Source: Pseudomonas sp. B6002 | Lineage (GTDB): Bacteria; Pseudomonadota; Gammaproteobacteria; Pseudomonadales; Pseudomonadaceae | Reading direction: 5' to 3' | Assembly: GCF_013385985.1 (NCBI RefSeq) | Contig: NZ_JACAOY010000036.1 | Location: 26,722-90,721, forward strand | Length of the DNA stretch: 64,000 bases | Shown here: piece by piece, positions 1 through 64,000 of the stretch | Position numbering within the stretch: position 1 is the stretch's first letter | Layout: each line of letters starts with the position of its first letter | Position numbers and translations under genes: made by a program | Notes under the pieces: model-generated | Told to the model about the DNA's origin: nothing | Seen by the model: the letters and a program-made list of their open reading frames with translations, nothing else | The model's database searches: none

Positions 1-34
1 AGTTCTTTGCACTGTGTTCTAAGGGGGGATAAGC

Positions 35-568
35 ATGTCTCGCGTCGCTAAGAACCCCGTTAAGCTGCCAGCCGGTGTCGAAGTCAAATTCGCAGGCCAA
101 CAGCTTTCGGTGAAGGGTGCCAAGGGTACTCTTGAACTGAACATCCATTCGTCCGTTGAGATCGTTGAAGAAGCTGGTGAGCTGCGTTTCGCTGCTCGCA
201 ATGGCGATCAACAAACTCGCGCAATGGCCGGTACCACGCGTGCGTTGGTAAACAACATGGTCCAAGGCGTAAGCCAAGGCTTCGAGCGTAAGCTCCAGCT
301 GGTCGGTGTTGGTTACAAAGCGCAAGCAAAAGGCACGGTTTTGAACCTGGCCCTTGGCTTCTCGCACCCAGTGGATTACGAACTGCCGGAAGGCATCACC
401 GCTGAGACTCCTAGCCAGACCGATATCCTGATCAAGGGCATCGACAAGCAACTGGTAGGTCAAGTGGCTGCTGAGATCCGCGACTTCCGTCCACCAGAGC
501 CGTACAAAGGCAAAGGTGTGCGCTACGCGGACGAAGTCGTCCGTCGTAAAGAAGCCAAGAAGAAGTAG
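35..568 (+). CDS. rplF: 50S ribosomal protein L6
   Basis: L6 of the large ribosomal subunit, 177 residues, the normal bacterial length. It binds 23S rRNA near the factor-binding site. The start [15 protein letters not shown] and the C-terminal [20 protein letters not shown] are typical of the family. A strong purine-rich ribosome binding site (AGGGGGGA) lies just before the ATG. It is the first complete gene here and belongs to the spc operon, whose upstream part is outside the window. L18 follows after 10 bases in the same direction, so the two are surely co-transcribed. Confidence 0.98.
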
Positions 569-578
569 GGCATAGCAA

Positions 579-929
579 ATGACCGACAAAAAAGTTACTC
601 GACTGCGTCGCGCTCGCAAAGCACGCCTGAAAATGCACGAACTCGAAGTCGTGCGTCTCTGCGTGTTCCGCTCGTCGCAGCACATCTACGCCCAGGTCAT
701 CTCGGCCGACGGCAACAAGGTCCTGGCAAGCGCCTCGACTTTGGATAAAGAACTGCGTGATGGTGCCACTGGCAACATCGACGCGGCCACAAAGGTTGGC
801 CAGCTGGTCGCTACGCGTGCTAAGGCCGCTGGCGTCTCGCAAGTGGCTTTCGACCGCTCTGGCTTCAAGTACCACGGCCGCGTGAAAGCGCTGGCTGATG
901 CTGCTCGTGAAGCTGGGCTGGAGTTCTAA
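579..929 (+). CDS. rplR: 50S ribosomal protein L18
   Basis: L18, 116 residues, the usual length; with L5 and L25 it attaches 5S rRNA to the large subunit. The N-terminus is rich in Arg and Lys ([12 protein letters not shown]), as expected for the rRNA-binding tail, and the C-terminal [26 protein letters not shown] is the family signature region. It sits between L6 and S5 with gaps of 10 and 3 bases, the standard spc operon order. Confidence 0.98.
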
Positions 930-932
930 GTT

Positions 933-1433
933 ATGTCAAATAACGACCAAAAGCGCGACGAAGGCTACATTGAGAAGCTGGTTCAAGTTAACCGCGTAGC
1001 CAAAACCGTTAAAGGCGGCCGTATCTTCACTTTCACCGCGTTGACCGTGGTAGGTGATGGTAAAGGGCGTGTTGGCTTCGGCCGTGGCAAGTCGCGTGAA
1101 GTGCCTGCTGCGATCCAGAAGGCAATGGAAGCTGCTCGTCGCAACATGATCCAAGTTGATCTGAACGGCACCACTCTGCAGTACGCAATGAAGTCCGCCC
1201 ATGGCGCTTCGAAGGTGTACATGCAGCCTGCTTCTGAAGGTACCGGTATCATCGCTGGCGGCGCTATGCGTGCTGTCCTCGAAGTTGCTGGCGTTCAGAA
1301 CGTTCTGGCCAAGTGCTACGGCTCGACTAACCCGGTAAACGTGGTTCACGCCACTTTCAAAGGTTTGAAAGCTATGCAGTCTCCTGAGTCCATCGCTGCC
1401 AAGCGTGGCCTGACTGTCAAGGAGATCTTCTGA
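933..1433 (+). CDS. rpsE: 30S ribosomal protein S5
   Basis: S5, 166 residues, at the mRNA entry side of the small subunit and important for decoding fidelity and mRNA unwinding. The N-terminal double-stranded RNA-binding-like domain (about residues 11-75) contains [20 protein letters not shown], and the C-terminal domain holds the [16 protein letters not shown] region. It starts 3 bases after the L18 stop and its stop is 2 bases before the L30 start. Confidence 0.98.
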
Positions 1434-1435
1434 TC

Positions 1436-1612
1436 ATGGCTACCGTTAAAGTAACGCTGATCAAAAGCATGACCGGCCGCATCCCTAACCACAAACTGTG
1501 TGTTAAAGGTTTGGGTCTGCGTCGCATCGGTCACACTGTAGAAGTCCAGGATACTCCCGAGAATCGCGGGATGATCAACAAGGCTTACTACATGCTGCGT
1601 GTAGAGGGTTAA
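1436..1612 (+). CDS. rpmD: 50S ribosomal protein L30
   Basis: L30, 58 residues, one of the smallest large-subunit proteins. I translated it directly: it begins [20 protein letters not shown] and ends MLRVEG, giving the single ferredoxin-like domain of bacterial L30. ATG at 1436 and TAA at 1610 are in one frame. It lies between S5 and L15 with gaps of 2 and 3 bases, exactly where the spc operon has rpmD. Confidence 0.97.
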
Positions 1613-1615
1613 TCG

Positions 1616-2053
1616 ATGAAACTCAATGATCTGAGTCCAGCGCCGGGTTCCCGTCGCGAAAAGCATCGTCCGGGCCGTGGTATCGGTAGCGGTTTGGGTA
1701 AGACTGGTGGCCGTGGCCACAAAGGTCAAACCTCCCGTTCCGGTGGCACCATTGCTCCAGGCTTTGAAGGCGGTCAACAGCCGCTGCATCGTCGCCTGCC
1801 TAAGTTCGGTTTCGTTTCCCTGAAAGCTATGGATCGCGCGGAAGTGCGTCTGTCCGAGCTGGCTAAAGTGGACGGCGACATCGTTACTCTGCAGACCCTG
1901 AAAGATGCCAACGTGATCAACGTCAACGTACAGCGTGTGAAAATCATGCTGTCCGGTGAAGTGACTCGCGCTGTCACTATCGGCAAGGGAATCGGCGCCA
2001 CCAAAGGTGCGCGTTCGGCTATCGAAGCAGCTGGCGGCAAGTTCGAGGAATAA
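1616..2053 (+). CDS. rplO: 50S ribosomal protein L15
   Basis: L15, 145 residues, a late-assembly large-subunit protein. The glycine- and arginine-rich N-terminal extension ([19 protein letters not shown], about residues 23-41) threads into 23S rRNA, and the globular C-terminal half follows. The stop codon TAA is directly followed by the ATG of secY with no spacer, so translation of the two is probably coupled. Confidence 0.98.
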
Positions 2054-3382
2054 ATGGCTAAGCAAGGTGCTCTCTCAGCGCTCGGCAAAGGCGGTATGTC
2101 TGAACTTTGGGCTCGTCTGCGTTTTCTGTTCCTGGCGATTATCGTCTACCGAATAGGCGCACACATCCCGGTTCCAGGTATCAACCCGGACCGACTCGCA
2201 GACCTGTTTCGACAGAATGAGGGGACCATTCTTAGCTTGTTCAACATGTTTTCCGGCGGCGCGCTGGAACGGATGAGCATTTTTGCACTGGGGATCATGC
2301 CGTACATTTCGGCATCGATCATCATGCAACTGATGACCGCCGTCAGCCCGCAGCTGGAGCAGTTGAAGAAGGAAGGTGAAGCTGGCCGTCGCAAGATTAG
2401 CCAGTACACCCGCTACGGCACTGTCATCCTCGCCTTGGTCCAGGCTATCGGCATGTCCGTTGGTCTGGCTGGGCAGGGTGTTGCGTTCACTGGTGACTTT
2501 GGCTTCTATTTCGTCGCGGTATCCACATTTGTGGCTGGTGCGATGTTCATGATGTGGCTGGGTGAGCAGATTACTGAGCGTGGTGTTGGCAACGGTATCT
2601 CGATGTTGATTTTCGCAGGTATCGTCGCCGGTCTTCCGAGAGCAATTGGGCAGTCTTTCGAGTCTGCACGTCAGGGTGATATCAATATCTTCGCTCTGGT
2701 TGCCATCGGTTTGCTGGCAGTAGCGATTATCGGTTTTGTGGTGTTCATTGAGCGTGGCCAGCGTCGTATTGCTGTTCACTACGCCAAGCGTCAGCAGGGC
2801 CGTAAGGTCTTTGCTGCGCAGACCAGCCACTTGCCGCTGAAAGTGAATATGGCCGGTGTTATTCCGGCAATTTTCGCGAGCAGCATTTTGCTGTTTCCGG
2901 CTTCGTTGGGTACCTGGTTTGGTCAGTCTGAAAATATGGGCTGGCTGCAGGACCTCTCTCAGTCGATCGCTCCTGGTCAGCCGTTGAATATTCTGCTGTT
3001 TAGTGCAGGGATTATTTTCTTCTGCTTCTTCTATACGGCGTTGATGTTCAATCCGAAAGACGTAGCGGAAAACCTGAAGAAGTCCGGTGCCTTTATTCCG
3101 GGCATCCGTCCAGGTGAGCAGTCTGCGCGCTACATTGATGGCGTTCTGACTCGTTTGACCCTGTTCGGTGCTCTATATATGACGGCCGTGTGCCTGCTGC
3201 CCCAGTTCCTGGTGGTTGCAGCAAACGTTCCGTTCTACCTTGGCGGGACCTCGTTGCTGATCGTGGTCGTGGTTGTGATGGACTTCATGTCCCAAGTACA
3301 ATCGCACCTCGTTTCGCACCAGTACGAATCCCTGATGAAGAAAGCCAACCTGAAGGGTTACGGCAGCGGCATGTTGCGCTGA
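2054..3382 (+). CDS. secY: Protein translocase subunit SecY
   Basis: Central channel of the Sec translocon in the inner membrane, working with SecE, SecG and SecA. It has 442 residues and about ten hydrophobic segments, as expected. Family landmarks are [14 protein letters not shown] near residue 35, the [23 protein letters not shown] plug region near residue 70, and the cytosolic loop ending in [11 protein letters not shown] at the C-terminus. It sits inside the spc operon between rplO and rpmJ, the common place in gammaproteobacteria. Confidence 0.98.
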
Positions 3383-3409
3383 GTACCCATAAGGTTCGAG
3401 GAGTTGGTG

Positions 3410-3526
3410 ATGAAAGTTCGTGCATCGGTGAAAAAGCTGTGCCGTAACTGCAAGATTATTCGCCGCGAAGGTGTTGTTCGAGTAATTTGCAGCGCGGAAC
3501 CGCGTCACAAACAGCGCCAAGGCTGA
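3410..3526 (+). CDS. rpmJ: 50S ribosomal protein L36
   Basis: L36, 38 residues, found by direct translation from ATG 3410 to TGA 3524. It starts [19 protein letters not shown] and ends EPRHKQRQG. The Cys residues at 11, 14 and 27 plus the late His form the zinc ribbon of the C+ type of L36. A GAGGAG ribosome binding site lies 5 bases upstream. A GC-rich hairpin follows, separating the spc part from the alpha operon genes. Confidence 0.97.
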
Positions 3527-3543
3527 GTGTGATCCGCTTGAAG

Positions 3544-3567
3544 CCCGGCAGCTAGTGCGCTGCCGGG
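3544..3567 (+). terminator. Hairpin after rpmJ (terminator or attenuator)
   Basis: A perfect 9-bp stem (CCCGGCAGC with GCTGCCGGG) closes a 6-base loop and is followed by a T-rich but interrupted tract. It is 17 bases after rpmJ and about 90 bases before rpsM, so it probably ends or attenuates spc transcription before the alpha operon. The poor U-run suggests partial read-through. Confidence 0.6.
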
Positions 3568-3655
3568 TTGATTATTTGTTATTACAGCGATATTATCTCG
3601 CGCCCTATTTCTTGGCTTCCGGGGCGTAGGTAGCTGTCAATTGGAGTCCCACTGA

Positions 3656-4012
3656 ATGGCCCGTATTGCAGGCGTTAACATTCCAGATAACAAGCACACT
3701 GTTATCTCGCTGACCTACATCTATGGTGTTGGTCGCACTACTGCGCAGAAAATTTGCGCAGTTGCTGGGGTAAACCCAGCCGCTAAGATCAAGGATCTGA
3801 GCGACGAGCAGATTGAACAGCTGCGTGGCGAAGTGGCGAAGTTCACCACTGAAGGTGACCTGCGTCGCGAAATCAACATGAAAATCAAGCGTTTGATGGA
3901 CCTCGGTTGCTATCGCGGTCTGCGTCATCGTCGTGGTCTTCCAGTACGCGGTCAGCGTACCAAGACTAACGCGCGTACCCGTAAAGGTCCGCGTAAGCCG
4001 ATCCGCAAGTAA
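3656..4012 (+). CDS. rpsM: 30S ribosomal protein S13
   Basis: S13, 118 residues, in the head of the small subunit, contacting the P-site tRNA and forming bridges to the 50S subunit. It begins [20 protein letters not shown] and ends with the basic tail [11 protein letters not shown] that reaches the t[25 protein letters not shown] (from about residue 87) is the family signature. First gene of the alpha operon part. Confidence 0.98.
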
Positions 4013-4042
4013 TCGCCCCAGCGAATCGACAGGAAAATTATC

Positions 4043-4432
4043 ATGGCAAAACCTGCTGCTCGTCCTCGTAAAAAAGTTAAAAAGACAGTGGTTGATGGCA
4101 TCGCCCACATCCATGCTTCTTTTAACAACACCATCGTGACCATCACCGACCGTCAAGGTAACGCGCTGTCTTGGGCTACCTCTGGTGGTTCGGGTTTCCG
4201 CGGTTCCCGCAAGTCCACCCCGTTTGCTGCTCAAGTAGCTGCTGAACGTGCTGGTCAAGCTGCGCTGGAATACGGCCTGAAAAACCTCGACGTTAACGTC
4301 AAGGGTCCAGGTCCAGGTCGTGAGTCCGCTGTCCGTGCTTTGAACGGCTGTGGCTATAAGATCGCCAGCATCACCGACGTGACGCCAATCCCGCACAACG
4401 GGTGCCGTCCGCCGAAGAAGCGCCGCGTGTAA
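4043..4432 (+). CDS. rpsK: 30S ribosomal protein S11
   Basis: S11, 129 residues, on the platform of the 30S subunit where it helps hold the mRNA exit and E site. The start is basic ([15 protein letters not shown]) and the C-terminal [15 protein letters not shown] is nearly invariant in bacteria. It lies 30 bases after S13 and 18 bases before S4 in the usual alpha operon order. Confidence 0.98.
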
Positions 4433-4450
4433 TCCAGGAGATTGTAAAGA

Positions 4451-5071
4451 ATGGCTCGTTACATTGGTCCAAAATGCAAACTCGCTCGTCGCGAAGGCAC
4501 CGATCTCTTCCTGAAGAGCGGCGTGCGCGCGATCGAATCGAAGTGCAACATTGAAGCAGCACCTGGTATCCACGGCCAACGCCGCGGTCGCCAGTCCGAT
4601 TACGGCACCCAACTGCGTGAAAAGCAGAAGGTCCGTCGTATCTACGGCGTTCTCGAGCGTCAATTCAGCGGCTACTACAAAGAAGCTGCTGGCAAGAAAG
4701 GTGCAACCGGTGAAAACCTGCTGCAACTGCTCGAATGCCGTCTGGACAACGTTGTATACCGTATGGGCTTTGGTTCTACTCGTGCCGAATCCCGTCAGCT
4801 GGTATCGCACAAGTCGATCAGCGTTAACGGTCAGACCGTAAACGTTCCGTCCTACCAGGTTCGTGCTGGTGACGTGGTTGCAGTTCGCGAGAAAGCAAAA
4901 AACCAACTTCGCATTGTCCAAGCTCTCGATCTGTGTGCCCAACGTGGCCGCGTAGAATGGGTAGAAGTAGACACTGAGAAGAAGTCGGGCGTTTTCAAGA
5001 ACGTTCCTGCTCGCAGTGATCTGTCCGCCGACATCAACGAAAGCCTGATTGTCGAGCTCTACTCCAAGTAA
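4451..5071 (+). CDS. rpsD: 30S ribosomal protein S4
   Basis: S4, 206 residues, a primary 16S rRNA-binding protein and assembly initiator. In enterobacteria it also represses translation of its own operon. The S4 RNA-binding domain is at about residues 95-160 ([35 protein letters not shown], given as a region). The N-terminal domain begins [19 protein letters not shown]. Its place between rpsK and rpoA is the standard alpha operon arrangement. Confidence 0.98.
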
Positions 5072-5093
5072 GGGCTAGAAAATAGGTGCATCC

Positions 5094-6095
5094 ATGCAGA
5101 TTTCGGTAAATGAGTTCCTGACACCCCGCCACATTGATGTGCAGGTTGTCAGTCCAACCCGCGCCAAGATCACGCTCGAGCCTCTCGAGCGTGGTTTTGG
5201 CCACACCCTGGGCAACGCGCTGCGCCGCATCCTGTTGTCCTCAATGCCCGGCTGTGCAGTAGTCGAGGCCGAGATTGACGGTGTGCTCCACGAGTACAGC
5301 GCCATCGAAGGTGTACAGGAAGACGTAATTGAAATCCTGTTGAACCTTAAAGGTCTGGCTATCAAGCTGCACGGCCGTGACGAAGTTACGCTGACCTTGT
5401 CGAAGAAGGGTTCGGGGGTGGTTACCGCTGCCGATATTCAGCTGGATCATGATGTCGAGATCGTTAACCCCGATCACGTAATCGCTAACCTGGCGTCTAA
5501 CGGCGCCCTGAACATGAAGCTCACCGTAGCTCGTGGTCGTGGTTATGAACCGGCCGACTCGCGTCAGAGCGATGAAGACGAAAGCCGCAGCATTGGTCGC
5601 TTGCAGCTTGACTCTTCGTTCAGCCCGGTTCGCCGTATCGCATACGTGGTGGAAAACGCCCGTGTCGAACAGCGTACTAACCTGGACAAGCTGGTTATTG
5701 ATCTGGAAACCAACGGTACTCTGGATCCTGAAGAGGCTATCCGCCGCGCTGCAACCATCCTGCAACAGCAGTTGGCTGCGTTCGTCGACCTCAAAGGTGA
5801 CAGCGAACCAGTGGTAATCGAGCAGGAAGACGAGATCGATCCGATCCTGCTTCGCCCGGTTGACGATCTGGAACTGACTGTACGTTCGGCTAACTGCCTT
5901 AAGGCGGAAAACATTTACTACATCGGCGACCTGATTCAGCGTACCGAAGTAGAACTGTTGAAGACTCCGAACCTGGGCAAGAAATCCTTGACTGAAATCA
6001 AGGACGTTCTGGCCTCCCGCGGTCTGTCCCTCGGCATGCGCCTCGACAACTGGCCGCCTGCAAGTCTTAAGAAGGACGACAAGGCGACTGCCTGA
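5094..6095 (+). CDS. rpoA: DNA-directed RNA polymerase alpha subunit
   Basis: Alpha subunit of RNA polymerase, 333 residues, the Pseudomonas length. The N-terminal domain (about 1-230), which dimerises and nucleates beta and beta-prime, contains [24 protein letters not shown] linker leads to the C-terminal domain (about 245-320), with [19 protein letters not shown] and [16 protein letters not shown], which binds UP elements and activators. It is preceded by S4 and followed by L17. Confidence 0.98.
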
Positions 6096-6136
6096 TCGTC
6101 GTAATCACCGAACGTGAGTTTGGTAAGGAATGAACC

Positions 6137-6523
6137 ATGCGTCATCGTAAAAGTGGTCGTCACCTGAGCCGTACCAGCTCGCACCGCAAGGCCATGTTCC
6201 AAAACATGGCGGTGTCGCTGTTCGAGCACGAGCTGATCAAAACTACACTGCCGAAAGCTAAAGAACTGCGTCGCGTTGCTGAGCCGCTGATTACTTTGGC
6301 CAAGACAGACAGCCTGGCTAACCGCCGTCTGGCTTTCGACCGTACTCGTTCGAAAGCTATCGTTGGTAAGCTCTTCAACGACCTGGGCAAGCGTTACGCT
6401 ACCCGTGAGGGTGGCTACCTGCGCATCCTCAAGTGCGGTTTCCGCGCTGGCGACAACGCGCCTATGGCGTACGTCGAGTTGGTTGATCGTGCTACTGCTG
6501 GCGAAGCTGTAAGCGCCGAGTAA
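6137..6523 (+). CDS. rplQ: 50S ribosomal protein L17
   Basis: L17, 128 residues, near the peptide exit tunnel of the large subunit. It begins [20 protein letters not shown], the invariant start of the family, and contains [14 protein letters not shown]. Last gene of the alpha operon; a strong intrinsic terminator follows within 25 bases. Confidence 0.98.
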
Positions 6524-6543
6524 GACGACAAGCTGTAACGAAG

Positions 6544-6568
6544 AACCGGGCCTAGTGCCCGGTTTTTT
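6544..6568 (+). terminator. Intrinsic terminator of the alpha operon
   Basis: An 8-bp stem (AACCGGGC with GCCCGGTT), a 5-base loop and a run of six T residues, 20 bases after rplQ. This is a textbook Rho-independent terminator. Confidence 0.93.
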
Positions 6569-6642
6569 GTGCGCGTAATAAAAGTGCAGTGTGTTCAAAA
6601 CTTCATGGGGAGTGCTTAACGCTATGGGTCAGCTAGAGTTTG

Positions 6643-6685
6643 GTAGAAATTTTCTATTGATGCCTACAATTTAATGAATTTGTAG
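6643..6685 (+). promoter_or_regulatory. Candidate OxyR-type half-site and palindrome upstream of katA
   Basis: GTAG-N7-CTAT at 6643-6657 matches seven of eight bases of the OxyR ATAG-N7-CTAT unit. Seven bases further on, the expected second unit is poor. A separate palindrome, CTACAA-N10-TTGTAG, occupies 6664-6685. The element is about 75-120 bases before the katA start. OxyR control of catalase genes is known in Pseudomonas; its action here is inference. Confidence 0.35.
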
Positions 6686-6761
6686 ACGTCATGTTGATGA
6701 TCAATACTCCCTCCAAGCCGATTAGCCGGCAGTTCCAAGTCCGACCTGAGGGAAATTGAGC

Positions 6762-8210
6762 ATGAGCCAGAATAAAATCCTTACTACCGCCAGCGGCGCC
6801 CCCGTTGCGGACAACCAGAATTCCCGTTCCGCCGGCCCACGCGGCCCGTTGCTGCTCGACGATTTTCACTTGATCGAGAAGCTCGCTCACTTCAACCGTG
6901 AGAATATTCCTGAGCGCCGTGTGCACGCCAAAGGTTCAGGCGCCTACGGTACTTTCACGGTCACCCAGGACATCACGAAATACACCAGCGCCAAGTTGTT
7001 CGAATCCGTTGGCAAGCAAACGCCGACCTTCCTGCGTTTCTCCACTGTAGGGGGCGAACGCGGTTCGGCTGATACCGAGCGCGATCCACGCGGTTTCGCC
7101 TTGAAGTTCTACACCGAAGAAGGTAACTGGGACATCGTGGGTAACAATACTCCGGTGTTTTTCATTCGTGACCCTCTCAAGTTCCCTGACTTCATCCACA
7201 CCCAGAAACGCCTGCCGCAAAGCAACCTGAAAAGCGCGCAAATGATGTGGGACTTCTGGTCGCACTCCCCGGAGGCGCTGCACCAGGTCACCATTCTGTT
7301 TTCCGACCGTGGCATCCCTGATGGCTACCGTCACATGCACGGCTTCGGCAGCCACACTTACAGCCTGATTAACGCCAACGGCGAGCGTCACTGGGTGAAG
7401 TGGCACTACAAAACCAAGCAAGGCATCAAGAACCTGGCGCCTGCAGAAGCTGCACGCCTGGCCGGTACCGACCCTGATTACGCCCAGCGCGATCTGTTTG
7501 GTGCGATCGAGCGTGGTGATTTCCCGAAATGGCGCGTCTGCATTCAGATCATGACTGAGGCTCAGGCCAACGCTCACTACGAGAATCCGTTCGACGTAAC
7601 CAAGACTTGGTCGCAGAAGGAATTCCCACTGATCGAAGTCGGTGAACTTGAGCTCAACCGCAATCCGCAGAACTACTTCGCTGAGGTGGAACAAGCAGCG
7701 TTCGGCCCAAGCAACATGGTTCCAGGTGTTGGTCTGTCGCCAGACCGCATGCTGCAGGGCCGCGTATTCGCCTACGCAGATGCGCACCGCTACCGTGTGG
7801 GCACCAACCACCAGCAATTGCCGGTGAACGCTTCACGTAGCCCAGTGAACAGCTACCAGCGCGACGGTTCGATGGCCTTCGGAAGCAACGGTGGCGCAGC
7901 GCCTAACTACGAGCCGAACAGCTACAGCGATGCACCGAAGCAAGCTCCTCAGTACGCGGAGCCAGCGCTGGCTCTGAATGGTGCTGCGGACCGTTACGAT
8001 CACCGCGAAGACACGGACTACTACAGCCACGCCGGTGCGCTGTTCCGCCTGATGAATGACGAGCAGAAAGCATTGCTCGTCAACAACATCGCCGGCGCCA
8101 TGGGCGGCGTCTCCAGTGATGTGGTCCAGCGCCAGTTGGGGCACTTCTACAAGGCAGACCCGGCTTATGGAGAAGCAATCGCAAAGGCATTGGGTGTATC
8201 GCTTAACTGA
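6762..8210 (+). CDS. katA: Catalase, clade 3 KatA type
   Basis: Heme catalase breaking hydrogen peroxide to water and oxygen, 482 residues from ATG 6762. I preferred this ATG over an in-frame TTG at 6756 because GAGGG lies about 10 bases upstream of it. The catalytic His is at residue 55 in [12 protein letters not shown]. The distal Asn lies in [11 protein letters not shown], and the proximal heme-ligand Tyr is in [16 protein letters not shown] near residue 340. The small-subunit length without a C-terminal flavodoxin-like domain fits clade 3. The neighbours rplQ upstream and a ferritin downstream match the P. aeruginosa katA locus. Confidence 0.96.
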
Positions 8211-8227
8211 CTCTAAACGATAAGCAG

Positions 8228-8252
8228 AACCGCCCTCATTTGGGCGGTTTTT
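8228..8252 (+). terminator. Intrinsic terminator after katA
   Basis: An 8-bp stem (AACCGCCC with GGGCGGTT), a 6-base loop and a T-rich tail, 18 bases after the katA stop. It separates catalase from the ferritin transcript. Confidence 0.9.
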
Positions 8253-8365
8253 GCGTTAAATCAGCTACTTTTCTCTGAAAATCTTCACTTTTCTGCCGTT
8301 GGTCTCGTGACCTCCGAGTCATCATGGTTCAAACTACAGACTTTCAAGCAGGGAGATGTAGGGCG

Positions 8366-8830
8366 ATGCAAGGTCACCCCGACGTAATCGATTACCTCAA
8401 CACGTTGCTGACGGGCGAACTGGCAGCGCGTGACCAATATTTCATCCATTCGCGCATGTACGAAGACTGGGGCTTTACCGAGCTCTACGAGCGTATCAAT
8501 CACGAGATGGAAGAAGAGGCACAGCACGCCGACGCACTGATGCGCCGTATCCTCATGCTCGAGGGCACGCCGCGTATGCGTCCTGATGATCTGGATGTGG
8601 GCACCACGGTGCCTGACATGCTCGCTGCCGACCTGCGTCTTGAGTACAAGGTGCGAGCCGCACTCTGCAAGGGCATTGAGCTCTGCGAGAAGCACAGCGA
8701 CTTCGTCACTCGTGAGATCCTGCGCGTGCAGTTGAACGACACCGAAGAAGATCACACCTACTGGCTGGAAAAGCAGCTGGGTCTGATCAAGCTGGTGGGC
8801 CTGGAGAATTACCTGCAATCGCAGTTCTGA
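8366..8830 (+). CDS. bfrA: Ferritin-like iron storage protein (BfrA/FtnA type)
   Basis: Iron-storage protein of the bacterioferritin family, 154 residues from ATG 8366, which has a GGGAG ribosome binding site; an upstream in-frame extension lacks one. Predicted ferroxidase ligands are Glu18, Glu51, His54, Glu93, Glu127 and His130. The heme-binding Met expected at position 52 of true bacterioferritins is Ala here (EEEAQHAD). The P. aeruginosa counterpart beside katA was likewise reclassified as a heme-free ferritin (FtnA). Its location next to katA suggests that stored iron supplies heme for catalase. Confidence 0.93.
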
Positions 8831-8842
8831 TTCCCGGCTACG

Positions 8843-8880
8843 AAAAAGCCCCTGTCACCGCAAAGTGACAGGGGCTTTTT
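8843..8880. terminator. Bidirectional terminator between ferritin gene and uvrA
   Basis: A 16-bp perfect inverted repeat (arms 8843-8858 and 8865-8880) with a 6-base loop, A-rich on the left and T-rich on the right. It can end both the ferritin transcript and the converging uvrA transcript. Confidence 0.93.
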
Positions 8881-8894
8881 ATTGGGCCCGATAA

Positions 8895-11729
8895 TCAGGC
8901 CCGGTCGCGTTCCAGCAGCGGCTTCAAGTAGTAACCAGTATGGGATTGCGGCATTTCGGAGACCTGCTCCGGCGTACCCACCGCGATGATCTGGCCACCC
9001 TTGGAGCCGCCTTCCGGCCCCAGGTCGACCAGCCAGTCGGCCGTCTTGATCACATCCAGGTTGTGCTCGATCACGACCACCGTGTTGCCGTGATCGCGCA
9101 GACGGTGCAGCACGTCCAGCAGTTGCTGGATGTCCGCGAAGTGCAGGCCGGTGGTCGGTTCATCGAGGATGTACAGGGTCTTGCCGGTATCGCGCTTGGA
9201 CAGCTCACGGGACAGTTTCACCCGTTGTGCCTCACCACCAGACAACGTTGTCGCCGATTGCCCCAGCTTGATATACGACAAGCCTACGTCCATCAGCGTC
9301 TGCAGCTTGCGCGCCAACGCTGGAACGGCATCAAAGAACTCCCGGGCTTCCTCAATAGTCATCTCAAGGGTCTCGTGGATGCTCTTGCCCTTGTATTTGA
9401 TCTCCAGGGTTTCGCGGTTGTAGCGCTTGCTCTTGCATACGTCGCACGGCACGTAGATGTCCGGCAGGAAGTGCATCTCCACCTTGATCAAGCCATCGCC
9501 CTGGCAGGCTTCGCAGCGGCCGCCCTTGACGTTGAACGAAAAACGACCTGGCCCGTAGCCCCGTGAGCGGGATTCCGGCACGCCCGCGAACAACTCGCGA
9601 ATCGGCGTAAACAAGCCGGTGTAGGTCGCCGGGTTGGAGCGCGGTGTGCGGCCAATCGGGCTCTGGTCGATATCGACCACTTTGTCCAGGTGCTCCAGGC
9701 CCTTGATGCTGTCGTGTGCAGCCGCTTCCAGGGTGGTCGCGCCGTTCAAGGCAGTGGCGCTCAACGGGAACAGCGTGTTGTTGATCAGCGTCGACTTGCC
9801 CGAGCCGGAAACCCCGGTCACACACGTCAGCAGGCCCAGCGGAATCTCCAGGTCGACATTGCGCAGGTTATTGCCTCGCGCGCCCTTGAGGTGCAGCGCC
9901 AGCTTCTTGTTGCGCGGTGTACGCTTGGCCGGCACTTCAATTTTCACTCGGCCCGACAGGTATTTGCCGGTCAGCGAGTCGGGATGGGCCATGACCTCGG
10001 CCGGCGTGCCCTCGGCCACAATGTGCCCGCCGTGCACGCCCGCACCCGGGCCGATGTCGACCACGTAATCGGCCAGGCGAATTGCGTCTTCATCGTGCTC
10101 GACCACAATCACGGTGTTGCCGATATCGCGCAGGTGTTTCAACGTGCCCAACAGGCGGTCGTTGTCTCGCTGGTGCAAGCCAATCGATGGCTCGTCGAGG
10201 ATGTACAACACGCCCACAAGGCCGGCGCCAATCTGGCTGGCCAGGCGAATCCGCTGGGCTTCGCCACCCGACAAGGTGTCGGCACTGCGATCCAGCGACA
10301 GGTAGTCCAGGCCAACGTTGACCAGGAACTGCAGCCGCTCGCGAATCTCCTTGAGGATCTTGTCGGCAATCTCTCCACGGCGTCCCGTCAGCTTGAGCAC
10401 ACCAAAGTACTCGCAGGCATCGCCGATCGGCAGGCTGGTGACAGCCGGCAAGGTCTTCTCACCGACCCACACATGGCGAGCCTCGCGACGCAGGCGCGTA
10501 CCGCGGCAATCCGGGCAGGGCTGGGTGCTGAGAAACTTCGCCAATTCTTCACGCACGCTCGCCGATTCGGTCTCGCGGTAGCGGCGTTCCAGGTTCGGCA
10601 CGATGCCTTCGAACGGGTGGGAGCGCTTGACGATGTCGCCACGGTCGTTCAGGTATTTGAAATCGACGTTCTGCGAACCGCTACCATGCAGGATGACTTT
10701 CTGCTGTTCGGCAGGCAGTTGGTTGAACGGCACTTCCAGGCTGAACTTGTAGTGGGCCGCCAACGACCCGAGCATCTGGAAGTAGTAGACGTTACGCCTG
10801 TCCCAGCCGCGTATCGCCCCCTCCGCCAACGTCAGTTCGCCATTGACCAGGCGCTTGATGTCGAAGAACTGCTTGACCCCCAGGCCATCGCAAGTCGGGC
10901 AGGCGCCGGCCGGGTTGTTGAAAGAAAACAACTTGGGTTCCAGCTCGCTGATGGCGTGGCCGCAGATCGGGCAGGCAAAACGAGCGGAGAAGATGATTTC
11001 TTCGCCCGGCTCGTCATCCATCGGCGCCACGAGGGCAATACCGTCCGCCAGCTTCAACGCGGTCTCAAACGATTCCGCCAGGCGCTGCTGCAAGTCAGCC
11101 CGCACCTTGAAGCGGTCCACCACCACGTCGATCGAATGCTTCTTCTGTTTGTCGAGCTTCGGCGCTTCATCCAGCTCATACAGCTTGCCGTTGATGCGTG
11201 CGCGTACAAAGCCCTGGGCGCGCAGCTCTTCGAAGACGGAGAGGTGTTCACCCTTGCGCTCGCGGATCACCGGCGCCAGCAACATCAGCTTGGCGCCTTC
11301 CGGCTGGGCCAGCACCAGGTCAACCATCTGGCTGACGGTCTGGGCTTCCAGGGGAATGTCGTGGTCGGGGCAGCGCGGAATACCGACTCGCGCATACAGC
11401 AGGCGCAGGTAGTCGTAGATTTCGGTGATGGTGCCCACGGTGGAGCGCGGGTTGTGGGAGGTCGATTTCTGCTCGATGGAGATCGCCGGCGACAGGCCTT
11501 CGATGGTATCGACGTCGGGTTTTTCCATCATCGACAGGAACTGGCGGGCATAGGCCGACAGCGATTCCACATAACGACGCTGGCCTTCGGCATACAGCGT
11601 GTCGAACGCCAGGGACGATTTGCCGGACCCGGACAAGCCGGTGATGACGATCAGTTTGTCCCGGGGCAGGGTCAGGTCGATGTTCTTCAGGTTGTGGGTT
11701 CTAGCCCCACGAATCAGGATCTTGTCCAA
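8895..11729 (-). CDS. uvrA: UvrABC excision nuclease subunit A
   Basis: Damage-recognition ATPase of nucleotide excision repair. From the TTG at 11729 the protein has 944 residues and begins (M)[18 protein letters not shown], the family N-terminus; the reading frame runs further upstream but that part does not resemble UvrA. It has two ABC modules: Walker [10 protein letters not shown] near residue 31 and GVSGSGKST near 640, with signature motifs LSGGEAQRI and LSGGEAQRV. The zinc-finger Cys pairs CPICGH..CPTCDG and [12 protein letters not shown] are present. Divergent from the MFS gene. Confidence 0.96.
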
Positions 11730-11779
11730 GATGGCCTCGCACGGCGGGCGTAAATAATGCTGGAGTATACGGCTAAAGA

Positions 11780-11795
11780 CTGGATGAATATACAC
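11780..11795. promoter_or_regulatory. Candidate LexA (SOS) box upstream of uvrA
   Basis: CTGGATGAATATACAC matches 12 of 16 positions of the CTGTATATATATACAG consensus, but the last base of the right CAG is C. It lies 51 bases upstream of the uvrA start. uvrA is a LexA target in E. coli; in this organism the control is inference. Confidence 0.35.
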
Positions 11796-11907
11796 TGTCA
11801 AAACGCCGCTTGCAGCCTTACATGAAAGCTGCGCGGCAAAGCGCCGCATATACCCTCTCAATCGATGGGACTGGTAGAATCGCCGCCGGTTCACACGAGG
11901 TTTTTCC

Positions 11908-13302
11908 ATGCACGATCCCCACAGCGAACGCATGAGTAGCGGCGAGACCCGAGCGGCAAGCGGTCTGGCCCTGGTGTTCGCCTTCCGTATGCTTGGCATG
12001 TTCATGGTGTTGCCGGTGCTGGCGACCTATGGGATGGACCTCGCAGGCGCGACCCCCGCATTGATCGGCCTGGCGATTGGCGCCTATGGCCTGACCCAGG
12101 CTATTTTCCAGATCCCCTTCGGGATCATTTCCGACCGTATCGGCCGCCGCCCGGTGATCTATCTGGGATTGATCGTCTTTGCCCTCGGCAGCGTGCTCGC
12201 CGCTCAGTCAGATTCTATTTGGGGCGTGATTGCCGGTCGCGTCCTGCAAGGTGCCGGCGCGATTTCTGCAGCGGTCATGGCGCTGCTGTCTGACCTCACC
12301 CGTGAACAACACCGCACCAAGGCCATGGCCATGATTGGCATGACCATCGGCCTGTCGTTTGCCGTGGCCATGGTGGTCGGCCCCTTGCTGACTCGCGCGT
12401 TCGGCTTGCACGGTCTGTTCCTCGCAACGGGTGGCATGGCGTTGTTCGGGATCGTGATCGTGGCCTTGATGGTGCCGCGTTCTACCGGCACCTTGCAGCA
12501 CCGCGAGTCCGGTGTGGCGCGCAAGGCGTTGCTGCCGACGCTCAAGCATCCGGACCTGCTGCGCCTGGATTTAGGTATCTTCGTGTTGCACGCGATGCTG
12601 ATGTGCAGCTTTGTCGCGCTGCCTCTGGCGCTGGTCGAAAAAGCCGGCCTGCCCAAGGAACAGCACTGGTGGGTCTACCTCACCGCGCTGCTGATTTCGT
12701 TCTTCGCCATGATCCCGTTCATCATCTATGGCGAGAAAAAACGCAAGATGAAACAAGTGCTGCTCGGCGCCGTCGCGACGCTGATGCTCACTGAGCTATT
12801 CTTCTGGCAGTTCGGCGACAGCCTGCGGGCGCTGGTGATCGGCACGGTGGTGTTCTTCACCGCGTTCAACCTGCTGGAAGCCTCGTTGCCTTCGCTGATC
12901 AGTAAAGTTTCACCGGCCGGTGGCAAGGGCACGGCGATGGGAGTGTATTCCACCAGCCAGTTCCTCGGTTCTGCGTTGGGCGGCATCATGGGTGGCTGGA
13001 TGTTCCAGCATGGCGGTTTGTCGGTTGTCTTCCTGGGATGCGCCGGGCTGGCTGCACTTTGGTTAGCCTTTGCTGTTACCATGCGCGAACCGCCATACGT
13101 CACAAGCCTGCGCCTGCCTTTGTCGCCCGAAGCAATTCGTGAAGCCGGCCTGGTAGAGCGCCTTAAGGCCGTTGTTGGGGTAACAGATGCGGTAGTGATC
13201 GCCGAAGAAGCCGCCATCTACATCAAATTGGACACCGAATTATTGGATCGCGCGACGCTCGAGCAACTGGTCAACCCAGTGCCGACAGCGCGCCCAGCCT
13301 AG
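11908..13302 (+). CDS. MFS transporter, YajR-like
   Basis: Major facilitator superfamily membrane transporter, 464 residues, with 12 predicted helices up to about residue 395. Motif A after helix 2 is [16 protein letters not shown], near residue 73. After the last helix there is a soluble tail (about 405-460, [20 protein letters not shown] onward) that fits the ferredoxin-like YAM domain of E. coli YajR. The substrate is unknown. The same gene sits between uvrA and ssb in P. aeruginosa. The ssb start is 9 bases after its stop, so they may be co-transcribed. Confidence 0.9.
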
Positions 13303-13311
13303 GAGAACGTT

Positions 13312-13827
13312 ATGGCCCGTGGGGTTAACAAAGTCATATTGGTCGGTACTTGCGGCCAGGATCCCGAAGTTCGCTACTTGCCTAACGGTAACGCCGTGAC
13401 CAACCTGAGTCTGGCGACCAGCGAACAGTGGACCGACAAGCAGACCGGCCAGAAGGTCGAGAAAACCGAATGGCACCGTGTGTCGATGTTCGGCAAGGTC
13501 GCCGAGATCGCCGGTGAATACCTGCGCAAAGGTTCGCAGGTCTACATCGAAGGCAAGCTGCAGACCCGCGAGTGGGAAAAAGACGGTATCAAGCGTTACA
13601 CCACTGAAATCGTGGTCGACATGCAAGGCACCATGCAACTGCTGGGCGGCCGTCCACAGGGCGACCAACAGGGCCAGGGCGGTATGTCCAACTCGGCTCC
13701 ACGTCCACAGCAGTCGCGTCCACAGCCAAGCCAGCAGCCACAGCGTGAGTCGCGTCCAGCGCCACAGCAGGCTGCTCCGCAACCGGCTCCGGATTTCGAC
13801 AGCTTTGATGACGATATCCCGTTCTAA
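13312..13827 (+). CDS. ssb: Single-stranded DNA-binding protein
   Basis: SSB, 171 residues, coats single-stranded DNA in replication, repair and recombination. The OB-fold covers about residues 1-110, starting [23 protein letters not shown] Gln/Pro-rich linker (about 113-158) follows, and the tail ends [10 protein letters not shown], the acidic tip that binds partner proteins. GGAG lies before the ATG. An intrinsic terminator follows at once. Confidence 0.97.
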
Positions 13828-13847
13828 GGTCTGAGACCCGGAACACC

Positions 13848-13883
13848 AAAACCCCCGACCGCGAAAGCGCCGGGGGTTTTTTA
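13848..13883. terminator. Terminator between ssb and LysR gene
   Basis: A stem of AAAACCCCCG with CGGGGGTTTT plus an inner GCG-AAA-GCG stem-loop, followed by T residues. A- and T-runs on both sides allow it to serve both converging genes. Confidence 0.9.
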
Positions 13884-13893
13884 TTGCCCGTGA

Positions 13894-14802
13894 TCAGGCA
13901 TCCGTCGACGCGGCCGTTACCACCATCTCCTTGAACCGTTGCAACACCGCCGAGCCATCCCCGATCCGTGTTGCCAAATGCAGCGGCGCCACCAGGCTCT
14001 GGCATTCCGTCAGCGCTCGATAAACGATGCCGTCGCCACGCAACCGCTGCATGGAGGCCGGCACGATGGACACGCCCAGGCCCGCCGCCACCAGGCTCAA
14101 CGTGGCGGTCATGCGTGGTGCTTCCTGGACCACTTGGGGGCTGAACCCGGCCTCACGGCAGGCCACCAGGATCGCGTCGTACAACCCCAATCCCACTCGA
14201 CGGCGGTAGAGCACAAAGGATTCGGTCGCCAAGGCCTTCAAGGGCAGGGGAGAGCCTGCATCGATTGCCAGCGGATGATCGGTGGGTAGCGCCAGCAACA
14301 TCGGCTCCACCAGGATAGGTTCATCCTGTAACGATTGAGTGCCGCTCAGTGGCGAGCGAATAAACGCCGCATCGAGCTTCTCATGCACCAGCGCGTCCAG
14401 CAGTTCGCCAGTACCGGCTTCCTCCAGCACCACCGAGACGCCGACAAAGGTTTCGCGAAACAACCGCAACACACTCGGCACAAAAGGATGCAGGGCTGCC
14501 GAACTCGTAAAGCCGATTGCCAGGCGCCCGCGTTCACCCCGTGCGGCACGGCGTACCACTTCGGCGATGCCTTCAGACCTGGCGAGGATTTCCCGCGCCT
14601 CATCCAGCAAGGCCAGCCCGGCAGTGGTGGGGCGCACCCCTCTGGGCAGGCGCTCCATCAAGACCACCCCCAACTCCGCCTCAAGGCTTTGCAACAGGCG
14701 CGTCAACGGCGGCTGCTGCATGCCCAGGCGTTCGGCGGCGCGGGTGATATAACCTTCTTCGGCAATCGCGACAAAGGCCTTGAGCTGGCGAAGCTCCAAC
14801 AT
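13894..14802 (-). CDS. LysR-family transcriptional regulator
   Basis: LysR-type regulator, 302 residues from ATG 14802, chosen because GGAAAG is 7 bases upstream; an alternative ATG 6 bases earlier is too close to it. The winged helix-turn-helix is at residues 1-60 (LELRQLKAFVAIAEEGYITRAAERLGMQQPPLTRLLQ region). The substrate-binding domain follows from about residue 90. It is divergent from tam with a 101-base gap, the usual arrangement for a LysR regulator and its target, so it may control tam. The effector is unknown. Confidence 0.9.
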   Translation of the reverse strand: MLELRQLKAFVAIAEEGYITRAAERLGMQQPPLTRLLQSLEAELGVVLMERLPRGVRPTTAGLALLDEAREILARSEGIAEVVRRAARGERGRLAIGFTSSAALHPFVPSVLRLFRETFVGVSVVLEEAGTGELLDALVHEKLDAAFIRSPLSGTQSLQDEPILVEPMLLALPTDHPLAIDAGSPLPLKALATESFVLYRRRVGLGLYDAILVACREAGFSPQVVQEAPRMTATLSLVAAGLGVSIVPASMQRLRGDGIVYRALTECQSLVAPLHLATRIGDGSAVLQRFKEMVVTAASTDA

Positions 14803-14903
14803 AGTCATACTTTCCAGGTATGGGAGTGCTCCAATCCTGGCATTTGTTCTCATGGCTCACAAGATTTAGGCTGTAGCCAACCTCAAAAAGAAGGAAAGCC
14901 GTG

Positions 14904-15665
14904 ATGACCTGGTCTGCCAAGCAGTACACGATGTTCGAACAACAGCGCACCCGTCCCGTCCGTGACCTGGTCGCGGCTATCCCGAATACCGAAGTTCGCA
15001 GCGCCGTCGACCTGGGCTGCGGGCCGGGCAATTCCACCGAGGTGTTGGCCGAGCGTTATCCACAGGCCCACGTCACCGGCATGGACAGCTCCGATGACAT
15101 GCTGGTCGATGCACGCAAGCGTCTGCCAGCGCTGGCCTTTGAACTGGCGGATATTGGTGCCTGGAACCCTGCGCAACACTACGACGTGATACTGGCGAAC
15201 GCCTCGCTGCAATGGCTGCCGGACCACGCCACGCTTTATCCACACTTGGTCCACCAGCTCACCCCCGGTGGCACGCTGGCGGTACAAACCCCGGACAACC
15301 TCGACGAACCTGCGCACCGCCTGGCCCGTGAAGTGGCAGCCGATGGCCCGTGGTCTGCGAAGATCGGCGCGGTTAAGCACAACGAACGGCATGCGGCGAG
15401 CTACTACTACGAGCTGCTGAGCAAACACTGCAGCACCGTCGATGTGTGGCGCACCACCTACCAGCATCCGTTGGCCGATCACGGGGCGGTCGTGGAATGG
15501 TTCAAGGCCTCGGCCCTGAGGCCCTTCCTCGCACCGTTGAGCGATAGCGAAAAAGCCGCCTTCCTACAGGAATACAAGGCGCGGATTACCCAAGCTTATC
15601 CAGCCCTGAGCGATGGCACTGTACTGCTGCCATTCCCGCGCCTGTTCATCATTGCGACCCGCTGA
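14904..15665 (+). CDS. tam: Trans-aconitate 2-methyltransferase
   Basis: SAM-dependent enzyme that methylates trans-aconitate, an inhibitory by-product of cis-aconitate, 253 residues from ATG 14904. That start has AAGGAA 7 bases upstream and is better placed than the GTG 3 bases before. Motif I is VDLGCGPGNSTEVLAERYP near residue 34. NASLQWLPDH, VQTPDN, WRTTY and FPRLFIIATR match E. coli Tam closely. It is followed by a convergent cysteine hydrolase. Confidence 0.92.
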   Translation: MTWSAKQYTMFEQQRTRPVRDLVAAIPNTEVRSAVDLGCGPGNSTEVLAERYPQAHVTGMDSSDDMLVDARKRLPALAFELADIGAWNPAQHYDVILANASLQWLPDHATLYPHLVHQLTPGGTLAVQTPDNLDEPAHRLAREVAADGPWSAKIGAVKHNERHAASYYYELLSKHCSTVDVWRTTYQHPLADHGAVVEWFKASALRPFLAPLSDSEKAAFLQEYKARITQAYPALSDGTVLLPFPRLFIIATR

Positions 15666-15686
15666 TACCTGGCCAGCAAGTGGCGG

Positions 15687-16250
15687 TCATGCCGCCGCCG
15701 CTTGCGCTTTCAAGTACTCGTCCGCCGACAGCACGTCTGCATACGCAAACCCCAGCGACGCCATATAAGCCGCGTGCGCCTGCGCCGCTGGAATCACCTG
15801 CCCGTTGAATTCCAGGTCACGCGTGGCACACGCGTCATGAATCACCGTGACCTTGTAGCCAAGATCCGCCGCCGCTCGCACCACGGCGTCGATGCACATG
15901 TGGCTCATGCTGCCGACGACGACCACGTCGGTGATGCTGCGCTGTTCCAGCAAGGTGCGCAGGTTGGTTTCACGAAACGCATTCACGAAATGTTTAAGCA
16001 CCACCGGCTCGCTGCCTTCGTTCAGCACCTTGGGGTGCAAGTGCGCACCTTCGGAGCCCGGGGCAAAAAAGGGCGCGTCATCGGAGGTGAACTCATGGCG
16101 CACATGAATCACCGCATCCCCCGCTTGGCGAAAAGCATGGAGCACCTGCGCAGCCTTGTCGGCCGCGGCTTCAACGCCGTCGAGCGGCCACTTGCCCTGC
16201 GGGAAGTAGTCGTTCTGGATATCGATTAGGATGAGCGCTTGCTTGGCCAT
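15687..16250 (-). CDS. Isochorismatase-family cysteine hydrolase
   Basis: Cysteine hydrolase of the isochorismatase/nicotinamidase superfamily, 187 residues. The catalytic Asp is in LILIDIQNDYF (Asp9), a Lys is in VVLKHFVNAF, and the nucleophile Cys is in GSMSHMCIDAVVRAA near residue 118. The Rossmann-like fold covers the whole length. The substrate cannot be told. It is divergent from a GlxA-type regulator with a 97-base gap, a common pairing suggesting regulation by it. Confidence 0.88.
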   Translation of the reverse strand: MAKQALILIDIQNDYFPQGKWPLDGVEAAADKAAQVLHAFRQAGDAVIHVRHEFTSDDAPFFAPGSEGAHLHPKVLNEGSEPVVLKHFVNAFRETNLRTLLEQRSITDVVVVGSMSHMCIDAVVRAAADLGYKVTVIHDACATRDLEFNGQVIPAAQAHAAYMASLGFAYADVLSADEYLKAQAAAA

Positions 16251-16347
16251 GTGTGTTGCCTCGTGATGGGTTGATGGGGCTTAGTATCTTAGCTGGCGCC
16301 CGCACCCGGGATTGGCCGCACCGACAATAACAGGGGGAAAACTGACA

Positions 16348-17307
16348 ATGGCGGTTGTTGAGCTGGGTGTGTTGATCTACAGAGGTGCGCAATTGGCGGC
16401 CGTGCATGGCTTGACCGACCTGTTCGGCGTCGCCAATCGGATCGCTGCCGAGCATCAATCCTCGCAACTGCCCCTGTTGCGCGTCAGCCATTGGCAGGTG
16501 GACGCCATCGGCACGCCCACCCGCGTGTTCGATAGCCACCCCGGGCCAGACCAACCCATGATGGCCGTGCTGGTGCCGCCCTCCATCGGTGAATTCACTG
16601 AAGAACAAGCGCCACCCGCTCTGCTGGAATGGCTTCGTCAAAGGCATGCTGCAGGCACCGTGCTCGGTGGCGTGTGCATCGGTTCGATCATGCTGGCGCG
16701 CAGTGGCCTGCTGGATGGACGCAGCGCCACCACCCATTGGTCCTCGGCCAAGTCCTTTGCCCTGCGTTACCCGGCCGTGCGCCTGGAAGCCGACAAGCCA
16801 ATCGTGGATGACGGCGACTTGATCACCACGGCCGGGCTGATGGCCTGGTCTGAACTCGGCCTGCGTCTGGTTGATCGCCTGATGGGACCGAGCATTGCCG
16901 CCAGTACGGCGCGATTCCTGGTAATCGAGCACAGCGACAGCGCCAGCCAGTGCGGCAGCAACTTCGCGCCGATTCTCGGGCATGGCGATACTGCGATTCT
17001 CAAGGTGCAGCACTGGCTGCAAGCCAGCGGCGCGGTGGACGTGTCGGTCACTGCAATGGCGCAGGAGGCGGGGCTGGAAGAGCGCACCTTCCTGCGGCGC
17101 TTTCGCAACGCGACGGGGCTCAAACCCACCGAATATTGCCAGCACCTGCGGGTGGGCAAGGCGCGGCAGATGCTCGAATTCACCAACGGCACCATTGACC
17201 ACATCGCCTGGACCGTGGGCTATCAGGACCCCAGTGCGTTCCGCGCCACGTTCAAGAAAATCACCGGCTTGGCACCCAGCGATTACCGCAGCCGCTTCGG
17301 CGTCTGA
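16348..17307 (+). CDS. GlxA-family AraC-type transcriptional regulator
   Basis: Transcription factor of 319 residues from ATG 16348, which has GGGGG about 10 bases upstream. An N-terminal DJ-1/PfpI-like domain (about 1-190) contains GGVCIGSIML with the nucleophile-elbow Cys. The C-terminal AraC DNA-binding domain (about 220-315) has two helix-turn-helix units; EERTFLRRFRNATGLKPTEY and the PSAFRATFKKITGLAPSDYR region mark the second. It probably controls the divergent cysteine hydrolase. The ligand is unknown. Confidence 0.9.
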   Translation: MAVVELGVLIYRGAQLAAVHGLTDLFGVANRIAAEHQSSQLPLLRVSHWQVDAIGTPTRVFDSHPGPDQPMMAVLVPPSIGEFTEEQAPPALLEWLRQRHAAGTVLGGVCIGSIMLARSGLLDGRSATTHWSSAKSFALRYPAVRLEADKPIVDDGDLITTAGLMAWSELGLRLVDRLMGPSIAASTARFLVIEHSDSASQCGSNFAPILGHGDTAILKVQHWLQASGAVDVSVTAMAQEAGLEERTFLRRFRNATGLKPTEYCQHLRVGKARQMLEFTNGTIDHIAWTVGYQDPSAFRATFKKITGLAPSDYRSRFGV

Positions 17308-17478
17308 ATCGTGCAGAACGCCGCGCCATTCACGGGCCGTCGTGCAGAATAAAACAGGCCTACTGCCATCGCTTTCCCCGCAACTGCTTGATTTGCAAAC
17401 CGTCGCGTCATAACAGGCGTTGGCCTGATCCCTGCAACTTTCCCCTCACACACAGGGCGGGATAGCCAAGGGGGACGC

Positions 17479-18588
17479 ATGACCCCGACTCAACGCAAAA
17501 AGCTCGTCGTTTCTCACTCCACGCGCGAAGGCGCGCCGTTGCACGAGGTTCAAACCAACCTCGCGCTGGCGCGCTGGCTGGCGCAGATTCTCGGGCTCAA
17601 ATTCGGCGGCAGTTATGATCCCGATCGGCATGCCGGCCGGGAGTTGTACCTGCTACCCACGCAAACGCTGGTGGGTGCCGAGCAAGCGCGGCAGCTCAAT
17701 ATCAAAGGGCCGCAAGACCTGTGGGGCGGGTATGTCGAGCATGACTTCATCTGCACCAAGGCCATCAGTCACGGCCTGCTCGGCCCCGGCGCCAAGGCGC
17801 CCGAAGGCTGGTCGCCGTTGTTCTGCGAGCGAGTACGGGCCGTCGTGCTCGATGGCCTCAGCGTCTTTGCCCTCGAAGATGCGCGCCCTGCGGCCACGCG
17901 CCTGCTCTACAGCGGCCCCATCCGCCTGAAGCCCGTGCATGCGTGCGCCGGGCGCGGTCAGGAAGTTATCCACAGCCTCGACGAATTCGAAGCCTTACTG
18001 GCGCGACCAGACAGCGCGCGCCTGTTCGACGACGGCGTGGTGCTGGAGCAAGACCTGAGCGATGTGATCACCCACAGTGTCGGCCAGAGCTTCATCGGCG
18101 ATCATGTAATCAGCTACTGCGGCGAGCAGTACCTCACAAAAGACGGGCAGGGCGAGGACGTCTACGGCGGTTCCAACCTGCTGGTGGTGCCTGGCTATTA
18201 CGAAGACCTGTTGCGCCTCCCAATGGCCGACGATGTGCGCGAAGCCATCGAACAAGCCCGGGTGTTCGACAACGCTGCCGACGAGGCCTACCCCGGTTTC
18301 TATGCGTCGCGGCGCAACTACGACATCGCCCAGGGCCTGGACAGCGACGGCCAACGCCGCAGCGGCGTGCTCGAACAATCCTGGCGCATGGGCGGGGCCA
18401 GCAGCGCGGAGGTCGCGGCGCTGCAGAGCTTTATCAATCACCCAGGCCTGCGCGCCATTCAAGTGGCCTCGGTCGAGACCTACGTGGACCAGCCTCTGCC
18501 GGCTGACGCCATCGAGGTATACCGCGGGCCCGCGGAAAACAGCGACTTTCTTCTCAAATACGTGACGGTTAAGGCTTATGACGGCTAG
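17479..18588 (+). CDS. DUF3182-like protein of unknown function
   Basis: 369 residues, starting MTPTQRKKLVVSHSTREGAP after a GGGGG ribosome binding site. I recall this as the DUF3182 family of Pseudomonas and related bacteria; no function is established to my knowledge. There is no signal peptide and no clear membrane segment. The stretch GPIRLKPVHACAGRGQEVI followed by VVLEQDL resembles the central lobe of ATP-grasp enzymes, but this is only a hint. Its last 11 bases overlap the following hydrolase, so they are translated together and probably work together. Confidence 0.7.
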   Translation: MTPTQRKKLVVSHSTREGAPLHEVQTNLALARWLAQILGLKFGGSYDPDRHAGRELYLLPTQTLVGAEQARQLNIKGPQDLWGGYVEHDFICTKAISHGLLGPGAKAPEGWSPLFCERVRAVVLDGLSVFALEDARPAATRLLYSGPIRLKPVHACAGRGQEVIHSLDEFEALLARPDSARLFDDGVVLEQDLSDVITHSVGQSFIGDHVISYCGEQYLTKDGQGEDVYGGSNLLVVPGYYEDLLRLPMADDVREAIEQARVFDNAADEAYPGFYASRRNYDIAQGLDSDGQRRSGVLEQSWRMGGASSAEVAALQSFINHPGLRAIQVASVETYVDQPLPADAIEVYRGPAENSDFLLKYVTVKAYDG

Positions 18589-19333
18589 AAGCGAAAGCAT
18601 TGCGATCGATATCGACGACGAACAGATGAGCGGCACCTTCCTGAGCCCCAAGTCCAAAGTGCCTGGCGTGTTATTCGTGCACGGTTGGGGCGGCAGCCAG
18701 GAGCGCGACCTGGAACGCGCCAAAGGCATTGCAGGCCTGGGCTGCGTGTGCCTCACGTTCGACTTGCGCGGCCATGCGGGCACCGGCATTCCGCTGTCTC
18801 GCGTGACCCGTGAAGACAACCTGCGCGATCTGCTGGCGGCCTACGACCGGTTGCTGTCGCACCCGGCCATCGATACCTCGGCAGTCGCGGTGGTGGGCAC
18901 CAGTTATGGCGGTTACTTGGCGGCGATCCTCACGTCATTGCGCCCGGTACTCTGGCTGGCGCTGCGTGTGCCGGCGCTGTACCGCGATCAGGAGTGGCTC
19001 AAGCCCAAGCGGGATCTGGATAAGGCGGACTTGATGGATTACCGCAGCACGCTGGTGCATGCCGAAACCAACCGTGCGTTGCACGCGTGTTCGGCGTTTA
19101 CCGGGGATGTGTTGATCGTGGAGTCGGAGTCCGATGACCACGTGCCCCACGCCACCATCATGAGCTACCGTGCGGCGTGCCAGCAGACGCACTCGCTGAC
19201 CCACCGCATCATCGATGGCGCCGACCATGCGCTCAGCGATCCGGTGTCGCAGCAGGCCTATACGTCGATTCTGGTGGATTGGATTACCGAGATGGTGGTG
19301 GGGGAGCGGTTGAGCATTATCCAATCCCGATAG
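18578..19333 (+). CDS. Alpha/beta hydrolase
   Basis: Alpha/beta hydrolase of 251 residues without signal peptide. The oxyanion region is FVHGWGGSQ near residue 33, the nucleophile Ser is in VVGTSYGGYLA near residue 110, the acid is probably an Asp in VESESDDHVPH, and the His is in GADHALSDP near residue 212. All three catalytic positions are visible. It overlaps the preceding DUF3182-like gene by 11 bases, so the pair is an operon. The substrate is unknown. Confidence 0.88.
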   Translation: MTARSESIAIDIDDEQMSGTFLSPKSKVPGVLFVHGWGGSQERDLERAKGIAGLGCVCLTFDLRGHAGTGIPLSRVTREDNLRDLLAAYDRLLSHPAIDTSAVAVVGTSYGGYLAAILTSLRPVLWLALRVPALYRDQEWLKPKRDLDKADLMDYRSTLVHAETNRALHACSAFTGDVLIVESESDDHVPHATIMSYRAACQQTHSLTHRIIDGADHALSDPVSQQAYTSILVDWITEMVVGERLSIIQSR

Positions 19334-19348
19334 TTTTGTGCTCTTGAG

Positions 19349-19450
19349 ATCGCCATCGCAGGCAAGCCAGCTCCCACATTTGATTGGGTTCACACCTTTT
19401 GAATTGTGAATACCTTCAACTGTGGGAGCTGGCTTGCCTGCGATGGCGAT
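19349..19450. repeat. REPIN (REP pair, CTGGCTTGCC type)
   Basis: Two inverted REP sequences of about 30 bases, each with the core GTGGGAGCTGGCTTGCCTGC, separated by about 42 bases. It lies between two convergent genes, the usual place for Pseudomonas REPINs mobilised by RAYT transposases. Confidence 0.92.
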
Positions 19451-19468
19451 TAACCCGTCAACACCCTT

Positions 19469-20416
19469 TCAAGCCGGTGCCTTCTTCACCCGCAACGCCT
19501 TGGCCTTGGCCTCCACCACGAGGTACATCACCAACGTGATCAGTAGCGGCAAAATAAAGTAGATCGCCCGGTAGGCAATCAGCCCCGCCAGCAAACTCCC
19601 CCGCGAAGCCTCATGCTGCAACAGCGCAATAAACACCGCCTCCAGCACGCCCAGCCCGGCCGGAATATGCGTGACCACCCCGGCAATCGCGCTGATCAAC
19701 AACACCCCCAGCACCAACGGATAATCCAGCTTGGCTGGCAACAGGGTGAAAATCACCGCCGCCATCAGCGACCAGTTCAACGCGCCCAGCGCCAGTTGCA
19801 GGCAGGCCATGCGCACCGACGGCAGGTTGATCTCCATGCCGCGAACCGACCATGCGCGCTTCTTTGAAAACTGGCACGCGGCCAGATAACCCAAGCTGGC
19901 CAGCACCAACAATGCACCAATGCCCTGCAACGCAACGGTGCTGACCTTCCAGCCCGGTGGCATGGTCACCAGCCCGCTACTGAACACCACCCCGGCCAAC
20001 GCCATGTAGCCAAACCAATTGGTCGCCAGGCTCAGGCCAAGGATCTTGGCGATATTGCCGGTGCTCACCCCCAGTCGCGAATACAGCCGATAGCGCATGG
20101 CAATGCCGCCCACCCACGCGCTCAGGTTGAGGTTGAACGCATAGCTGATGACCCCCACCGGCAGGATCTGCTTCCAGCCCAACGGCTGGCGGATGTAGGT
20201 GCGGCCGATCAAATCAAAGCTGGCGTACACAAGGAAACTGCACAGCGTCAGGGCGCCTGCGATCAGCAACGTGCGCAGCTTGAAGTCGCCCAGGGTCTGC
20301 ACCACTTCGCTCCAGTCGATGCGCCGGGCGAGCAGGGTGAACAGCACGATCAGCAGCAGGAAGAACACAACGGTCAGCGGTTTCTTCCAGCGCTTGAACC
20401 CGGATTCAGTGCTCAT
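19469..20416 (-). CDS. ybhN: YbhN-like inner-membrane protein
   Basis: Integral membrane protein of 315 residues with about eight hydrophobic helices, of the lysylphosphatidylglycerol synthase transmembrane/UPF0104 family. The region LNLSAWVGGIAMRYRLYSRLGVS (from about residue 95) is characteristic. It lacks any aminoacyl-transferase domain, so it is not MprF. It is the last gene of a set matching E. coli ybhP-ybhO-ybhN and overlaps the cardiolipin synthase gene by 11 bases, suggesting a role in phospholipid handling. The exact role is unknown here. Confidence 0.85.
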   Translation of the reverse strand: MSTESGFKRWKKPLTVVFFLLLIVLFTLLARRIDWSEVVQTLGDFKLRTLLIAGALTLCSFLVYASFDLIGRTYIRQPLGWKQILPVGVISYAFNLNLSAWVGGIAMRYRLYSRLGVSTGNIAKILGLSLATNWFGYMALAGVVFSSGLVTMPPGWKVSTVALQGIGALLVLASLGYLAACQFSKKRAWSVRGMEINLPSVRMACLQLALGALNWSLMAAVIFTLLPAKLDYPLVLGVLLISAIAGVVTHIPAGLGVLEAVFIALLQHEASRGSLLAGLIAYRAIYFILPLLITLVMYLVVEAKAKALRVKKAPA

Positions 20417-21668
20417 GGGCCTGGCTCCCGACGGGTTTCAAGCGTGGCTTGTGCGCCGGCAGCCAACCGGTCAGCGCAGGGAAGTGGCGCATCACATGAA
20501 ACACCAGGAAACCCACGGTCAACCGCCAGAGCCACAGGCGCGGCTTGCGGTTTTCCGGCATGGTCTGGCAGTGATTGTTGGCGAGTGTTTCCAGGCGTTC
20601 ATACAGGTGTTGATTGAACGCACGGTCGCGAATCAGCACATTGGCTTCCAGGTTCAGCGACAGGCTCAGCGGGTCCAGGTTGCTGGAACCCACGGTGCTC
20701 CATTCGTCGTCCACCAGCGCAACTTTGCCGTGCAGCGGGCGCTGGCAATATTCGTGAATCACCACGCCGTCCTTGAGCAAATAGTCGTAGAGCATGCGCG
20801 CCGCGAGCTTGGCCAACAGCACATCCGGCTGGCCCTGCATGATCAGTTGCACCTGTACGCCACGGCGCGCCGCGTTGCGAATTTCCCGCAGCAGGCGGTA
20901 ACCGGGAAAGAAGTAGGCGTTGGCGATCACCACGCGCTGTTGCGCCTTGCTCAAGGCGTGGATGTACGCCTCTTCGATGTCATCGCGGTGTTGCACGTTG
21001 TCTCGGTAGATCAGGCGTACCAGGCCGTCGCTGTTGTCGGTGGCCCACGGCGATGGCCGTTGCTGGCGCCGTCGCCAACCGCGTCGCGTGCGCACCTGGC
21101 GACCACTTTGCGCCAAGGCAAAATGGTGCAGGTCGGCCACGGCCGAGCCAGTCACTTGCACCGCGTAATCCTGCTTGGCCTCGGGGCCGAAATCGCCCAG
21201 GTGATCGGCGGAAAAGTTGATCCCGCCGATAAACGCCACGCTGGCATCCACCACCACGATCTTGCGGTGCAGGCGGCGAAACCAGTTGGTGCGAACCCCC
21301 AGGGTCTTGGACGCCGGGTCGAACATCTGCACCGTTACCCCGGCTTCCGCCAGTTCGCCCAAAAAGCTCGGGCTCAGCTCGCCGCAACCAAAGCCGTCCA
21401 GGCTCATCACGACTTTCACCCCACGCTGCGCCGCGTCGATCAGGATGCCTTGCAGCTCAAGGCCAACCTTGTCTTCAAACAGAATGAAGGTCTCCAGCAA
21501 GATCTCGCGCTGGGCCCCGCGCAAGGCGTCGAACACCTTGGGGAAGTACGCCTCGCCGTTCTCCAGCAACTCGACGCGGTTGCCGCTCTGCCAGCCGTAA
21601 TCCAGATCACGCGCCTTGGCTTCGTCCGGTGGTTGGTCGGTGGCGATGTGTTCGACGGCGACGTTCAT
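20406..21668 (-). CDS. clsB: Cardiolipin synthase B
   Basis: Phospholipase D-family enzyme of 420 residues making cardiolipin in the inner membrane. I chose ATG 21668, which overlaps the upstream stop as ATGA. It has two HKD motifs: LHRKIVVVDASVAFIGG near residue 123 and LHGKVALVDDEWSTVGSSNLDP near residue 303. It lacks the N-terminal transmembrane helices of ClsA, which fits ClsB (YbhO). The E. coli enzyme uses phosphatidylethanolamine or phosphatidylglycerol. It sits between ybhP- and ybhN-like genes. Confidence 0.92.
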   Translation of the reverse strand: MNVAVEHIATDQPPDEAKARDLDYGWQSGNRVELLENGEAYFPKVFDALRGAQREILLETFILFEDKVGLELQGILIDAAQRGVKVVMSLDGFGCGELSPSFLGELAEAGVTVQMFDPASKTLGVRTNWFRRLHRKIVVVDASVAFIGGINFSADHLGDFGPEAKQDYAVQVTGSAVADLHHFALAQSGRQVRTRRGWRRRQQRPSPWATDNSDGLVRLIYRDNVQHRDDIEEAYIHALSKAQQRVVIANAYFFPGYRLLREIRNAARRGVQVQLIMQGQPDVLLAKLAARMLYDYLLKDGVVIHEYCQRPLHGKVALVDDEWSTVGSSNLDPLSLSLNLEANVLIRDRAFNQHLYERLETLANNHCQTMPENRKPRLWLWRLTVGFLVFHVMRHFPALTGWLPAHKPRLKPVGSQAHEH

Positions 21669-22444
21669 AGCTCGATCTCCACCGACAACGGCACATGGTC
21701 GGATAAGTGGGACCAAGGCCGAGTGGTCAACACTCGGGGGTTATGCACCTTCACGTTGCGCACATAAATACGGTCCAGGGGCAGCAACGGCAGGCGCGCC
21801 GGGAAGGTGCGCGGCAATTTGCCGTGGGTCTCGATAAACACTTCCCGCAGGCCGCTCTGGCTGAGGTCGGCCCGCTGGCGCCAGTCGTTGAAATCGCCGG
21901 CGACAACCAGCGGCGCGTCGGCCGGTATCTCGCTGATGCGCTGCTCGAGCAAACGCAGTTGTTGCTGGCGATGCACTTCGCGCAGGCCCAGGTGAATGCA
22001 GATCGCATGCACCTCCTGGCCGGTGCCCGGCAGGCGCAGTACGCAATGCAGCAGGCCACGGTTTTCGTGGCCGCTCTGGGAAATGTCGAGGTTGTCGTAG
22101 CGCACGATCTGGAACTTCGACAGCAGCGCATTCCCGTGGTCGCCATGGGGGTAGACCGCGTTGCGCCCATAGGCGAACTGCGGCCAGATGCTGTCGGCGA
22201 GGAACTCATACTGCGGCATGTTCGGCCAGTCGCTGTAGCGCTGGGGGTGACGCTCGTGGGTGCCGTGGATTTCCTGCAGGAACACCATGTCGGCGCCCAC
22301 ACTGCGCACTGCTTCACGCAGCTCGGGCAGGATGAAGCGCCGATTCAGGGCGGTGAAGCCCTTGTGGATATTGACCGTCAGCACCGTGAAGCGCGTGATG
22401 GCGATGCTGGGTGTGGTGGGCATCCAGTCGGGATTCGCAGCCAT
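21665..22444 (-). CDS. ybhP: YbhP-like endonuclease/exonuclease/phosphatase protein
   Basis: 259 residues from ATG 22444, which has AGGAG 6 bases upstream; the longer frame upstream runs through a REPIN and is not credible. Fold of the EEP metallo-phosphodiesterase superfamily: VLTVNIHKGF near residue 23, the metal Glu in MVFLQEIHG, HLGLREVHR, the GDFNDW motif near residue 183 and the final SDHVPLSVEI. The substrate may be DNA or a phospholipid. First gene of the clsB operon. Confidence 0.88.
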   Translation of the reverse strand: MAANPDWMPTTPSIAITRFTVLTVNIHKGFTALNRRFILPELREAVRSVGADMVFLQEIHGTHERHPQRYSDWPNMPQYEFLADSIWPQFAYGRNAVYPHGDHGNALLSKFQIVRYDNLDISQSGHENRGLLHCVLRLPGTGQEVHAICIHLGLREVHRQQQLRLLEQRISEIPADAPLVVAGDFNDWRQRADLSQSGLREVFIETHGKLPRTFPARLPLLPLDRIYVRNVKVHNPRVLTTRPWSHLSDHVPLSVEIEL

Positions 22445-22548
22445 GGTTGCTCCTGAAAAAACCATGGGGGCCTGGCCCCCGTTTATGGCTGACTGCGATT
22501 TTTGACGGAAAGTTTCCACCGTCCTACAGACGGCACGCATTCCAAAAT

Positions 22549-22636
22549 GTGGGAGCGGGCTTGCCCGCGATAGCGGTGGGTCAGTCGTTAATTGATTGGC
22601 TGATGTACCGCATTCGCGGGCAAGCCCGCTCCCACA
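22549..22636. repeat. REPIN (CGGGCTTGCCCG type)
   Basis: Inverted pair of REP units with the core GTGGGAGCGGGCTTGCCCGC, about 28 bases apart. It occupies most of the 310-base gap between the divergent ybhP and MscS genes; the rest holds the ybhP ribosome binding site and no further gene. Confidence 0.92.
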
Positions 22637-22756
22637 GGGGATCTGTGTTGTGACTGATTCAGTGGTCAACCCTGCGCCCAAGATGACGAAAGAGGGGAAC
22701 GATCAAGGCTCAATCCCGTCAGTTCCTTACAGACCCTGTTGAAGGAGCCCGGTGTT

Positions 22757-24862
22757 TTGCTGAATCTCAGAGCTGCATTACTCCTCGGCGCGCTGCTGCT
22801 GTGTGGCAACGGCGCACTGCAAGCCGCAACCCCTGCACCTGCGGCGACCGCACCGGCCAAACCGGAGCTGTTGGTCGAAGGCGGTTTGCTCGGCGCCATC
22901 AGTTCCAGCATCGATGACGTGCAGGACAAACTCGACCTCAACCAGAACCTGGTGGACGCCTGGCGCCTGCGTGCCGACCGTGCGGCGGACGAAGTGGGGC
23001 GCCTGGTCGACCAGACCGCCGAGCGTTCGCCCTGGAGTGTGGCCGGGGACTTCTTGTTGCTCTCCGGTGTGTGGATCGGTGCCTTTGCCGTGCTGGCGCT
23101 GCTCGGGCGTTTTATCGTGCAGCGCTTGAGCCGGCGGCCGTTTGTCGAACGGCGTGGGCGCTTGCAAGCAGTGCTCGGGTATGTGGTGCCTTACACGATT
23201 CCTGCGCTGATTTGCCTGCCGCTGACGCTCTACGTCAGTCACTTTTTACCCACGTCCGTGGGCCGCGCGCTGGCGCTGTGTTTTGCCTACGCCACCAGCA
23301 GCGGCATTTTTTCCACGTCGATGCTGCTATGCGTCATTGTCATGTTCAACGTCGGCCATAAACGCCCGGCCGTGCAGATCATCCGTAGCTACTGCCCCAA
23401 GCCGCTGTTCCTGATCGGCTTTCTCGCCGCGCTCAGCGACGCCCTGACCAGCCCGCAGATCGCCCGCCAGCTCGGCGGCAATATCACCAGCAGCATTGCA
23501 GTGTTCACCGGCCTATTCGCGGCGGTGATCTTCGGTGTGCTGGTGGTGCGCCTGCGCCGTCCGGTGGCACACCTGATCCGCAACCGGCCCTTGGCCCAAC
23601 GCCTCAAGCATCCGGCGCTGCAACAGTCGTTGCGGGTGTTTTCCGGGCTCTGGTACTGGCCGATCCTGTTGATGGTGCTGGTGTCGGCGATCAACCTGAT
23701 CGGGGCCGGCGACGATAACCAGAAGGCCCTGCGCTGCGCGCTGTTCACCACGATCCTGCTGATCGGCACGGTGTTTTTGAGCACCGTGCTGCAACACCTG
23801 TTCAAGTCCCGCAGCCAGGTGGCGATCCAGCGCAGCAGTGCCTACAAGGAGCGTTTTCTCAGCCTGTTGCACGCGATCCTGCGCATTGTCATGGCCATCG
23901 CCTTTATCGAAATCCTCGGGCGGATCTGGGGCGTATCGCTGTTTGAATTCGCCCAGCGCAATTCGGTGGGCCGGGCGATCAGCGACTCGCTGAGCAGTAT
24001 CGGCCTGATCCTGCTGATGACCTGGCTGTTCTGGGTGGTGCTCGACACGGCGATCCAGGAAGCGCTGAAACCACCGGTGAATAAACGCTCCAATCGTCAG
24101 CCGAGCACGCGGGTGAAAACCATCCTGCCGCTGGTGCGCAATGCGGTGAAGATCATCCTGCTGGTGATCTGCGCGATCACCACCATGGCCAACCTGGGCA
24201 TCAACGTCGCGCCGTTGCTGGCCGGTGCCGGGGTGGTGGGCCTGGCCATCGGTTTCGGTTCGCAGCAACTGGTGCAGGATGTGATCACCGGCCTGTTCAT
24301 CATCATCGAAGACACGCTGTCCATCGGCGACTGGGTGGTGCTCGACTCCGGGCATGCCGGCACTGTCGAAGGCCTGACCATCCGTACCTTGCGCTTGCGC
24401 GATGGCAAGGGGTTTGTGCACTCGGTGCCTTTTGGTCAGATCAAGGCGGTCACCAACCAGTCCCGGCAGTTTGCCTATGCGTTCTTCTCGGTGCAGTTCA
24501 CCTACGACACCGACGTGGACAAGGCGGTGGAGCTGATCCGCGAGGCCGGGCAATCGATCCGCGACGATGTGTTCCTCAAGTACAACCTGCAAGGGCCACT
24601 GGAAGTGTTTGGCGTGGACAAGATGGACCTCAACGGCGTGGTGCTCACGGCGCAGTTCCGTACGGTGTCGGGCGGGCAATATGCGGTGAGCCGCGCGTTT
24701 AACCAGCGCTTGAAAAAGCTTGTGGATAACTGCGCCGAGGTGCATTTCGCGCAAACTTATCCACAGCAGGTTTTTTTACCCAAGCGCGGGCCGCAGGTGG
24801 ATGAGCCGGATGAAGAGGTACCGGCGTCGGTGGTGCTGACCGAGCAGCCGCGTACCCAGTGA
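22757..24862 (+). CDS. Mechanosensitive channel of the MscS family
   Basis: Large MscS-type channel of 701 residues. The start is taken as TTG 22757, 9 bases after GAAGGAG; an upstream TTG (22739) lies before that site. An N-terminal signal sequence ends near ALQA-A. A periplasmic part follows, then about ten hydrophobic helices. The pore helix and beta domain (about 485-580) contain LLAGAGVVGLAIGFGSQQLV and IIIEDTLSIGDWV, the MscS hallmarks. The size fits the YbiO type. It probably releases solutes on hypo-osmotic shock. Confidence 0.9.
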   Translation: MLNLRAALLLGALLLCGNGALQAATPAPAATAPAKPELLVEGGLLGAISSSIDDVQDKLDLNQNLVDAWRLRADRAADEVGRLVDQTAERSPWSVAGDFLLLSGVWIGAFAVLALLGRFIVQRLSRRPFVERRGRLQAVLGYVVPYTIPALICLPLTLYVSHFLPTSVGRALALCFAYATSSGIFSTSMLLCVIVMFNVGHKRPAVQIIRSYCPKPLFLIGFLAALSDALTSPQIARQLGGNITSSIAVFTGLFAAVIFGVLVVRLRRPVAHLIRNRPLAQRLKHPALQQSLRVFSGLWYWPILLMVLVSAINLIGAGDDNQKALRCALFTTILLIGTVFLSTVLQHLFKSRSQVAIQRSSAYKERFLSLLHAILRIVMAIAFIEILGRIWGVSLFEFAQRNSVGRAISDSLSSIGLILLMTWLFWVVLDTAIQEALKPPVNKRSNRQPSTRVKTILPLVRNAVKIILLVICAITTMANLGINVAPLLAGAGVVGLAIGFGSQQLVQDVITGLFIIIEDTLSIGDWVVLDSGHAGTVEGLTIRTLRLRDGKGFVHSVPFGQIKAVTNQSRQFAYAFFSVQFTYDTDVDKAVELIREAGQSIRDDVFLKYNLQGPLEVFGVDKMDLNGVVLTAQFRTVSGGQYAVSRAFNQRLKKLVDNCAEVHFAQTYPQQVFLPKRGPQVDEPDEEVPASVVLTEQPRTQ

Positions 24863-24945
24863 CCTCATCGCGGGCAAGCCCGGCTCCCACAGTTTCGGCT
24901 GTGTGAACCCGTTCACCTGTGGGAGCTGGCTTGCCTACGATGAGG
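24863..24945. repeat. REPIN, partly diverged
   Basis: Inverted REP pair directly after the MscS gene stop. Its arms differ: one carries CGGGCAAGCCCGG and the other CTGGCTTGCCTAC, so it is a hybrid of two REP subtypes. Confidence 0.85.
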
Positions 24946-25132
24946 CTGGAGATAGCAACACCAGGCTCAATGCCTGATCCACCTCTCCAAGACCACCTGC
25001 TACCCCGCCCGATACAACAAGTTGCAACCCCACACTTTATCCGTGACGGTTGCGCGACAAACCCGCAAAATGCAACGATTCTTACAAATACCTAGACAAC
25101 CATCGTTCCAACAGACCGGGCCTGCTCAATCT

Positions 25133-26017
25133 ATGCGAATGCGCCTTATGTTACTGGGCGGCGGGAATGCCCTCGGGCAGGCGCTGATTCGCCTCGGTGC
25201 AGAGGAAGACATCGGTTTCCTCGCTCCTAAACCGCCCCAAGACGGCTGGGATGCCGCGAGTCTCACCCAACTGCTCGACGACACCCGTCCCGATGCGTTG
25301 ATCAACCTCGCCTACTACTTCGACTGGTTCCAGGCCGAAGCGGTCAGCGAAACCCGCTTGGCTGCCCAGGAATTCGCCATCGAGCGCCTGGCCGAGCTGT
25401 GCCAGCACCACAACATCACCCTGGTGCAACCGTCCAGCTACCGCGTGTTCGATGGCTCCCGCGCCACCGCCTACAGCGAAAAAGACGAGCCGGTGCCCCT
25501 GGGCCTGCGTGGCCAGGCGCTGTGGCGCATCGAGCAGAGCGTGCGCGCCACCTGCCCGCAGCATGTGCTGCTGCGGTTTGGCTGGTTACTCGATGACAGC
25601 GTCGACGGCACCCTCGGGCGCTTCCTTGCCCGGGCCGAGAAGCCGGATGAGTTGTTGATGGCGGATGACCGTCGCGGCAACCCGACGCCGGTGGACGATG
25701 CCGCGCGGGTGATCATCTCGGTGCTCAAGCAGCTCGATTGTGCGGCGCCGTTGTGGGGCACTTACCACTACGCCGGCCATGAAGCGACTACACCGCTGGC
25801 GCTGGGCCAGGCGATCCTCACCGAAGCGCGCAGCTATCACCCGCTGGCCATCGAGTCACCCACCGCCCAGGCCCACGCGGCGCGGCCGGATGCAGCCGAT
25901 GAGCCACAACACGCGGTGCTGGCGTGCAAGAAAATCCTGCACACCTTCGGCATCAAGCCACGGGCGTGGCGGGCGGGGTTGCCGGCGTTGCTGGATCGTT
26001 TCTACCGCCACAGCTGA
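25133..26017 (+). CDS. NAD(P)-dependent sugar-nucleotide reductase-like protein (RmlD type)
   Basis: 294 residues from ATG 25133 (MRMRLMLLGGGNALGQAL). The Rossmann motif GGGNALG is near residue 8. The fold resembles RmlD, dTDP-4-dehydrorhamnose reductase: NLAYYFDWFQAEAVSE fits the VNAAAYT region, PSSYRVFDG the substrate loop, and GTYHYAG the C-terminal part. The usual catalytic YxxxK is poorly kept (the LRGQALWRIEQ region stands there), so activity is doubtful. No sugar-nucleotide genes are near. The ribosome binding site is weak. Confidence 0.75.
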   Translation: MRMRLMLLGGGNALGQALIRLGAEEDIGFLAPKPPQDGWDAASLTQLLDDTRPDALINLAYYFDWFQAEAVSETRLAAQEFAIERLAELCQHHNITLVQPSSYRVFDGSRATAYSEKDEPVPLGLRGQALWRIEQSVRATCPQHVLLRFGWLLDDSVDGTLGRFLARAEKPDELLMADDRRGNPTPVDDAARVIISVLKQLDCAAPLWGTYHYAGHEATTPLALGQAILTEARSYHPLAIESPTAQAHAARPDAADEPQHAVLACKKILHTFGIKPRAWRAGLPALLDRFYRHS

Positions 26018-26032
26018 AGAAACATAGACCCC

Positions 26033-26157
26033 AATGTGGGAGCGGGCTTGTGTGGGAGCTGGCTTGCCTGCGATAGCATCACCCTGGTCTGCCTGACAGA
26101 CCGAGGTGCTTGCATCGCGGGCAAGCCCGGCTCCCACACAAGCCCGTTCCCACATTG
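26033..26157. repeat. Nested REP elements
   Basis: An outer inverted repeat (26033-26050 with 26139-26156, AATGTGGGAGCGGGCTTG type) encloses a complete inner REPIN (26051-26138). The arrangement looks like one REPIN inserted into another. It lies between convergent genes. Confidence 0.88.
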
Positions 26158-26180
26158 GTTTTGTGCTGTTGGTTAGAGCA

Positions 26181-26879
26181 TCAGAACTTGTAGCCGATAC
26201 CCACCATGTAAACCATCGGGTCGACGTCCACGTTCACTTTGGCGCGAGTGCCTTGGCCGAGTGCGTTGTTGTCCACCGTCGCCTTGGTGCTGATGTCGAT
26301 GTAGCGCGCCTGGGCGTTGATCATCCACTTGTCGTTGATCATGTAGTCGGCGCCGATCTGCGCGGCCCAGCCCCAGGAGTTCTCAGCCTTGAAGTTGCTG
26401 AAGCCGGCGCTTTGCGCACGGCTGCCGACGTGTTCGTCGTAGATCCAGGTGTAGTTGATACCGGCGCCCACGTACGGCTGGAAGGCCGACTTGTTGTCCA
26501 GTGGGTAGTACACGACGCTCAGGGTCGGCGGCAGGTGTTTCAGGGTGCCGAGCTTGCCGTTGGCGGCGCCGAGGGCGGTGTTCTTGATCTTCACGTCATG
26601 CTCGAACGGGGTGGCGGCCAGCAGTTCGATACCCACGTGGTTGGTCAGCATGTAGGCGAAGTTCAAGCCCAGCTGAGTGTCGCTGCTCATGGTCGCCTTG
26701 CCGCCCAGGTTGGCGCCCGCCAATGGACCCTGGTCAACCTTCACGTGGCCGCTGTCGGCCTTCGGATTCACGGTGATTGCACCGGCGCGAATCAGAATGT
26801 CGCCCGCTTCGTGAGCGTGTGCGGCAGGGGCGATGAGGGCGAGCGCGAAGAGGGACGCGCCGAGCAGGGACTTGTTCAT
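26181..26879 (-). CDS. OmpW-family outer membrane protein
   Basis: Outer-membrane beta-barrel of 232 residues with signal peptide MNKSLLGASLFALALIAPAA cut near AHA-HEAGD. OmpW features are HEAGDILIRAGAITVNP at the start of the mature part, NHVGIELLAATPFEHD, PTLSVVYYPLD, PYVGAGINYTW and the final strand MVYMVGIGYKF ending in Phe, the BAM recognition residue. It forms a small eight-stranded channel for hydrophobic compounds in known members. It is a single gene with AGGAGC-type ribosome binding sequence upstream. Confidence 0.93.
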   Translation of the reverse strand: MNKSLLGASLFALALIAPAAHAHEAGDILIRAGAITVNPKADSGHVKVDQGPLAGANLGGKATMSSDTQLGLNFAYMLTNHVGIELLAATPFEHDVKIKNTALGAANGKLGTLKHLPPTLSVVYYPLDNKSAFQPYVGAGINYTWIYDEHVGSRAQSAGFSNFKAENSWGWAAQIGADYMINDKWMINAQARYIDISTKATVDNNALGQGTRAKVNVDVDPMVYMVGIGYKF

Positions 26880-26974
26880 GGGAGCTCCAAAAGGACGTTT
26901 AAAAGTTGTACGTCCAATGGTAAAGATCGTTCCACTCGATCTTTTGACTCAGCTCAATGAAAGGGCGATCAACA

Positions 26975-27496
26975 CTATTCCGGCAGTTCGTAGATGTAAA
27001 TTTTCTCGGCATCCATCTGGTAACCGGCGTCGGCCAGCTCACTGGTGGAAGGCTTGACCTGCATCGAACCCTCGATCCAGTACGGCTGGTACAGCTCATC
27101 GAGTTTCACCCCGACTTCGCTTTTGACATGCACGATCTGGTTCGACGGCGGTGGCGGCACATGGATGCACGCGCCGAAATACGGCACCAACAGAAACTCG
27201 GTGGTGCGGCCTTCTTCGCTGACTTCCAGCGGTACGATATAGCCCGGCAGGCGGATGTGCTGGCCGTCGAGGCTCTGCACCACCGGCGCGTTGGGTAAGT
27301 CCTGCTTGGCCGCTGGCGCCGACTCGACCGACAACGCATCGGCCATGCTCGACAGGTCGTGCAGCGGTTTCATGTTGGGGATTTCCGGCGGCGCGTCCGG
27401 CGGGATCATCTCCTGCCACGACAGGTCCTTGGGCTGCTCATCAGCCCAGGCGGGCACGCCCACCAGCAACAGCAACGCAAACAACGCACGACGCAT
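26975..27496 (-). CDS. DUF3299 periplasmic protein
   Basis: 173 residues from ATG 27496, chosen because GAGGAAGG lies about 7 bases upstream; an ATG at 27511 overlaps the previous stop as ATGA and is the alternative. Signal peptide MRRALFALLLLVGVPAWADE, then a soluble domain with RLPGYIVPLEVSEEG and LVPYFGACIHVPPPP, a DUF3299 landmark with a single Cys and His that could bind metal. Last gene of the four-gene operon with an ABC transporter and a His-rich DUF2796 protein. Confidence 0.82.
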   Translation of the reverse strand: MRRALFALLLLVGVPAWADEQPKDLSWQEMIPPDAPPEIPNMKPLHDLSSMADALSVESAPAAKQDLPNAPVVQSLDGQHIRLPGYIVPLEVSEEGRTTEFLLVPYFGACIHVPPPPSNQIVHVKSEVGVKLDELYQPYWIEGSMQVKPSTSELADAGYQMDAEKIYIYELPE

Positions 27497-27507
27497 CGAA
27501 GCCTTCC

Positions 27508-28773
27508 TCATAAACGTATGGACAGGCCGTCGGCCAGGGATTGTCGGTAGGCGCGCCACGCGGGCACGGCGCCCATCAACAGCGCGGCGGCCAGGATACC
27601 GGCGAGCAGCGTCCATTCATATTCGCTGGGCCACGACATCGGCAGGTCCAGGCCGTAGTTGGCCTGCAAGTAGCCACGTGAGGCGGCGATGCACACATAC
27701 AAAAGCCCCACGCCTGCAACCACTCCGGACAGGGCCAGGGCGAACGCTTCGAAGATCAGCAACGTCGCAATGTGCCACGGGCGGGCGCCCACCGAACGCA
27801 GGATTGCCATTTCGCGGCGGCGTTCGTTGAGGCTGGTGAGGATCGCCGTGAGCATGCCGATCAGGCCGGTCAGCACCACGAACAACGAGATCACGAACAG
27901 CGCTTTTTCGGCGGTGCCCATCATGCTCCACAACTCTTGCAGCGCCACGCCTGGCAAGATCGCCAGCATCGGTTCCCCACGGAAATCATTGATTTCCCGT
28001 TGCAGGGCGAAGGTGGAGATCTTGTTGTTCAAGCCCAGCATGAACGCGGTGATGGCCTGGGGCGTGAGGTCCATGTTGCGGGCCTGGTCGGCACTGATAC
28101 GGCCTTTGCCCTGGGCGGGTACGCCGTTGTGCCAGTCGATGTGGATGGCTTCCATGCCGCCGAGGCTGATGTGCAGCGTGCGGTCCACCGGCGTGCCGGT
28201 GCGCTTGAGGATGCCGACCACGGTGAAGGGTTTGTCGTCGTGTTTCACCAGGCTGACCACGGCCACACCGTGGGCCAGCACCAGTTTGTCGCCAAGTTTG
28301 TAATGCAGGGCGTCCGCTACTTCGGCACCGAGCACCACTTCGAACGGGTCGGTAGCGAAGGCGCGGCCGCTGGCCAGTTCGAGGTTTTGCTTGCGGCCGT
28401 ACTGGTAATGCTCGAAGTAGGACTCGTTGGTGCCCATCACGCGGTAGCCGCGGTGGGAGTCGCCGAGGGAAATCGGGATCGCCCATTTCACCTGGGGGCT
28501 GGCGGCGAAATGCTCGAAGCTGTCCCAGCGAATGTTGTTGGTGGCGTTGCCGATGCGGAATACCGAGTACAGCAGCAGGTTCACCGAGCCGGAGCGCGCG
28601 CCGACGATCAGATCGGTGCCGCTGATGGTGCTGGCAAAACTGTTGCGCGCCTCAGTGCGCACACGCTCCACGGCGAGCAGCAAACAGACTGACAGCGCGA
28701 TGGCGAACGCGGTGAGGATCGCGGTAAAACGGCGGTTAGCCAGGCTGGCCATGGCTAGACGGAACAGATACAT
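27508..28773 (-). CDS. ABC transporter permease, FtsX/MacB type
   Basis: Permease of 421 residues from ATG 28773, which overlaps the stop of the ATPase gene. One N-terminal helix (about 15-37) is followed by a large periplasmic domain (about 40-280) and three C-terminal helices, the FtsX/MacB/LolE layout. The C-terminal region contains ERRREMAILRSVGARPWHI, the usual coupling segment. Such permeases often do mechanotransmission rather than classical import. The operon resembles P. aeruginosa PA4063-PA4066, which is induced by zinc limitation. Confidence 0.9.
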   Translation of the reverse strand: MYLFRLAMASLANRRFTAILTAFAIALSVCLLLAVERVRTEARNSFASTISGTDLIVGARSGSVNLLLYSVFRIGNATNNIRWDSFEHFAASPQVKWAIPISLGDSHRGYRVMGTNESYFEHYQYGRKQNLELASGRAFATDPFEVVLGAEVADALHYKLGDKLVLAHGVAVVSLVKHDDKPFTVVGILKRTGTPVDRTLHISLGGMEAIHIDWHNGVPAQGKGRISADQARNMDLTPQAITAFMLGLNNKISTFALQREINDFRGEPMLAILPGVALQELWSMMGTAEKALFVISLFVVLTGLIGMLTAILTSLNERRREMAILRSVGARPWHIATLLIFEAFALALSGVVAGVGLLYVCIAASRGYLQANYGLDLPMSWPSEYEWTLLAGILAAALLMGAVPAWRAYRQSLADGLSIRL

Positions 28774-28774
28774 C

Positions 28775-29485
28775 TCAAACCTCTGCGGGCGTGGCGGCGC
28801 GATTGAGTTCGGCCAGCGACAGGTTACGGTCGAACAGCGAGGCCAGGCTCTGGTCGTGGCTGACAAACAACAGGCTGGCGCCGGCTTCGCGGCATTCGGC
28901 GAACAACAGTTGCAGGAAGGCTTCGCGGGCGTCGTAGTCCAGGGCCGAGGTGGGCTCGTCGGCGATCACCAGTTCCGGCTGGCCGATCAACGCACGGGCG
29001 GCGGCCACCCGTTGTTGCTGGCCGATGGACAGCGAGTCGGCGCGGCGCTCCAGCAGGTCCTTGTCCTTCAAACCCAAGTGCGCGAGCAAGGCGGCAGCGG
29101 CCTTGTCGACACTGCCGTGACGCTGCTTCGCCCGTTGTGCTCGCAGCTTGGAAAAGTGGCACGGCAACTCGACGTTTTCACGCACCGACAGAAACGGCAG
29201 CAGGTTGAACTGCTGGAAGATGTAGCCGGTGTGGTCGACGCGAAAGCGGTCGCGGGCGCCGGCCGACAGCTCGGTCAGCTGTTGGCCGAGCAGGCGGATG
29301 CTGCCTCGCGTAGGTTTTTGCACGCCACCGAGCAGGCCCAGCAACGTGGTTTTGCCACTGCCGCTGGGGCCTTTGAGAAACAGGGTTTCCCCGGCTTCCA
29401 GGCGGAACGCGGGGATGTCCAGCAACTGGGGGTGACCGGGCCAGTTGAAGGCCAGGTCAGACAGTTCGATCAGTGCTTGAGTCAT
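28775..29485 (-). CDS. ABC transporter ATP-binding protein
   Basis: ATPase of 236 residues of the LolD/MacB class. Walker A GPSGSGKTT is near residue 40, the Q-loop is in GYIFQQFNLLPFLSV, the signature is LSIGQQQRVA, Walker B is LVIADEPTSALD, and the switch His is in LLFVSHDQSL. Its stop overlaps the start of the permease gene. It lies second in the operon, about 130 bases after the DUF2796 gene, and a REPIN fills that gap. Confidence 0.92.
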   Translation of the reverse strand: MTQALIELSDLAFNWPGHPQLLDIPAFRLEAGETLFLKGPSGSGKTTLLGLLGGVQKPTRGSIRLLGQQLTELSAGARDRFRVDHTGYIFQQFNLLPFLSVRENVELPCHFSKLRAQRAKQRHGSVDKAAAALLAHLGLKDKDLLERRADSLSIGQQQRVAAARALIGQPELVIADEPTSALDYDAREAFLQLLFAECREAGASLLFVSHDQSLASLFDRNLSLAELNRAATPAEV

Positions 29486-29518
29486 GTGAAATCAAATTCG
29501 CCTGCTGGCTAAATTGGA

Positions 29519-29613
29519 CCCCTGTGGGAGCTGGCTTGCCTGCGATGGCATCGCTGCGATGTGTCTGCTGTACCGAGGCGTCTGTATCGCAGGCAAGCCA
29601 GCTCCCACAGGGG
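29519..29613. repeat. REPIN inside the DUF2796-ABC operon
   Basis: Inverted REP pair (GTGGGAGCTGGCTTGCCTGC type) between the DUF2796 and ABC ATPase genes. Because the genes read in one direction, the hairpin would be in the mRNA and may lower expression of the downstream genes. Confidence 0.9.
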
Positions 29614-29619
29614 TTTACA

Positions 29620-30222
29620 TCAGAATTTCAGGGTAGCGGCCTGTGCCGTGGCTTGCACACCTTGCTGGCCGCTTGGGCCGATCAGTTGTACCTGAATTTT
29701 CTGGGTGGCGGGGAAGGTCTTGAACACCTGGGTCAGGTCGAGGTTGCTCAGCGCAGTCGGCGTGGCGCAGGTGAATTGGTAGTGGGCGTGGATTTCGCTG
29801 TGATCGTGATGATGCTCGTGGGCGCCGTCTTTGGCGTCGTGATCGTGGTCATCATCGTCGTCGTCATGGTCGGCTTCCGGCTTGTCGCCGAACAGCGGGC
29901 TGTTGAGCTCTTGTGTGCTGACCACGCAACCGGCGCCCTTGGGCAGGTTGAACAGGGCGAGCGGGTTTTCCAGTTGTTTGCGCGCGGCGGCGACCTTGGC
30001 TTTGTCGGCCGGGGTGGTGGCCAGGTGTTCGAAGCCCACCAGGTTCATCGCCGGGCTGTCCAGTTCAAGCTCCAGGGCTTGGCCATCGAGCACGGCATTC
30101 AGGCGACCAACGCCGTGTTCGTGGGCGCCGAGGCTGCCGTGCTCGTGTTCATGTTCGTCAGCGGCGTGGGCGATAGCCAGTGGCAGGAGGGCAAACGGCA
30201 AAGCGAGCAACAGACGGCGCAT
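29620..30222 (-). CDS. DUF2796 (ZrgA-like) histidine-rich periplasmic protein
   Basis: 200 residues from ATG 30222, with GGAG 7 bases upstream. Signal peptide ending near AHA-ADEHE. Two metal-binding-looking clusters follow: HEHEHGSLGAHEHG just after the cleavage site, and a long Asp/His run around residues 118-143 with about a dozen His and ten Asp. ZrgA of Vibrio, a DUF2796 protein, takes part in zinc acquisition. It is the first gene of the operon and has a palindrome resembling a Zur operator upstream, so a periplasmic zinc-binding role is likely. Confidence 0.88.
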   Translation of the reverse strand: MRRLLLALPFALLPLAIAHAADEHEHEHGSLGAHEHGVGRLNAVLDGQALELELDSPAMNLVGFEHLATTPADKAKVAAARKQLENPLALFNLPKGAGCVVSTQELNSPLFGDKPEADHDDDDDDHDHDAKDGAHEHHHDHSEIHAHYQFTCATPTALSNLDLTQVFKTFPATQKIQVQLIGPSGQQGVQATAQAATLKF

Positions 30223-30248
30223 GAGAAGGCTCCAGAACATGAAAGTTT

Positions 30249-30268
30249 TGTTATGTGATCTTATAACA
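30249..30268. promoter_or_regulatory. Candidate Zur operator
   Basis: The 20-bp near-palindrome TGTTATGTGATCTTATAACA has half-sites GTTAT and ATAAC around a GATC centre and lies 27 bases upstream of the DUF2796 start. The half-sites are those of gammaproteobacterial Zur boxes, but the spacing is wider than the usual form. Control by Zur is inferred from the gene content. Confidence 0.45.
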
Positions 30269-30352
30269 GTAGTGCCAGAGTTTGACCGCCCGCTTGGCGT
30301 TGCGCAAGCCGCGTGGGAGCATGCCTGTCAGAAAACTGCAGGAGGAAGGACG

Positions 30353-30694
30353 ATGTTGCGAATTCGTGGAACCGTCGGCGACTTGCCGGTGGACTTGACC
30401 CTGGAGCTGGACGAAGGCGATTGGGCCCGCCTGGGCGCACAATTGCAGGCGGCCCCCGTACACGCCGCAACGGCAGCCGCACCGGTCAAGCAAAATGACG
30501 ACTTGTGGCAGAACGCCCAAGATCTGTTGCGCAAGGCTGGGCAACTTACGGGCCTGGAACTACTGGATCAGCTGGAAGGCTTGGCCGGCGATGCTGCGTC
30601 AGGCAAACGCCTGTTGGTGCGCCTGCGCCACAGTTCAAACGTGAAAGTGGCCAGCGGCGCAGACACGCCGCTGTACAGCTGGGTCGGCGATTAG
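30353..30694 (+). CDS. Conserved-looking hypothetical protein
   Basis: 113 residues from ATG 30353 with an excellent ribosome binding site (GGAGGAAGGA). It begins MLRIRGTVGDLPVDLTLELD and has no signal peptide, membrane helix or known motif that I recognise. The N-terminal part predicts as beta strands, and the middle (DLWQNAQDLLRKAGQLTG) as a helix. The end is basic (GKRLLVRLRHSS). Its stop overlaps the end of the convergent thioredoxin-like gene by 4 bases. I assign no function. Confidence 0.75.
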   Translation: MLRIRGTVGDLPVDLTLELDEGDWARLGAQLQAAPVHAATAAAPVKQNDDLWQNAQDLLRKAGQLTGLELLDQLEGLAGDAASGKRLLVRLRHSSNVKVASGADTPLYSWVGD

Positions 30695-31563
30695 TACAGC
30701 GCGGCAAACAGCTTGCGGCGGTACACGGTCACCAACGGGTGATCATTGCCCAGCAGTTCGAACACCTGCAGCAAGGTCTTGTGCGGCAAGCCTTCGCTGT
30801 AGCTGCGGTTGCGGATGAACAGCTTGAGCAGGCCTTCCAGCGCCGCGTCGTACTGCTGGCGCGCCAGCTGCTGGATGCTCAACTGATAGGCCGCTTCGTC
30901 GTCTTGCGGGTTTTGCGCCAGGCGGCTTTTCAAGTCGGCGGCGTCCGGCAGGTCGGCCGCCTGGCGCAGGAAGGTGATCTGTGCTTTTGCACCGGCGAGG
31001 GCGGCTTTGTGATCGTCGCTCTTCACGGCGTCCAGCACGGTCTGGGCTTCGCCCAATTCACCGCGTTCGGCCAGGCAGCGTGCGTACAGGATCAACGCGC
31101 CGGCGTTGGTGTTGTCCTCACCCAGCAAGGCCACCAGCACGGCTTCGGCATCGCTGATGCGGCCGTCGGCGAACAGCGCCTGGGCCTGCTCCAGCGGGTC
31201 CGCCGCTGCCGGTGGTGGCGTCTGCACATGCGGCTCCAGCATCGCCCGCACCGCCGACTCCGGCTGTGCCCCGGCAAACCCATCCACCGGCTGGCCATCC
31301 TTGAACAGCACCACCGTCGGCAGGCTGCGAATACCGAAGCGCGCAACGATGTCCTGCTCGGCCTCGCAATCGACCTTGGCCAGCAACAACTCGCCTTGAT
31401 AACTCTCGGCAATTTGCGCCAGCAACGGCATCAATGCCTTGCACGGCGCGCACCACTCGGCCCAGAAATCCACCAGCACAGGTTTGTGGAACGAATTTTC
31501 GATCACCGCCTGATCGAAGGTGGCGGTGGTGACATCGAAGATGTACGGCGTGGGCTCACTCAT
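30691..31563 (-). CDS. Thioredoxin-TPR chaperone CnoX/YbbN-like
   Basis: 290 residues from ATG 31563. The N-terminal thioredoxin domain (about 5-110) has the active site WAEWCAPCKALMPLL near residue 35, so unlike E. coli CnoX (SQHC) it keeps a complete CxxC. A C-terminal TPR-like helical region (about 125-285) ends with the conserved GLPHKTLLQVFELLGNDHPLV. CnoX guards proteins from oxidation and passes them to GroEL or DnaK. With WCAPC it may also be a true reductase. Confidence 0.9.
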   Translation of the reverse strand: MSEPTPYIFDVTTATFDQAVIENSFHKPVLVDFWAEWCAPCKALMPLLAQIAESYQGELLLAKVDCEAEQDIVARFGIRSLPTVVLFKDGQPVDGFAGAQPESAVRAMLEPHVQTPPPAAADPLEQAQALFADGRISDAEAVLVALLGEDNTNAGALILYARCLAERGELGEAQTVLDAVKSDDHKAALAGAKAQITFLRQAADLPDAADLKSRLAQNPQDDEAAYQLSIQQLARQQYDAALEGLLKLFIRNRSYSEGLPHKTLLQVFELLGNDHPLVTVYRRKLFAALY

Positions 31564-31639
31564 GGGGCGTCTCGAATAAAGCGGGAATGGGGCAACTATA
31601 AGGGCTGGCGCAGCTAGCTGAAAGCGTGGCGGTTTCAAG

Positions 31640-31712
31640 ACCGCTATCGCAGGCAAGCCAGCTCCCACAGGGGAACGCGGTCAATTGTAGGAGCCGGCTT
31701 GCCGGCGATGCC
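31640..31712. repeat. REP pair, mixed type
   Basis: An inverted pair of one CTGGCTTGCC-type and one CCGGCTTGCCGGC-type REP between genes of the same direction, overlapping nothing coding. Confidence 0.85.
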
Positions 31713-31713
31713 T

Positions 31714-32370
31714 TTAAGGGCGCCGCGAATGGTACAGGCTCACCTTGCGAAACTCCCAAGGCTCGGCCAGATCCGGCAACGTCAGCGCATCCAGGATCTC
31801 CAGCCGCCGATAATCCGGGTGCTGAAAGTCCCGCACCCGTGAATCCGCCACCAGCGCTTCTCGGCCGCGAGTGAGAAACTGATCCAGCAGCGGCAGGTTC
31901 GCCCGGTCATAAAGCACGTCAGCCACCAGGATCAAATCGAAGCGGTCAGCCTCGGCAAAAAAATCTTCCGAGTAACCCAGCGCCACACCGTTAAGCTCGG
32001 CATTCGCCCGGCAAGATGCCAGCGCCAACGGGTCCAGGTCGCAGGCCACCACTTCCAGCGCGCCGGCTTTGACGGCGGCAATCCCCGCCACGCCAGAGCC
32101 CGCGCCGAAATCCAGCACGCGTTTGCCGGCGACCCACTCAGGATTGGCCGCCAGATACCTCGCCAACGCCAAGCCACTGGCCCAGCAAAAGCTCCAGTAG
32201 GGAGGCTCGTGCAGAATGCGCCGGGTTTCTTCGGGGCTGAAGGCGCGGTCCATGTTGTCGGCGTCCAGCAGCCACAACGACAGCTCGGTGCCCGGCAGCG
32301 AGCAGGGCACCAGGTGCGCATCGCCGATCAGCTCACTGAGCGCGGCTTGCAGGCCCAGCGGTGGCGTCAT
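31714..32370 (-). CDS. Class I SAM-dependent methyltransferase (METTL20/ETFB-like)
   Basis: 218 residues. SAM motif I is VLDFGAGSGVAGIAAVKAG near residue 86, followed by the acidic residue in VVACDLDPLAL and motif IV in FDLILVADVLYDR, a DxxY variant typical of protein lysine methyltransferases of the METTL20/METTL21 group. The target protein is unknown. It begins inside the stop codon of the upstream lipoprotein gene (ATGA overlap), so both are in one operon. Confidence 0.85.
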   Translation of the reverse strand: MTPPLGLQAALSELIGDAHLVPCSLPGTELSLWLLDADNMDRAFSPEETRRILHEPPYWSFCWASGLALARYLAANPEWVAGKRVLDFGAGSGVAGIAAVKAGALEVVACDLDPLALASCRANAELNGVALGYSEDFFAEADRFDLILVADVLYDRANLPLLDQFLTRGREALVADSRVRDFQHPDYRRLEILDALTLPDLAEPWEFRKVSLYHSRRP

Positions 32371-32822
32371 GGCGCCGGGACGAGTTGCAGGGGGCCGGTG
32401 CTCTGGGTGATCGCCTGGGTGATGCGCACCGCAGGCAGGTGCAGGATCAACTGGCCCGACTGGCTGGCGCGGCCGCGCAACTCCACCCGCGCACCGGCCG
32501 GGAAGGCCTCGGGGTTGAAGCGCAGGCGGAAGGCCAGGGGTTGGTTGTTGCCGGTCAGCACACTGCTGGCGAGCAGTTGTTGCGGGCGCGAGCGGTCGTC
32601 GATCACCAGCAGCGCCAGCTCAACTTCGGCGCCGGCAGGCACGCCGTTGAGGGTGCCGTTGATTTCACGCTGATACGCCGGCAACGGGCCGAGGTCTTCA
32701 ATGCCCGGGACTTTTTTCTCCTGGGCGGGCGTCGGTTGAGGGGTGGTTGGCTTGGGGGCTTCGCTGCTGCAGGCGACCAGGACACTGAACAGGGCGAGCA
32801 AAACAAGTGGTCGTAACTGCAT
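32367..32822 (-). CDS. YbaY-like lipoprotein
   Basis: 151 residues from ATG 32822. The signal sequence ends in a lipobox LVAC followed by SSEAPKP, so it is a lipoprotein; with Ser after Cys, outer-membrane sorting is expected. A Pro-rich linker leads to an immunoglobulin-like beta domain (about 45-150) with AEVELALLVIDDRSRPQQLLA and AFRLRFNPEAF, as in YbaY/META-type lipoproteins. The role is unknown. It is the upstream partner of the methyltransferase gene. Confidence 0.82.
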   Translation of the reverse strand: MQLRPLVLLALFSVLVACSSEAPKPTTPQPTPAQEKKVPGIEDLGPLPAYQREINGTLNGVPAGAEVELALLVIDDRSRPQQLLASSVLTGNNQPLAFRLRFNPEAFPAGARVELRGRASQSGQLILHLPAVRITQAITQSTGPLQLVPAP

Positions 32823-32962
32823 GTACGGCTCCAGAAAGGGCAAAATCCGTGACTTGAACACAAAGAAACATATAAGCCAGCCTATATACCGTAAAGGCTA
32901 TGGCTTGTCTTGCCACAGGGATGCGCTACCATGGCCCTCCCTTTTTTTGTTGCCTGCCAACC

Positions 32963-33427
32963 ATGCACTGTCCCTTCTGCGGTGCCAACGACACCAAGGT
33001 CATTGACTCGCGTCTGGTCGCCGAGGGCGATCAAGTGCGTCGCCGGCGCGAATGCCTGGCCTGTGGTGAGCGTTTCACCACCTTCGAAACCGCCGAACTG
33101 GTGTTGCCCCGTCTGATCAAGTCCGACGGCAGCCGCCAACCTTTCGACGAAGAAAAACTGCGTGCCGGTATGCAGCGCGCCCTGGAAAAACGCCCGGTGA
33201 GTGTCGAGCGCCTGGAAGCGGCGCTGGTGCACATCAAGCACAAACTGCGTGCGACCGGCGAGCGTGAGGTCAAGAGCCTGGTGGTTGGAGAACTGGTGAT
33301 GGGCGAGCTGCAAAAGCTCGACGAAGTTGCCTACATCCGTTTCGCCTCGGTGTATCGACGCTTCCAGGACCTCAACGAGTTCCGCGAAGAGATCGACCGC
33401 CTGGCCCGTGAGCCTGCCAAAGAATGA
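32963..33427 (+). CDS. nrdR: Transcriptional repressor NrdR
   Basis: Repressor of ribonucleotide reductase genes, 154 residues. The zinc ribbon at residues 1-40 has Cys3, Cys6, Cys31 and Cys34 (MHCPFCG and CLACGERF). The ATP-cone (about 48-138) senses ATP/dATP and starts [18 protein letters not shown] 32963 is the family start; the longer frame upstream is spurious. Its stop overlaps the ribD start (ATGA), as in other Pseudomonas. Confidence 0.97.
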
Positions 33428-34560
33428 ATTCGCCTAGCGCTGAACAAGCTGTCCTCGACGCCCACTACATGGCCCGTGCCCTGGAACTGGCCCGCAAAGG
33501 CCTGTACACCACCCACCCCAACCCTCGGGTGGGCTGCGTGATTGTGCGGGATGGGCAGATTGTCGGCGAAGGCTGGCATGAACGTACCGGCGAGCCCCAT
33601 GCCGAGCCCAATGCCCTGCGCGCCGCTGGCGACAAGGCACGCGGCGCCACGGTGTACGTGACCCTTGAGCCCTGCAGCCACCACGGCCGCACGCCGCCAT
33701 GCGCCGATGCGCTGGTGAGTGCGGGTGTGGCGCGCGTGGTCGCCGGCATGCAGGACCCCAACCCGGAAGTGGCGGGGCGCGGCATGCAGCGCCTGGCCCA
33801 GGCGGGCATCGAAACCCGCAGCGGCGTGCTGGAGCAGGAAGCCCGTGCACTGAACCCGGGCTTCCTCAAGCGTATGGAACACGGCTTGCCGTTTGTGCGG
33901 GTCAAGCTGGCGATGAGCCTGGACGGGCGCACTGCGATGGCCAGCGGCGAAAGCCAATGGATCACCGGCCCTGCCGCCCGCGCAGCGGTGCAACGCCTGC
34001 GCGCCGAGGCGAGTGTGGTGCTGACCGGTGCCGACACCGTGTTGGCCGACGGTGCTCGCCTGACCGTACGCGCCGCCGAGCTGGGCCTGGATGAAGCAAC
34101 CACCGCCCTGGCGATGTCGCGTCCGCCGCTGCGCGTGTTGATCGATGGCCGCCTGCGCGTGCCGCTCAACGCGCCGTTCTTCAAGGCTGGCCCGGCGCTG
34201 GTCATCACTTGCGTCACCCCGGAAAATCAGTTCCCCCGTGGCCCTGAATGCCTGGTGGTGCCGGGCGTGGATGGCCAGGTCGACCTGCGTTCGGCATTGG
34301 TTGCGCTGGCCGCCCGTGGCGTCAACGAGGTGCTGGTGGAAGCTGGCCCGAGCCTGGCAGGCGCGTTTGCCCAGCAAGGCCTGGTGGATGAGTACGTGAT
34401 ATTCGTCGCCGGCAAGTTCCTTGGCTCCGCCGCCCGGCCTTTGCTCGACTGGCCGCTTGAGAAACTGGCCGACGCCCCCCACCTCAAGATCACTGAAATG
34501 CGCGCTGTAGGCGACGACTGGCGAGTCACTGCCATCCCTGTGCCAGCAGCGAGCGTATAA
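33424..34560 (+). CDS. ribD: Bifunctional riboflavin deaminase/reductase RibD
   Basis: 378 residues, second and third steps of riboflavin synthesis. The deaminase domain (about 10-150) holds the zinc site [10 protein letters not shown] and [13 protein letters not shown]. The reductase domain (about 155-372) begins [25 protein letters not shown], as a region, and contains [13 protein letters not shown]. It is translationally coupled to nrdR and followed by riboflavin synthase. Confidence 0.97.
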
Positions 34561-34608
34561 TTCTGACCGGACGCTCAAGTGTCCCGTACCGTTTTCCAGG
34601 AGAAGGCC

Positions 34609-35271
34609 ATGTTCACCGGCATCATCGAATCCATCGGCAGCATCCGCGCCATGACCCCCAAAGGCGGCGACGTTCGCCTGCTGGTTGAAACCGGCAAGCT
34701 GGACCTGGGCGACGTCAAGCTGGGCGACAGCATCGCCGTCAGCGGCGTGTGCCTCACCGTCATCGAACTGCCAGGCAACGGTTTCGCCGCCGACGTCAGC
34801 CGGGAAACCCTGGACTGCACCGCGATGAACGACCTTAAAGCTGGCAGCCCGGTCAACCTGGAAAAAGCCCTGACCCCGACCACCCGCCTGGGCGGCCACC
34901 TGGTCAGCGGCCATGTCGATGGCGTCGGCGAAGTTGTCTCGCGCAGCGAAAACGCACGTGCCGTGGAATTCCGCATCCGCGCACCCAAAGAGCTGGCCAA
35001 GTACATCGCCCACAAAGGCTCGATCACCGTCGACGGCACCAGCCTCACCGTGAACGCCGTGAACGGCGCCGAATTTGAACTGACCATCATTCCCCACACC
35101 CTCAGCGAAACCATCATGGCGTCTTACCAGCCGGGTCGCCGGGTGAACCTGGAAGTGGACTTGCTGGCCCGTTACCTGGAGCGCCTGCTGCTGGGCGAAA
35201 AGGCCGCAGAGCCTACTGCCGGTAACATCACTGAAAGCTTTCTGGCCGCTAACGGCTACCTGAAATCCTGA
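34609..35271 (+). CDS. ribE: Riboflavin synthase alpha chain
   Basis: 220 residues from ATG 34609 (MFTGIIESIGSI, the family start), with AGGAGAAGG just before it. Two similar lumazine-binding barrels (about 1-95 and 98-195): GVCLTVIELPGNGFAADVS in the first and DGTSLTVNAVNGAEFELTI in the second, showing the internal duplication. It dismutates 6,7-dimethyl-8-ribityllumazine to riboflavin. It lies 48 bases after ribD. Confidence 0.96.
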   Translation: MFTGIIESIGSIRAMTPKGGDVRLLVETGKLDLGDVKLGDSIAVSGVCLTVIELPGNGFAADVSRETLDCTAMNDLKAGSPVNLEKALTPTTRLGGHLVSGHVDGVGEVVSRSENARAVEFRIRAPKELAKYIAHKGSITVDGTSLTVNAVNGAEFELTIIPHTLSETIMASYQPGRRVNLEVDLLARYLERLLLGEKAAEPTAGNITESFLAANGYLKS

Positions 35272-35286
35272 CCAAGGGGGTGCCAC

Positions 35287-36378
35287 GTGGCGCTCAATAG
35301 CATCGAAGAACTGGTTGAAGACATCCGCCAAGGCAAGATGGTCATCCTGATGGATGACGAAGACCGCGAGAACGAAGGCGACATCATCATGGCCGCCGAG
35401 GCCTGCAAGCCTGAGCACATCAACTTCATGGCCAAGCACGCCCGTGGGCTGATCTGCATGCCCATGAGCCGCGAGCGTTGCGAGTTGCTCAAGCTGCCAT
35501 TGATGGCGCCGCGCAACGGGTCGGGTTTTGGCACCAAGTTCACCGTGTCTATTGAAGCGACCACCGGCGTCACCACCGGTATCTCCGCCGCTGACCGCGC
35601 GCGCACCGTGCAAGCCGCCGCCGCGAAAGACGCCAAGGCCGAAGACATCGTCAGCCCTGGCCATATCTTCCCGCTGATGGCCCAACCGGGCGGCACCCTG
35701 GCCCGTGCCGGCCACACCGAAGCGGCCTGCGACCTCGCGCGCATGGCCGGTTTCGAGCCGAGCGGCGTGATCTGCGAAGTGATGAACGACGACGGCACCA
35801 TGGCCCGTCGCGCCGAACTCGAAGCCTTTGCCGCTGAACACGACATCAAGATCGGCACCATTGCCGACCTGATCCACTACCGCATGATCCACGAACGTAC
35901 CGTTCAGCGGATTGCCGAGCAGCCGCTGGACAGCGAACTGGGCCAATTCAATTTGGTGACCTACCGTGATTCAGTGGAAGGCGACGTGCACATGGCCCTG
36001 ACCCTGGGCACCATTTGCGCCGAAGAGCCGACCCTGGTGCGGGTACATAACATGGACCCCTTGCGCGACCTGCTGATGGTCAAGCAACCGGGCCGTTGGA
36101 GCCTGCGAGCCGCCATGGCCGCGGTTTCCGAGGCGGGCAGCGGTGTGGTGCTGTTGTTGGGCAACCCGGTGGATGGTGATGTGCTGCTGGCGCATATCCG
36201 TGAAACCGCCGAGCACACCCAGGTCAAGACGCCGACCACCTACAGCATCGTCGGTGCCGGTTCGCAGATCCTGCGCGACCTCGGCGTGCGCAAAATGCGC
36301 CTGATGAGTGCGCCGATGAAATTTAATGCGATATCCGGTTTCGACCTGGAAGTAGTAGAATACGTGCCCTCCGAATAA
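35287..36378 (+). CDS. ribBA: 3,4-dihydroxy-2-butanone 4-phosphate synthase with degenerate GTP cyclohydrolase II-like domain
   Basis: 363 residues with a GTG start. The N-terminal DHBP synthase domain (about 1-200) is intact: DDEDRENEGDI, GLICMPM, and TEAACDLARMAGFEPSGVICEVMNDDG as a region. The C-terminal domain (about 205-360) resembles GTP cyclohydrolase II in fold but lacks the zinc-binding Cys triad and the RQEGRGIGL motif; it reads VHMALTLGTIC and LLMVKQPGRWSL there. A complete ribA lies at 39332, so this domain is probably not catalytic. There is no room for an FMN riboswitch in the 15-base gap after ribE. Confidence 0.93.
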   Translation: MALNSIEELVEDIRQGKMVILMDDEDRENEGDIIMAAEACKPEHINFMAKHARGLICMPMSRERCELLKLPLMAPRNGSGFGTKFTVSIEATTGVTTGISAADRARTVQAAAAKDAKAEDIVSPGHIFPLMAQPGGTLARAGHTEAACDLARMAGFEPSGVICEVMNDDGTMARRAELEAFAAEHDIKIGTIADLIHYRMIHERTVQRIAEQPLDSELGQFNLVTYRDSVEGDVHMALTLGTICAEEPTLVRVHNMDPLRDLLMVKQPGRWSLRAAMAAVSEAGSGVVLLLGNPVDGDVLLAHIRETAEHTQVKTPTTYSIVGAGSQILRDLGVRKMRLMSAPMKFNAISGFDLEVVEYVPSE

Positions 36379-36422
36379 AGGCTGGCGATTTTTGCCCCTT
36401 GTTCGCGGTTAACACATCACTG

Positions 36423-36445
36423 AGGGACGCACTTTTCGCGTCCCT
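36423..36445 (+). terminator. Hairpin between ribBA and ribH
   Basis: An 8-bp stem (AGGGACGC with GCGTCCCT) and 7-base loop, followed by GCTCTTTAAG, a poor U-run. It is 21 bases before ribH. It could be an attenuator; I see no FMN aptamer around it. Confidence 0.4.
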
Positions 36446-36466
36446 GCTCTTTAAGAGATTTGTCGA

Positions 36467-36943
36467 ATGACCCTGAAGACCATCGAAGGTACCTTCATCG
36501 CCCCCAAAGGCCGCTATGCCCTGGTGGTTGGCCGCTTCAACAGCTTCGTCGTTGAAAGCCTGGTAAGCGGTGCCGTGGACGCCCTGGTTCGCCACGGTGT
36601 GAGCGAAAGCGACATCACCCTTATCCGTGCCCCTGGCGCCTTCGAGATTCCACTGGTTGCGCAAAAAGTTGCTCAACAGGGTGAATACGCGGCAATCATC
36701 GCCCTGGGCGCGGTCATTCGTGGCGGTACCCCTCACTTCGAATACGTGGCAGGCGAATGCACCAAGGGCCTGGCCCAGGTGTCCATGGAGTTCGGCGTGC
36801 CGGTAGCATTCGGCGTGCTGACTGTTGACTCCATCGAGCAAGCCATCGAGCGTTCCGGCACCAAGGCCGGTAACAAAGGCGCTGAAGCTGCCCTGTCCGC
36901 CCTGGAAATGGTCAGCCTGCTGTCGCAGTTGGAGGCCAAGTGA
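36467..36943 (+). CDS. ribH: 6,7-dimethyl-8-ribityllumazine synthase
   Basis: 158 residues. It joins DHBP and the pyrimidine intermediate to make lumazine, the substrate of RibE. Landmarks are [44 protein letters not shown] and [12 protein letters not shown], which includes the catalytic His region. The last base of its reading frame overlaps the GTG start of nusB (GTGA). Confidence 0.97.
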
Positions 36944-37440
36944 TTTCTGACGAGAGCGACAACTTCAACCCGCGTGAGCCACGCCCTGCCGATGCTGGCA
37001 AACCGTCCAAGAACGAGAAGCGTCGCGCTGCTCGTCAACTGGCGACCCAGGCGCTGTACCAGCGTCACCTGGCCGGCGCTTCGTTGAACGAGATCGAAGC
37101 ACAGTTTCGCGTCGACAACGATTTCACCTTTGCCGACCTGCCGTACTTCCACGACATCCTGCACGGTGTGCATGCCCACCTGACCGAGATCGACACGGCC
37201 CTGGCACCTTGCCTGGACCTGACCATCGAAGAGCTGGACCCGGTTGAACTGTGCGTGATGCGCCTGTCGGCCTGGGAGCTGCTGTATCGCGTCGACGTGC
37301 CGTACCGCGTGGTGATCAACGAAGGCATCGAACTGGCGAAAGTCTACGGTTCGACCGACGGCCACAAGTTCGTCAACGGCGTGCTCGACAAGCTGGCCCC
37401 GCGCCTGCGTGAAGCCGAAGTGAAGGCGTACAAGCGCTAA
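36940..37440 (+). CDS. nusB: Transcription antitermination protein NusB
   Basis: 166 residues, GTG start overlapping the ribH stop. NusB binds boxA RNA with S10 (NusE) for rRNA antitermination. A polar N-terminal extension of about 25 residues precedes the helical domain starting [20 protein letters not shown]; the end contains [33 protein letters not shown], the family signature region. The ribH-nusB-thiL order is conserved in Pseudomonas. Confidence 0.97.
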
Positions 37441-37455
37441 GCGCTTGAGTCCTGA

Positions 37456-38421
37456 ATGGGCGAGTTTGAGCTGATCCGCAACTACTTCGCCGCCGCGCCC
37501 TGTGCGCAAGGCGGCGAAGGCATTGCGTTGGGGATCGGCGATGACTGCGCCTTGCTGGCGCTCCCCGCCGGGGAGCAGTTGGCAATCTCCACGGATACTT
37601 TGGTAGCCGGCGTACACTTTGCCGACCCCTGTGATCCGTACCTGCTTGGCCAGCGCTCGCTGGCCGTGGCGGTGAGCGACCTGGCCGCCATGGGCGCCAA
37701 CCCTCTCGCGTTTACCCTTGCCCTTACCACCCCGACGGTCGATGCCGATTGGCTGCAGCGCTATGCCCAGGGTTTGAATGCCATGGCGCAAAGCTGCGGC
37801 GTGGGCCTGGTGGGCGGCGACACCACACGTGGGCCGTTGAGCCTGACCCTGACCGTGTTCGGCCGCGTGCCGGCCGGACAGGCGCTGACGCGTAGCGGTG
37901 CACAGCCGGGTGACCTGCTGTGTGTCGGTGGTGAGTTGGGTAATGCGGCCGGCGCCTTGCCGTTGGTATTGGGGCAGCGCAGCGCTGACGCCGCCATTGC
38001 TGGGCCGCTGCTGGCCCATTACTGGTCACCGCAGCCGCAGCTGGCCCTGGGTCTGGCATTGCGGGGCAAGGCGACCTCTGCGATGGACATCTCCGACGGG
38101 CTGTTGGCCGATTGCGGGCATATCGCCAAGGCGTCGGCTGTCCGCCTGTTGATCGAGCACCAGGCCTTGCCGTTGTCCCAGGCCTTGCTGGCGTTTGTCG
38201 GCGATGAGGCCGCCCGCGTGGCTGCGCTGAGCGGCGGGGATGACTACGTGCTGGCGTTTACCCTGCCGCAGGCCGAGCTGGCGCCCTTGTTGGCGAGCGG
38301 TTGGCCGGTGCATGTGATCGGCCGGGTCGAGGCGGGGCAGGGCGTGACATTGCTTGATACCCAAGGGCAGGACATCACCCCGGCCGTGCGCGGCTATCAG
38401 CACTTCAGCGAGACGCCCTGA
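37456..38421 (+). CDS. thiL: Thiamine-monophosphate kinase
   Basis: 321 residues. It phosphorylates thiamine monophosphate to the active diphosphate. Metal and ATP-binding motifs are GIGDDCALL near residue 29, the STDTLVAGVHF region, AVSDLAAMGANP, GGDTTRG and DISDGLLADCGHIA. In P. aeruginosa the next gene is pgpA; here that gene is absent and a substrate-binding protein gene follows after 55 bases. Confidence 0.96.
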   Translation: MGEFELIRNYFAAAPCAQGGEGIALGIGDDCALLALPAGEQLAISTDTLVAGVHFADPCDPYLLGQRSLAVAVSDLAAMGANPLAFTLALTTPTVDADWLQRYAQGLNAMAQSCGVGLVGGDTTRGPLSLTLTVFGRVPAGQALTRSGAQPGDLLCVGGELGNAAGALPLVLGQRSADAAIAGPLLAHYWSPQPQLALGLALRGKATSAMDISDGLLADCGHIAKASAVRLLIEHQALPLSQALLAFVGDEAARVAALSGGDDYVLAFTLPQAELAPLLASGWPVHVIGRVEAGQGVTLLDTQGQDITPAVRGYQHFSETP

Positions 38422-38476
38422 TTCGGCGAGCTGCGCTACCCTCTATACGGTTCTCAAGGTGTAGGAGGTTGTCATC

Positions 38477-39202
38477 ATGGATGTGCGCCGTTGGCTGCTG
38501 ATTGTGCTGTGCGCGGTCGCGACACTTGTGCACGCGGACGAAGCCCCGGTACCTGGCAAGATCATGCTGGCCAGCGAAGAGTGGAACGACTACACCAACA
38601 AAGACGGCAGCGGCCTGGCGTGGGATGTGTTGCGCCAGGTGTTCGAGCCGGCCGGAATCACCCTGCAAACCCGCAGCGTGCCCTATACCCGTTCGGTCGG
38701 CTTGGCCCAGCGCGGCGAAGTGGATGGCTGGGTCGGTTCCTACCGTGACGAAGCGACTGGCGTGCTGTACCCCCACTGGAACTTCGACTCCGACCACATC
38801 TACGCCCTCGGACTGGCCACTGCGCCGACGCCCAGCGTGGCCACGCTGGGCAATTACCGCCTGGCCTGGGTGCGCGGCTACAAGTACGAGGAGTACTTGC
38901 CCAACGTGCACCGCTTCAACCAGATCGAACGCCGCGACGGCATCCTGCCGATGCTGCAGCACGGCCGCGCAGACTTCTACATCGACGCCCTCAGCGAAGC
39001 CCAGTACGTGCTTGGCCAGGCCGATGACCCGACGCAATTCAAGCTCACCCACATCGCCGAACTGCCGCTGTACCTGGGGTTTGCCGATAACGAACGCGGC
39101 CGGGCGTTGATGGCTGTGTATGACCAGCGCATGGCGGCGCTGGTGAAAAACGGCGAGTTGAAGCCGATTTTCGAGCGCTGGAAACAACCCTATCCGTTCT
39201 GA
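38477..39202 (+). CDS. Periplasmic substrate-binding protein, family 3 type
   Basis: 241 residues with AGGAGG 10 bases before ATG. Signal peptide MDVRRWLLIVLCAVATLVHA cut before DEAPV. The mature part fits family 3 solute-binding proteins: DGSGLAWDVLRQVFEPAGI, VDGWVGSYRDE and GRADFYIDALSEAQYVLG. There are no permease or ATPase genes beside it, so it may serve a distant transporter or a sensory role. It stands between thiL and ribA where pgpA is expected. Confidence 0.85.
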   Translation: MDVRRWLLIVLCAVATLVHADEAPVPGKIMLASEEWNDYTNKDGSGLAWDVLRQVFEPAGITLQTRSVPYTRSVGLAQRGEVDGWVGSYRDEATGVLYPHWNFDSDHIYALGLATAPTPSVATLGNYRLAWVRGYKYEEYLPNVHRFNQIERRDGILPMLQHGRADFYIDALSEAQYVLGQADDPTQFKLTHIAELPLYLGFADNERGRALMAVYDQRMAALVKNGELKPIFERWKQPYPF

Positions 39203-39331
39203 TGGGCATAGAACCGGGATGAAGGCCAATCGAACCGATTGATCTTTATCAGCGATAATTCAGCTTAAGCGTCTGTAGGAACCTGCTGTTACAATGGCCG
39301 CCATCGTAAAAACTGAAATCAGGAGCACACG

Positions 39332-39949
39332 GTGCCCGTCGTTTTCGTCGCCGCTTCCAAGCTGCCTACCCCTTTTGCCACGTTCACCATGAACGGCTTT
39401 CTCGAAGAAGCCACCGGCCGCGAGCACGTTGTGCTCAGCCTGGGCGACATCGCAGACGGCGCGCCGGTGCTGGGCCGTGTGCATTCCGAATGCCTGACCG
39501 GTGACGCGTTGTTCAGCCAGCGCTGCGACTGTGGTTCGCAACTGGAAGCCGCGATGCGTGCCATCGCCCGCGAAGGCCGGGGCGTTCTGCTCTACCTGCG
39601 CCAGGAAGGCCGTGGTATCGGCCTGATGAACAAGATCCGTGCGTATGAGCTGCAAGACGGCGGCGCCGACACCGTTGAAGCCAACGAGCGCCTGGGCTTT
39701 GCCGCTGACCAGCGCGACTACGCGATCTGCCTGCCGATGCTGGAGCACCTGGGCGTCAAATCCCTGCGCCTGATGACCAACAACCCACGCAAAGTCAAAG
39801 CCTTGACCGACATGGGCATCACCGTGGCCGAGCGCGTGCCGCTGCACACCGGGCACAACCCGCACAACAAGCTCTACCTGGCCACCAAGGCCAGCAAGCT
39901 CGACCACATGATGGGCAACGAACACCAGGGCGAGGTCGACCGCGCGTGA
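39332..39949 (+). CDS. ribA: GTP cyclohydrolase II
   Basis: 205 residues, GTG start with AGGAG upstream. First step of riboflavin synthesis. The zinc Cys residues are in [18 protein letters not shown] (about residues 50-67), the catalytic loop is [20 protein letters not shown], and the end has [22 protein letters not shown]. This complete enzyme makes the degenerate domain of RibBA dispensable. Its stop overlaps the GTG start of the next gene. Confidence 0.97.
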
Positions 39950-40365
39950 CCCGTGGCCAGGTGAAACGGCGACTGTCCTTCAATTGGTGGCAGTACCTGG
40001 CCCTGGCACTGCTCCCGCTGTTTGTGATCAACCTGGTGTTTGGCCAGGCTGAATCATTGCTTCCCGTATTGGCCATGCCGTTCTTCATTGCCGGCGTGGC
40101 CTCTATGTTTCTGAGCCTGCGTTATTTTCATGGCTATAAACACGCACTGATCGCCACCTCCAAAGCCCTCGATACCCCTGAAGAACCCGCGGCCTGGATC
40201 ACCCTGGCGGCTCGTCGGCGCACGGCGTTGCTGGTTGCCGCCATTCCCGCGTGGATCGGCGCGCTGGCGGTGTTTGTCGGCCTGGAAGCGGTGCCGCTGT
40301 TTCTGTTGGCCCTGTCGACGCTGGTGTTGTTCTACCTCTATCGCATTCCGCGTCAGCTGGGATGA
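39946..40365 (+). CDS. Small inner-membrane protein
   Basis: 139 residues, GTG start overlapping the ribA stop. Four hydrophobic segments can be seen (about 15-35, 40-57, 88-105 and 108-128), with a basic N-terminus [15 protein letters not shown] and basic end YRIPRQLG. I recognise no family with a known function; a membrane gene at this place beside ribA is also found in P. aeruginosa. It is coupled to the next gene by an ATGA overlap, so a role in cobalamin or metal uptake is possible but unproven. Confidence 0.8.
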
Positions 40366-41147
40366 GGCGTTACTGGCTGGCGCTTCTGCTGGCATTAAGC
40401 ACCCAGGCGTTGGCGGCCGAACGCGTGATCAGCCTGGCGCCGTCCCTCTCTGAAATCGTGGTTGAACTGGGCGCTGCCGACCTGCTGGTGGGCGTGCTCG
40501 ACGGCGGCGATCGGCCTGCGACCTTGGCGAATGTGCCGTCAGTGGGGCATTACGGTCAGTTGGACATGGAGCGCCTGCTCAGCCTCAAACCGGACCTGAT
40601 CCTGCTCTGGCCTGGCAGTGTCGGCCCCGCCCAGCGCGAACAACTGCAGCGCCTGAATATCCCGGTGTACGTCGCCGAACCCCACAGCCTTGAGCAACTG
40701 ACTACCCAGGTCCAGGCCATCGCCGACCAATTGGGGCGTGCTGAGGCGGGTCGACAACTGGCCGCACAACTGCGCCAGCGACTGGCTGAGTTGCGCCAGC
40801 GCTATCAGCGCGCCGAGCCCTTGCGCGTGTTTTACCAGGTGTGGAACCAGCCGCTGTACACCGTGGGCGGCGGCCAGATCATCAGCGATGCGTTGAGCGT
40901 GTGCGGCGCGCGCAATGTGTTTGATGACCTCAAGCTGCCGGCGCCGCAGGTGAGTATCGAGTCGGTGTTGCAGCGTGATCCCGAGATGATTCTGGTAGGG
41001 GATCAGGTGCAGAAGGACGCCTGGAAGGTGTGGCCGGCGATGGCGGAGCGGGTGCGGCTGGTGCCGGATAAAGGGCTGGAGCGGCCCAGTGGGCAGATGT
41101 TAGAGGCGGTGGCCAGGTTGTGTCAGGTGATTGCGCCGAACCTGTGA
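40362..41147 (+). CDS. Cobalamin-type ABC substrate-binding protein (BtuF-like)
   Basis: 261 residues from ATG 40362. Signal peptide [19 protein letters not shown], then a helical-backbone binding protein: AERVISLAPSLSEIVVELGA, GHYGQLDMERLLSLKPDLIL, FYQVWNQPLYTVGGGQIISDAL and VSIESVLQRDPEMIL. These fit BtuF, which binds vitamin B12 in the periplasm. The BtuB-like receptor gene is close but convergent. No BtuCD genes are in the window. Confidence 0.87.
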   Translation: MRRYWLALLLALSTQALAAERVISLAPSLSEIVVELGAADLLVGVLDGGDRPATLANVPSVGHYGQLDMERLLSLKPDLILLWPGSVGPAQREQLQRLNIPVYVAEPHSLEQLTTQVQAIADQLGRAEAGRQLAAQLRQRLAELRQRYQRAEPLRVFYQVWNQPLYTVGGGQIISDALSVCGARNVFDDLKLPAPQVSIESVLQRDPEMILVGDQVQKDAWKVWPAMAERVRLVPDKGLERPSGQMLEAVARLCQVIAPNL

Positions 41148-41148
41148 G

Positions 41149-41221
41149 GCCGCTATCGCTGGCAAGCCAGCTCCTACAGGGGGAATGCATTCCAACTGTA
41201 GGAGCCGGCTTGCCGGCGATG
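41149..41221. repeat. REPIN (CCGGCTTGCCGG type)
   Basis: Inverted REP pair between the convergent btuF-like and btuB-like genes; the right unit has the core GTAGGAGCCGGCTTGCCGGC. Confidence 0.88.
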
Positions 41222-41238
41222 GGGACGGACCTGCCAAC

Positions 41239-43125
41239 TCAGATATCGGGCGTCCAAGTCACCCCAACCCTCCAAACCCGACCCTCTTCACGATAATACT
41301 GGTTGTTCTCGAAATCCGGGTCCTGATAGCTGTACATCGCCCGCGCATAGGCTTTATCCAACACATTATCGACCTTGAACGACAGCAGCACCTCCCGGCT
41401 CAGCGCCCAACTGCTACGCAGCCCTAACAAGGCATACCCGCCCAGCCGGTTGCGATTCTCTTCATCGTCATAGCTGCGGCTGATCGCTTGCCAGCTGGCA
41501 CCCACCCCCAGCTTGTCGAACTGCCGATCCACATCCAGGTTCAGCGTGCGCCGCGCCCGACGGGCCAGGGTATGGTCGCTGTCTCGGTCGCGAGGGTCGA
41601 TGATCGAGACGCCCAGGTTGCCTTGCCAGCCGAACACCTGCTGCTTGAGCGCCGCTTCAAACCCGTTGATCCGTGCGGACGCCACGTTGTGCGGGATGTA
41701 GAGGTCCGCCGGCTGGGCGACGATGGCGTCTTTCAGGTCGGTGCGATACAGCGAGGTTTCCAGGCGCGTGGTGTCGCTCAGTTGGCTGCGCCACTGCACC
41801 TCATAGGTTTTTGAATGTTCGGGCTTGAGGTCTGGGTTGCTGCTGCCGGGGTAGTACAAGTCATTGAAACTTGGCGCACGGAAGCCTTCGCTGTAGGACA
41901 GCAGTACGTCGTTGTCCGGGTTCAGCGGCACGGTCAGGGTGCCACTCCAGGTGTTCTGGCTGCCGAACTGCTGGTTGGTGTCGTGACGCAGGCCCAGCTC
42001 GGTGGAAAACCGCTCGGCCGCGAAACGATGCTGGATAAACACCGCACGGTTCCAGCGGCTGTCTTCGTCGAAGTCAGTGGTGGCGCGTACGCGGTCTTCG
42101 TACCAGTCGCCGCCAAGGATCAGGCTGTTACGGTCATCCAGGGTCAGGTCGTTCTGCCAGTTCACCGAGTCGCGGTAGGTGTTGAAGGCGCTGCCCTCAT
42201 CGCTGAGATGGTCGCGCTTCTTGTCGCGGTTCTCGCTGTGGCCCAGTTCCAAGCGGGTTTGCCAGCGCTCGTTGAGCTTGGCGTCGACATAACCGCTGGC
42301 GCTGCTCACGGTGTAGTCGGTGTAGGGTTTCTGGCCGACGGTTTCGAAAAAGCTGACGTAGCGCCCGAACGGGTTGTCGTATTCCGACTTGCCCCGGCCA
42401 TCCAGCAGGTTGAAGCCCACTTCGAGGTCATCGCTCAACGAGTGGCTGAGGTTCAGGCTCAAGGACTTGTTGCGATAGGCATCATGATCGCCATCACTGG
42501 CAAACGACTCATGGGTCCAGTTGATGCCCCGGGTTTCATCCAGGCTGGCGCCGAGGTTGAAGCGCGTACGCTCATCGCCGCCGGACAGGCCGAGGCTGCG
42601 TTCCCACGTCTGGTTGCTGCCAAAGCCTACGTGCAGACGCGGATGAACGCCGGCCTGGGCGTTGCGCCGGGTGAAAATCTGGATGACCCCGCCGATGGCA
42701 TCGCTGCCGTAGATCACCGAGCGCGAACCGCGCAGCACTTCTACCCGCTCAATCTGGTCGACGCTGAGGAACTGCAACCCGCTGTCGCCCGAGGTGGCGT
42801 TGGCGATGCGCTGGCCGTCCACCAGCACCAGGCTTTGGGCCGACTTGGTGCCGCGAATGAACACCCCCGGCAAACTGCCGCGCCCACCGGTTTGTGCGAT
42901 TTGCACGCCGGGCACACGGCTCAGCAGGTCGGTGACGCTGGTGGGTTGCAGGCGATCGATGTCGTCGCGGGTAAACACAGTGTTGGCGGCGCTGCTGTCG
43001 TTACGCGCCTGCACCTGGCGGTTGGCGGTGATGACCACGTCGGGGAGGCTCAGGGCCTGGTCGCGGGTGTCGGCGAGCAGTTCGGGAGCGGGGAGAAGCA
43101 GCAAGGCGAGGTGCAGGCGTTTCAT
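41239..43125 (-). CDS. btuB: TonB-dependent outer membrane receptor, BtuB-like
   Basis: 628 residues from ATG 43125. A signal peptide is followed by a TonB box-like DVVITANR (about residues 27-34). The plug domain (about 45-160) has DLLSRVPGVQIAQTGGRGSLPGVFIRG, and the beta-barrel ends RVWRVGVTWTPDI. The length and the DVVITA box fit cobalamin receptors; other small TonB substrates are possible. The neighbouring BtuF-like gene supports B12. No cobalamin riboswitch is seen in the 156 bases upstream, which are mostly REPIN. Confidence 0.87.
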   Translation of the reverse strand: MKRLHLALLLLPAPELLADTRDQALSLPDVVITANRQVQARNDSSAANTVFTRDDIDRLQPTSVTDLLSRVPGVQIAQTGGRGSLPGVFIRGTKSAQSLVLVDGQRIANATSGDSGLQFLSVDQIERVEVLRGSRSVIYGSDAIGGVIQIFTRRNAQAGVHPRLHVGFGSNQTWERSLGLSGGDERTRFNLGASLDETRGINWTHESFASDGDHDAYRNKSLSLNLSHSLSDDLEVGFNLLDGRGKSEYDNPFGRYVSFFETVGQKPYTDYTVSSASGYVDAKLNERWQTRLELGHSENRDKKRDHLSDEGSAFNTYRDSVNWQNDLTLDDRNSLILGGDWYEDRVRATTDFDEDSRWNRAVFIQHRFAAERFSTELGLRHDTNQQFGSQNTWSGTLTVPLNPDNDVLLSYSEGFRAPSFNDLYYPGSSNPDLKPEHSKTYEVQWRSQLSDTTRLETSLYRTDLKDAIVAQPADLYIPHNVASARINGFEAALKQQVFGWQGNLGVSIIDPRDRDSDHTLARRARRTLNLDVDRQFDKLGVGASWQAISRSYDDEENRNRLGGYALLGLRSSWALSREVLLSFKVDNVLDKAYARAMYSYQDPDFENNQYYREEGRVWRVGVTWTPDI

Positions 43126-43160
43126 GGTCTGTCCATAGATCTGAAAATGGGTACAAATCA

Positions 43161-43254
43161 AATGTGGGAGCGGGCTTGCCCGCGAATGCGGTGGGTCAGC
43201 TACCAATAAGCTGGCTGACCCACTGTATTCGCGGGCAAGCCCGCTCCCACATTT
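43161..43254. repeat. REPIN (CGGGCTTGCCCGCGAATGCGG type)
   Basis: Long inverted pair with extra pairing of GTGGGTCAGC with GCTGACCCAC in the centre, so that nearly the whole 94 bases fold into one hairpin. It lies between dxs and btuB and must be crossed if they are co-transcribed. Confidence 0.92.
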
Positions 43255-43281
43255 TGATCCGGTTTCGATCGAGGGATTGGG

Positions 43282-45180
43282 CTACAGGCCCAGCAGCGCC
43301 ATGCGCTCACGCACCGACGCCTCGATCCCGGCCCCGTCCAACCCGCATTCAGCCAGCATCTGCGCCGGCTTGGCGTGTTCGACGTACACATCCGGCAAGC
43401 CTAGGTGCAGCACCGACTTGAGGATGTTCTCCCGCGCCAGGAACTCGCTGACGGCCGCACCGGCGCCGCCCATGATGGCGTTCTCTTCGACGGTCACCAG
43501 CAGCTCATGGCTGCCGGCAATCTCACGCACCAGGTCTTCATCCAGGGGTTTGACGAAACGCATGTCGACCACGGTGGCGTCGAGCTTCTCGGCCACTTTC
43601 AGGGTCTCGGCCAATTGCACGCCGAACACCAGGAACGCGGTCTTGCTGCCTTGGCGACGCACGATGCCCTTGCCGATCTCGATAGGCTCCAGGTCCTTCT
43701 CGATCACCGCATTCGGGCCGTTGCCGCGTGGGTAGCGCACGGCGGCCGGGCCGTTGTACAGGTGGCCGGTGCTGAGCATCTTGCGCAGTTCGTTTTCGTC
43801 GCTCGGCGTCATCACCAGCATTCCGGGGATGCAGCGCAGGTAGGACAAGTCGAAGCTGCCGGCGTGGGTCGGGCCGTCTTCGCCCACCAGGCCTGCGCGG
43901 TCGATGGCGAACAGCACGTCGAGGTTCTGTACCGCGACATCGTGGACCAGTTGGTCGTAGCCGCGCTGCAGGAAGGTGGAGTAGATCGCCACCACCGGCT
44001 TGGCGCCTTCGCAGGCCATGCCGGCCGCAAAGGTCACCGCATGCTGTTCGGCAATTGCCACGTCGAAGTAACGCAGTGGGAAACGCTCGCTGAAGGCCAC
44101 CAGGTCGGAGCCTTCCTTCATCGCCGGGGTAATCCCCACCAGGCGAGGGTCGGCGGCAGCCATGTCGCACAGCCATTCGCCGAACACACCGGAATACTTC
44201 GGCCCGCTGGCTTTTTTCGGCGCAGCGGCGGGAGCGTCCAGGGGTTCCAGCTTGGTGATGGCGTGGTAGCCAATCGGGTCGACTTCCGCCGGGGCGAAGC
44301 CTTTGCCTTTCTTGGTGACGATGTGCAGGAACTGCGGGCCCTTGAGGTCACGCATGTTGCGCAGCGTGGCGATCAGGGTGGGCAGGTCGTGGCCGTCGAT
44401 CGGGCCGATGTAGTTCCAGCCCAGTTCTTCGAACAGGGTGCCGGGCACCAGCATGCCTTTGGCATATTCTTCGGTACGGCGGGCAATTTCCCACGCGCCG
44501 GGCAGACGCGAGAGCACCTTCTTGCTGCCTTCACGCATGCTGGCATAGGTGCGGCTGGAGAGGATTTTTGCCAGGTAATTGGACAGGCCACCGACATTGC
44601 GCGAGATCGACATGTCGTTGTCGTTGAGGATCACCAACATGTTGGCGTCCACTTCCGGCGCATGGTTCAGCGCTTCGAACGCCATGCCGGCGGTCAACGC
44701 GCCGTCGCCAATCACCGCAATCGCCTTGCGATCGCTGCCTTGCAGGCGGGCGGCAATGGCCATGCCCAGCGCTGCACTGATGGACGTGCTGGAGTGGCCG
44801 ACGCCAAAGGTGTCGTACTCGCTCTCGGAGCGGCGCGGGAAGGCGGCAATGCCGTCCTTCTGGCGCAACGTGCCCATCTGCTCGCGGCGACCGGTGAGGA
44901 TCTTGTGCGGATACGCCTGATGGCCCACGTCCCACACCAGCCGGTCATCCGGGGTGTCGAACACGTAATGCAGGGCGATGGTCAGCTCGATGACGCCCAG
45001 GCCGGCACCGAAATGCCCACCGGTCTGGCCGACCGTGTAGAGCAATTCCAGGCGCAACTCATCGGCCAGGGTTTCCAGCTCGGCTTCACCCAGTCGACGC
45101 AGGCCGGCCGGCGTGACAGCACGGTCAAGCAGGGGCGTGGACGGGCGCTTGCGGGGAATCTCTTGAAACGTCGTGGGCAT
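43282..45180 (-). CDS. dxs: 1-deoxy-D-xylulose-5-phosphate synthase
   Basis: 632 residues, first enzyme of the MEP isoprenoid pathway, thiamine diphosphate dependent. The ThDP motif [17 protein letters not shown] starts near residue 155, with HDLPTL nearby. DxsQ landmarks [20 protein letters not shown] and [22 protein letters not shown] (regions) are present. It follows xseB and ispA in the same direction, the standard cluster. It draws on the thiamine diphosphate made by ThiL. Confidence 0.97.
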
Positions 45181-45290
45181 CAGGCGAATCGTTATAGGTA
45201 TAGAAGAGGCGGCAGTTTACCTCAAGCATCGCAAACTGCCCACGCAGAGCGCCGAACTTGGCCGATATGCGGCCGTAAAGGCCGCCGTTA

Positions 45291-46178
45291 TCAGTGGCGG
45301 CGTTCGACGATATACCGCGCCAGGTCACGCAGTGGCTCGGCCGCCGCGTCGAAAGGTCGCAGGGCGTCCAGGGCCTGGTCGCGCAGTTCCAGGGCGTAGG
45401 CCTTGGCCGCGTCCAGCCCAAGCAGCGCAGGATAAGTCGGTTTGTCCCGTGCGATGTCGGCACCTTGGCGTTTGCCCAGGGTGGCGGTGTCACTTTCTAC
45501 GTCGAGAATATCGTCCTGCACCTGGAAGGCCAGGCCGATGGCGCGGGAGTAGGTCTGCAGGGCGGCCAATTGCGCAGCGGTCGCTTGGCCGCTGGCCAGT
45601 GCGCCCAGCTCCACGGCGGCTTCGATCAGCGCGCCGGTCTTGTGGCGGTGCATGTGTTCAAGGGCGTGCTGGTCGAGCTTGAGGCTGACCGAGCCCATGT
45701 CGATGGCCTGGCCGCCGACCATGCCGGCCGGGCCCGCTGCGTGGGCCAGCTTGGTCACCATGCGCAGGCGGATCTCGGCATTGACGCTGCTCAAGGCCGG
45801 GTCCAGCAACGCGCTGAACGCCAGGCTCTGCAGACCGTCGCCGGCCAGGATCGCATAGGCTTCATCAAAGGCTTTGTGGGTGGTGGGCTGGCCGCGACGC
45901 AGGTCGTCATCGTCCATCGCCGGCAGATCGTCATGCACCAGGGAATAGGCGTGAATCAGCTCCACCGCACAGGCGGCACCATTGGCCTGCTCGGCCGGCG
46001 CGCCCAGGGCTTCGCACGCGGCATAGGCCAGCAACGGACGCACGCGCTTGCCGCCGTTCATCACGCTGTAGCGCATGGCCTCGTAGAGGCGGTTCATTTC
46101 CGGGCTTGGCGCAACAAACAAGGGCGCAAGCGCCGCATTGACCCGGGCTTGGCTACTGGCCTGATACGCGTCGATCAT
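45291..46178 (-). CDS. ispA: Farnesyl diphosphate synthase (polyprenyl synthetase)
   Basis: 295 residues. It makes C15 farnesyl diphosphate from IPP and DMAPP/GPP. The first Asp-rich motif is [17 protein letters not shown] near residue 82 and the second is [13 protein letters not shown] near residue 222. [13 protein letters not shown] is the IPP-binding N-terminal region. Its ATG overlaps the xseB stop (ATGA). Confidence 0.97.
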
Positions 46179-46417
46179 TCTGGCTGTTCCGCATCGAAAG
46201 GTTCTTCGGCCAACTCCCCGTCACGTTCGAGCAGCACTTGCACCTTCTGCTCGGCCTGCGCCAGGGCACTTTGACAGTCACGGGTCAGGCCGATGCCTTG
46301 CTCAAACGCTGTCAACGAATCTTCCAGCGACAACTCGCCGTTCTCCAGACGCTCGACCAGGGTTTGCAGGTCGGCGAGGGATTGTTCGAAATCGAGTGCA
46401 ACTTTTTTGCGGGCCAT
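46175..46417 (-). CDS. xseB: Exodeoxyribonuclease VII small subunit
   Basis: 80 residues, the usual length. [34 protein letters not shown] is the family region, forming a helical hairpin that binds XseA. It is upstream of and translationally coupled with ispA. The xseB-ispA-dxs order is widely conserved in proteobacteria. Confidence 0.97.
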
Positions 46418-46505
46418 GGCGGCTATTCCGGTAGACGGTAAACCGGCGCGACACTAGCAGACATGGGGATTCTGGGCAAATGAGCGGGGTGGTCGAGCAA
46501 GGTCA

Positions 46506-46568
46506 TGAGCCGAATAAAAAAGTTATTCGGCTCACTAAATAAGCCGATTAGCGACTTTATTCGGCTCA
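46506..46568. repeat. TTATTCGGCTCA repeat cluster
   Basis: A perfect 12-bp inverted repeat (TGAGCCGAATAA at 46506-46517 with TTATTCGGCTCA at 46523-46534) is followed by a third exact copy at 46557-46568 and a degenerate copy near 46538-46550. Two copies face each other and one is direct. It looks like a cluster of binding sites left without a gene beside it. Confidence 0.75.
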
Positions 46569-46618
46569 CGGTTCTTTCAGGCGCTGGTCCGAAATCGTAC
46601 TTGAAACCCGTCATCAAG

Positions 46619-46838
46619 TTACGCGGCGCGAATACACCCCGGCGCGTGTGCAGGCCGTTCGAGCAAGCGCCAGAGCATCTCGGCATTTTTGTAGGCGTTG
46701 GCAATCAGAGGGGCCACGCGCCACAGCTCGAACGCATTGCGCTCGTGGGCGGTGACGTCATCGTTGCGCAGTCGTGTCCACCAATCCAATGCTTGCTGAT
46801 CGCGTTCGGAGGTTGGGGGGGCTTGGCTGACTGCTCAT
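46619..46838 (-). pseudogene. Remnant of a FecR-type anti-sigma regulator gene
   Basis: Reading the minus strand, ATG 46838 gives MSSQPSPP, then a run of seven C bases changes frame. In the next frame the text continues TSERDQQALDWWTRLRNDD and VTAHERNAFELWR, ending at TAA 46619. This matches the N-terminal DUF4880 domain of FecR. Six C bases would restore the frame. Only about 72 of the normal 300 or more residues remain, and no TonB receptor or ECF sigma gene is next to it. The ATG overlaps the stop of the merR gene. Confidence 0.6.
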
Positions 46839-47266
46839 CGGGACTCGTTGGCTTGCATAACCACCGCGCAATGGGCCATGGCCTTATTGCCCTGCAGCGC
46901 GGTTGGCGTCGAGTGTTGCCCTTGCGCATCCTTAAGTTGTGCCTCAAAGGCCTGTAACCCTTCGTGCATTTTCTGCAAGGTCGCAATCTGCGTGGCCAAC
47001 GCTTGTTTCTTGGCAGCGATGGCCTGGTCGGCACGTTCCCATGGCAGCACATCGCCCGGGTGGTCCTGCAGGATTTGCTGCAACTCCTTGAGCTTGAAGC
47101 CCAGTTGCTGCGCACACTTGATAAACATCAACCGCTCGACACTCTGCGCAGAATACACCCGGTACTGCCCCTGGCGTTGCGGCGTGCGCAGCAGCCCGAT
47201 CGCCTCATAGTGACGGATCGCCTTGACGGTCGTGCCCGACAGTTGCGCGGCTTTGCCGATGTACAT
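46835..47266 (-). CDS. MerR-family transcriptional regulator
   Basis: 143 residues from ATG 47266, with GGGAG 6 bases upstream. The N-terminal winged helix domain is MYIGKAAQLSGTTVKAIRHYEAIGLL, as a region, followed by the long dimerisation helix (about 80-118). Cys residues occur only at 53 and near the end (AHCAVV), so it is not clearly of a metal- or redox-sensing group. It overlaps the oxidoreductase gene by 62 bases and shares its transcript; the promoter upstream has MerR-type spacing. Confidence 0.88.
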   Translation of the reverse strand: MYIGKAAQLSGTTVKAIRHYEAIGLLRTPQRQGQYRVYSAQSVERLMFIKCAQQLGFKLKELQQILQDHPGDVLPWERADQAIAAKKQALATQIATLQKMHEGLQAFEAQLKDAQGQHSTPTALQGNKAMAHCAVVMQANESR

Positions 47267-47849
47267 GAAAACTCCCTTTTTCAACGAGTGTGCCCGCTTG
47301 CTTCAACCACTTTGTTCGCTGCGCCGGCGTAGAGCCCAGCACCGGTCCGAACAGCAGCGTCTTGACTGGCTTGATGCCACAAAACGCCAGGGTGGTCTTG
47401 CGCATCTGGTGGACGCCCGGCATGCGATAGAACCAGCGGTAATACCACGGCAGCGTGTCCAGGGTCACCAACAAATGTGCAGTGCGGCCGAGCAACAGCT
47501 TGTCGGGGAAAGCCTTGCCCTTGCGGTATTTGAAGGCGAAGCCGGGTAGGAAGATTCGGTCAATGAAACCCTTCATCAACGCCGGAATACCGCCCCACCA
47601 GATGGGATAGATGAAGGTCAGGTGGCTCGCCCAGAGGATGTCGGCTTGGGCGCTGAGCAGGTCGGGTTCCAACGGTTGGGGTTGGGTGTAGCCGCTGTGC
47701 AGATTGGGGTCGAAAACCAGCTCGCCCAAGCGTAGGACGCGGACTTCATGGCCGGCGATTTTTGCGGCCTGGATGTAGGTATCGGCCAGTGCGGAACACA
47801 AGCTGGACGTTGAAGGATGGCCAAGGATAACCAGGGTGCGCGGCGTCAT
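47205..47849 (-). CDS. NAD(P)H dehydrogenase (quinone)-type flavodoxin-fold oxidoreductase
   Basis: 214 residues. The flavodoxin-like fold starts TLVILGHPSTSSLCSALAD, with the FMN/FAD-binding FIYPIWWGGIPALMKGFIDRIF near residue 80, typical of the MdaB/KefF/NQO1 group. It probably reduces quinones or electrophiles by two electrons. The last about 20 residues (after GTLVEKG) are encoded inside the start of merR, which is unusual; a normal member would end about there. The gene is preceded by a MerR-type promoter. Confidence 0.87.
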   Translation of the reverse strand: MTPRTLVILGHPSTSSLCSALADTYIQAAKIAGHEVRVLRLGELVFDPNLHSGYTQPQPLEPDLLSAQADILWASHLTFIYPIWWGGIPALMKGFIDRIFLPGFAFKYRKGKAFPDKLLLGRTAHLLVTLDTLPWYYRWFYRMPGVHQMRKTTLAFCGIKPVKTLLFGPVLGSTPAQRTKWLKQAGTLVEKGSFHVHRQSRATVGHDRQGDPSL

Positions 47850-47857
47850 GGGTGGAT

Positions 47858-47907
47858 CCTGAAATAGAGTATTTCAGGGTAAGGGCTGCCGTATAGGGGA
47901 GAGTCAA
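47858..47907 (-). promoter_or_regulatory. MerR-type promoter and 21-bp palindrome
   Basis: On the minus strand TTGACT (47902-47907) and TTACCCT (47876-47882) are separated by 19 bases, the long spacer typical of MerR-activated promoters. Overlapping the start region is the perfect palindrome CCTGAAATA-GAG-TATTTCAGG at 47858-47878, 9 bases before the oxidoreductase ATG. The regulator encoded in the same operon is the obvious candidate to bind here. Confidence 0.6.
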
Positions 47908-48037
47908 GGCGTAGGGCCGCCATGGCCAGCAGGGCATTTCGGTATTGTTTGAAAGGCTCTTCCTTGAGCGTTCTTGGCCCCTTGTGGCCGTCAATGCCCC
48001 TGACTAGCCTGCCTCAACACTCAAAGAGCGAAACGGC

Positions 48038-48592
48038 ATGAGCGAACCCGGTATCGGCTTGACCACACCGCCTGCGGGCTACAGCGACTGGTTGACGGAC
48101 TTGAAAGGCCGAATTCACACGGCGCAACAACGTGCAACACTGGCCGTGAATCGGGAATTGGTGTTGCTCTATTGGCAGATTGGCCACGACATTTTGACCT
48201 GCCAGGCGGAGCAGGGCTGGGGTAGCAAAGTTATTGATCGACTTGCCCAGGATCTGCGTGCGGCGTTTCCCAACATGAAGGGGTTTTCGCCGCGTAACCT
48301 CAAGTACATGCGCGCTTTTGCCGAGGCGTGGCCAGACCCTGAATTTGTGCAAGAGGTGCTTGCACAATTGCCCTGGTATCACCATCTGGCATTGCTCGAC
48401 AAACTCCCAGGCCCCGAAACCCGCCGCTGGTACATCGCCCAGGCGATAGAAAACAACTGGTCGCGTAACTCGCTGGTGGTGCACATCGAAAACCGCTTGC
48501 TGGAGCACAGCGGCAAAGCTGTCAGCAATTTTGAAAGTCCCCCCAATTTGCCAAGCATCGAGCAGATTGCGCGGGAGTTGGCGGCCCACTAA
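48038..48592 (+). pseudogene. Truncated DUF1016 (YhcG-type) nuclease gene, N-terminal half only
   Basis: 184 residues matching only the DUF1016 N-terminal winged-helix domain: WLTDLKGRIHTAQQRATLAVNRELVLLYWQIG (region), LAQDLRAAFPNMKGFSPRNLKYMRAFAEAWPD (region) and LPWYHHLALLDKL. Family members are about 340-380 residues with a C-terminal PDDEXK nuclease domain. Here the frame ends just after VVHIENRLLEHSGKAVSNFE with a short unrelated tail, and a terminator follows. It may be a remnant or a domesticated DNA-binding fragment. Confidence 0.75.
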
Positions 48593-48598
48593 ACAAAA

Positions 48599-48622
48599 AA
48601 GCCTGCTTTTCAGGGCAGGCTT
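48599..48622. terminator. Terminator between DUF1016 fragment and ycaC
   Basis: An 8-bp stem (AAGCCTGC with GCAGGCTT) and 8-base loop. The A-run at 48591-48600 makes it a good terminator for the minus-strand ycaC transcript; on the plus strand the U-run is short. Confidence 0.75.
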
Positions 48623-48638
48623 TGTGTGCAGTGTTTAA

Positions 48639-49271
48639 TCAGTCCTTACGCGCCGTCAGCGCCGCGTACCCATTCATCAAGTTGCGATAGTTGGGAATAC
48701 GTTGGGACAACAGGTTCCCCAAGCCTTCGATGTCGTTGCGCCAGTCGCGGTGCAGCTCACAGGCCACCGAGAACCAGTTCATCAGTTGCGCGCCCGCTTG
48801 GGTCATCCGGCTCCAGGCCGCCTGTTGCACCGTGGTGTTGAAGGTGCCCGAGGCGTCAGTCACCACGAACACTTCGAACCCTTCCGCCAACGCCGACAAG
48901 GTTGGGAACGCTACGCACACATCGGTGACCACACCGGCAATGATGATTTGCTTACGGCCGGTGGCCTTGATCGCCTTGACGAAGTCTTCGTTGTCCCACG
49001 CGTTGATCTGGCCAGGGCGGGCGATGTACGGCGCGTCCGGGAACATCTCTTTCAGCTCGGGCACCAGCGGGCCGTTGGGGCCTTGTTCGAAGCTGGTGGT
49101 GAGGATGGTCGGCAGGTTGAAGAACTTGGCCAGGTCCGCCAGGGCCAGCACGTTGTTCTTGAACTCGTTGGGCGAGAAGTCCTGCACAAGGGAAATCAGG
49201 CCGGTCTGGTGGTCGACCAGCAACACGATGGCGTCGTCTTTGTTCAAGCGGTTGTAGGTTGGAGTGCTCAT
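48639..49271 (-). CDS. ycaC: YcaC-family isochorismatase-like hydrolase
   Basis: 210 residues from ATG 49271. Very close to E. coli YcaC along the whole length: DAIVLLVDHQTGLISLV, FFNLPTILTTSFEQGPNGP, PYIARPGQINAWDNEDFV, the nucleophile Cys in GVVTDVCVAFP near residue 118, and ACELHRDWRNDIEGL. YcaC forms ring-shaped assemblies; the substrate is not known. A single gene with its own terminator, divergent from the yjf-type operon. Confidence 0.93.
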   Translation of the reverse strand: MSTPTYNRLNKDDAIVLLVDHQTGLISLVQDFSPNEFKNNVLALADLAKFFNLPTILTTSFEQGPNGPLVPELKEMFPDAPYIARPGQINAWDNEDFVKAIKATGRKQIIIAGVVTDVCVAFPTLSALAEGFEVFVVTDASGTFNTTVQQAAWSRMTQAGAQLMNWFSVACELHRDWRNDIEGLGNLLSQRIPNYRNLMNGYAALTARKD

Positions 49272-49453
49272 GGTTGAAATCCTTTTTTGTTTAAGTGGGT
49301 TGGGCGTTGCGTTCAACATGGGCACAGATTAATGGGCAGGCGATGAGGGATAAATCGGCTGAAATAGGTAATACCGTCAACTCAGAGGGGACAATTGCCC
49401 GGCTACTAACCGTTCTGATGGTGTTCGTCGCGGGGAAATGTGAGACAAAAAAT

Positions 49454-49511
49454 CTCACGCGTGAGCTATTGAGCATTGTAAAAATTGCCTGTAGATTTTC
49501 TCACGCGTGAG
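49454..49511 (+). promoter_or_regulatory. Twin palindromic operators flanking the promoter of the yjf-type operon
   Basis: The perfect 12-bp palindrome CTCACGCGTGAG occurs at 49454-49465 and again at 49500-49511, 46 bases apart. Between them lie TTGAGC (49469-49474) and TAGATT (49492-49497) with a 17-base spacer, acceptable -35 and -10 elements. The second copy would cover the transcription start. This layout is what a repressor-operator pair would have. No sigma-54 promoter of the kind used by pspABCDE was seen. Confidence 0.7.
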
Positions 49512-49534
49512 TTTTTCACAACGAGGTCAGCACC

Positions 49535-50224
49535 ATGAAAAGCAGCTCTCCATCGGGCCAGCCCGCAGGGCCCGATACCGATTCAGCAAGCCTTCAGGGA
49601 GAGCGCTTGAAACCGTCCGCGAAAAAACCGTCGAGCTTCTACATGAAGCAGATGCGCGCGGGCCTGGCGGCCGCCGGTTATGTGAAACACGAGACTTGGG
49701 TGCTTCCCGAAAACCGAAGCCTGCTCAAGCAGATGGAGAAACAGCTCCGCCAGCCGATCCTGGCTGGCTCATTCATGTCGGAGATTTACATGAGCGCAGG
49801 CACTAACTGGAACATCGATCGACTGTTCACGGCGCTGCAGGCCCTGGACGAAGTGGTTTCCAACGACATCACGCTTTCTCTGGTTCAAGGCTCGGAGTCC
49901 AGCATCAAGCTGGAAATGAACGACTTCGGCGGCTTGCCGATTTATATCGCGGTGGTGGGTGAGCAGATCATCGTCGACACCGTGCTGGTCGACGTCGAGT
50001 CCATCAACAACGTCGAAAAATTCAATGACGCCGTGCTGCGCAGCCGGGAAATGTTCCCGCTGTCGTCGATCGGCATCGAGTCCATGCCCAACGGGCAAGT
50101 TGTTTACAACATGTTCGGCGCGCTGAGTTCTGACTCCAGCCTCACCAACATCGTGACCGAGGTGAAAACCCTCGTCGACAACGTGCAGCGCGCCAGCGAA
50201 GCCTTCGAACGTTTCTTCAATTAA
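49535..50224 (+). CDS. yjfI: DUF2170 (YjfI-like) protein with N-terminal extension
   Basis: 229 residues. The C-terminal part (about 95-225) is the DUF2170 domain of YjfI, with DFGGLPIYIAVVGEQIIVDTVLVD and FPLSSIGIESMPNGQ. E. coli YjfI has only about 130 residues. The extra N-terminal part has a disordered, charged start (1-35) and then SFYMKQMRAGLAAAGYVKHETWVLPENR (region), which resembles short DNA-binding antitoxin-type proteins of the MazE-like/DUF3018 kind. It may be the autoregulator of the operon. First gene after the twin palindromes. Confidence 0.82.
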   Translation: MKSSSPSGQPAGPDTDSASLQGERLKPSAKKPSSFYMKQMRAGLAAAGYVKHETWVLPENRSLLKQMEKQLRQPILAGSFMSEIYMSAGTNWNIDRLFTALQALDEVVSNDITLSLVQGSESSIKLEMNDFGGLPIYIAVVGEQIIVDTVLVDVESINNVEKFNDAVLRSREMFPLSSIGIESMPNGQVVYNMFGALSSDSSLTNIVTEVKTLVDNVQRASEAFERFFN

Positions 50225-50241
50225 GTATTCGGGAGTATCTG

Positions 50242-50940
50242 ATGACTCAGTCCATCTGGAGCAAACTGTTCACCGCGCTGCGTGGCGGTGCCAGCGAAGT
50301 CGGCGAAGCGATCGTCGACCAACAAGCCCTGCGCATCCTCGACCAGGAAATCCGCGATGCCGACACCGCGCTGGCCAACGCCAAGCGTGAGCTGGTCAGC
50401 ATCATGGCCAAGCACAAGTTGGCCAATGACCGCGTCGGCGAGTACGACGCCAAGATCACGGACCTGGAGACCAAGGCGATGGCCGCCATCCAGGCCAACC
50501 GCGAAGACCTGGCCCTCGAAGTGGCCGAAGCCATTTCGACCCTGACCAACGAGCGCGACGCCGAGCAGAAGCAAGCCGCCGAATTCGGTGGTTACGCCGA
50601 CAGCATGCGTAAGGACATCACCAAGGCCGAAAGCCGGATCAAAAGCCTGCGCCAGCAAGTGGACATGGCCAAGGCGCGTGAAAGCGTGCAAAAGGCTCAG
50701 GTCAGCGCGTCCATCGCCAGTGGCGGCGCCAACGGCAAGTTGGAGACGGCCGTTGGCACGCTGAACCGCTTGCAAGCCAAGCAGCAGCAACGCGCCGCTG
50801 AACTGGAAGCCCAGGACGAACTGGCCGAGGCCTCGACCGGGACTGACCTGGAACGCAAGTTGCGCGAAGCCGGCATCACGCCGAACGAAGGCAGCGCCAA
50901 TGCGATTCTGGAGCGCCTGAAGCAGAAGTCGGCTGAGTAA
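50242..50940 (+). CDS. yjfJ: PspA/IM30 family protein (YjfJ-like)
   Basis: 232 residues of the PspA/Vipp1 ESCRT-III-like family. A short amphipathic N-terminal helix (SIWSKLFTALRGGASEVGEA) precedes long coiled-coil helices covering about residues 25-185. Such proteins coat and repair the inner membrane under stress. It is 18 bases after the DUF2170 gene and is followed by an intrinsic terminator, so it and DUF2170 may be made in excess over the later genes. Confidence 0.92.
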   Translation: MTQSIWSKLFTALRGGASEVGEAIVDQQALRILDQEIRDADTALANAKRELVSIMAKHKLANDRVGEYDAKITDLETKAMAAIQANREDLALEVAEAISTLTNERDAEQKQAAEFGGYADSMRKDITKAESRIKSLRQQVDMAKARESVQKAQVSASIASGGANGKLETAVGTLNRLQAKQQQRAAELEAQDELAEASTGTDLERKLREAGITPNEGSANAILERLKQKSAE

Positions 50941-50955
50941 ATAATGCCGCAACAG

Positions 50956-50984
50956 GAAGGGCCTATTCTCGGCCCTTTCTTTTT
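50956..50984 (+). terminator. Internal terminator after the PspA gene
   Basis: A 7-bp stem (AAGGGCC with GGCCCTT), a 7-base loop and TCTTTTTA follow the PspA gene by 16 bases. It stands inside the operon and would reduce transcription of the six genes downstream. Confidence 0.75.
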
Positions 50985-50998
50985 ACGTCGAGGTCAGG

Positions 50999-51559
50999 AT
51001 GGACGCCCTCAAGGGTTTCAAGATGATCGCAGGCCTTGCCCTGCTGATGGTCGCACTGCAACTGTTCAATGTGGCGACCGGTTACAGCCTCATGGCCTTT
51101 GGCTTGATCCCCAGGACGGTGCCGGGCCTGTTCGGCATTCTCACTTCACCGTTTTTACACGGGTCCTTGGCTCACCTGAGCGCGAACCTGATTGCCTTTT
51201 TGGTACTGGGCACCCTGGTGATGATCGAAGGGTTCAACCGATTCGTGACCGTCAGCCTGATCATTATTCTGCTGGGCGGCGCGCTGGTCTGGCTGTTCGG
51301 TTTCAGTGGCGTGCACATTGGCGCCAGCGGCTGGGTATTCGGGCTGTGGGCCTACCTGTTGTCGCGTGCCTGGTTCCACAGGAGCTGGACCAACCTGATC
51401 ACGGCCGGGGTCGTGGCACTGCTGTATGGCGGGCTGGTCTTTGGCTTCCTGCCGCGCCAGGGCGTTTCGTTCGAGGGGCATCTGTTTGGTGCGCTCGCCG
51501 GATTTATTGCAGCCAAGGTACTTCTCTCTGCACCTCGCAGCAGGTTTAATGCCGGCTGA
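50999..51559 (+). CDS. Rhomboid-family intramembrane serine protease
   Basis: 186 residues, about six membrane helices. The rhomboid pattern is complete: HGSLAHLSANLIAF in helix 2 (His54, His59, Asn63), the nucleophile Ser110 in HIGASGWVFGL, and the catalytic His161 in FEGHLFGALAGF. It should cleave membrane proteins within the bilayer. It is not part of the E. coli yjf set; its place between the PspA and channel genes suggests that it acts on a partner of the stress system. Confidence 0.87.
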   Translation: MDALKGFKMIAGLALLMVALQLFNVATGYSLMAFGLIPRTVPGLFGILTSPFLHGSLAHLSANLIAFLVLGTLVMIEGFNRFVTVSLIIILLGGALVWLFGFSGVHIGASGWVFGLWAYLLSRAWFHRSWTNLITAGVVALLYGGLVFGFLPRQGVSFEGHLFGALAGFIAAKVLLSAPRSRFNAG

Positions 51560-51588
51560 GCGCACTGGAGCATCCAGGCGCCGAGACG

Positions 51589-52653
51589 ATGGCAACTACC
51601 CAGGGAATCAGGGGCAAAATGTCGATTTTTCTTTTGTTGCGCCTGTACGCCTCCTCCCTCTTTCACCGTTTCGGCTGGGCAGGTCTGGTCATCGCCCTGG
51701 GCGTGCACCTGAGCACCGCTTATTTGGGCCTGGTGCTTCTAGGCGAGCAGCACCTCACCACGCTCGCCACGTTTATTTACTTCTACCTAACCACCACACT
51801 CACCGTCGGTTATGGCGACCTCGCGCCGCAGACCTCGGCCGGGCGGGTGTTCGTGGCCGCCTGGATCATGCTCGGCGGCATTGCGCTGCTGACGGCAGCC
51901 ATCGGCAAAACCACCAGCAGTGTCATCGATGCATGGAGAAAAGGCATGAAGGGTAAAGGCGATTTCACCGGCAAGGTCGGCCACACGGTGCTCATCGGCT
52001 GGGAAGGCGCGCCCAGCGAGCGGGTCATCGAGTTGTTGCTGCAAGATGAAACCTCCAACGACAACCTGATCGTCATTTGCGATTGCACCCTCGATGAAAA
52101 CCCCATGCCCGGCAAAGCGGCGTTCATCCGCGGTGAAAGCCTGTCGTCCACCGCGTTATTGCTGCGTGCGGGTGTGCCCGGCGCCGAACGTGTACTGGTG
52201 CGAACCCCGTCGGACGACCTGACACTCGCCACCGTGCTGGCGGTGAACCAACTGAGCCCTGTCGGCCATGTGGTCGCCCACTTCAATGAAAGTGAAATCG
52301 CCGCACTCGCCAGCTCCTACGCGCCGCGGCTGGAATGCACCTCAAGCATGGCCATCGAGATGTTGGTGCGTGCTTCCCAGGACCCGGGTTCGTCAGTGGT
52401 CATCAATGAGTTGTTGTGCGTGGGCCAAGGCGCCACCCAATACCTGATGAAGTTGCCCGAGGCCTTCGAAGCCACCTTCGGCGACCTATACAGCCGGATG
52501 AAGGAGCATCACAACGCCACCCTCATCGGCTACCGCGCCAAAGGCGCCCAGCAACCTTCGATCAACCCGCCCAGCGCCACGCGCGTTGAGGGCGGCGAAT
52601 TCTTCTACATCGCCTCCACCCGCCTCAAGGACATTTCCAATGGGATGGTTTAA
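51589..52653 (+). CDS. Ion channel with TrkA-N (RCK-like) domain
   Basis: 354 residues. Two transmembrane helices (about 25-50 and 85-108) flank a pore loop with the potassium selectivity filter TLTVGYGDLAP. A cytosolic Rossmann-like regulatory domain follows (about 130-300): HTVLIGWEGAPSERVIELLL, FIRGESLSSTALLLRAGV, RVLVRTPSDDLTLATVLAVN. The start is either ATG 51589 or ATG 51619; both have only fair ribosome binding sites. Its end overlaps the DUF2491 gene by 14 bases, showing one operon. Confidence 0.88.
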   Translation: MATTQGIRGKMSIFLLLRLYASSLFHRFGWAGLVIALGVHLSTAYLGLVLLGEQHLTTLATFIYFYLTTTLTVGYGDLAPQTSAGRVFVAAWIMLGGIALLTAAIGKTTSSVIDAWRKGMKGKGDFTGKVGHTVLIGWEGAPSERVIELLLQDETSNDNLIVICDCTLDENPMPGKAAFIRGESLSSTALLLRAGVPGAERVLVRTPSDDLTLATVLAVNQLSPVGHVVAHFNESEIAALASSYAPRLECTSSMAIEMLVRASQDPGSSVVINELLCVGQGATQYLMKLPEAFEATFGDLYSRMKEHHNATLIGYRAKGAQQPSINPPSATRVEGGEFFYIASTRLKDISNGMV

Positions 52654-53314
52654 ACAGTTGATGGGGCTTGAAGCCCCGAGCGCGCGTCCTGAGTCGCATC
52701 ACGCTGGCGGCCAACCCCTGTCAAGCAACGGCCCGCTGGGCCTGGCACCGGGCAAAGGCGTGATGTTCGACTCGAGCCTCAAATTGCTGCTCGATGAGAA
52801 AACCTCGGTGGTCATCCCCGGCTCCCAGGAGATCTGGAGCAATGGCACCCTCGACCTCGGGCAATCGACCTGGCTGTCGCGCTACTACATGAACGACGAA
52901 GACTACTGGCTGCAAGTGCACACCACCGGCGAAATCGCCGGGCAGGTGGAGTCGGTGATCCTGTTCAACTACCTGAGCTACGTCACCCTCAGCAGCGAAG
53001 CGGAACTGCGCCGGCTGGCCGGCCCGCAAAGCCCGATCGGGCTGCCGACCTACACCCACAACGGCGTCGAATTCACCCGTGTGTGGGGCAGCGAAGCGGG
53101 CCAGACCGAACTGGTGGCGATGACCGAGCACGTGGTCAATCCCGAAGAGGCCTACAGCGTCGAGCACCGTTCGATGTTATACGCCCGTGACACCGGCCTG
53201 ACGGACCGCCGCGAGTTCCTGCTGTTTTCCGTCGAAGAAGACGCCGAAGGCACCATCAGCCTGAGCACGTCGCTGGGCATTTCGCTGTACACAACCGACC
53301 TGACCGCGCTCTAA
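52640..53314 (+). CDS. yjfK: DUF2491 (YjfK-like) protein
   Basis: 224 residues from ATG 52640, inside the end of the channel gene. It starts MGWFKQLMGLEAPSA, without signal peptide. LDEKTSVVIPGSQEIWSNGTLDLGQ and YYMNDEDYWLQVHTTGE are features I connect with DUF2491; the protein looks soluble and beta-rich. The biochemical function is unknown. In E. coli yjfK also lies directly between the PspA-like and DUF350 genes. Confidence 0.85.
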   Translation: MGWFKQLMGLEAPSARPESHHAGGQPLSSNGPLGLAPGKGVMFDSSLKLLLDEKTSVVIPGSQEIWSNGTLDLGQSTWLSRYYMNDEDYWLQVHTTGEIAGQVESVILFNYLSYVTLSSEAELRRLAGPQSPIGLPTYTHNGVEFTRVWGSEAGQTELVAMTEHVVNPEEAYSVEHRSMLYARDTGLTDRREFLLFSVEEDAEGTISLSTSLGISLYTTDLTAL

Positions 53315-53329
53315 ACAAGGAAGCCATTC

Positions 53330-53758
53330 ATGCTAGAAGCTCTCTCCATCTCCCTGAACAAAGCCGCCGTGCTCGGGTTTGTCCTCTACATCCTCGGGGC
53401 CGCCGTCCTGTTCGTGCTGTTCCAGTTCCTCTACACCCGCATCACCCCGCACAAAGAGTTCGAGCTGATTCGTGCGGGCAACGTGTCTGCGGCGGTCGCC
53501 CTGGGCGGCGCCATCGTCGGCTTCGCCATTCCGGCCAGCAACGTGATCGCCTACTCGATCAGCCTCCTCGACTTCGTCGTCTGGGCGCTGATCGCGGCAG
53601 TCGTGCAACTGCTGGCGTTCCTGCTGACCAGCCTGGTGCTCAAGGGCACGTCCGAGCGCATCAAGAACGGCGAGCTGGCGGCCGGCATTTACGTGGCGGC
53701 CGTGGCCATCAGCGTCGGCATGTTGAATGCCGCGTGCATGACGCCAACCTCGAACTGA
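53330..53758 (+). CDS. yjfL: DUF350 (YjfL-like) membrane protein
   Basis: 142 residues with four transmembrane helices (about 12-34, 50-70, 78-102 and 116-136). ELIRAGNVSAAVALGGAIVGFAIPASNVIAYS (region) is the DUF350 repeat unit, present twice in a two-helix arrangement. Function unknown; DUF350 proteins are regularly found beside glutathionylspermidine-synthase-like genes. Confidence 0.88.
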   Translation: MLEALSISLNKAAVLGFVLYILGAAVLFVLFQFLYTRITPHKEFELIRAGNVSAAVALGGAIVGFAIPASNVIAYSISLLDFVVWALIAAVVQLLAFLLTSLVLKGTSERIKNGELAAGIYVAAVAISVGMLNAACMTPTSN

Positions 53759-53776
53759 TCGCCCACGGAGCTCCCG

Positions 53777-54490
53777 ATGAAACGAAGCAAGTACGTCCAG
53801 CTGTCGCTGGCAGCGTCGGTCGCCATGGCGATATCCGGCTGTGGGCCGACGGAAAAAACCTACGATTTGCAGAAGAAGTACAACTTCCAGTCGGTGCAGC
53901 AATGCGCCGATGAAAAACTGCCGGTGGACGTCTGCTCGGACGCCTACATGACCGCCATGGCCGAACACCGCCGCATTGCGCCGGTGTACGACAACCAGGC
54001 CGATTGCGATGCCGACTTTGTCGCTGACTGGTGCCAGCAAGACTCCACCGGCAAATTCATCCCCCGGCTGGGCGGTTTTGAACTGACCGCCGAAGGTCGG
54101 GTGACGCAGTCCCAGGTCGACGCGGCCAACGCCCAAGTCGGCGGCGCGCAAGCCAACAGCGGCGGCTCGGGCTTCTCCACCAGCAGCCTGCTGACCGGCC
54201 TGCTGATCGGCAACATGCTGAGCAACAACCGCAACAGCTACCGCTCCGAGCCGGTGTACCGCTACCGCGATGACCGTGGCGACTACGGTTCATCAACGCT
54301 AAGCCAGCGCGTCTCCAAAGGCTCGACCTTCAGCCGCTCGAACCAGGCCCGCTACGGCAGCAGCAGCTACTCGAACACCCTGCGCTCCTCCAACAAATCC
54401 AGTACCGTTGCGTCGGCCACCTCCCGTGGCGGCTTCGGCAGCAAGGCCAGCGCACGCAGCGGCTGGGGCGGCGGCGGGTCGAGCAGTTAA
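53777..54490 (+). CDS. yjfM: DUF1190 (YjfM-like) lipoprotein
   Basis: 237 residues. The N-terminal signal ends in AISGC followed by GPTEKTYD, a fair lipobox. The N-terminal half (about 35-125) contains six Cys residues (QQCADE, VDVCSD, ADCDAD, ADWCQQD) that could form disulphides in the periplasm. The C-terminal 100 residues are low-complexity Ser/Gly/Arg, ending GWGGGGSSS, as in DUF1190 proteins. Between the DUF350 and ligase genes, as in E. coli. Confidence 0.86.
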   Translation: MKRSKYVQLSLAASVAMAISGCGPTEKTYDLQKKYNFQSVQQCADEKLPVDVCSDAYMTAMAEHRRIAPVYDNQADCDADFVADWCQQDSTGKFIPRLGGFELTAEGRVTQSQVDAANAQVGGAQANSGGSGFSTSSLLTGLLIGNMLSNNRNSYRSEPVYRYRDDRGDYGSSTLSQRVSKGSTFSRSNQARYGSSSYSNTLRSSNKSSTVASATSRGGFGSKASARSGWGGGGSSS

Positions 54491-54502
54491 GGAAGGCGAG
54501 CC

Positions 54503-55660
54503 ATGAAGAAAATCCACTGCGCAGAACGTCACGACTGGAAACAGACCGCCGACAGCCTCGGCTTTCTGTTCCACACCATCGACGACGAACCCTACTGGGA
54601 CGAAAGCGCGTACTACCAGTTCACGCTCAAGCAAATCGAGCACGACCTGGAGGACCCGACCACCGAGATCCATGACATGTGCATGGACCTCGTCGCCCGC
54701 GTGGTCGAGAGCGAAGAACTGCTGGAACGCCTGAGCATCCCCGCGCCGTTCTACGACATGATCCGCACCTCATGGCGCGAAGGCCACCCGCACCTGTACG
54801 GGCGCATGGACTTCTCCTACAACGGCACCGGCCCCGCCAAACTGCTCGAACTCAACTACGACACCCCCACCAGCCTCTACGAAGCCGCCGCGTTCCAATG
54901 GGGCTGGCTGGAACAATGCATCGAACGCGGCCTGCTGCCCAAACACGCCGACCAATTCAACAGCATCGACACCAAACTGCACCAGGCCTTCGCCCAACTG
55001 CAGATCAACCAACCGTTCTACTTCGCCTCGATGAAAGACTCGGTCGAAGACAAAGGCACCACCGACTACCTGCGCCTCGTCGCCGAAAAAGTCGGCATCG
55101 AATCCCGCCACATCGACATCGAAGACATCGGCCTCACCGCCGAAGGCCGCTTCGTCGACCTTGAAGATCGCTGGATTCCCCACCTGTTCAAACTGCACGC
55201 CTGGGAATTCATCTTCCACGAACCCTTCGGCACCGCGATCGCTGAGAGCGACACACAGTTCTTCGAGCCCGCGTGGAAATCCATCCTCTCCAACAAAGGC
55301 ATCCTGCCGCTGCTGTGGGAATACAACAAAGGCCACCCCAACTTACTCGCGGCGCACCTGGATACCGACCCGGGCAAAGCCGTGCCGAAAGGCTGGGTGC
55401 GCAAGCCATTCTTCTCACGGGAAGGGGCGAACATCGAACTGCAAACGGCAGATGGGCTGATCGTGAAAGAGGACGGGCCTTACACCGATGCGCCGTTCAT
55501 CCTGCAAGAATTCGCACCGCTGCCACGGTTTGGGGACAGCTATACGCTGATCGGGTCTTGGGTGATTGGGGACCAGGCGGCGGGGATTGGGGTGCGGGAA
55601 GACAATAGTTTGATTACGAAGGATTCGAGCCGGTTTTTGCCGCATTTGATATTGGATTGA
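54503..55660 (+). CDS. yjfC: Glutathionylspermidine synthase-like ATP-grasp ligase
   Basis: 385 residues, corresponding to the synthetase half of E. coli Gss and to YjfC. ATP-grasp and substrate features are LYGRMDFSYNGTGPAKLLELNYDTPTSLYEAA (region), FGTAIAESDTQFFEPAWKSILSNKGILPLLW (region), VRKPFFSREGANI and SLITKDSSRFLPH. The amidase domain is absent, so it should only form amide bonds; the substrates may be polyamine and peptide, or a lipid or protein. Last gene of the operon. Confidence 0.9.
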   Translation: MKKIHCAERHDWKQTADSLGFLFHTIDDEPYWDESAYYQFTLKQIEHDLEDPTTEIHDMCMDLVARVVESEELLERLSIPAPFYDMIRTSWREGHPHLYGRMDFSYNGTGPAKLLELNYDTPTSLYEAAAFQWGWLEQCIERGLLPKHADQFNSIDTKLHQAFAQLQINQPFYFASMKDSVEDKGTTDYLRLVAEKVGIESRHIDIEDIGLTAEGRFVDLEDRWIPHLFKLHAWEFIFHEPFGTAIAESDTQFFEPAWKSILSNKGILPLLWEYNKGHPNLLAAHLDTDPGKAVPKGWVRKPFFSREGANIELQTADGLIVKEDGPYTDAPFILQEFAPLPRFGDSYTLIGSWVIGDQAAGIGVREDNSLITKDSSRFLPHLILD

Positions 55661-55736
55661 GGCGGTCTACAGTGCCTCTCAGTCGAGTCCAGTCGATTAC
55701 CTAAATGCCCGCGTCTGCGGGCAGATTTATGATCTC

Positions 55737-56825
55737 TCAGCAGGTAACCATCTGAGCATTGGAGTGGTTCTGTGTAAGCCGTTTGAGTGCAATCTCAAGC
55801 GCTTGGTCGTCGAACAGCTTGTTCTTACGAGCACCAGCACCGGCTCCGCCTTCCCAGTGTTTCAACGCTTCGCGCACAGCAGGGACGCTAGGGGAGACAT
55901 TTTTCTGGCTCAGCAACCAATCGACTGTCGCCAGTAACTCCATACCAAATGGAGACTCGAAGCCGTCAATCAATTCGGCTGTGCACTCCAGGGCTTCGGA
56001 GTACTCCTTGGCTTCTGTTTTAAGATAGGTTTGTAGAAAGGCTTTGCGGTCTTGATCGAACCAGATCACATCACTGTTCTCCGCATCACCAATGCGCTTA
56101 TCGCAATGCAGATAACTACCGTCCAGGTTATTAAGCAGATGATCTAATCGATTGGCATACGGCCCGTACTTGTGAGCAACGAACTTAAGGTCTAACGGGT
56201 TCTTGAGGCCTGGCCGTTTCTCAATGGCACGTTCCAGGAACCAGGCCAGCTTTTGAATCTCAAGCAGGCTGCACTCCATACCCAGCACCCAGTATCGCCG
56301 CACCAGTTCCGCAATAAGTGCGCGGGCCGGTGTGAGCTTCTCTACACCACTGCGCTTGGCGACATTCAGGTACTGATTGGAAGGTTCAAATACCAATACA
56401 TCGACATCCAAATCACTCAAGACATCAACGATCTGTTCGCGAACCTCGGGCCATTTCAGGCCGCCGTTACCCGCACCTAGGGGCGGTACTGCGACAGACT
56501 TCACATGGTTTTCGATTAAAAAACGACGTAGGTCGTGTAGACCTTCGGTTATCCATGCCATCTGCGATGGCGATCGCCAGTGACGCTTGGTCGGGAAGTT
56601 AATGATCCATTGAGGACCTTCAAGTTCGTTGACTGCAGTGACGTGGACCTTGCCGGTCTCTACCTCACCAGCCTTGCAGGCCGCCGCGTACAAACGATAG
56701 TTTTCCGCAAAGCGCTCTTTGAACATCAGCGCGATGCCTTTGCCCATCACGCCCACGGTATTCACCGTGTTGACGAGGGCTTCGGTGTTGGCTTCCAAAA
56801 GGTTGCCTTGGGTGAATCTGATCAT
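55737..56825 (-). CDS. darG: DarG-type macrodomain antitoxin
   Basis: 362 residues from ATG 56825, overlapping the DarT stop as ATGA. The macrodomain (about 1-155) has [26 protein letters not shown], Lys80 in NFPTKRHW at the catalytic position known from DarG, and [13 protein letters not shown]. It removes ADP-ribose from thymidine in DNA. The C-terminal domain (about 165-360), with [15 protein letters not shown] and [16 protein letters not shown], resembles the DUF4065/Panacea type and may bind and block the toxin directly. Last gene of a three-gene cassette. Confidence 0.9.
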
Positions 56826-57466
56826 TGGAAATACCATCCCGGACGCGCATGCACAGACAACGTCAGGCCTCTAGCGGCAACGTCCTGCTGTATGCGTTCT
56901 TTCATCGCATCGGTGTAACACATGATGCCAAGGAGTCCTGTAATCGGTAGGTGGTGGTGAATCAGCGCTTCCGCCTGATAACGCTCCATTTTTCGAGGGT
57001 CATCGGGGTCACGTTTGAAGTCGCGTCGTTGAAGGATAGACCAATCGACTTGGTGGAGATTCGCCAGATCGCTGTAATAGTCTGTCCAATCCGGGTAAGC
57101 ATGTGCGTTTGTGAAGACGAACGGTAGGCCAAGCTCGGCGACGCGGTGGAGGCTTGAGACGAGAATGACGATCTCATCATTGTTGCGCTGCTGAACGCTC
57201 CACCCGGAGTGAATGTTCTTCATCATCACAGAGAAGGGGGTGAAGTAGAAGGGCACGTAGTCGGACAAAAAACCCGCAGGAGCAATGGGGACACAGCGCG
57301 TGCGGCGTTTGTCGATTAAATCAACATTGCCTATGTTCACATACTGCGGTGCCTGCACCTCGGAGCTGGCGCAGTGCAGGCCGTTGTCCAGAATCCAGGG
57401 CAGATTGTCGCGATGAACGATCCGCCAGATCAGAGCCTTTTCTGGATTCAGGTTGCTATAAATCAT
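56822..57466 (-). CDS. darT: DarT-type DNA ADP-ribosyltransferase toxin
   Basis: 214 residues. DarT/DUF4433 family: [22 protein letters not shown] (region) is the NAD-binding start, [10 protein letters not shown] carries Arg residues 54-57 near the catalytic Arg position, [10 protein letters not shown] follows, and [12 protein letters not shown] has the likely catalytic Glu166. DarT proteins add ADP-ribose to thymidine in single-stranded DNA, and DarTG systems act in phage defence. Start ATG 57466 overlaps the stop of the upstream gene. Confidence 0.9.
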
Positions 57467-58035
57467 CTAAGAAACATTCCCCGATTCACTCCGATTTGAA
57501 CATTAACACCGGCCTCGCGCATTTTAGACGCACAGAGGGCTTCTACTTCGGCATTAGAAACAAAAACCTTGAAGAAATCGTTAGGGGAAACTACATCGGG
57601 CGATAGGCACTCAGCCATGCAGATGCTCTTGCATTGGGGATCATGGTAGTCCCTGGCATTCATGACCTCCCAATTGATGGCCTCGAAGCCCTCGGCATAA
57701 TCAAGCAACTGAATGGCATCATTAGCCAATGGATGGCGGGGAATGACCTTCCATTGCTTTCTAATTGCCACGTTTCGATGAACTGTAATCACAACAAATT
57801 GGGCGTGAGGCCTTCTACGTTGAACGCTTCCATCGAATGGGTTTGCGGCAAACCAATGGAAAGGTACGTATTTCTCTAATGCGAGACCTTGTCGTTTTTT
57901 CAGAATCTCGGCATCAGCCACATCTTCGAATGCCCTGAGTTGCGCTCGCGGTTTTAGCCCGTTTTGAAAAATACTGCTCAGGTTTTCTAGTGAAGTGAGG
58001 TGATAGAGAAGTTTTTGTTCCTTGATATCCGCCAT
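57463..58035 (-). CDS. Second DarT-like ADP-ribosyltransferase-fold protein
   Basis: 190 residues. It shares the layout of DarT but little sequence with its neighbour: LLYHLTSLENLSSIFQNGLKPR at the start (His12 as NAD-binding candidate), VPFHWFAANPFDGSVQRRR in the middle, and KSICMAECLSPDVV with Glu142 as catalytic candidate. It could be a second toxin with a different target, or an inactive or accessory partner. It is first in the operon, with a 500-base intergenic region upstream. Confidence 0.78.
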   Translation of the reverse strand: MADIKEQKLLYHLTSLENLSSIFQNGLKPRAQLRAFEDVADAEILKKRQGLALEKYVPFHWFAANPFDGSVQRRRPHAQFVVITVHRNVAIRKQWKVIPRHPLANDAIQLLDYAEGFEAINWEVMNARDYHDPQCKSICMAECLSPDVVSPNDFFKVFVSNAEVEALCASKMREAGVNVQIGVNRGMFLR

Positions 58036-58403
58036 ATCGGTCTCCTTGACCTATGCATGAGCTGAAGTTGTTTCATCCCTGCTCGCTCATCAGTTAGCAG
58101 GATGAGATGAGCGATTCTAGGGTGATGTCATTTTGATATGCAATGGCTGCTCTTAATGTGGCGAGCTGTTGACAAACCAAGGAGTCAGTAGCCCCGCAGC
58201 GCTCTCGAATTCGTTGTGCCAGCAGGTTCGGTCCCTTTCATTTGCGGGACATTTCCTAGAGAATCTCAGCCGCTTGCGCCAGCGAAGCTCCCTGACTAGG
58301 CTGCGATCCGTCACTGCACATTCAGTGATCGGGTTTAGTCGCCCGGACCTCGCTAGGCGCATGCGCCATCTCAAAGACAGGTGTCTTCTCACCTGCACTT
58401 TAT
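58036..58403. other. Intergenic region upstream of the DarTG cassette
   Basis: About 370 bases without a credible gene. The first 100 bases, AT-rich, must hold the cassette promoter on the minus strand. The sequence GTTTAGTCGC at 58333 appears again at 58488, near the next gene, so part of the area may be a duplicated or degenerate leader. I see no tRNA or repeat. Confidence 0.5.
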
Positions 58404-58479
58404 GGTGGTTGTGCGCAGGGCACCCTCGGGTGCGCCGGAGCCTAGCAGCCGGTCGACTAACCTGCGTACAGCCGCCACC
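58404..58479 (+). ncRNA. Foldable leader, candidate structured RNA element
   Basis: A long-range helix can form: GGTGG (58404-58408) with CCACC (58475-58479), and TGTGCGCAGG (58410-58419) with CCTGCGTACA (58461-58470), ten pairs including one G-U. Inside, GCACC-CTCG-GGTGC (58420-58433) makes a tight hairpin and CCGG with CCGG (58435-58452) a weak second one. It lies 57 bases before a small Pseudomonas-type gene. Whether it is a cis-regulator or a separate RNA cannot be told. Confidence 0.45.
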
Positions 58480-58536
58480 TCTGATTGTTTAGTCGCGAAA
58501 GGACGGTGGTATTCACTTACTGCTAGGGGTTTTGCT

Positions 58537-58791
58537 ATGGATAACGTTTGTTCGGATTTTCCGTCATCGGGTATGACTTACCCATTCACCGTTAATGAAG
58601 AGCTGAGCTTTGAGGATGCCTGGGTGCGTGTGGCTGAGTTGCTGCATTGTGCAGTGGCGACGTCGCAGGTGCTTGGGGAACCGCTGGCTGCGCCGCAGAG
58701 GGCGGTGATGCATTTGGTGGAGATGGCGAAGATGGTGGCGGATCGTGCGGTGGAGTGTATTCAGCCGTCGAGCCCGAAGTGCCAAGCCTAG
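58537..58791 (+). CDS. Small DUF3077-like Pseudomonas protein
   Basis: 84 residues from ATG 58537, preceded by TAGGGG. It begins MDNVCSDFPSSGMTYPFTVN, and the rest forms two helices (SFEDAWVRVAELLHCAVATSQ and APQRAVMHLVEMAKMVADRAV). The pattern fits the small DUF3077-type proteins that are abundant in Pseudomonas and have no known function. A long leader with strong pairing precedes it. Confidence 0.65.
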   Translation: MDNVCSDFPSSGMTYPFTVNEELSFEDAWVRVAELLHCAVATSQVLGEPLAAPQRAVMHLVEMAKMVADRAVECIQPSSPKCQA

Positions 58792-58881
58792 GATTGAATG
58801 TCCAAAAACCTGTATTCCGCCTAGGAGCCCCATAAGAATCAGGGCTGGTCGCGAGAAGGTGCGGCGAGCCCTGGCGCGTAG

Positions 58882-59865
58882 TCAGATCAAACCCGCTAAT
58901 TCTCCTGGTTCAAACCCATGCGCATCTAAGTGCCAGGCGAAATATTTGCGATTCTTACGGCCCCATTCGGCCACTTTTTTGCCCAGGACTGTTTCGACGT
59001 AGTTAGCAGTAGCTTGAGTCATTTCACGCGACGGATGTTTGACCACGATTCCATCTCTAACCGACAGATAGCCATGCTCAAACAGTGGATCGCACCCTAA
59101 CCGACACATCGGTATAGCGATATTCTCGATGTCGAGCTTTTCCTGGCTGCTACAAGCCGAGCGTTTCTTTATATGCGCTGCCACTAGAAGGTGTCGCGGA
59201 TATTCATTGAGGCAAATGCAGCAGTGACTAGTCGGCTTGTTTCGAAATAAATGGCGAACAATGTACCTGTGTTCCAAGCGTGTAGATTGGCTGGCGGTTC
59301 CGTCCGTCGGCTGGTTTTTAATATCTTGGCGAGCCTCTTCCAGGGTCACTTCGGTGGGAGTGAAATCATGGTCCAGGTGTGGGAAGTGATTGAAGATGGC
59401 TGCGCTTTGCGCTTCATCGTAACGGTAAAACGAACGATCATGCGCGCTCCCGATACATGCCTGTATGGCTTTGAAACGGATAGCATGGTGGCGCACATCA
59501 GTGACGAAGTAGATGTTTTCCCACGTGCTTTCGGTGGAGGCATCTGCCCATCCCCAAAGCTTCAGAGCTAAATCTCTATTGTGTGTCCGATGAGTAAAGC
59601 AGGCACTGACCGTGATGACCGTATTAGTGTTGAATATGATCGTGTCGCCTGGGTTCATAGCAAGCCAAGCATTTCTAGTCTTGGGAGATGCAAGTCCCCA
59701 AATTGTCAGTTTCCCATCTGGATATGCAAGGCGTAGTTCAGACCGCAGTTCAGGATCCAATAAGTCTTGAACATCGCTGAACCGCACTGGATTGAGGATT
59801 GTGGTCTGCAGATTCTTACGAGCTATTTTATCCGAGCAAGGCTGGTAGATTACACGGGCCGTCAT
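58882..59865 (-). CDS. HNH endonuclease with N-terminal PUA/EVE-like domain (candidate)
   Basis: 327 residues. The C-terminal HNH domain (about 215-285) has CCICLNEYPRHLLVAAHIKKRSAC, then ENIAIPMCRLGCDPLFEHGYLSV, the Cys-His-Asn pattern of restriction-type HNH nucleases. The N-terminal 150 residues contain IWGLASPKTRNAWLAMNPGDTIIFN and LALKLWGWADASTESTWENIYFV, which resemble PUA/EVE-like readers of modified bases. Such a fusion would make a modification-dependent restriction enzyme. Its start overlaps the MazG-like gene stop (ATGA). Confidence 0.75.
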   Translation of the reverse strand: MTARVIYQPCSDKIARKNLQTTILNPVRFSDVQDLLDPELRSELRLAYPDGKLTIWGLASPKTRNAWLAMNPGDTIIFNTNTVITVSACFTHRTHNRDLALKLWGWADASTESTWENIYFVTDVRHHAIRFKAIQACIGSAHDRSFYRYDEAQSAAIFNHFPHLDHDFTPTEVTLEEARQDIKNQPTDGTASQSTRLEHRYIVRHLFRNKPTSHCCICLNEYPRHLLVAAHIKKRSACSSQEKLDIENIAIPMCRLGCDPLFEHGYLSVRDGIVVKHPSREMTQATANYVETVLGKKVAEWGRKNRKYFAWHLDAHGFEPGELAGLI

Positions 59866-60221
59866 TCGCCTCTCCTCGAATACTTGACGGCATTGCCTTT
59901 GGCTTTCTCTACTGGGTATTTCACCGCATTAAGCTGAAGCTTGGCGTTCGCTGCTGCTTCGAGGTTAATGTTAAGACGGTCAGCAAGGCGAAGAAGATAA
60001 AGCAGCACATCAGCCATCTCTTCTTCAATGCCTTGAAGGGTGTCACTGGGCAGCGCACCCAGTTCGCTCTGTTCTGGGGTCAACCATTGAAAGTGCTCAA
60101 GCAGTTCGCCAGCCTCACCAGAAAGGGCCATGGCTAGATTTTTTGGCGTATGGAATTTGTCCCAGTCTCGATCGGCCGCGAAGGCAGCCAGCTCTGTCTG
60201 AAGAGCTTTCAAAGCGTCCAT
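59862..60221 (-). CDS. MazG-like nucleotide pyrophosphohydrolase
   Basis: 119 residues, single MazG domain of the small all-alpha NTP pyrophosphatase type. The metal-binding pattern is complete: ALSGEAGELLEHFQW (EAGEL, Glu pair) and EEEMADVLLYLLRLAD (EExxDVL). It should hydrolyse (d)NTPs, possibly modified ones. It is the first gene of a two-gene unit with the HNH nuclease, translationally coupled to it, so the two probably act together against phage or foreign DNA. Confidence 0.87.
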   Translation of the reverse strand: MDALKALQTELAAFAADRDWDKFHTPKNLAMALSGEAGELLEHFQWLTPEQSELGALPSDTLQGIEEEMADVLLYLLRLADRLNINLEAAANAKLQLNAVKYPVEKAKGNAVKYSRRGE

Positions 60222-60677
60222 GATGATGAGATCGCACTTATAGCTGTAGGATCACGGACGTTATCTTGTAGGTAAATTCATGTCTAGGGCGACTGATGGC
60301 CAGATGCCCGTGAGACGGCGTGCTGCGAGTCAGTTTTACTTAGCTTAAGAGCAATTCGTTTGGAATGGAGGTCACTACTTGGCCGGCTTCCCTGCTTCTT
60401 GCCCCTCTGAAACGCTGGCGTTCTTATGAGGGAAGATGAATTTGGAAATCTTTTCTTCAAGATTTCCAGACATTAAAAAGCCGGCTTGTGGCCGGCTTCT
60501 CGGGGACTGCTTCAGCTTGTTTTTGACAAACCTCACCAGCCTTCAAATCGCTCAGCCCACGTTGCGTCGGGCTGAATAGTAGGGGCATCCGCGGGAACTC
60601 CTCCGCTTCGCCGAGCAGGGTGGATAGCGTAAAGCCACCCCCTGCCAAATGTGGGCCGCATGATACCCACATTCACC
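60222..60677. other. Intergenic region between MazG-like gene and S24 repressor
   Basis: About 450 bases. It holds the promoter of the MazG-HNH pair, a minus-strand terminator (60471-60498), and short open frames on the minus strand (for example 60457-60672, 71 residues) that overlap each other and have no recognisable domain or clear ribosome binding site. I do not call a gene here. Confidence 0.5.
60471..60498 (-). terminator. Terminator downstream of the S24 repressor gene
   Basis: An 8-bp stem (AAGCCGGC with GCCGGCTT), a 5-base loop and, on the minus strand, a run of T residues. It is 180 bases after the repressor stop, leaving room for a short untranslated or coding stretch. Confidence 0.8.
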
Positions 60678-61451
60678 TCAAATGCCCACCTCCGGATCCG
60701 ATTTAGAGCCTTCCCAGCCCAATACATGCTCATCCAGCGGCACGGGTGGGCGGCGGTTATTCAGGGTGGACCACCAGAACACCCAGCCCACGATCTGGAA
60801 GTTCTGTTCGAAGCGTTGCTCGTAGGTAAGGTATTCGTCGGGGTGTTCGCCGGCGTTGTGGCTGCGCATGCGCAGGCCACCGCCTGGGCGGTTGTAGAGG
60901 TATTTGATGCGCAGCATGCCGTCGTGTTCTACGGCGTAGATTTCGCCGTCGATGATTTGGGTGCGGCCTCGGTCGATGGCGAGGGTGGCACCTTGTTGGA
61001 TGATGTCGATCATGCTGTTGTCGACCATGTAGGCACCCAGGGCGCGGTCGGGGTTTACGTTGAGGGCCTGAAGGGTGTGCAGGGTGACGCGGATGCATTC
61101 GGTGGAGGTGAAGGAGGGGTGGAGGTCGATCTCCACGTCGTTTTTTTCCGGGCTGGGGGCGGGGCCTGTGAGGTATTTGCCGGCGTCTTCGCGGGCAGAG
61201 AGCGCGTTCCTTGCGTTGGGGCCTTCCAGCAGGAAGTTGGCCGGTGGGTGTTTGGGGCCTTCGCCGGTGCGCAGCCAACGGCTGGAGATGCACAGCAGTT
61301 CTGCGATCTCGTTGAGTCGGCCCATGGGCACGCCGCGCTTGAACCAGTTGTTCACGTGCTGGGGCGTGACGCCGCGGTTCTTGGCGAAGTCGGAGGCGGA
61401 AAGGTGGACTTCCCGTAGTAGCGCTTTTAAGCGATCACCTGATGTATTCAT
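60678..61451 (-). CDS. Phage-type repressor, HTH plus S24 peptidase domain
   Basis: 257 residues. The N-terminal Cro/CI-type helix-turn-helix is at about 5-65 (ALLREVHLSASDFAKNRGVTPQHVNNWFKRG as a region). The C-terminal LexA-like S24 domain (about 125-240) has the nucleophile Ser in MVDNSMIDIIQQG and the Lys in DGMLRIKYLYN, so RecA-stimulated self-cleavage is possible. No cleavage-site Ala-Gly is obvious. No other phage genes are near, so it is an orphan, possibly a prophage remnant or the controller of the adjacent defence genes. Confidence 0.88.
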   Translation of the reverse strand: MNTSGDRLKALLREVHLSASDFAKNRGVTPQHVNNWFKRGVPMGRLNEIAELLCISSRWLRTGEGPKHPPANFLLEGPNARNALSAREDAGKYLTGPAPSPEKNDVEIDLHPSFTSTECIRVTLHTLQALNVNPDRALGAYMVDNSMIDIIQQGATLAIDRGRTQIIDGEIYAVEHDGMLRIKYLYNRPGGGLRMRSHNAGEHPDEYLTYEQRFEQNFQIVGWVFWWSTLNNRRPPVPLDEHVLGWEGSKSDPEVGI

Positions 61452-61554
61452 AAACGCAGAGCTTACTGACCGGGGAAACAGATCAAATAAACCATGCGTT
61501 GAGCGGCGCCTGTAGGTCTTTGCTTAGTTGTAGCCCGATACTTCTATTTGAGAT

Positions 61555-61591
61555 GGCAATTAAACATCATCTATAAAATGTTGAACTTGCC
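61555..61591. promoter_or_regulatory. Inverted repeat upstream of the S24 repressor
   Basis: GGCAATTAAACAT (61555-61567) and ATGTTGAACTTGCC (61578-61591) form an imperfect inverted repeat with a 10-base AT-rich centre, about 105 bases upstream of the repressor start. It could be the repressor operator. This is inference. Confidence 0.35.
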
Positions 61592-61607
61592 GTTTAATTT
61601 TTCCCAC

Positions 61608-61639
61608 AAAAAAAGCCCCGAATGATCGGGGCTTTTTTT
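61608..61639. terminator. Terminator after ppa
   Basis: A stem of AAAAAAAGCCCCGA with TCGGGGCTTTTTTT and a 4-base loop, symmetric A/T runs, 27 bases beyond the ppa stop on the minus strand. It is a strong intrinsic terminator. Confidence 0.92.
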
Positions 61640-61665
61640 ATTGCCGGGGCAATGAGGAGCGGGTA

Positions 61666-62193
61666 TCAGCCTTTGTAGGCAGCGACCGACTTCAGGATCT
61701 CGGCGCGGGCGGCGTCTGCGTTGCCCCAGCCTTCGATTTTCACCCATTTGCCTTTTTCGAGGTCTTTGTAGTTCTCGAAGAAGTGCTTGATCTGTTCCAG
61801 CAGCAGTGGCGGCAGGTCGGTGTATTCCTTCACGTCCACGTACAGCTGGGACAGCTTGTCGTGTGGAACCGCGATAACCTTGGCGTCGCCGCCGCCGTCG
61901 TCGGTCATGTTCAGGATGCCGACTGGACGTGCGCGGATCACCGAGCCTGGCGCAACCGGGTAAGGGGTTACGACCAGGACGTCGAGGGGGTCACCGTCGT
62001 CGGCCAGGGTGTTCGGGATGAAACCGTAGTTGGCCGGGTAGAACATTGGGGTGGCCATGAAACGGTCAACGAACAGGCAATCGCTGTCTTTGTCGATTTC
62101 GTATTTGATCGGCGCGTGGTTGGCCGGAATCTCGATGGCGACGTAGATGTCGTTCGGCAGGTCTTTGCCAGCCGGAATCTTGCTGTAGCTCAT
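61666..62193 (-). CDS. ppa: Inorganic pyrophosphatase
   Basis: 175 residues, family I soluble enzyme that hydrolyses pyrophosphate. Substrate and metal residues are visible: [32 protein letters not shown] as a region, including the DGDPLDVL signature, and [14 protein letters not shown]. It starts [20 protein letters not shown], as in other gammaproteobacteria. It marks the return to core genes after the accessory island. Confidence 0.97.
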
Positions 62194-62287
62194 TGGGCGT
62201 TGCCCCCGTTAATTGGCCATGAAACATGGCCGGATTGGCCTAAAAGTGGCGGCGATTATAGGCATATTCTGACGCCGATGCCATGCG

Positions 62288-63118
62288 TCAGACGTCGTAC
62301 GGCGCCTGGGGTTCAGTCCGGTACCGCGCGTCGCTGGCTTGCAGTTGGGTCAAGCGGGCCAGGGGATCCTGGCGGTAAAAGCGGCTGAGCTGCGCGTACA
62401 CCTGTGGATAACTATTGACCAGTAAATCCGGGGCGCTGAAGAAGTATTCGCTGGTGACGGCAAAGAACTCGGCCGGGTTTTCGGCGGCGTAGGGGTCGAT
62501 CTCGGTTTCGACGTCCGGGTTGGCGTCGAGCTGGCGATTGAGGTCGTCGTAGGCGCTCTGCATCACGCTGGCCCACTCTTGCACGCGCATGTCGCTGTGC
62601 AGCGGTGGTAGGCCATTGGCGTCGCCGTTGAGCATGTCCAGCTTGTGGGCCAGTTCGTGGATGACCAGGTTGTAGCCTTCCCACTGGCCGCTTGCCAGCA
62701 CACCGGGCCAGGCCAGGATCACCGGGCCTTGTTGCCAGGCTTCGCCGCTGTGTTCACCGTCCCATTCGTGTTCGATGCCGCTGCTGTCGCGATGGCGCTG
62801 GGGGCTCAGGAAGTCGTCGGGGTACAGCACGATTTCGTGGAAGCCCTGGTACCAGTCGAGGTCGCCCAGGTTCATCAGCGGCAGTTGCGCTTGGGCGGCG
62901 AGCAGCAGGCGTTGTTCCTGATGCAGCTCGACGCCGGGTAGGGCAGTGAGGTGTTTTTCGTTGAGGAATACCACGCAGGCTTCACGCAACCAATGGTCTT
63001 GCTCGGCGCTGATGCCGTCGAGGAAGGTCAGGTGGTGGCGCACCCGCTGCCAGGTGTCATCGGCAATCGGGTGCTTGGCCAGCAGGCGCCGGCGACGCCA
63101 GGCGCTGAGGGACCACAT
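62288..63118 (-). CDS. MtfA-like zinc-dependent peptidase (M90)
   Basis: 276 residues from ATG 63118 (MWSLSAWRRRRLLAKHPIAD). Zinc site HELAHKLDMLNGD near residue 155, with the third-ligand Glu expected in NPAEFFAVTSEYFF. E. coli MtfA binds the Mlc repressor and is an aminopeptidase; the target in this organism is unknown. It lies between ppa and dedA as in P. aeruginosa. The dedA stop is 7 bases upstream, so the two are co-transcribed. Confidence 0.9.
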   Translation of the reverse strand: MWSLSAWRRRRLLAKHPIADDTWQRVRHHLTFLDGISAEQDHWLREACVVFLNEKHLTALPGVELHQEQRLLLAAQAQLPLMNLGDLDWYQGFHEIVLYPDDFLSPQRHRDSSGIEHEWDGEHSGEAWQQGPVILAWPGVLASGQWEGYNLVIHELAHKLDMLNGDANGLPPLHSDMRVQEWASVMQSAYDDLNRQLDANPDVETEIDPYAAENPAEFFAVTSEYFFSAPDLLVNSYPQVYAQLSRFYRQDPLARLTQLQASDARYRTEPQAPYDV

Positions 63119-63125
63119 CGTAAAA

Positions 63126-63782
63126 CTACTGCGACTTGGCTTCGGAGGACGCGCGACCAAAGCGGCTGCGGGCCACGCCAATGATCATCGGCACCAGGGA
63201 CAGCAGGATGATGAACACCACCAGCAGCGACAGGTTTTTCTTGATGAACGGCACGTTGCCGAAGAAGTAACCCAGGGTCACCAGGCCGCCGACCCAGATG
63301 ATGGTGCCGAACACGCTGAAACCGAAGAAGCGCGGGTAAGGCATTTTGGCGATGCCGGCGACGAACGGGGCAAAGGTGCGCAGGATCGGCAGGAAACGCG
63401 CCAGGGTCACGGTTTTGCCGCCGTGCTTGTCGTAGAAGTCGTGGGTTTTCTGCAGGTAGTCGCGGCGGAAGATTTTCGAGTTCGGGTTACTGAACAACCG
63501 TTCTCCGGCCGTTCGGCCTATCACGTAGTTGGTACTGTCCCCGAGGATCGCCGCCAACATCAACAGGCCGCCCAACAGGATCGGGTCCATGCCGCCGCCC
63601 GCGGCGATGGCGCCAGCGATGAACAGCAACGAATCACCCGGCAGGAACGGCATGACCACCAGGCCGGTCTCGCAAAAAATCACCAGGAACAAGATGGCGT
63701 AGATCCACACGCCGTAATTCCTCACCAGCGTATCGAGATACACGTCGAGATGCAGGATAAGGTCTAGCGGGTTGAAATCCAT
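63126..63782 (-). CDS. DedA-family membrane protein
   Basis: 218 residues from ATG 63782 (MDFNPLDLILHLD), with AGGTG 6 bases before it; a GTG 9 bases upstream is possible. About five hydrophobic stretches. DedA features are FCETGLVVMPFLPGDSLLFIAGAIAA (region), GDSTNYVIGRTAGERLF, and KHGGKTVTLARFLPILRTFAPFVAGI (region), with the Arg and Asp residues linked to proton-dependent undecaprenyl-phosphate or lipid transport in the family. First gene of the dedA-mtfA unit. Confidence 0.92.
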   Translation of the reverse strand: MDFNPLDLILHLDVYLDTLVRNYGVWIYAILFLVIFCETGLVVMPFLPGDSLLFIAGAIAAGGGMDPILLGGLLMLAAILGDSTNYVIGRTAGERLFSNPNSKIFRRDYLQKTHDFYDKHGGKTVTLARFLPILRTFAPFVAGIAKMPYPRFFGFSVFGTIIWVGGLVTLGYFFGNVPFIKKNLSLLVVFIILLSLVPMIIGVARSRFGRASSEAKSQ

Positions 63783-64000
63783 GTAAGGCACCTGTGTGAA
63801 TGGCCCGGCTCAGCAGGCCTGTGCGGGGGCGTCGGGAAATAAGGCTACAAGTCTATGTCGCGATTCTTACAACCCTGAGAGGTCCGCATTATACGGATTG
63901 AGCCGTGAAAAGCGTGTTGGTTTTGTAGCGGGGGATGTCGCGATGCAGCGGCTGTCACCGTTCACCTGTCGGCATTGGTTTGTGTAGATACCGTCTTGAC

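Follow-up and report, generated by a model that had tools for sequence, protein, structure and literature searches.

A 64,000-nucleotide stretch of the Pseudomonas sp. B6002 genome (hereafter the window) carries on its minus strand a three-gene unit (58035-55737) in the order ART1, DarT2, DarG, which is probably a DarTG2-type toxin-antitoxin operon with an added second, divergent DarT, one DarG serving both toxins. DarTG, already known from bacteria as a defence against phages, normally comprises a single toxin. Judged from the sequence, with function predicted, the operon appears to be a variant of DarTG that is conserved and has two toxins, one of them from an under-described DarT clade; as a system it is not of a new kind. 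Its features are collected in Table 1.

Table 1 Features of the ART1-DarT2-DarG operon, with their positions in the window
Feature	Position	Strand	Description and basis
ART1	57463..58035	-	190 aa; divergent DarT-family ADP-ribosyltransferase (predicted); PF14487, fold and invariant residues
DarT2	56822..57466	-	214 aa; canonical macrodomain-associated DarT; PF14487 and NF048013
DarG antitoxin	55737..56825	-	362 aa; NF048014 and PADLOC
DarG macrodomain, residues 1-149	56379..56825	-	N22, K80, W83, G119; match to 5m3i/5m3e
DarG C-terminal DarT-binding-type domain, about residues 160-350	55776..56348	-	Foldseek match 7yk3_B/D
ATGA overlap, ART1 stop / DarT2 start	57463..57466	-	Read in the sequence; kept in relatives
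ATGA overlap, DarT2 stop / DarG start	56822..56825	-	Read in the sequence; kept in relatives
AAGGAG, likely ribosome-binding site of ART1	58042..58047	-	Inferred from the sequence
7-pair inverted repeat directly past DarG, candidate terminator	55706..55723		Listed for the + strand

The start-to-stop ATGA overlaps that an earlier note on this DNA had described are both in place, as are the three open reading frames. Among 33 trio loci, a set chosen by tblastn match to all three genes, the ART1/DarT2 overlap is retained in 31 and the DarT2/DarG overlap in 28, and the three proteins would be expected to be made jointly through translational coupling. An alternative in-frame ATG of DarG, 12 bases upstream (56837), would give a protein of 366 amino acids; comparison with the DarGs of relatives favours the start at 56825. 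Inverted repeats of the kind listed as candidate terminators were not above shuffles (4 hits vs a shuffle mean of 3.2), and a promoter scan was uninformative, with 2 found against 2.6 expected and none on the operon strand. The G+C content of ART1, DarT2, and DarG is 0.47, 0.53, and 0.52, respectively, compared to 0.60 for the window, and over the 33 trio loci ART1 is again the poorest (mean 0.485 vs 0.523 and 0.522). The low G+C content, lowest in ART1, agrees with a foreign origin of the operon and a separate acquisition of ART1. Adjoining the operon (window 58882-61451) are HNH-like, MazG-like, and S24-type regulator genes; the HNH-like product falls below the Pfam threshold and matches the HNH profile of PADLOC with an E-value of 1.1e-4.

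DarT2 and DarG had been recognized as a pair from the sequence, and both indeed exceed their NCBIfam equivalog cut-offs, with 257.6 bits against 150 (NF048013) and 437.6 bits against 250 (NF048014), respectively. DarT2 also matches PF14487 (E 3.1e-57; 194 bits, gathering threshold 22.5). In DarT2 of Thermus, R51 has been assigned a role in proton abstraction and NAD polarisation, Y71 in nicotinamide stacking, M78 in oxocarbenium support, H119 in base contact, and E160 in catalysis (PMC11543638, PMC9967889). All five residues are kept in DarT2, as R54, Y74, M81, H122, and E166. The median dN/dS of the gene is 0.077 (12 of 12 pairs). Where Thermus DarT has a His that contacts the NAD ribose, DarT2 has Arg15 (codon at window 57422-57424), an R-Y-E variant that is common to the trio DarT2s and the DarT2s of two other loci (L106 and L118).

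DarG matches the DarG profile of PADLOC (E 1.1e-124), and its macrodomain is 56 % identical over 150 columns to the DarG macrodomain structures 5m3i and 5m3e. Residues N22, K80, W83, and G119 are invariant in 22 rows comprising DarGs from trio, DarT2-only, and ART1-only loci. The C-terminal half had been taken for a Panacea/DUF4065 domain in the earlier note; it matches instead the chain of Mycobacterium tuberculosis DarG solved together with DarT (Foldseek, 7yk3) and is thus of the DarT-binding type. No Pfam match to PF13274 was obtained in this part of the protein at E<=1, and among six relatives two gave matches, at E 0.078 and 0.15 (14.3 and 13.4 bits, gathering threshold 25.7), so that a Panacea C-terminus, being above threshold neither in the window protein nor in the six relatives, is not supported. 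DarG combines, as DarTG2 antitoxins do, a macrodomain carrying the catalytic Lys80 with a C-terminal domain predicted to bind DarT. Its median dN/dS is 0.042 (10 of 12 pairs). The macrodomain by itself has been reported to rescue cells from TaqDarT (PMC5179494).

The genome from which the window was taken (6.68 Mb, 51 contigs) holds a single macrodomain match, which is DarG (profile search, E<=0.001), and no match to the NADAR profile PF08719 at the same threshold; this profile did match in 3 of 14 control genomes. DarG is therefore the only family-type antitoxin found in the genome, and the proposal of one macrodomain antitoxin beside two ADP-ribosyltransferases (ARTs) holds. ART1 and DarT2 are the genome's only DarT matches at E<=1e-6.

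ART1 is a remote relative of DarT2. It matches PF14487 with an E-value of 2.5e-19 (70.3 bits, gathering threshold 22.5) and the PADLOC DarT profile with 2.7e-34, and scores 48 bits against the DarT equivalog NF048013, well under the cut-off of 150. A match to the NCBIfam family of Tpt1/KptA RNA 2'-phosphotransferases is confined to residues 4-49 and reaches 19 bits, where the cut-off is 231. Structure prediction, which had been put forward as a check, yielded an ART fold closest to solved DarTs: the AlphaFold (AF2) model, made from a 19-row alignment, has a pLDDT of 90.8, its best Foldseek match is the Thermus DarT 7omv (E 7.2e-11; TM 0.87 by query length), and every one of its eight PDB matches with E<=0.001 is a DarT or a DarTG. 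The best sequence-profile match in the PDB is the DarTG fusion of Thermosipho africanus (7omu, E 4.8e-12). By sequence and model, ART1 is a member of the DarT family and a third DarT type. A generic, unrelated ART is ruled out by the PF14487 match and the fold matches, all to DarTs. Of the earlier proposal that the first protein is a distinct ART-fold protein with His12 and Glu142 as candidate residues, the fold and the conservation of both residues stood (neither residue varies in two alignments of 21 and 19 rows, most of which are common to both); its distinctness did not, as the protein is itself a DarT by Pfam, PADLOC, and fold and has its own DarG in other bacteria.

Residues H12, R48, H60, F67, D68, H101, and E142 are invariant in 19 ART1 rows, including those from loci in which ART1 is the only toxin. 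R48, H60, F67, H101, and E142 occupy the positions of R51, Y71, M78, H119, and E160 of the Thermus enzyme, as mapped by multiple alignment and, for the N-terminal part, by profile alignment as well; the placement of H101 is the least certain, as it comes from the multiple alignment and another profile alignment sets it two residues off. The DarT of L100 was left out of the multiple alignment and entered the DarT tree in its corrected reading frame. In the ART1 clade Tyr71 and Met78 are thus replaced by an invariant His and Phe, while the Arg, the base-contacting His, and the Glu are retained. Three of the five DarT2 subfamily residues are kept (H101 by the multiple alignment only), which places ART1 outside that subfamily. 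With Tyr71 and Met78 replaced, catalysis could differ or be weak. At the base-contact position, His touches thymine in DarT2 and Asn is found in the guanine-specific DarT1, in which the Tyr, Met, and His of DarT2 correspond to Ser, Met, and Asn (PMC11543638). The base-contacting His of ART1 suggests a pyrimidine base as its target, with which the macrodomain partner agrees. Since TARG1-like macrodomains also undo uracil ADP-ribosylation (PMC13036486), an RNA target is possible for ART1. The ART1 gene is under purifying selection, its median dN/dS, calculated from 10 of 12 pairs, being 0.096.

Two readings other than the preferred one concern this target. ART1 might hit the same thymine target as DarT2 and add dose or a slightly different motif without any new chemistry, which is a serious though unlikely alternative: a His stands at the base-contacting position in both toxins (H101 and H122) and both go with a thymine-type macrodomain DarG, but the walls of the two active sites are very different (H60, F67, and D68 in ART1 vs Tyr, Met, and Leu in DarT2) and ART1 forms a distinct clade that is kept by purifying selection. 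A bolder version of the two-toxin reading, rather doubtful at present, has ART1 as a third DarT chemistry with a His-His-Glu site and a target beyond that of DarT2, such as uracil in RNA or another single-stranded DNA motif, so that one macrodomain antitoxin would license attack on both the DNA and the RNA of a phage. If that were true, phages would have to inhibit two unlike toxins at once.

The trio is not a peculiarity of one strain. A search for it in other genomes, also suggested beforehand, showed that 26 of 28 loci with ART1 in a scan of GTDB contigs have the order ART1-DarT2-DarG, which is not a matter of chance. Twenty-two of these 26 are from Pseudomonas and one each is from Massilia, Shewanella, Motiliproteus, and a Formivibrio MAG, the last on a possibly misbinned contig of 3,060 bases. 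ART1 is broken or cut in five of them (L006, L023, L024, L025, and L029). The loci nearest to the operon of the window are from Pseudomonas and 94 to 98 % identical. The two GTDB loci that complete the 28, both from Bacteroidota (L026 and L027), have ART1 beside DarG without DarT2 in the stretch fetched, and the whole L026 genome contains one DarT match. In 369 genomes of the class to which the window belongs, three matches to the ART1 profile were found: the window genome, one further trio (L116), and a DarT of another kind (L117). The 247 genomes from the phylum of L026 gave two, one being L026's own genome and the other a DarT2-like gene (L118). Nineteen of 299 genomes of the window phylum have a DarT match, and both toxin genes of the operon are present in the window genome and in G083; another genome, G545, has two DarTs on separate contigs.

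At 17 further loci a member of the ART1 clade has a macrodomain DarG beside it and the stretch fetched contains no DarT2; ten of these loci (L084-L092 and L094) are closely related. Such solo pairs occur on Cytobacillus plasmids (Bacillota; 3 of 72,556 records match, one of which was examined), in a gut phage record that lacks annotation, and on 14 viral contigs, ten of them closely related. A relative of the viral pair is chromosomal in 10 of 5,426 E. coli genomes and, in the two of these ten hits that were examined, both P2-like prophages, sits between a DinI-like gene and a portal gene. The ART1-type DarT and macrodomain gene at L119:6007-7564 and L121:5007-6564 are cargo in such E. coli prophages. 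The trio itself was rejected as a feature of E. coli, as the ART1 DNA of the window has no match in the E. coli genomes and just this solo relative is found there. At one further locus (L109:51-5001, from G646) ART1 and DarG are convergent, and that DarG lies on the DarT2 side of the DarG tree. The neighbouring genes of L109 resemble TniQ/Tn7-type transposition genes.

The 15 ART1 rows (7 trio and 8 solo) in a tree of 36 DarT-family proteins fall into a single clade (100/99), within which one origin is required for the trio ART1s (85/85, not starred). ART1 and DarT2 fall in different clades, for which reason a recent tandem duplication of DarT2 was rejected as the source of ART1. In a tree of 31 DarGs, those of the trio group with DarT2-associated DarGs (88/85, not starred), and nine of the ten ART1-only DarGs are on another branch (96/94), the exception being L109, a long branch. 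The simplest reading of the two trees is that a DarT2-DarG operon gained ART1 without the DarG that had accompanied it; the trio DarG, being of the DarT2 type and not of the ART1 type, may not be adapted to ART1. One locus with DarT2 and DarG but no ART1 (L106) neighbours the trio rows in the toxin tree; in the DarG tree it is nested among them, though weakly. The three genes move as a set across the 33 trio loci (distance Mantel r 0.82, 0.84, and 0.97; p 0.001), and ART1 differs about twice as much as DarT2 and DarG. A further DarT-DarG subtype, marked by the pattern YANLYF...NPM...CAE and by a DarG of somewhat greater length, was noticed at five loci (L060, L061, L079, L107, and L108); three of the five are in the toxin tree and constitute one branch (99/99).

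How the operon decays was followed in 399 genomes of the genus, 33 of which match ART1 (E<=1e-5) and 55 DarG (E<=1e-10), all 33 being within the 55. Intactness was scored at 53 loci, the window included. The operon or its remains are present in 46 of the 399 genomes and complete in 23. In seven of the 46 ART1 is broken, at different places, with DarT2 and DarG intact, and DarT2 alone is never broken; for this asymmetry of 7 vs 0 a two-sided sign test gives p = 0.016, provided that the seven lesions arose independently, and assembly errors may inflate the broken class. ART1 is thus either more dispensable or more costly than DarT2. It is not needed for the control of DarT2, and a role as an obligate antitoxin or chaperone of DarT2 is unlikely in view of these seven loci. 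Both toxins are broken or gone with DarG intact in 11 of the 46, one of them at a contig edge and so uninformative; in one (G004) ART1 is cut, DarT2 is intact, and DarG is in two pieces; three have just the C-terminal domain of DarG left, and one a fragment. The antitoxin persists longer than the toxins, which is what one would expect if this is a toxin-antitoxin operon. An intact ART1 with DarT2 or DarG lost was seen at 0 of the 46 genus loci. This figure depends on calling the toxins of four genomes that were left out (G026, G278, G133, and G206) another DarT type with its own DarG, as they are only 25-27 % identical; counted as ART1 without DarT2 they would break it, and of the four only that of G026 (L060) was placed in the DarT tree. 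Also left out from the 55 DarG matches were G303 and G270 (DarG 40 % identical), G333 (41 % over part of its length), and G106 and G388 (27 %, not fetched).

The remnants have features of their own. DarG is intact at L058, L063-L068, and L070-L072, with both toxins remnants or gone; a free DarG might protect against other DarTs. Three genus genomes contain a frame of 238 amino acids (L073:3609-4325, L074:2000-2716, and L075:1901-2617) in which a DarT2 remnant is fused directly to the C-terminal domain of DarG (79-80 % identical), the macrodomain being missing. Could this be an orphan protein of the DarT-binding type? The split DarG beside an intact DarT2 in G004 (L059:3345-5082) is either a sequencing error or a sign of a viable cell with a split antitoxin.

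That DarG is what restrains ART1 was weighed against a reading in which ART1 is toxic and is neutralised by other means, such as binding by DarT2 or an unlinked factor. The grouping of the trio DarG with DarT2-type DarGs and the absence of an intact ART1 without DarT2 from the 46 loci speak for it. It is improbable, since the ART1 clade stands beside DarG alone at other loci, the ART1 of L109 has a DarG of the DarT2 side next to it, albeit on the opposite strand and on a long branch, and the window genome contains no other macrodomain or NADAR match (E<=0.001). Very improbable is a non-toxin ART1 that has become a DarT2-DarG subunit with an accessory or regulatory role, for instance as a decoy for phage anti-DarT factors, for its two altered DarT2 active-site residues and its dispensability for DarT2 control (broken alone in seven loci with DarT2-DarG intact) are set against a catalytic Arg, His, and Glu that are invariant in 19 of 19 rows, including loci with ART1 as the only toxin.

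DarTG has been described as an anti-phage system (PMC11481870) and has been reported within type I restriction operons (PMC5179494, PMC12255303). Open frames were listed around eight trio loci and the proteins were scanned at four, all of which have restriction genes nearby: hsdM, hsdS, and hsdR in Shewanella (L028), type I restriction genes with a short R gene in P. protegens (L010), a specificity gene at L116, and an Mrr-type restriction gene at L013. In a fifth locus, L022, the trio adjoins, by eye, apparent ATP synthase genes. Gp145-D62, a phage inhibitor of DarT, was active against two DarTs closely related to its own and inactive against a distant one; a fourth DarT in that study was not toxic (PMC11481870). 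As the inhibitor is toxin-specific, a second, unlike DarT could serve as a backup against phage anti-DarT factors.

According to the preferred two-toxin reading, DarT2 would put ADP-ribose on thymine of single-stranded DNA, and ART1 would likewise be active, ADP-ribosylating a pyrimidine base with another sequence or strand preference, an expectation based on the retained catalytic Arg and Glu and base-contacting His, Tyr71 and Met78 being exchanged for His and Phe. DarG would restrain both toxins, its TARG1-type macrodomain stripping the adducts and its C-terminal domain binding DarT2 and perhaps ART1. Infection by a phage would upset this balance and both toxins would then block phage replication, the second DarT being the one that phage anti-DarT proteins may fail to see.

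Of the known systems, DarTG2 of Thermus, M. tuberculosis, and EPEC is closest. DarT2 and DarG pass its equivalog cut-offs, the DarG domains match solved DarGs, and three scanned trio loci have the type I restriction neighbourhood reported for DarTG (PMC5179494, PMC12255303). The trio differs in the divergent DarT that is coupled upstream, giving two DarT genes where the systems described in the parts of the literature consulted have one toxin and one antitoxin. DarTG1 (DarT1 with a NADAR antitoxin, E. coli C7) shares the DarT fold with ART1 (8baq, E 3.0e-7), and both toxins are without Tyr at position 71, where DarT1 has Ser (PMC11543638); ART1 differs in having His instead of Asn at the base contact and Phe instead of Met at the M78 position, and in the absence of a NADAR match from the window genome (E<=0.001). 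The T. africanus fusion 7omu, the top PDB profile match of ART1, has toxin and antitoxin in a single chain and keeps the Tyr and the Met. The solo ART1-DarG pairs of prophages and plasmids have a toxin of the same clade beside a macrodomain DarG, but no DarT2 in the stretch fetched and, for nine of ten, a DarG on another branch (96/94). Their toxins are annotated as 'DarT ssDNA thymidine ADP-ribosyltransferase family protein'.

Among the matches listed, no description of two DarT genes with one DarG was recognised in open-access titles and abstracts; the tree of approximately 5,000 DarTs in PMC11481870 may include ART1 without comment, and the main text of a paper on P2 hotspots (PMC9122126) does not contain DarT, DUF4433, macro, or ADP-ribos. 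The operon indicates that DarTG can be compounded, with two divergent DarTs and one antitoxin, and that at least four lineages have kept the two-toxin unit, namely Pseudomonas, Massilia, Shewanella, and another gammaproteobacterium. It also draws attention to a group of DarTs in which the active site is altered. Why a toxin would be doubled becomes testable, as the phage anti-DarT factor described in PMC11481870 is toxin-specific and a second DarT could close the escape route. It raises the question whether one macrodomain can police two adducts. A different arrangement beside a macrodomain gene was seen at L078:3149-4510, a frame of 453 amino acids that is DarT-like at the N-terminus and has, by eye, an HD-phosphohydrolase-like motif at the C-terminus.
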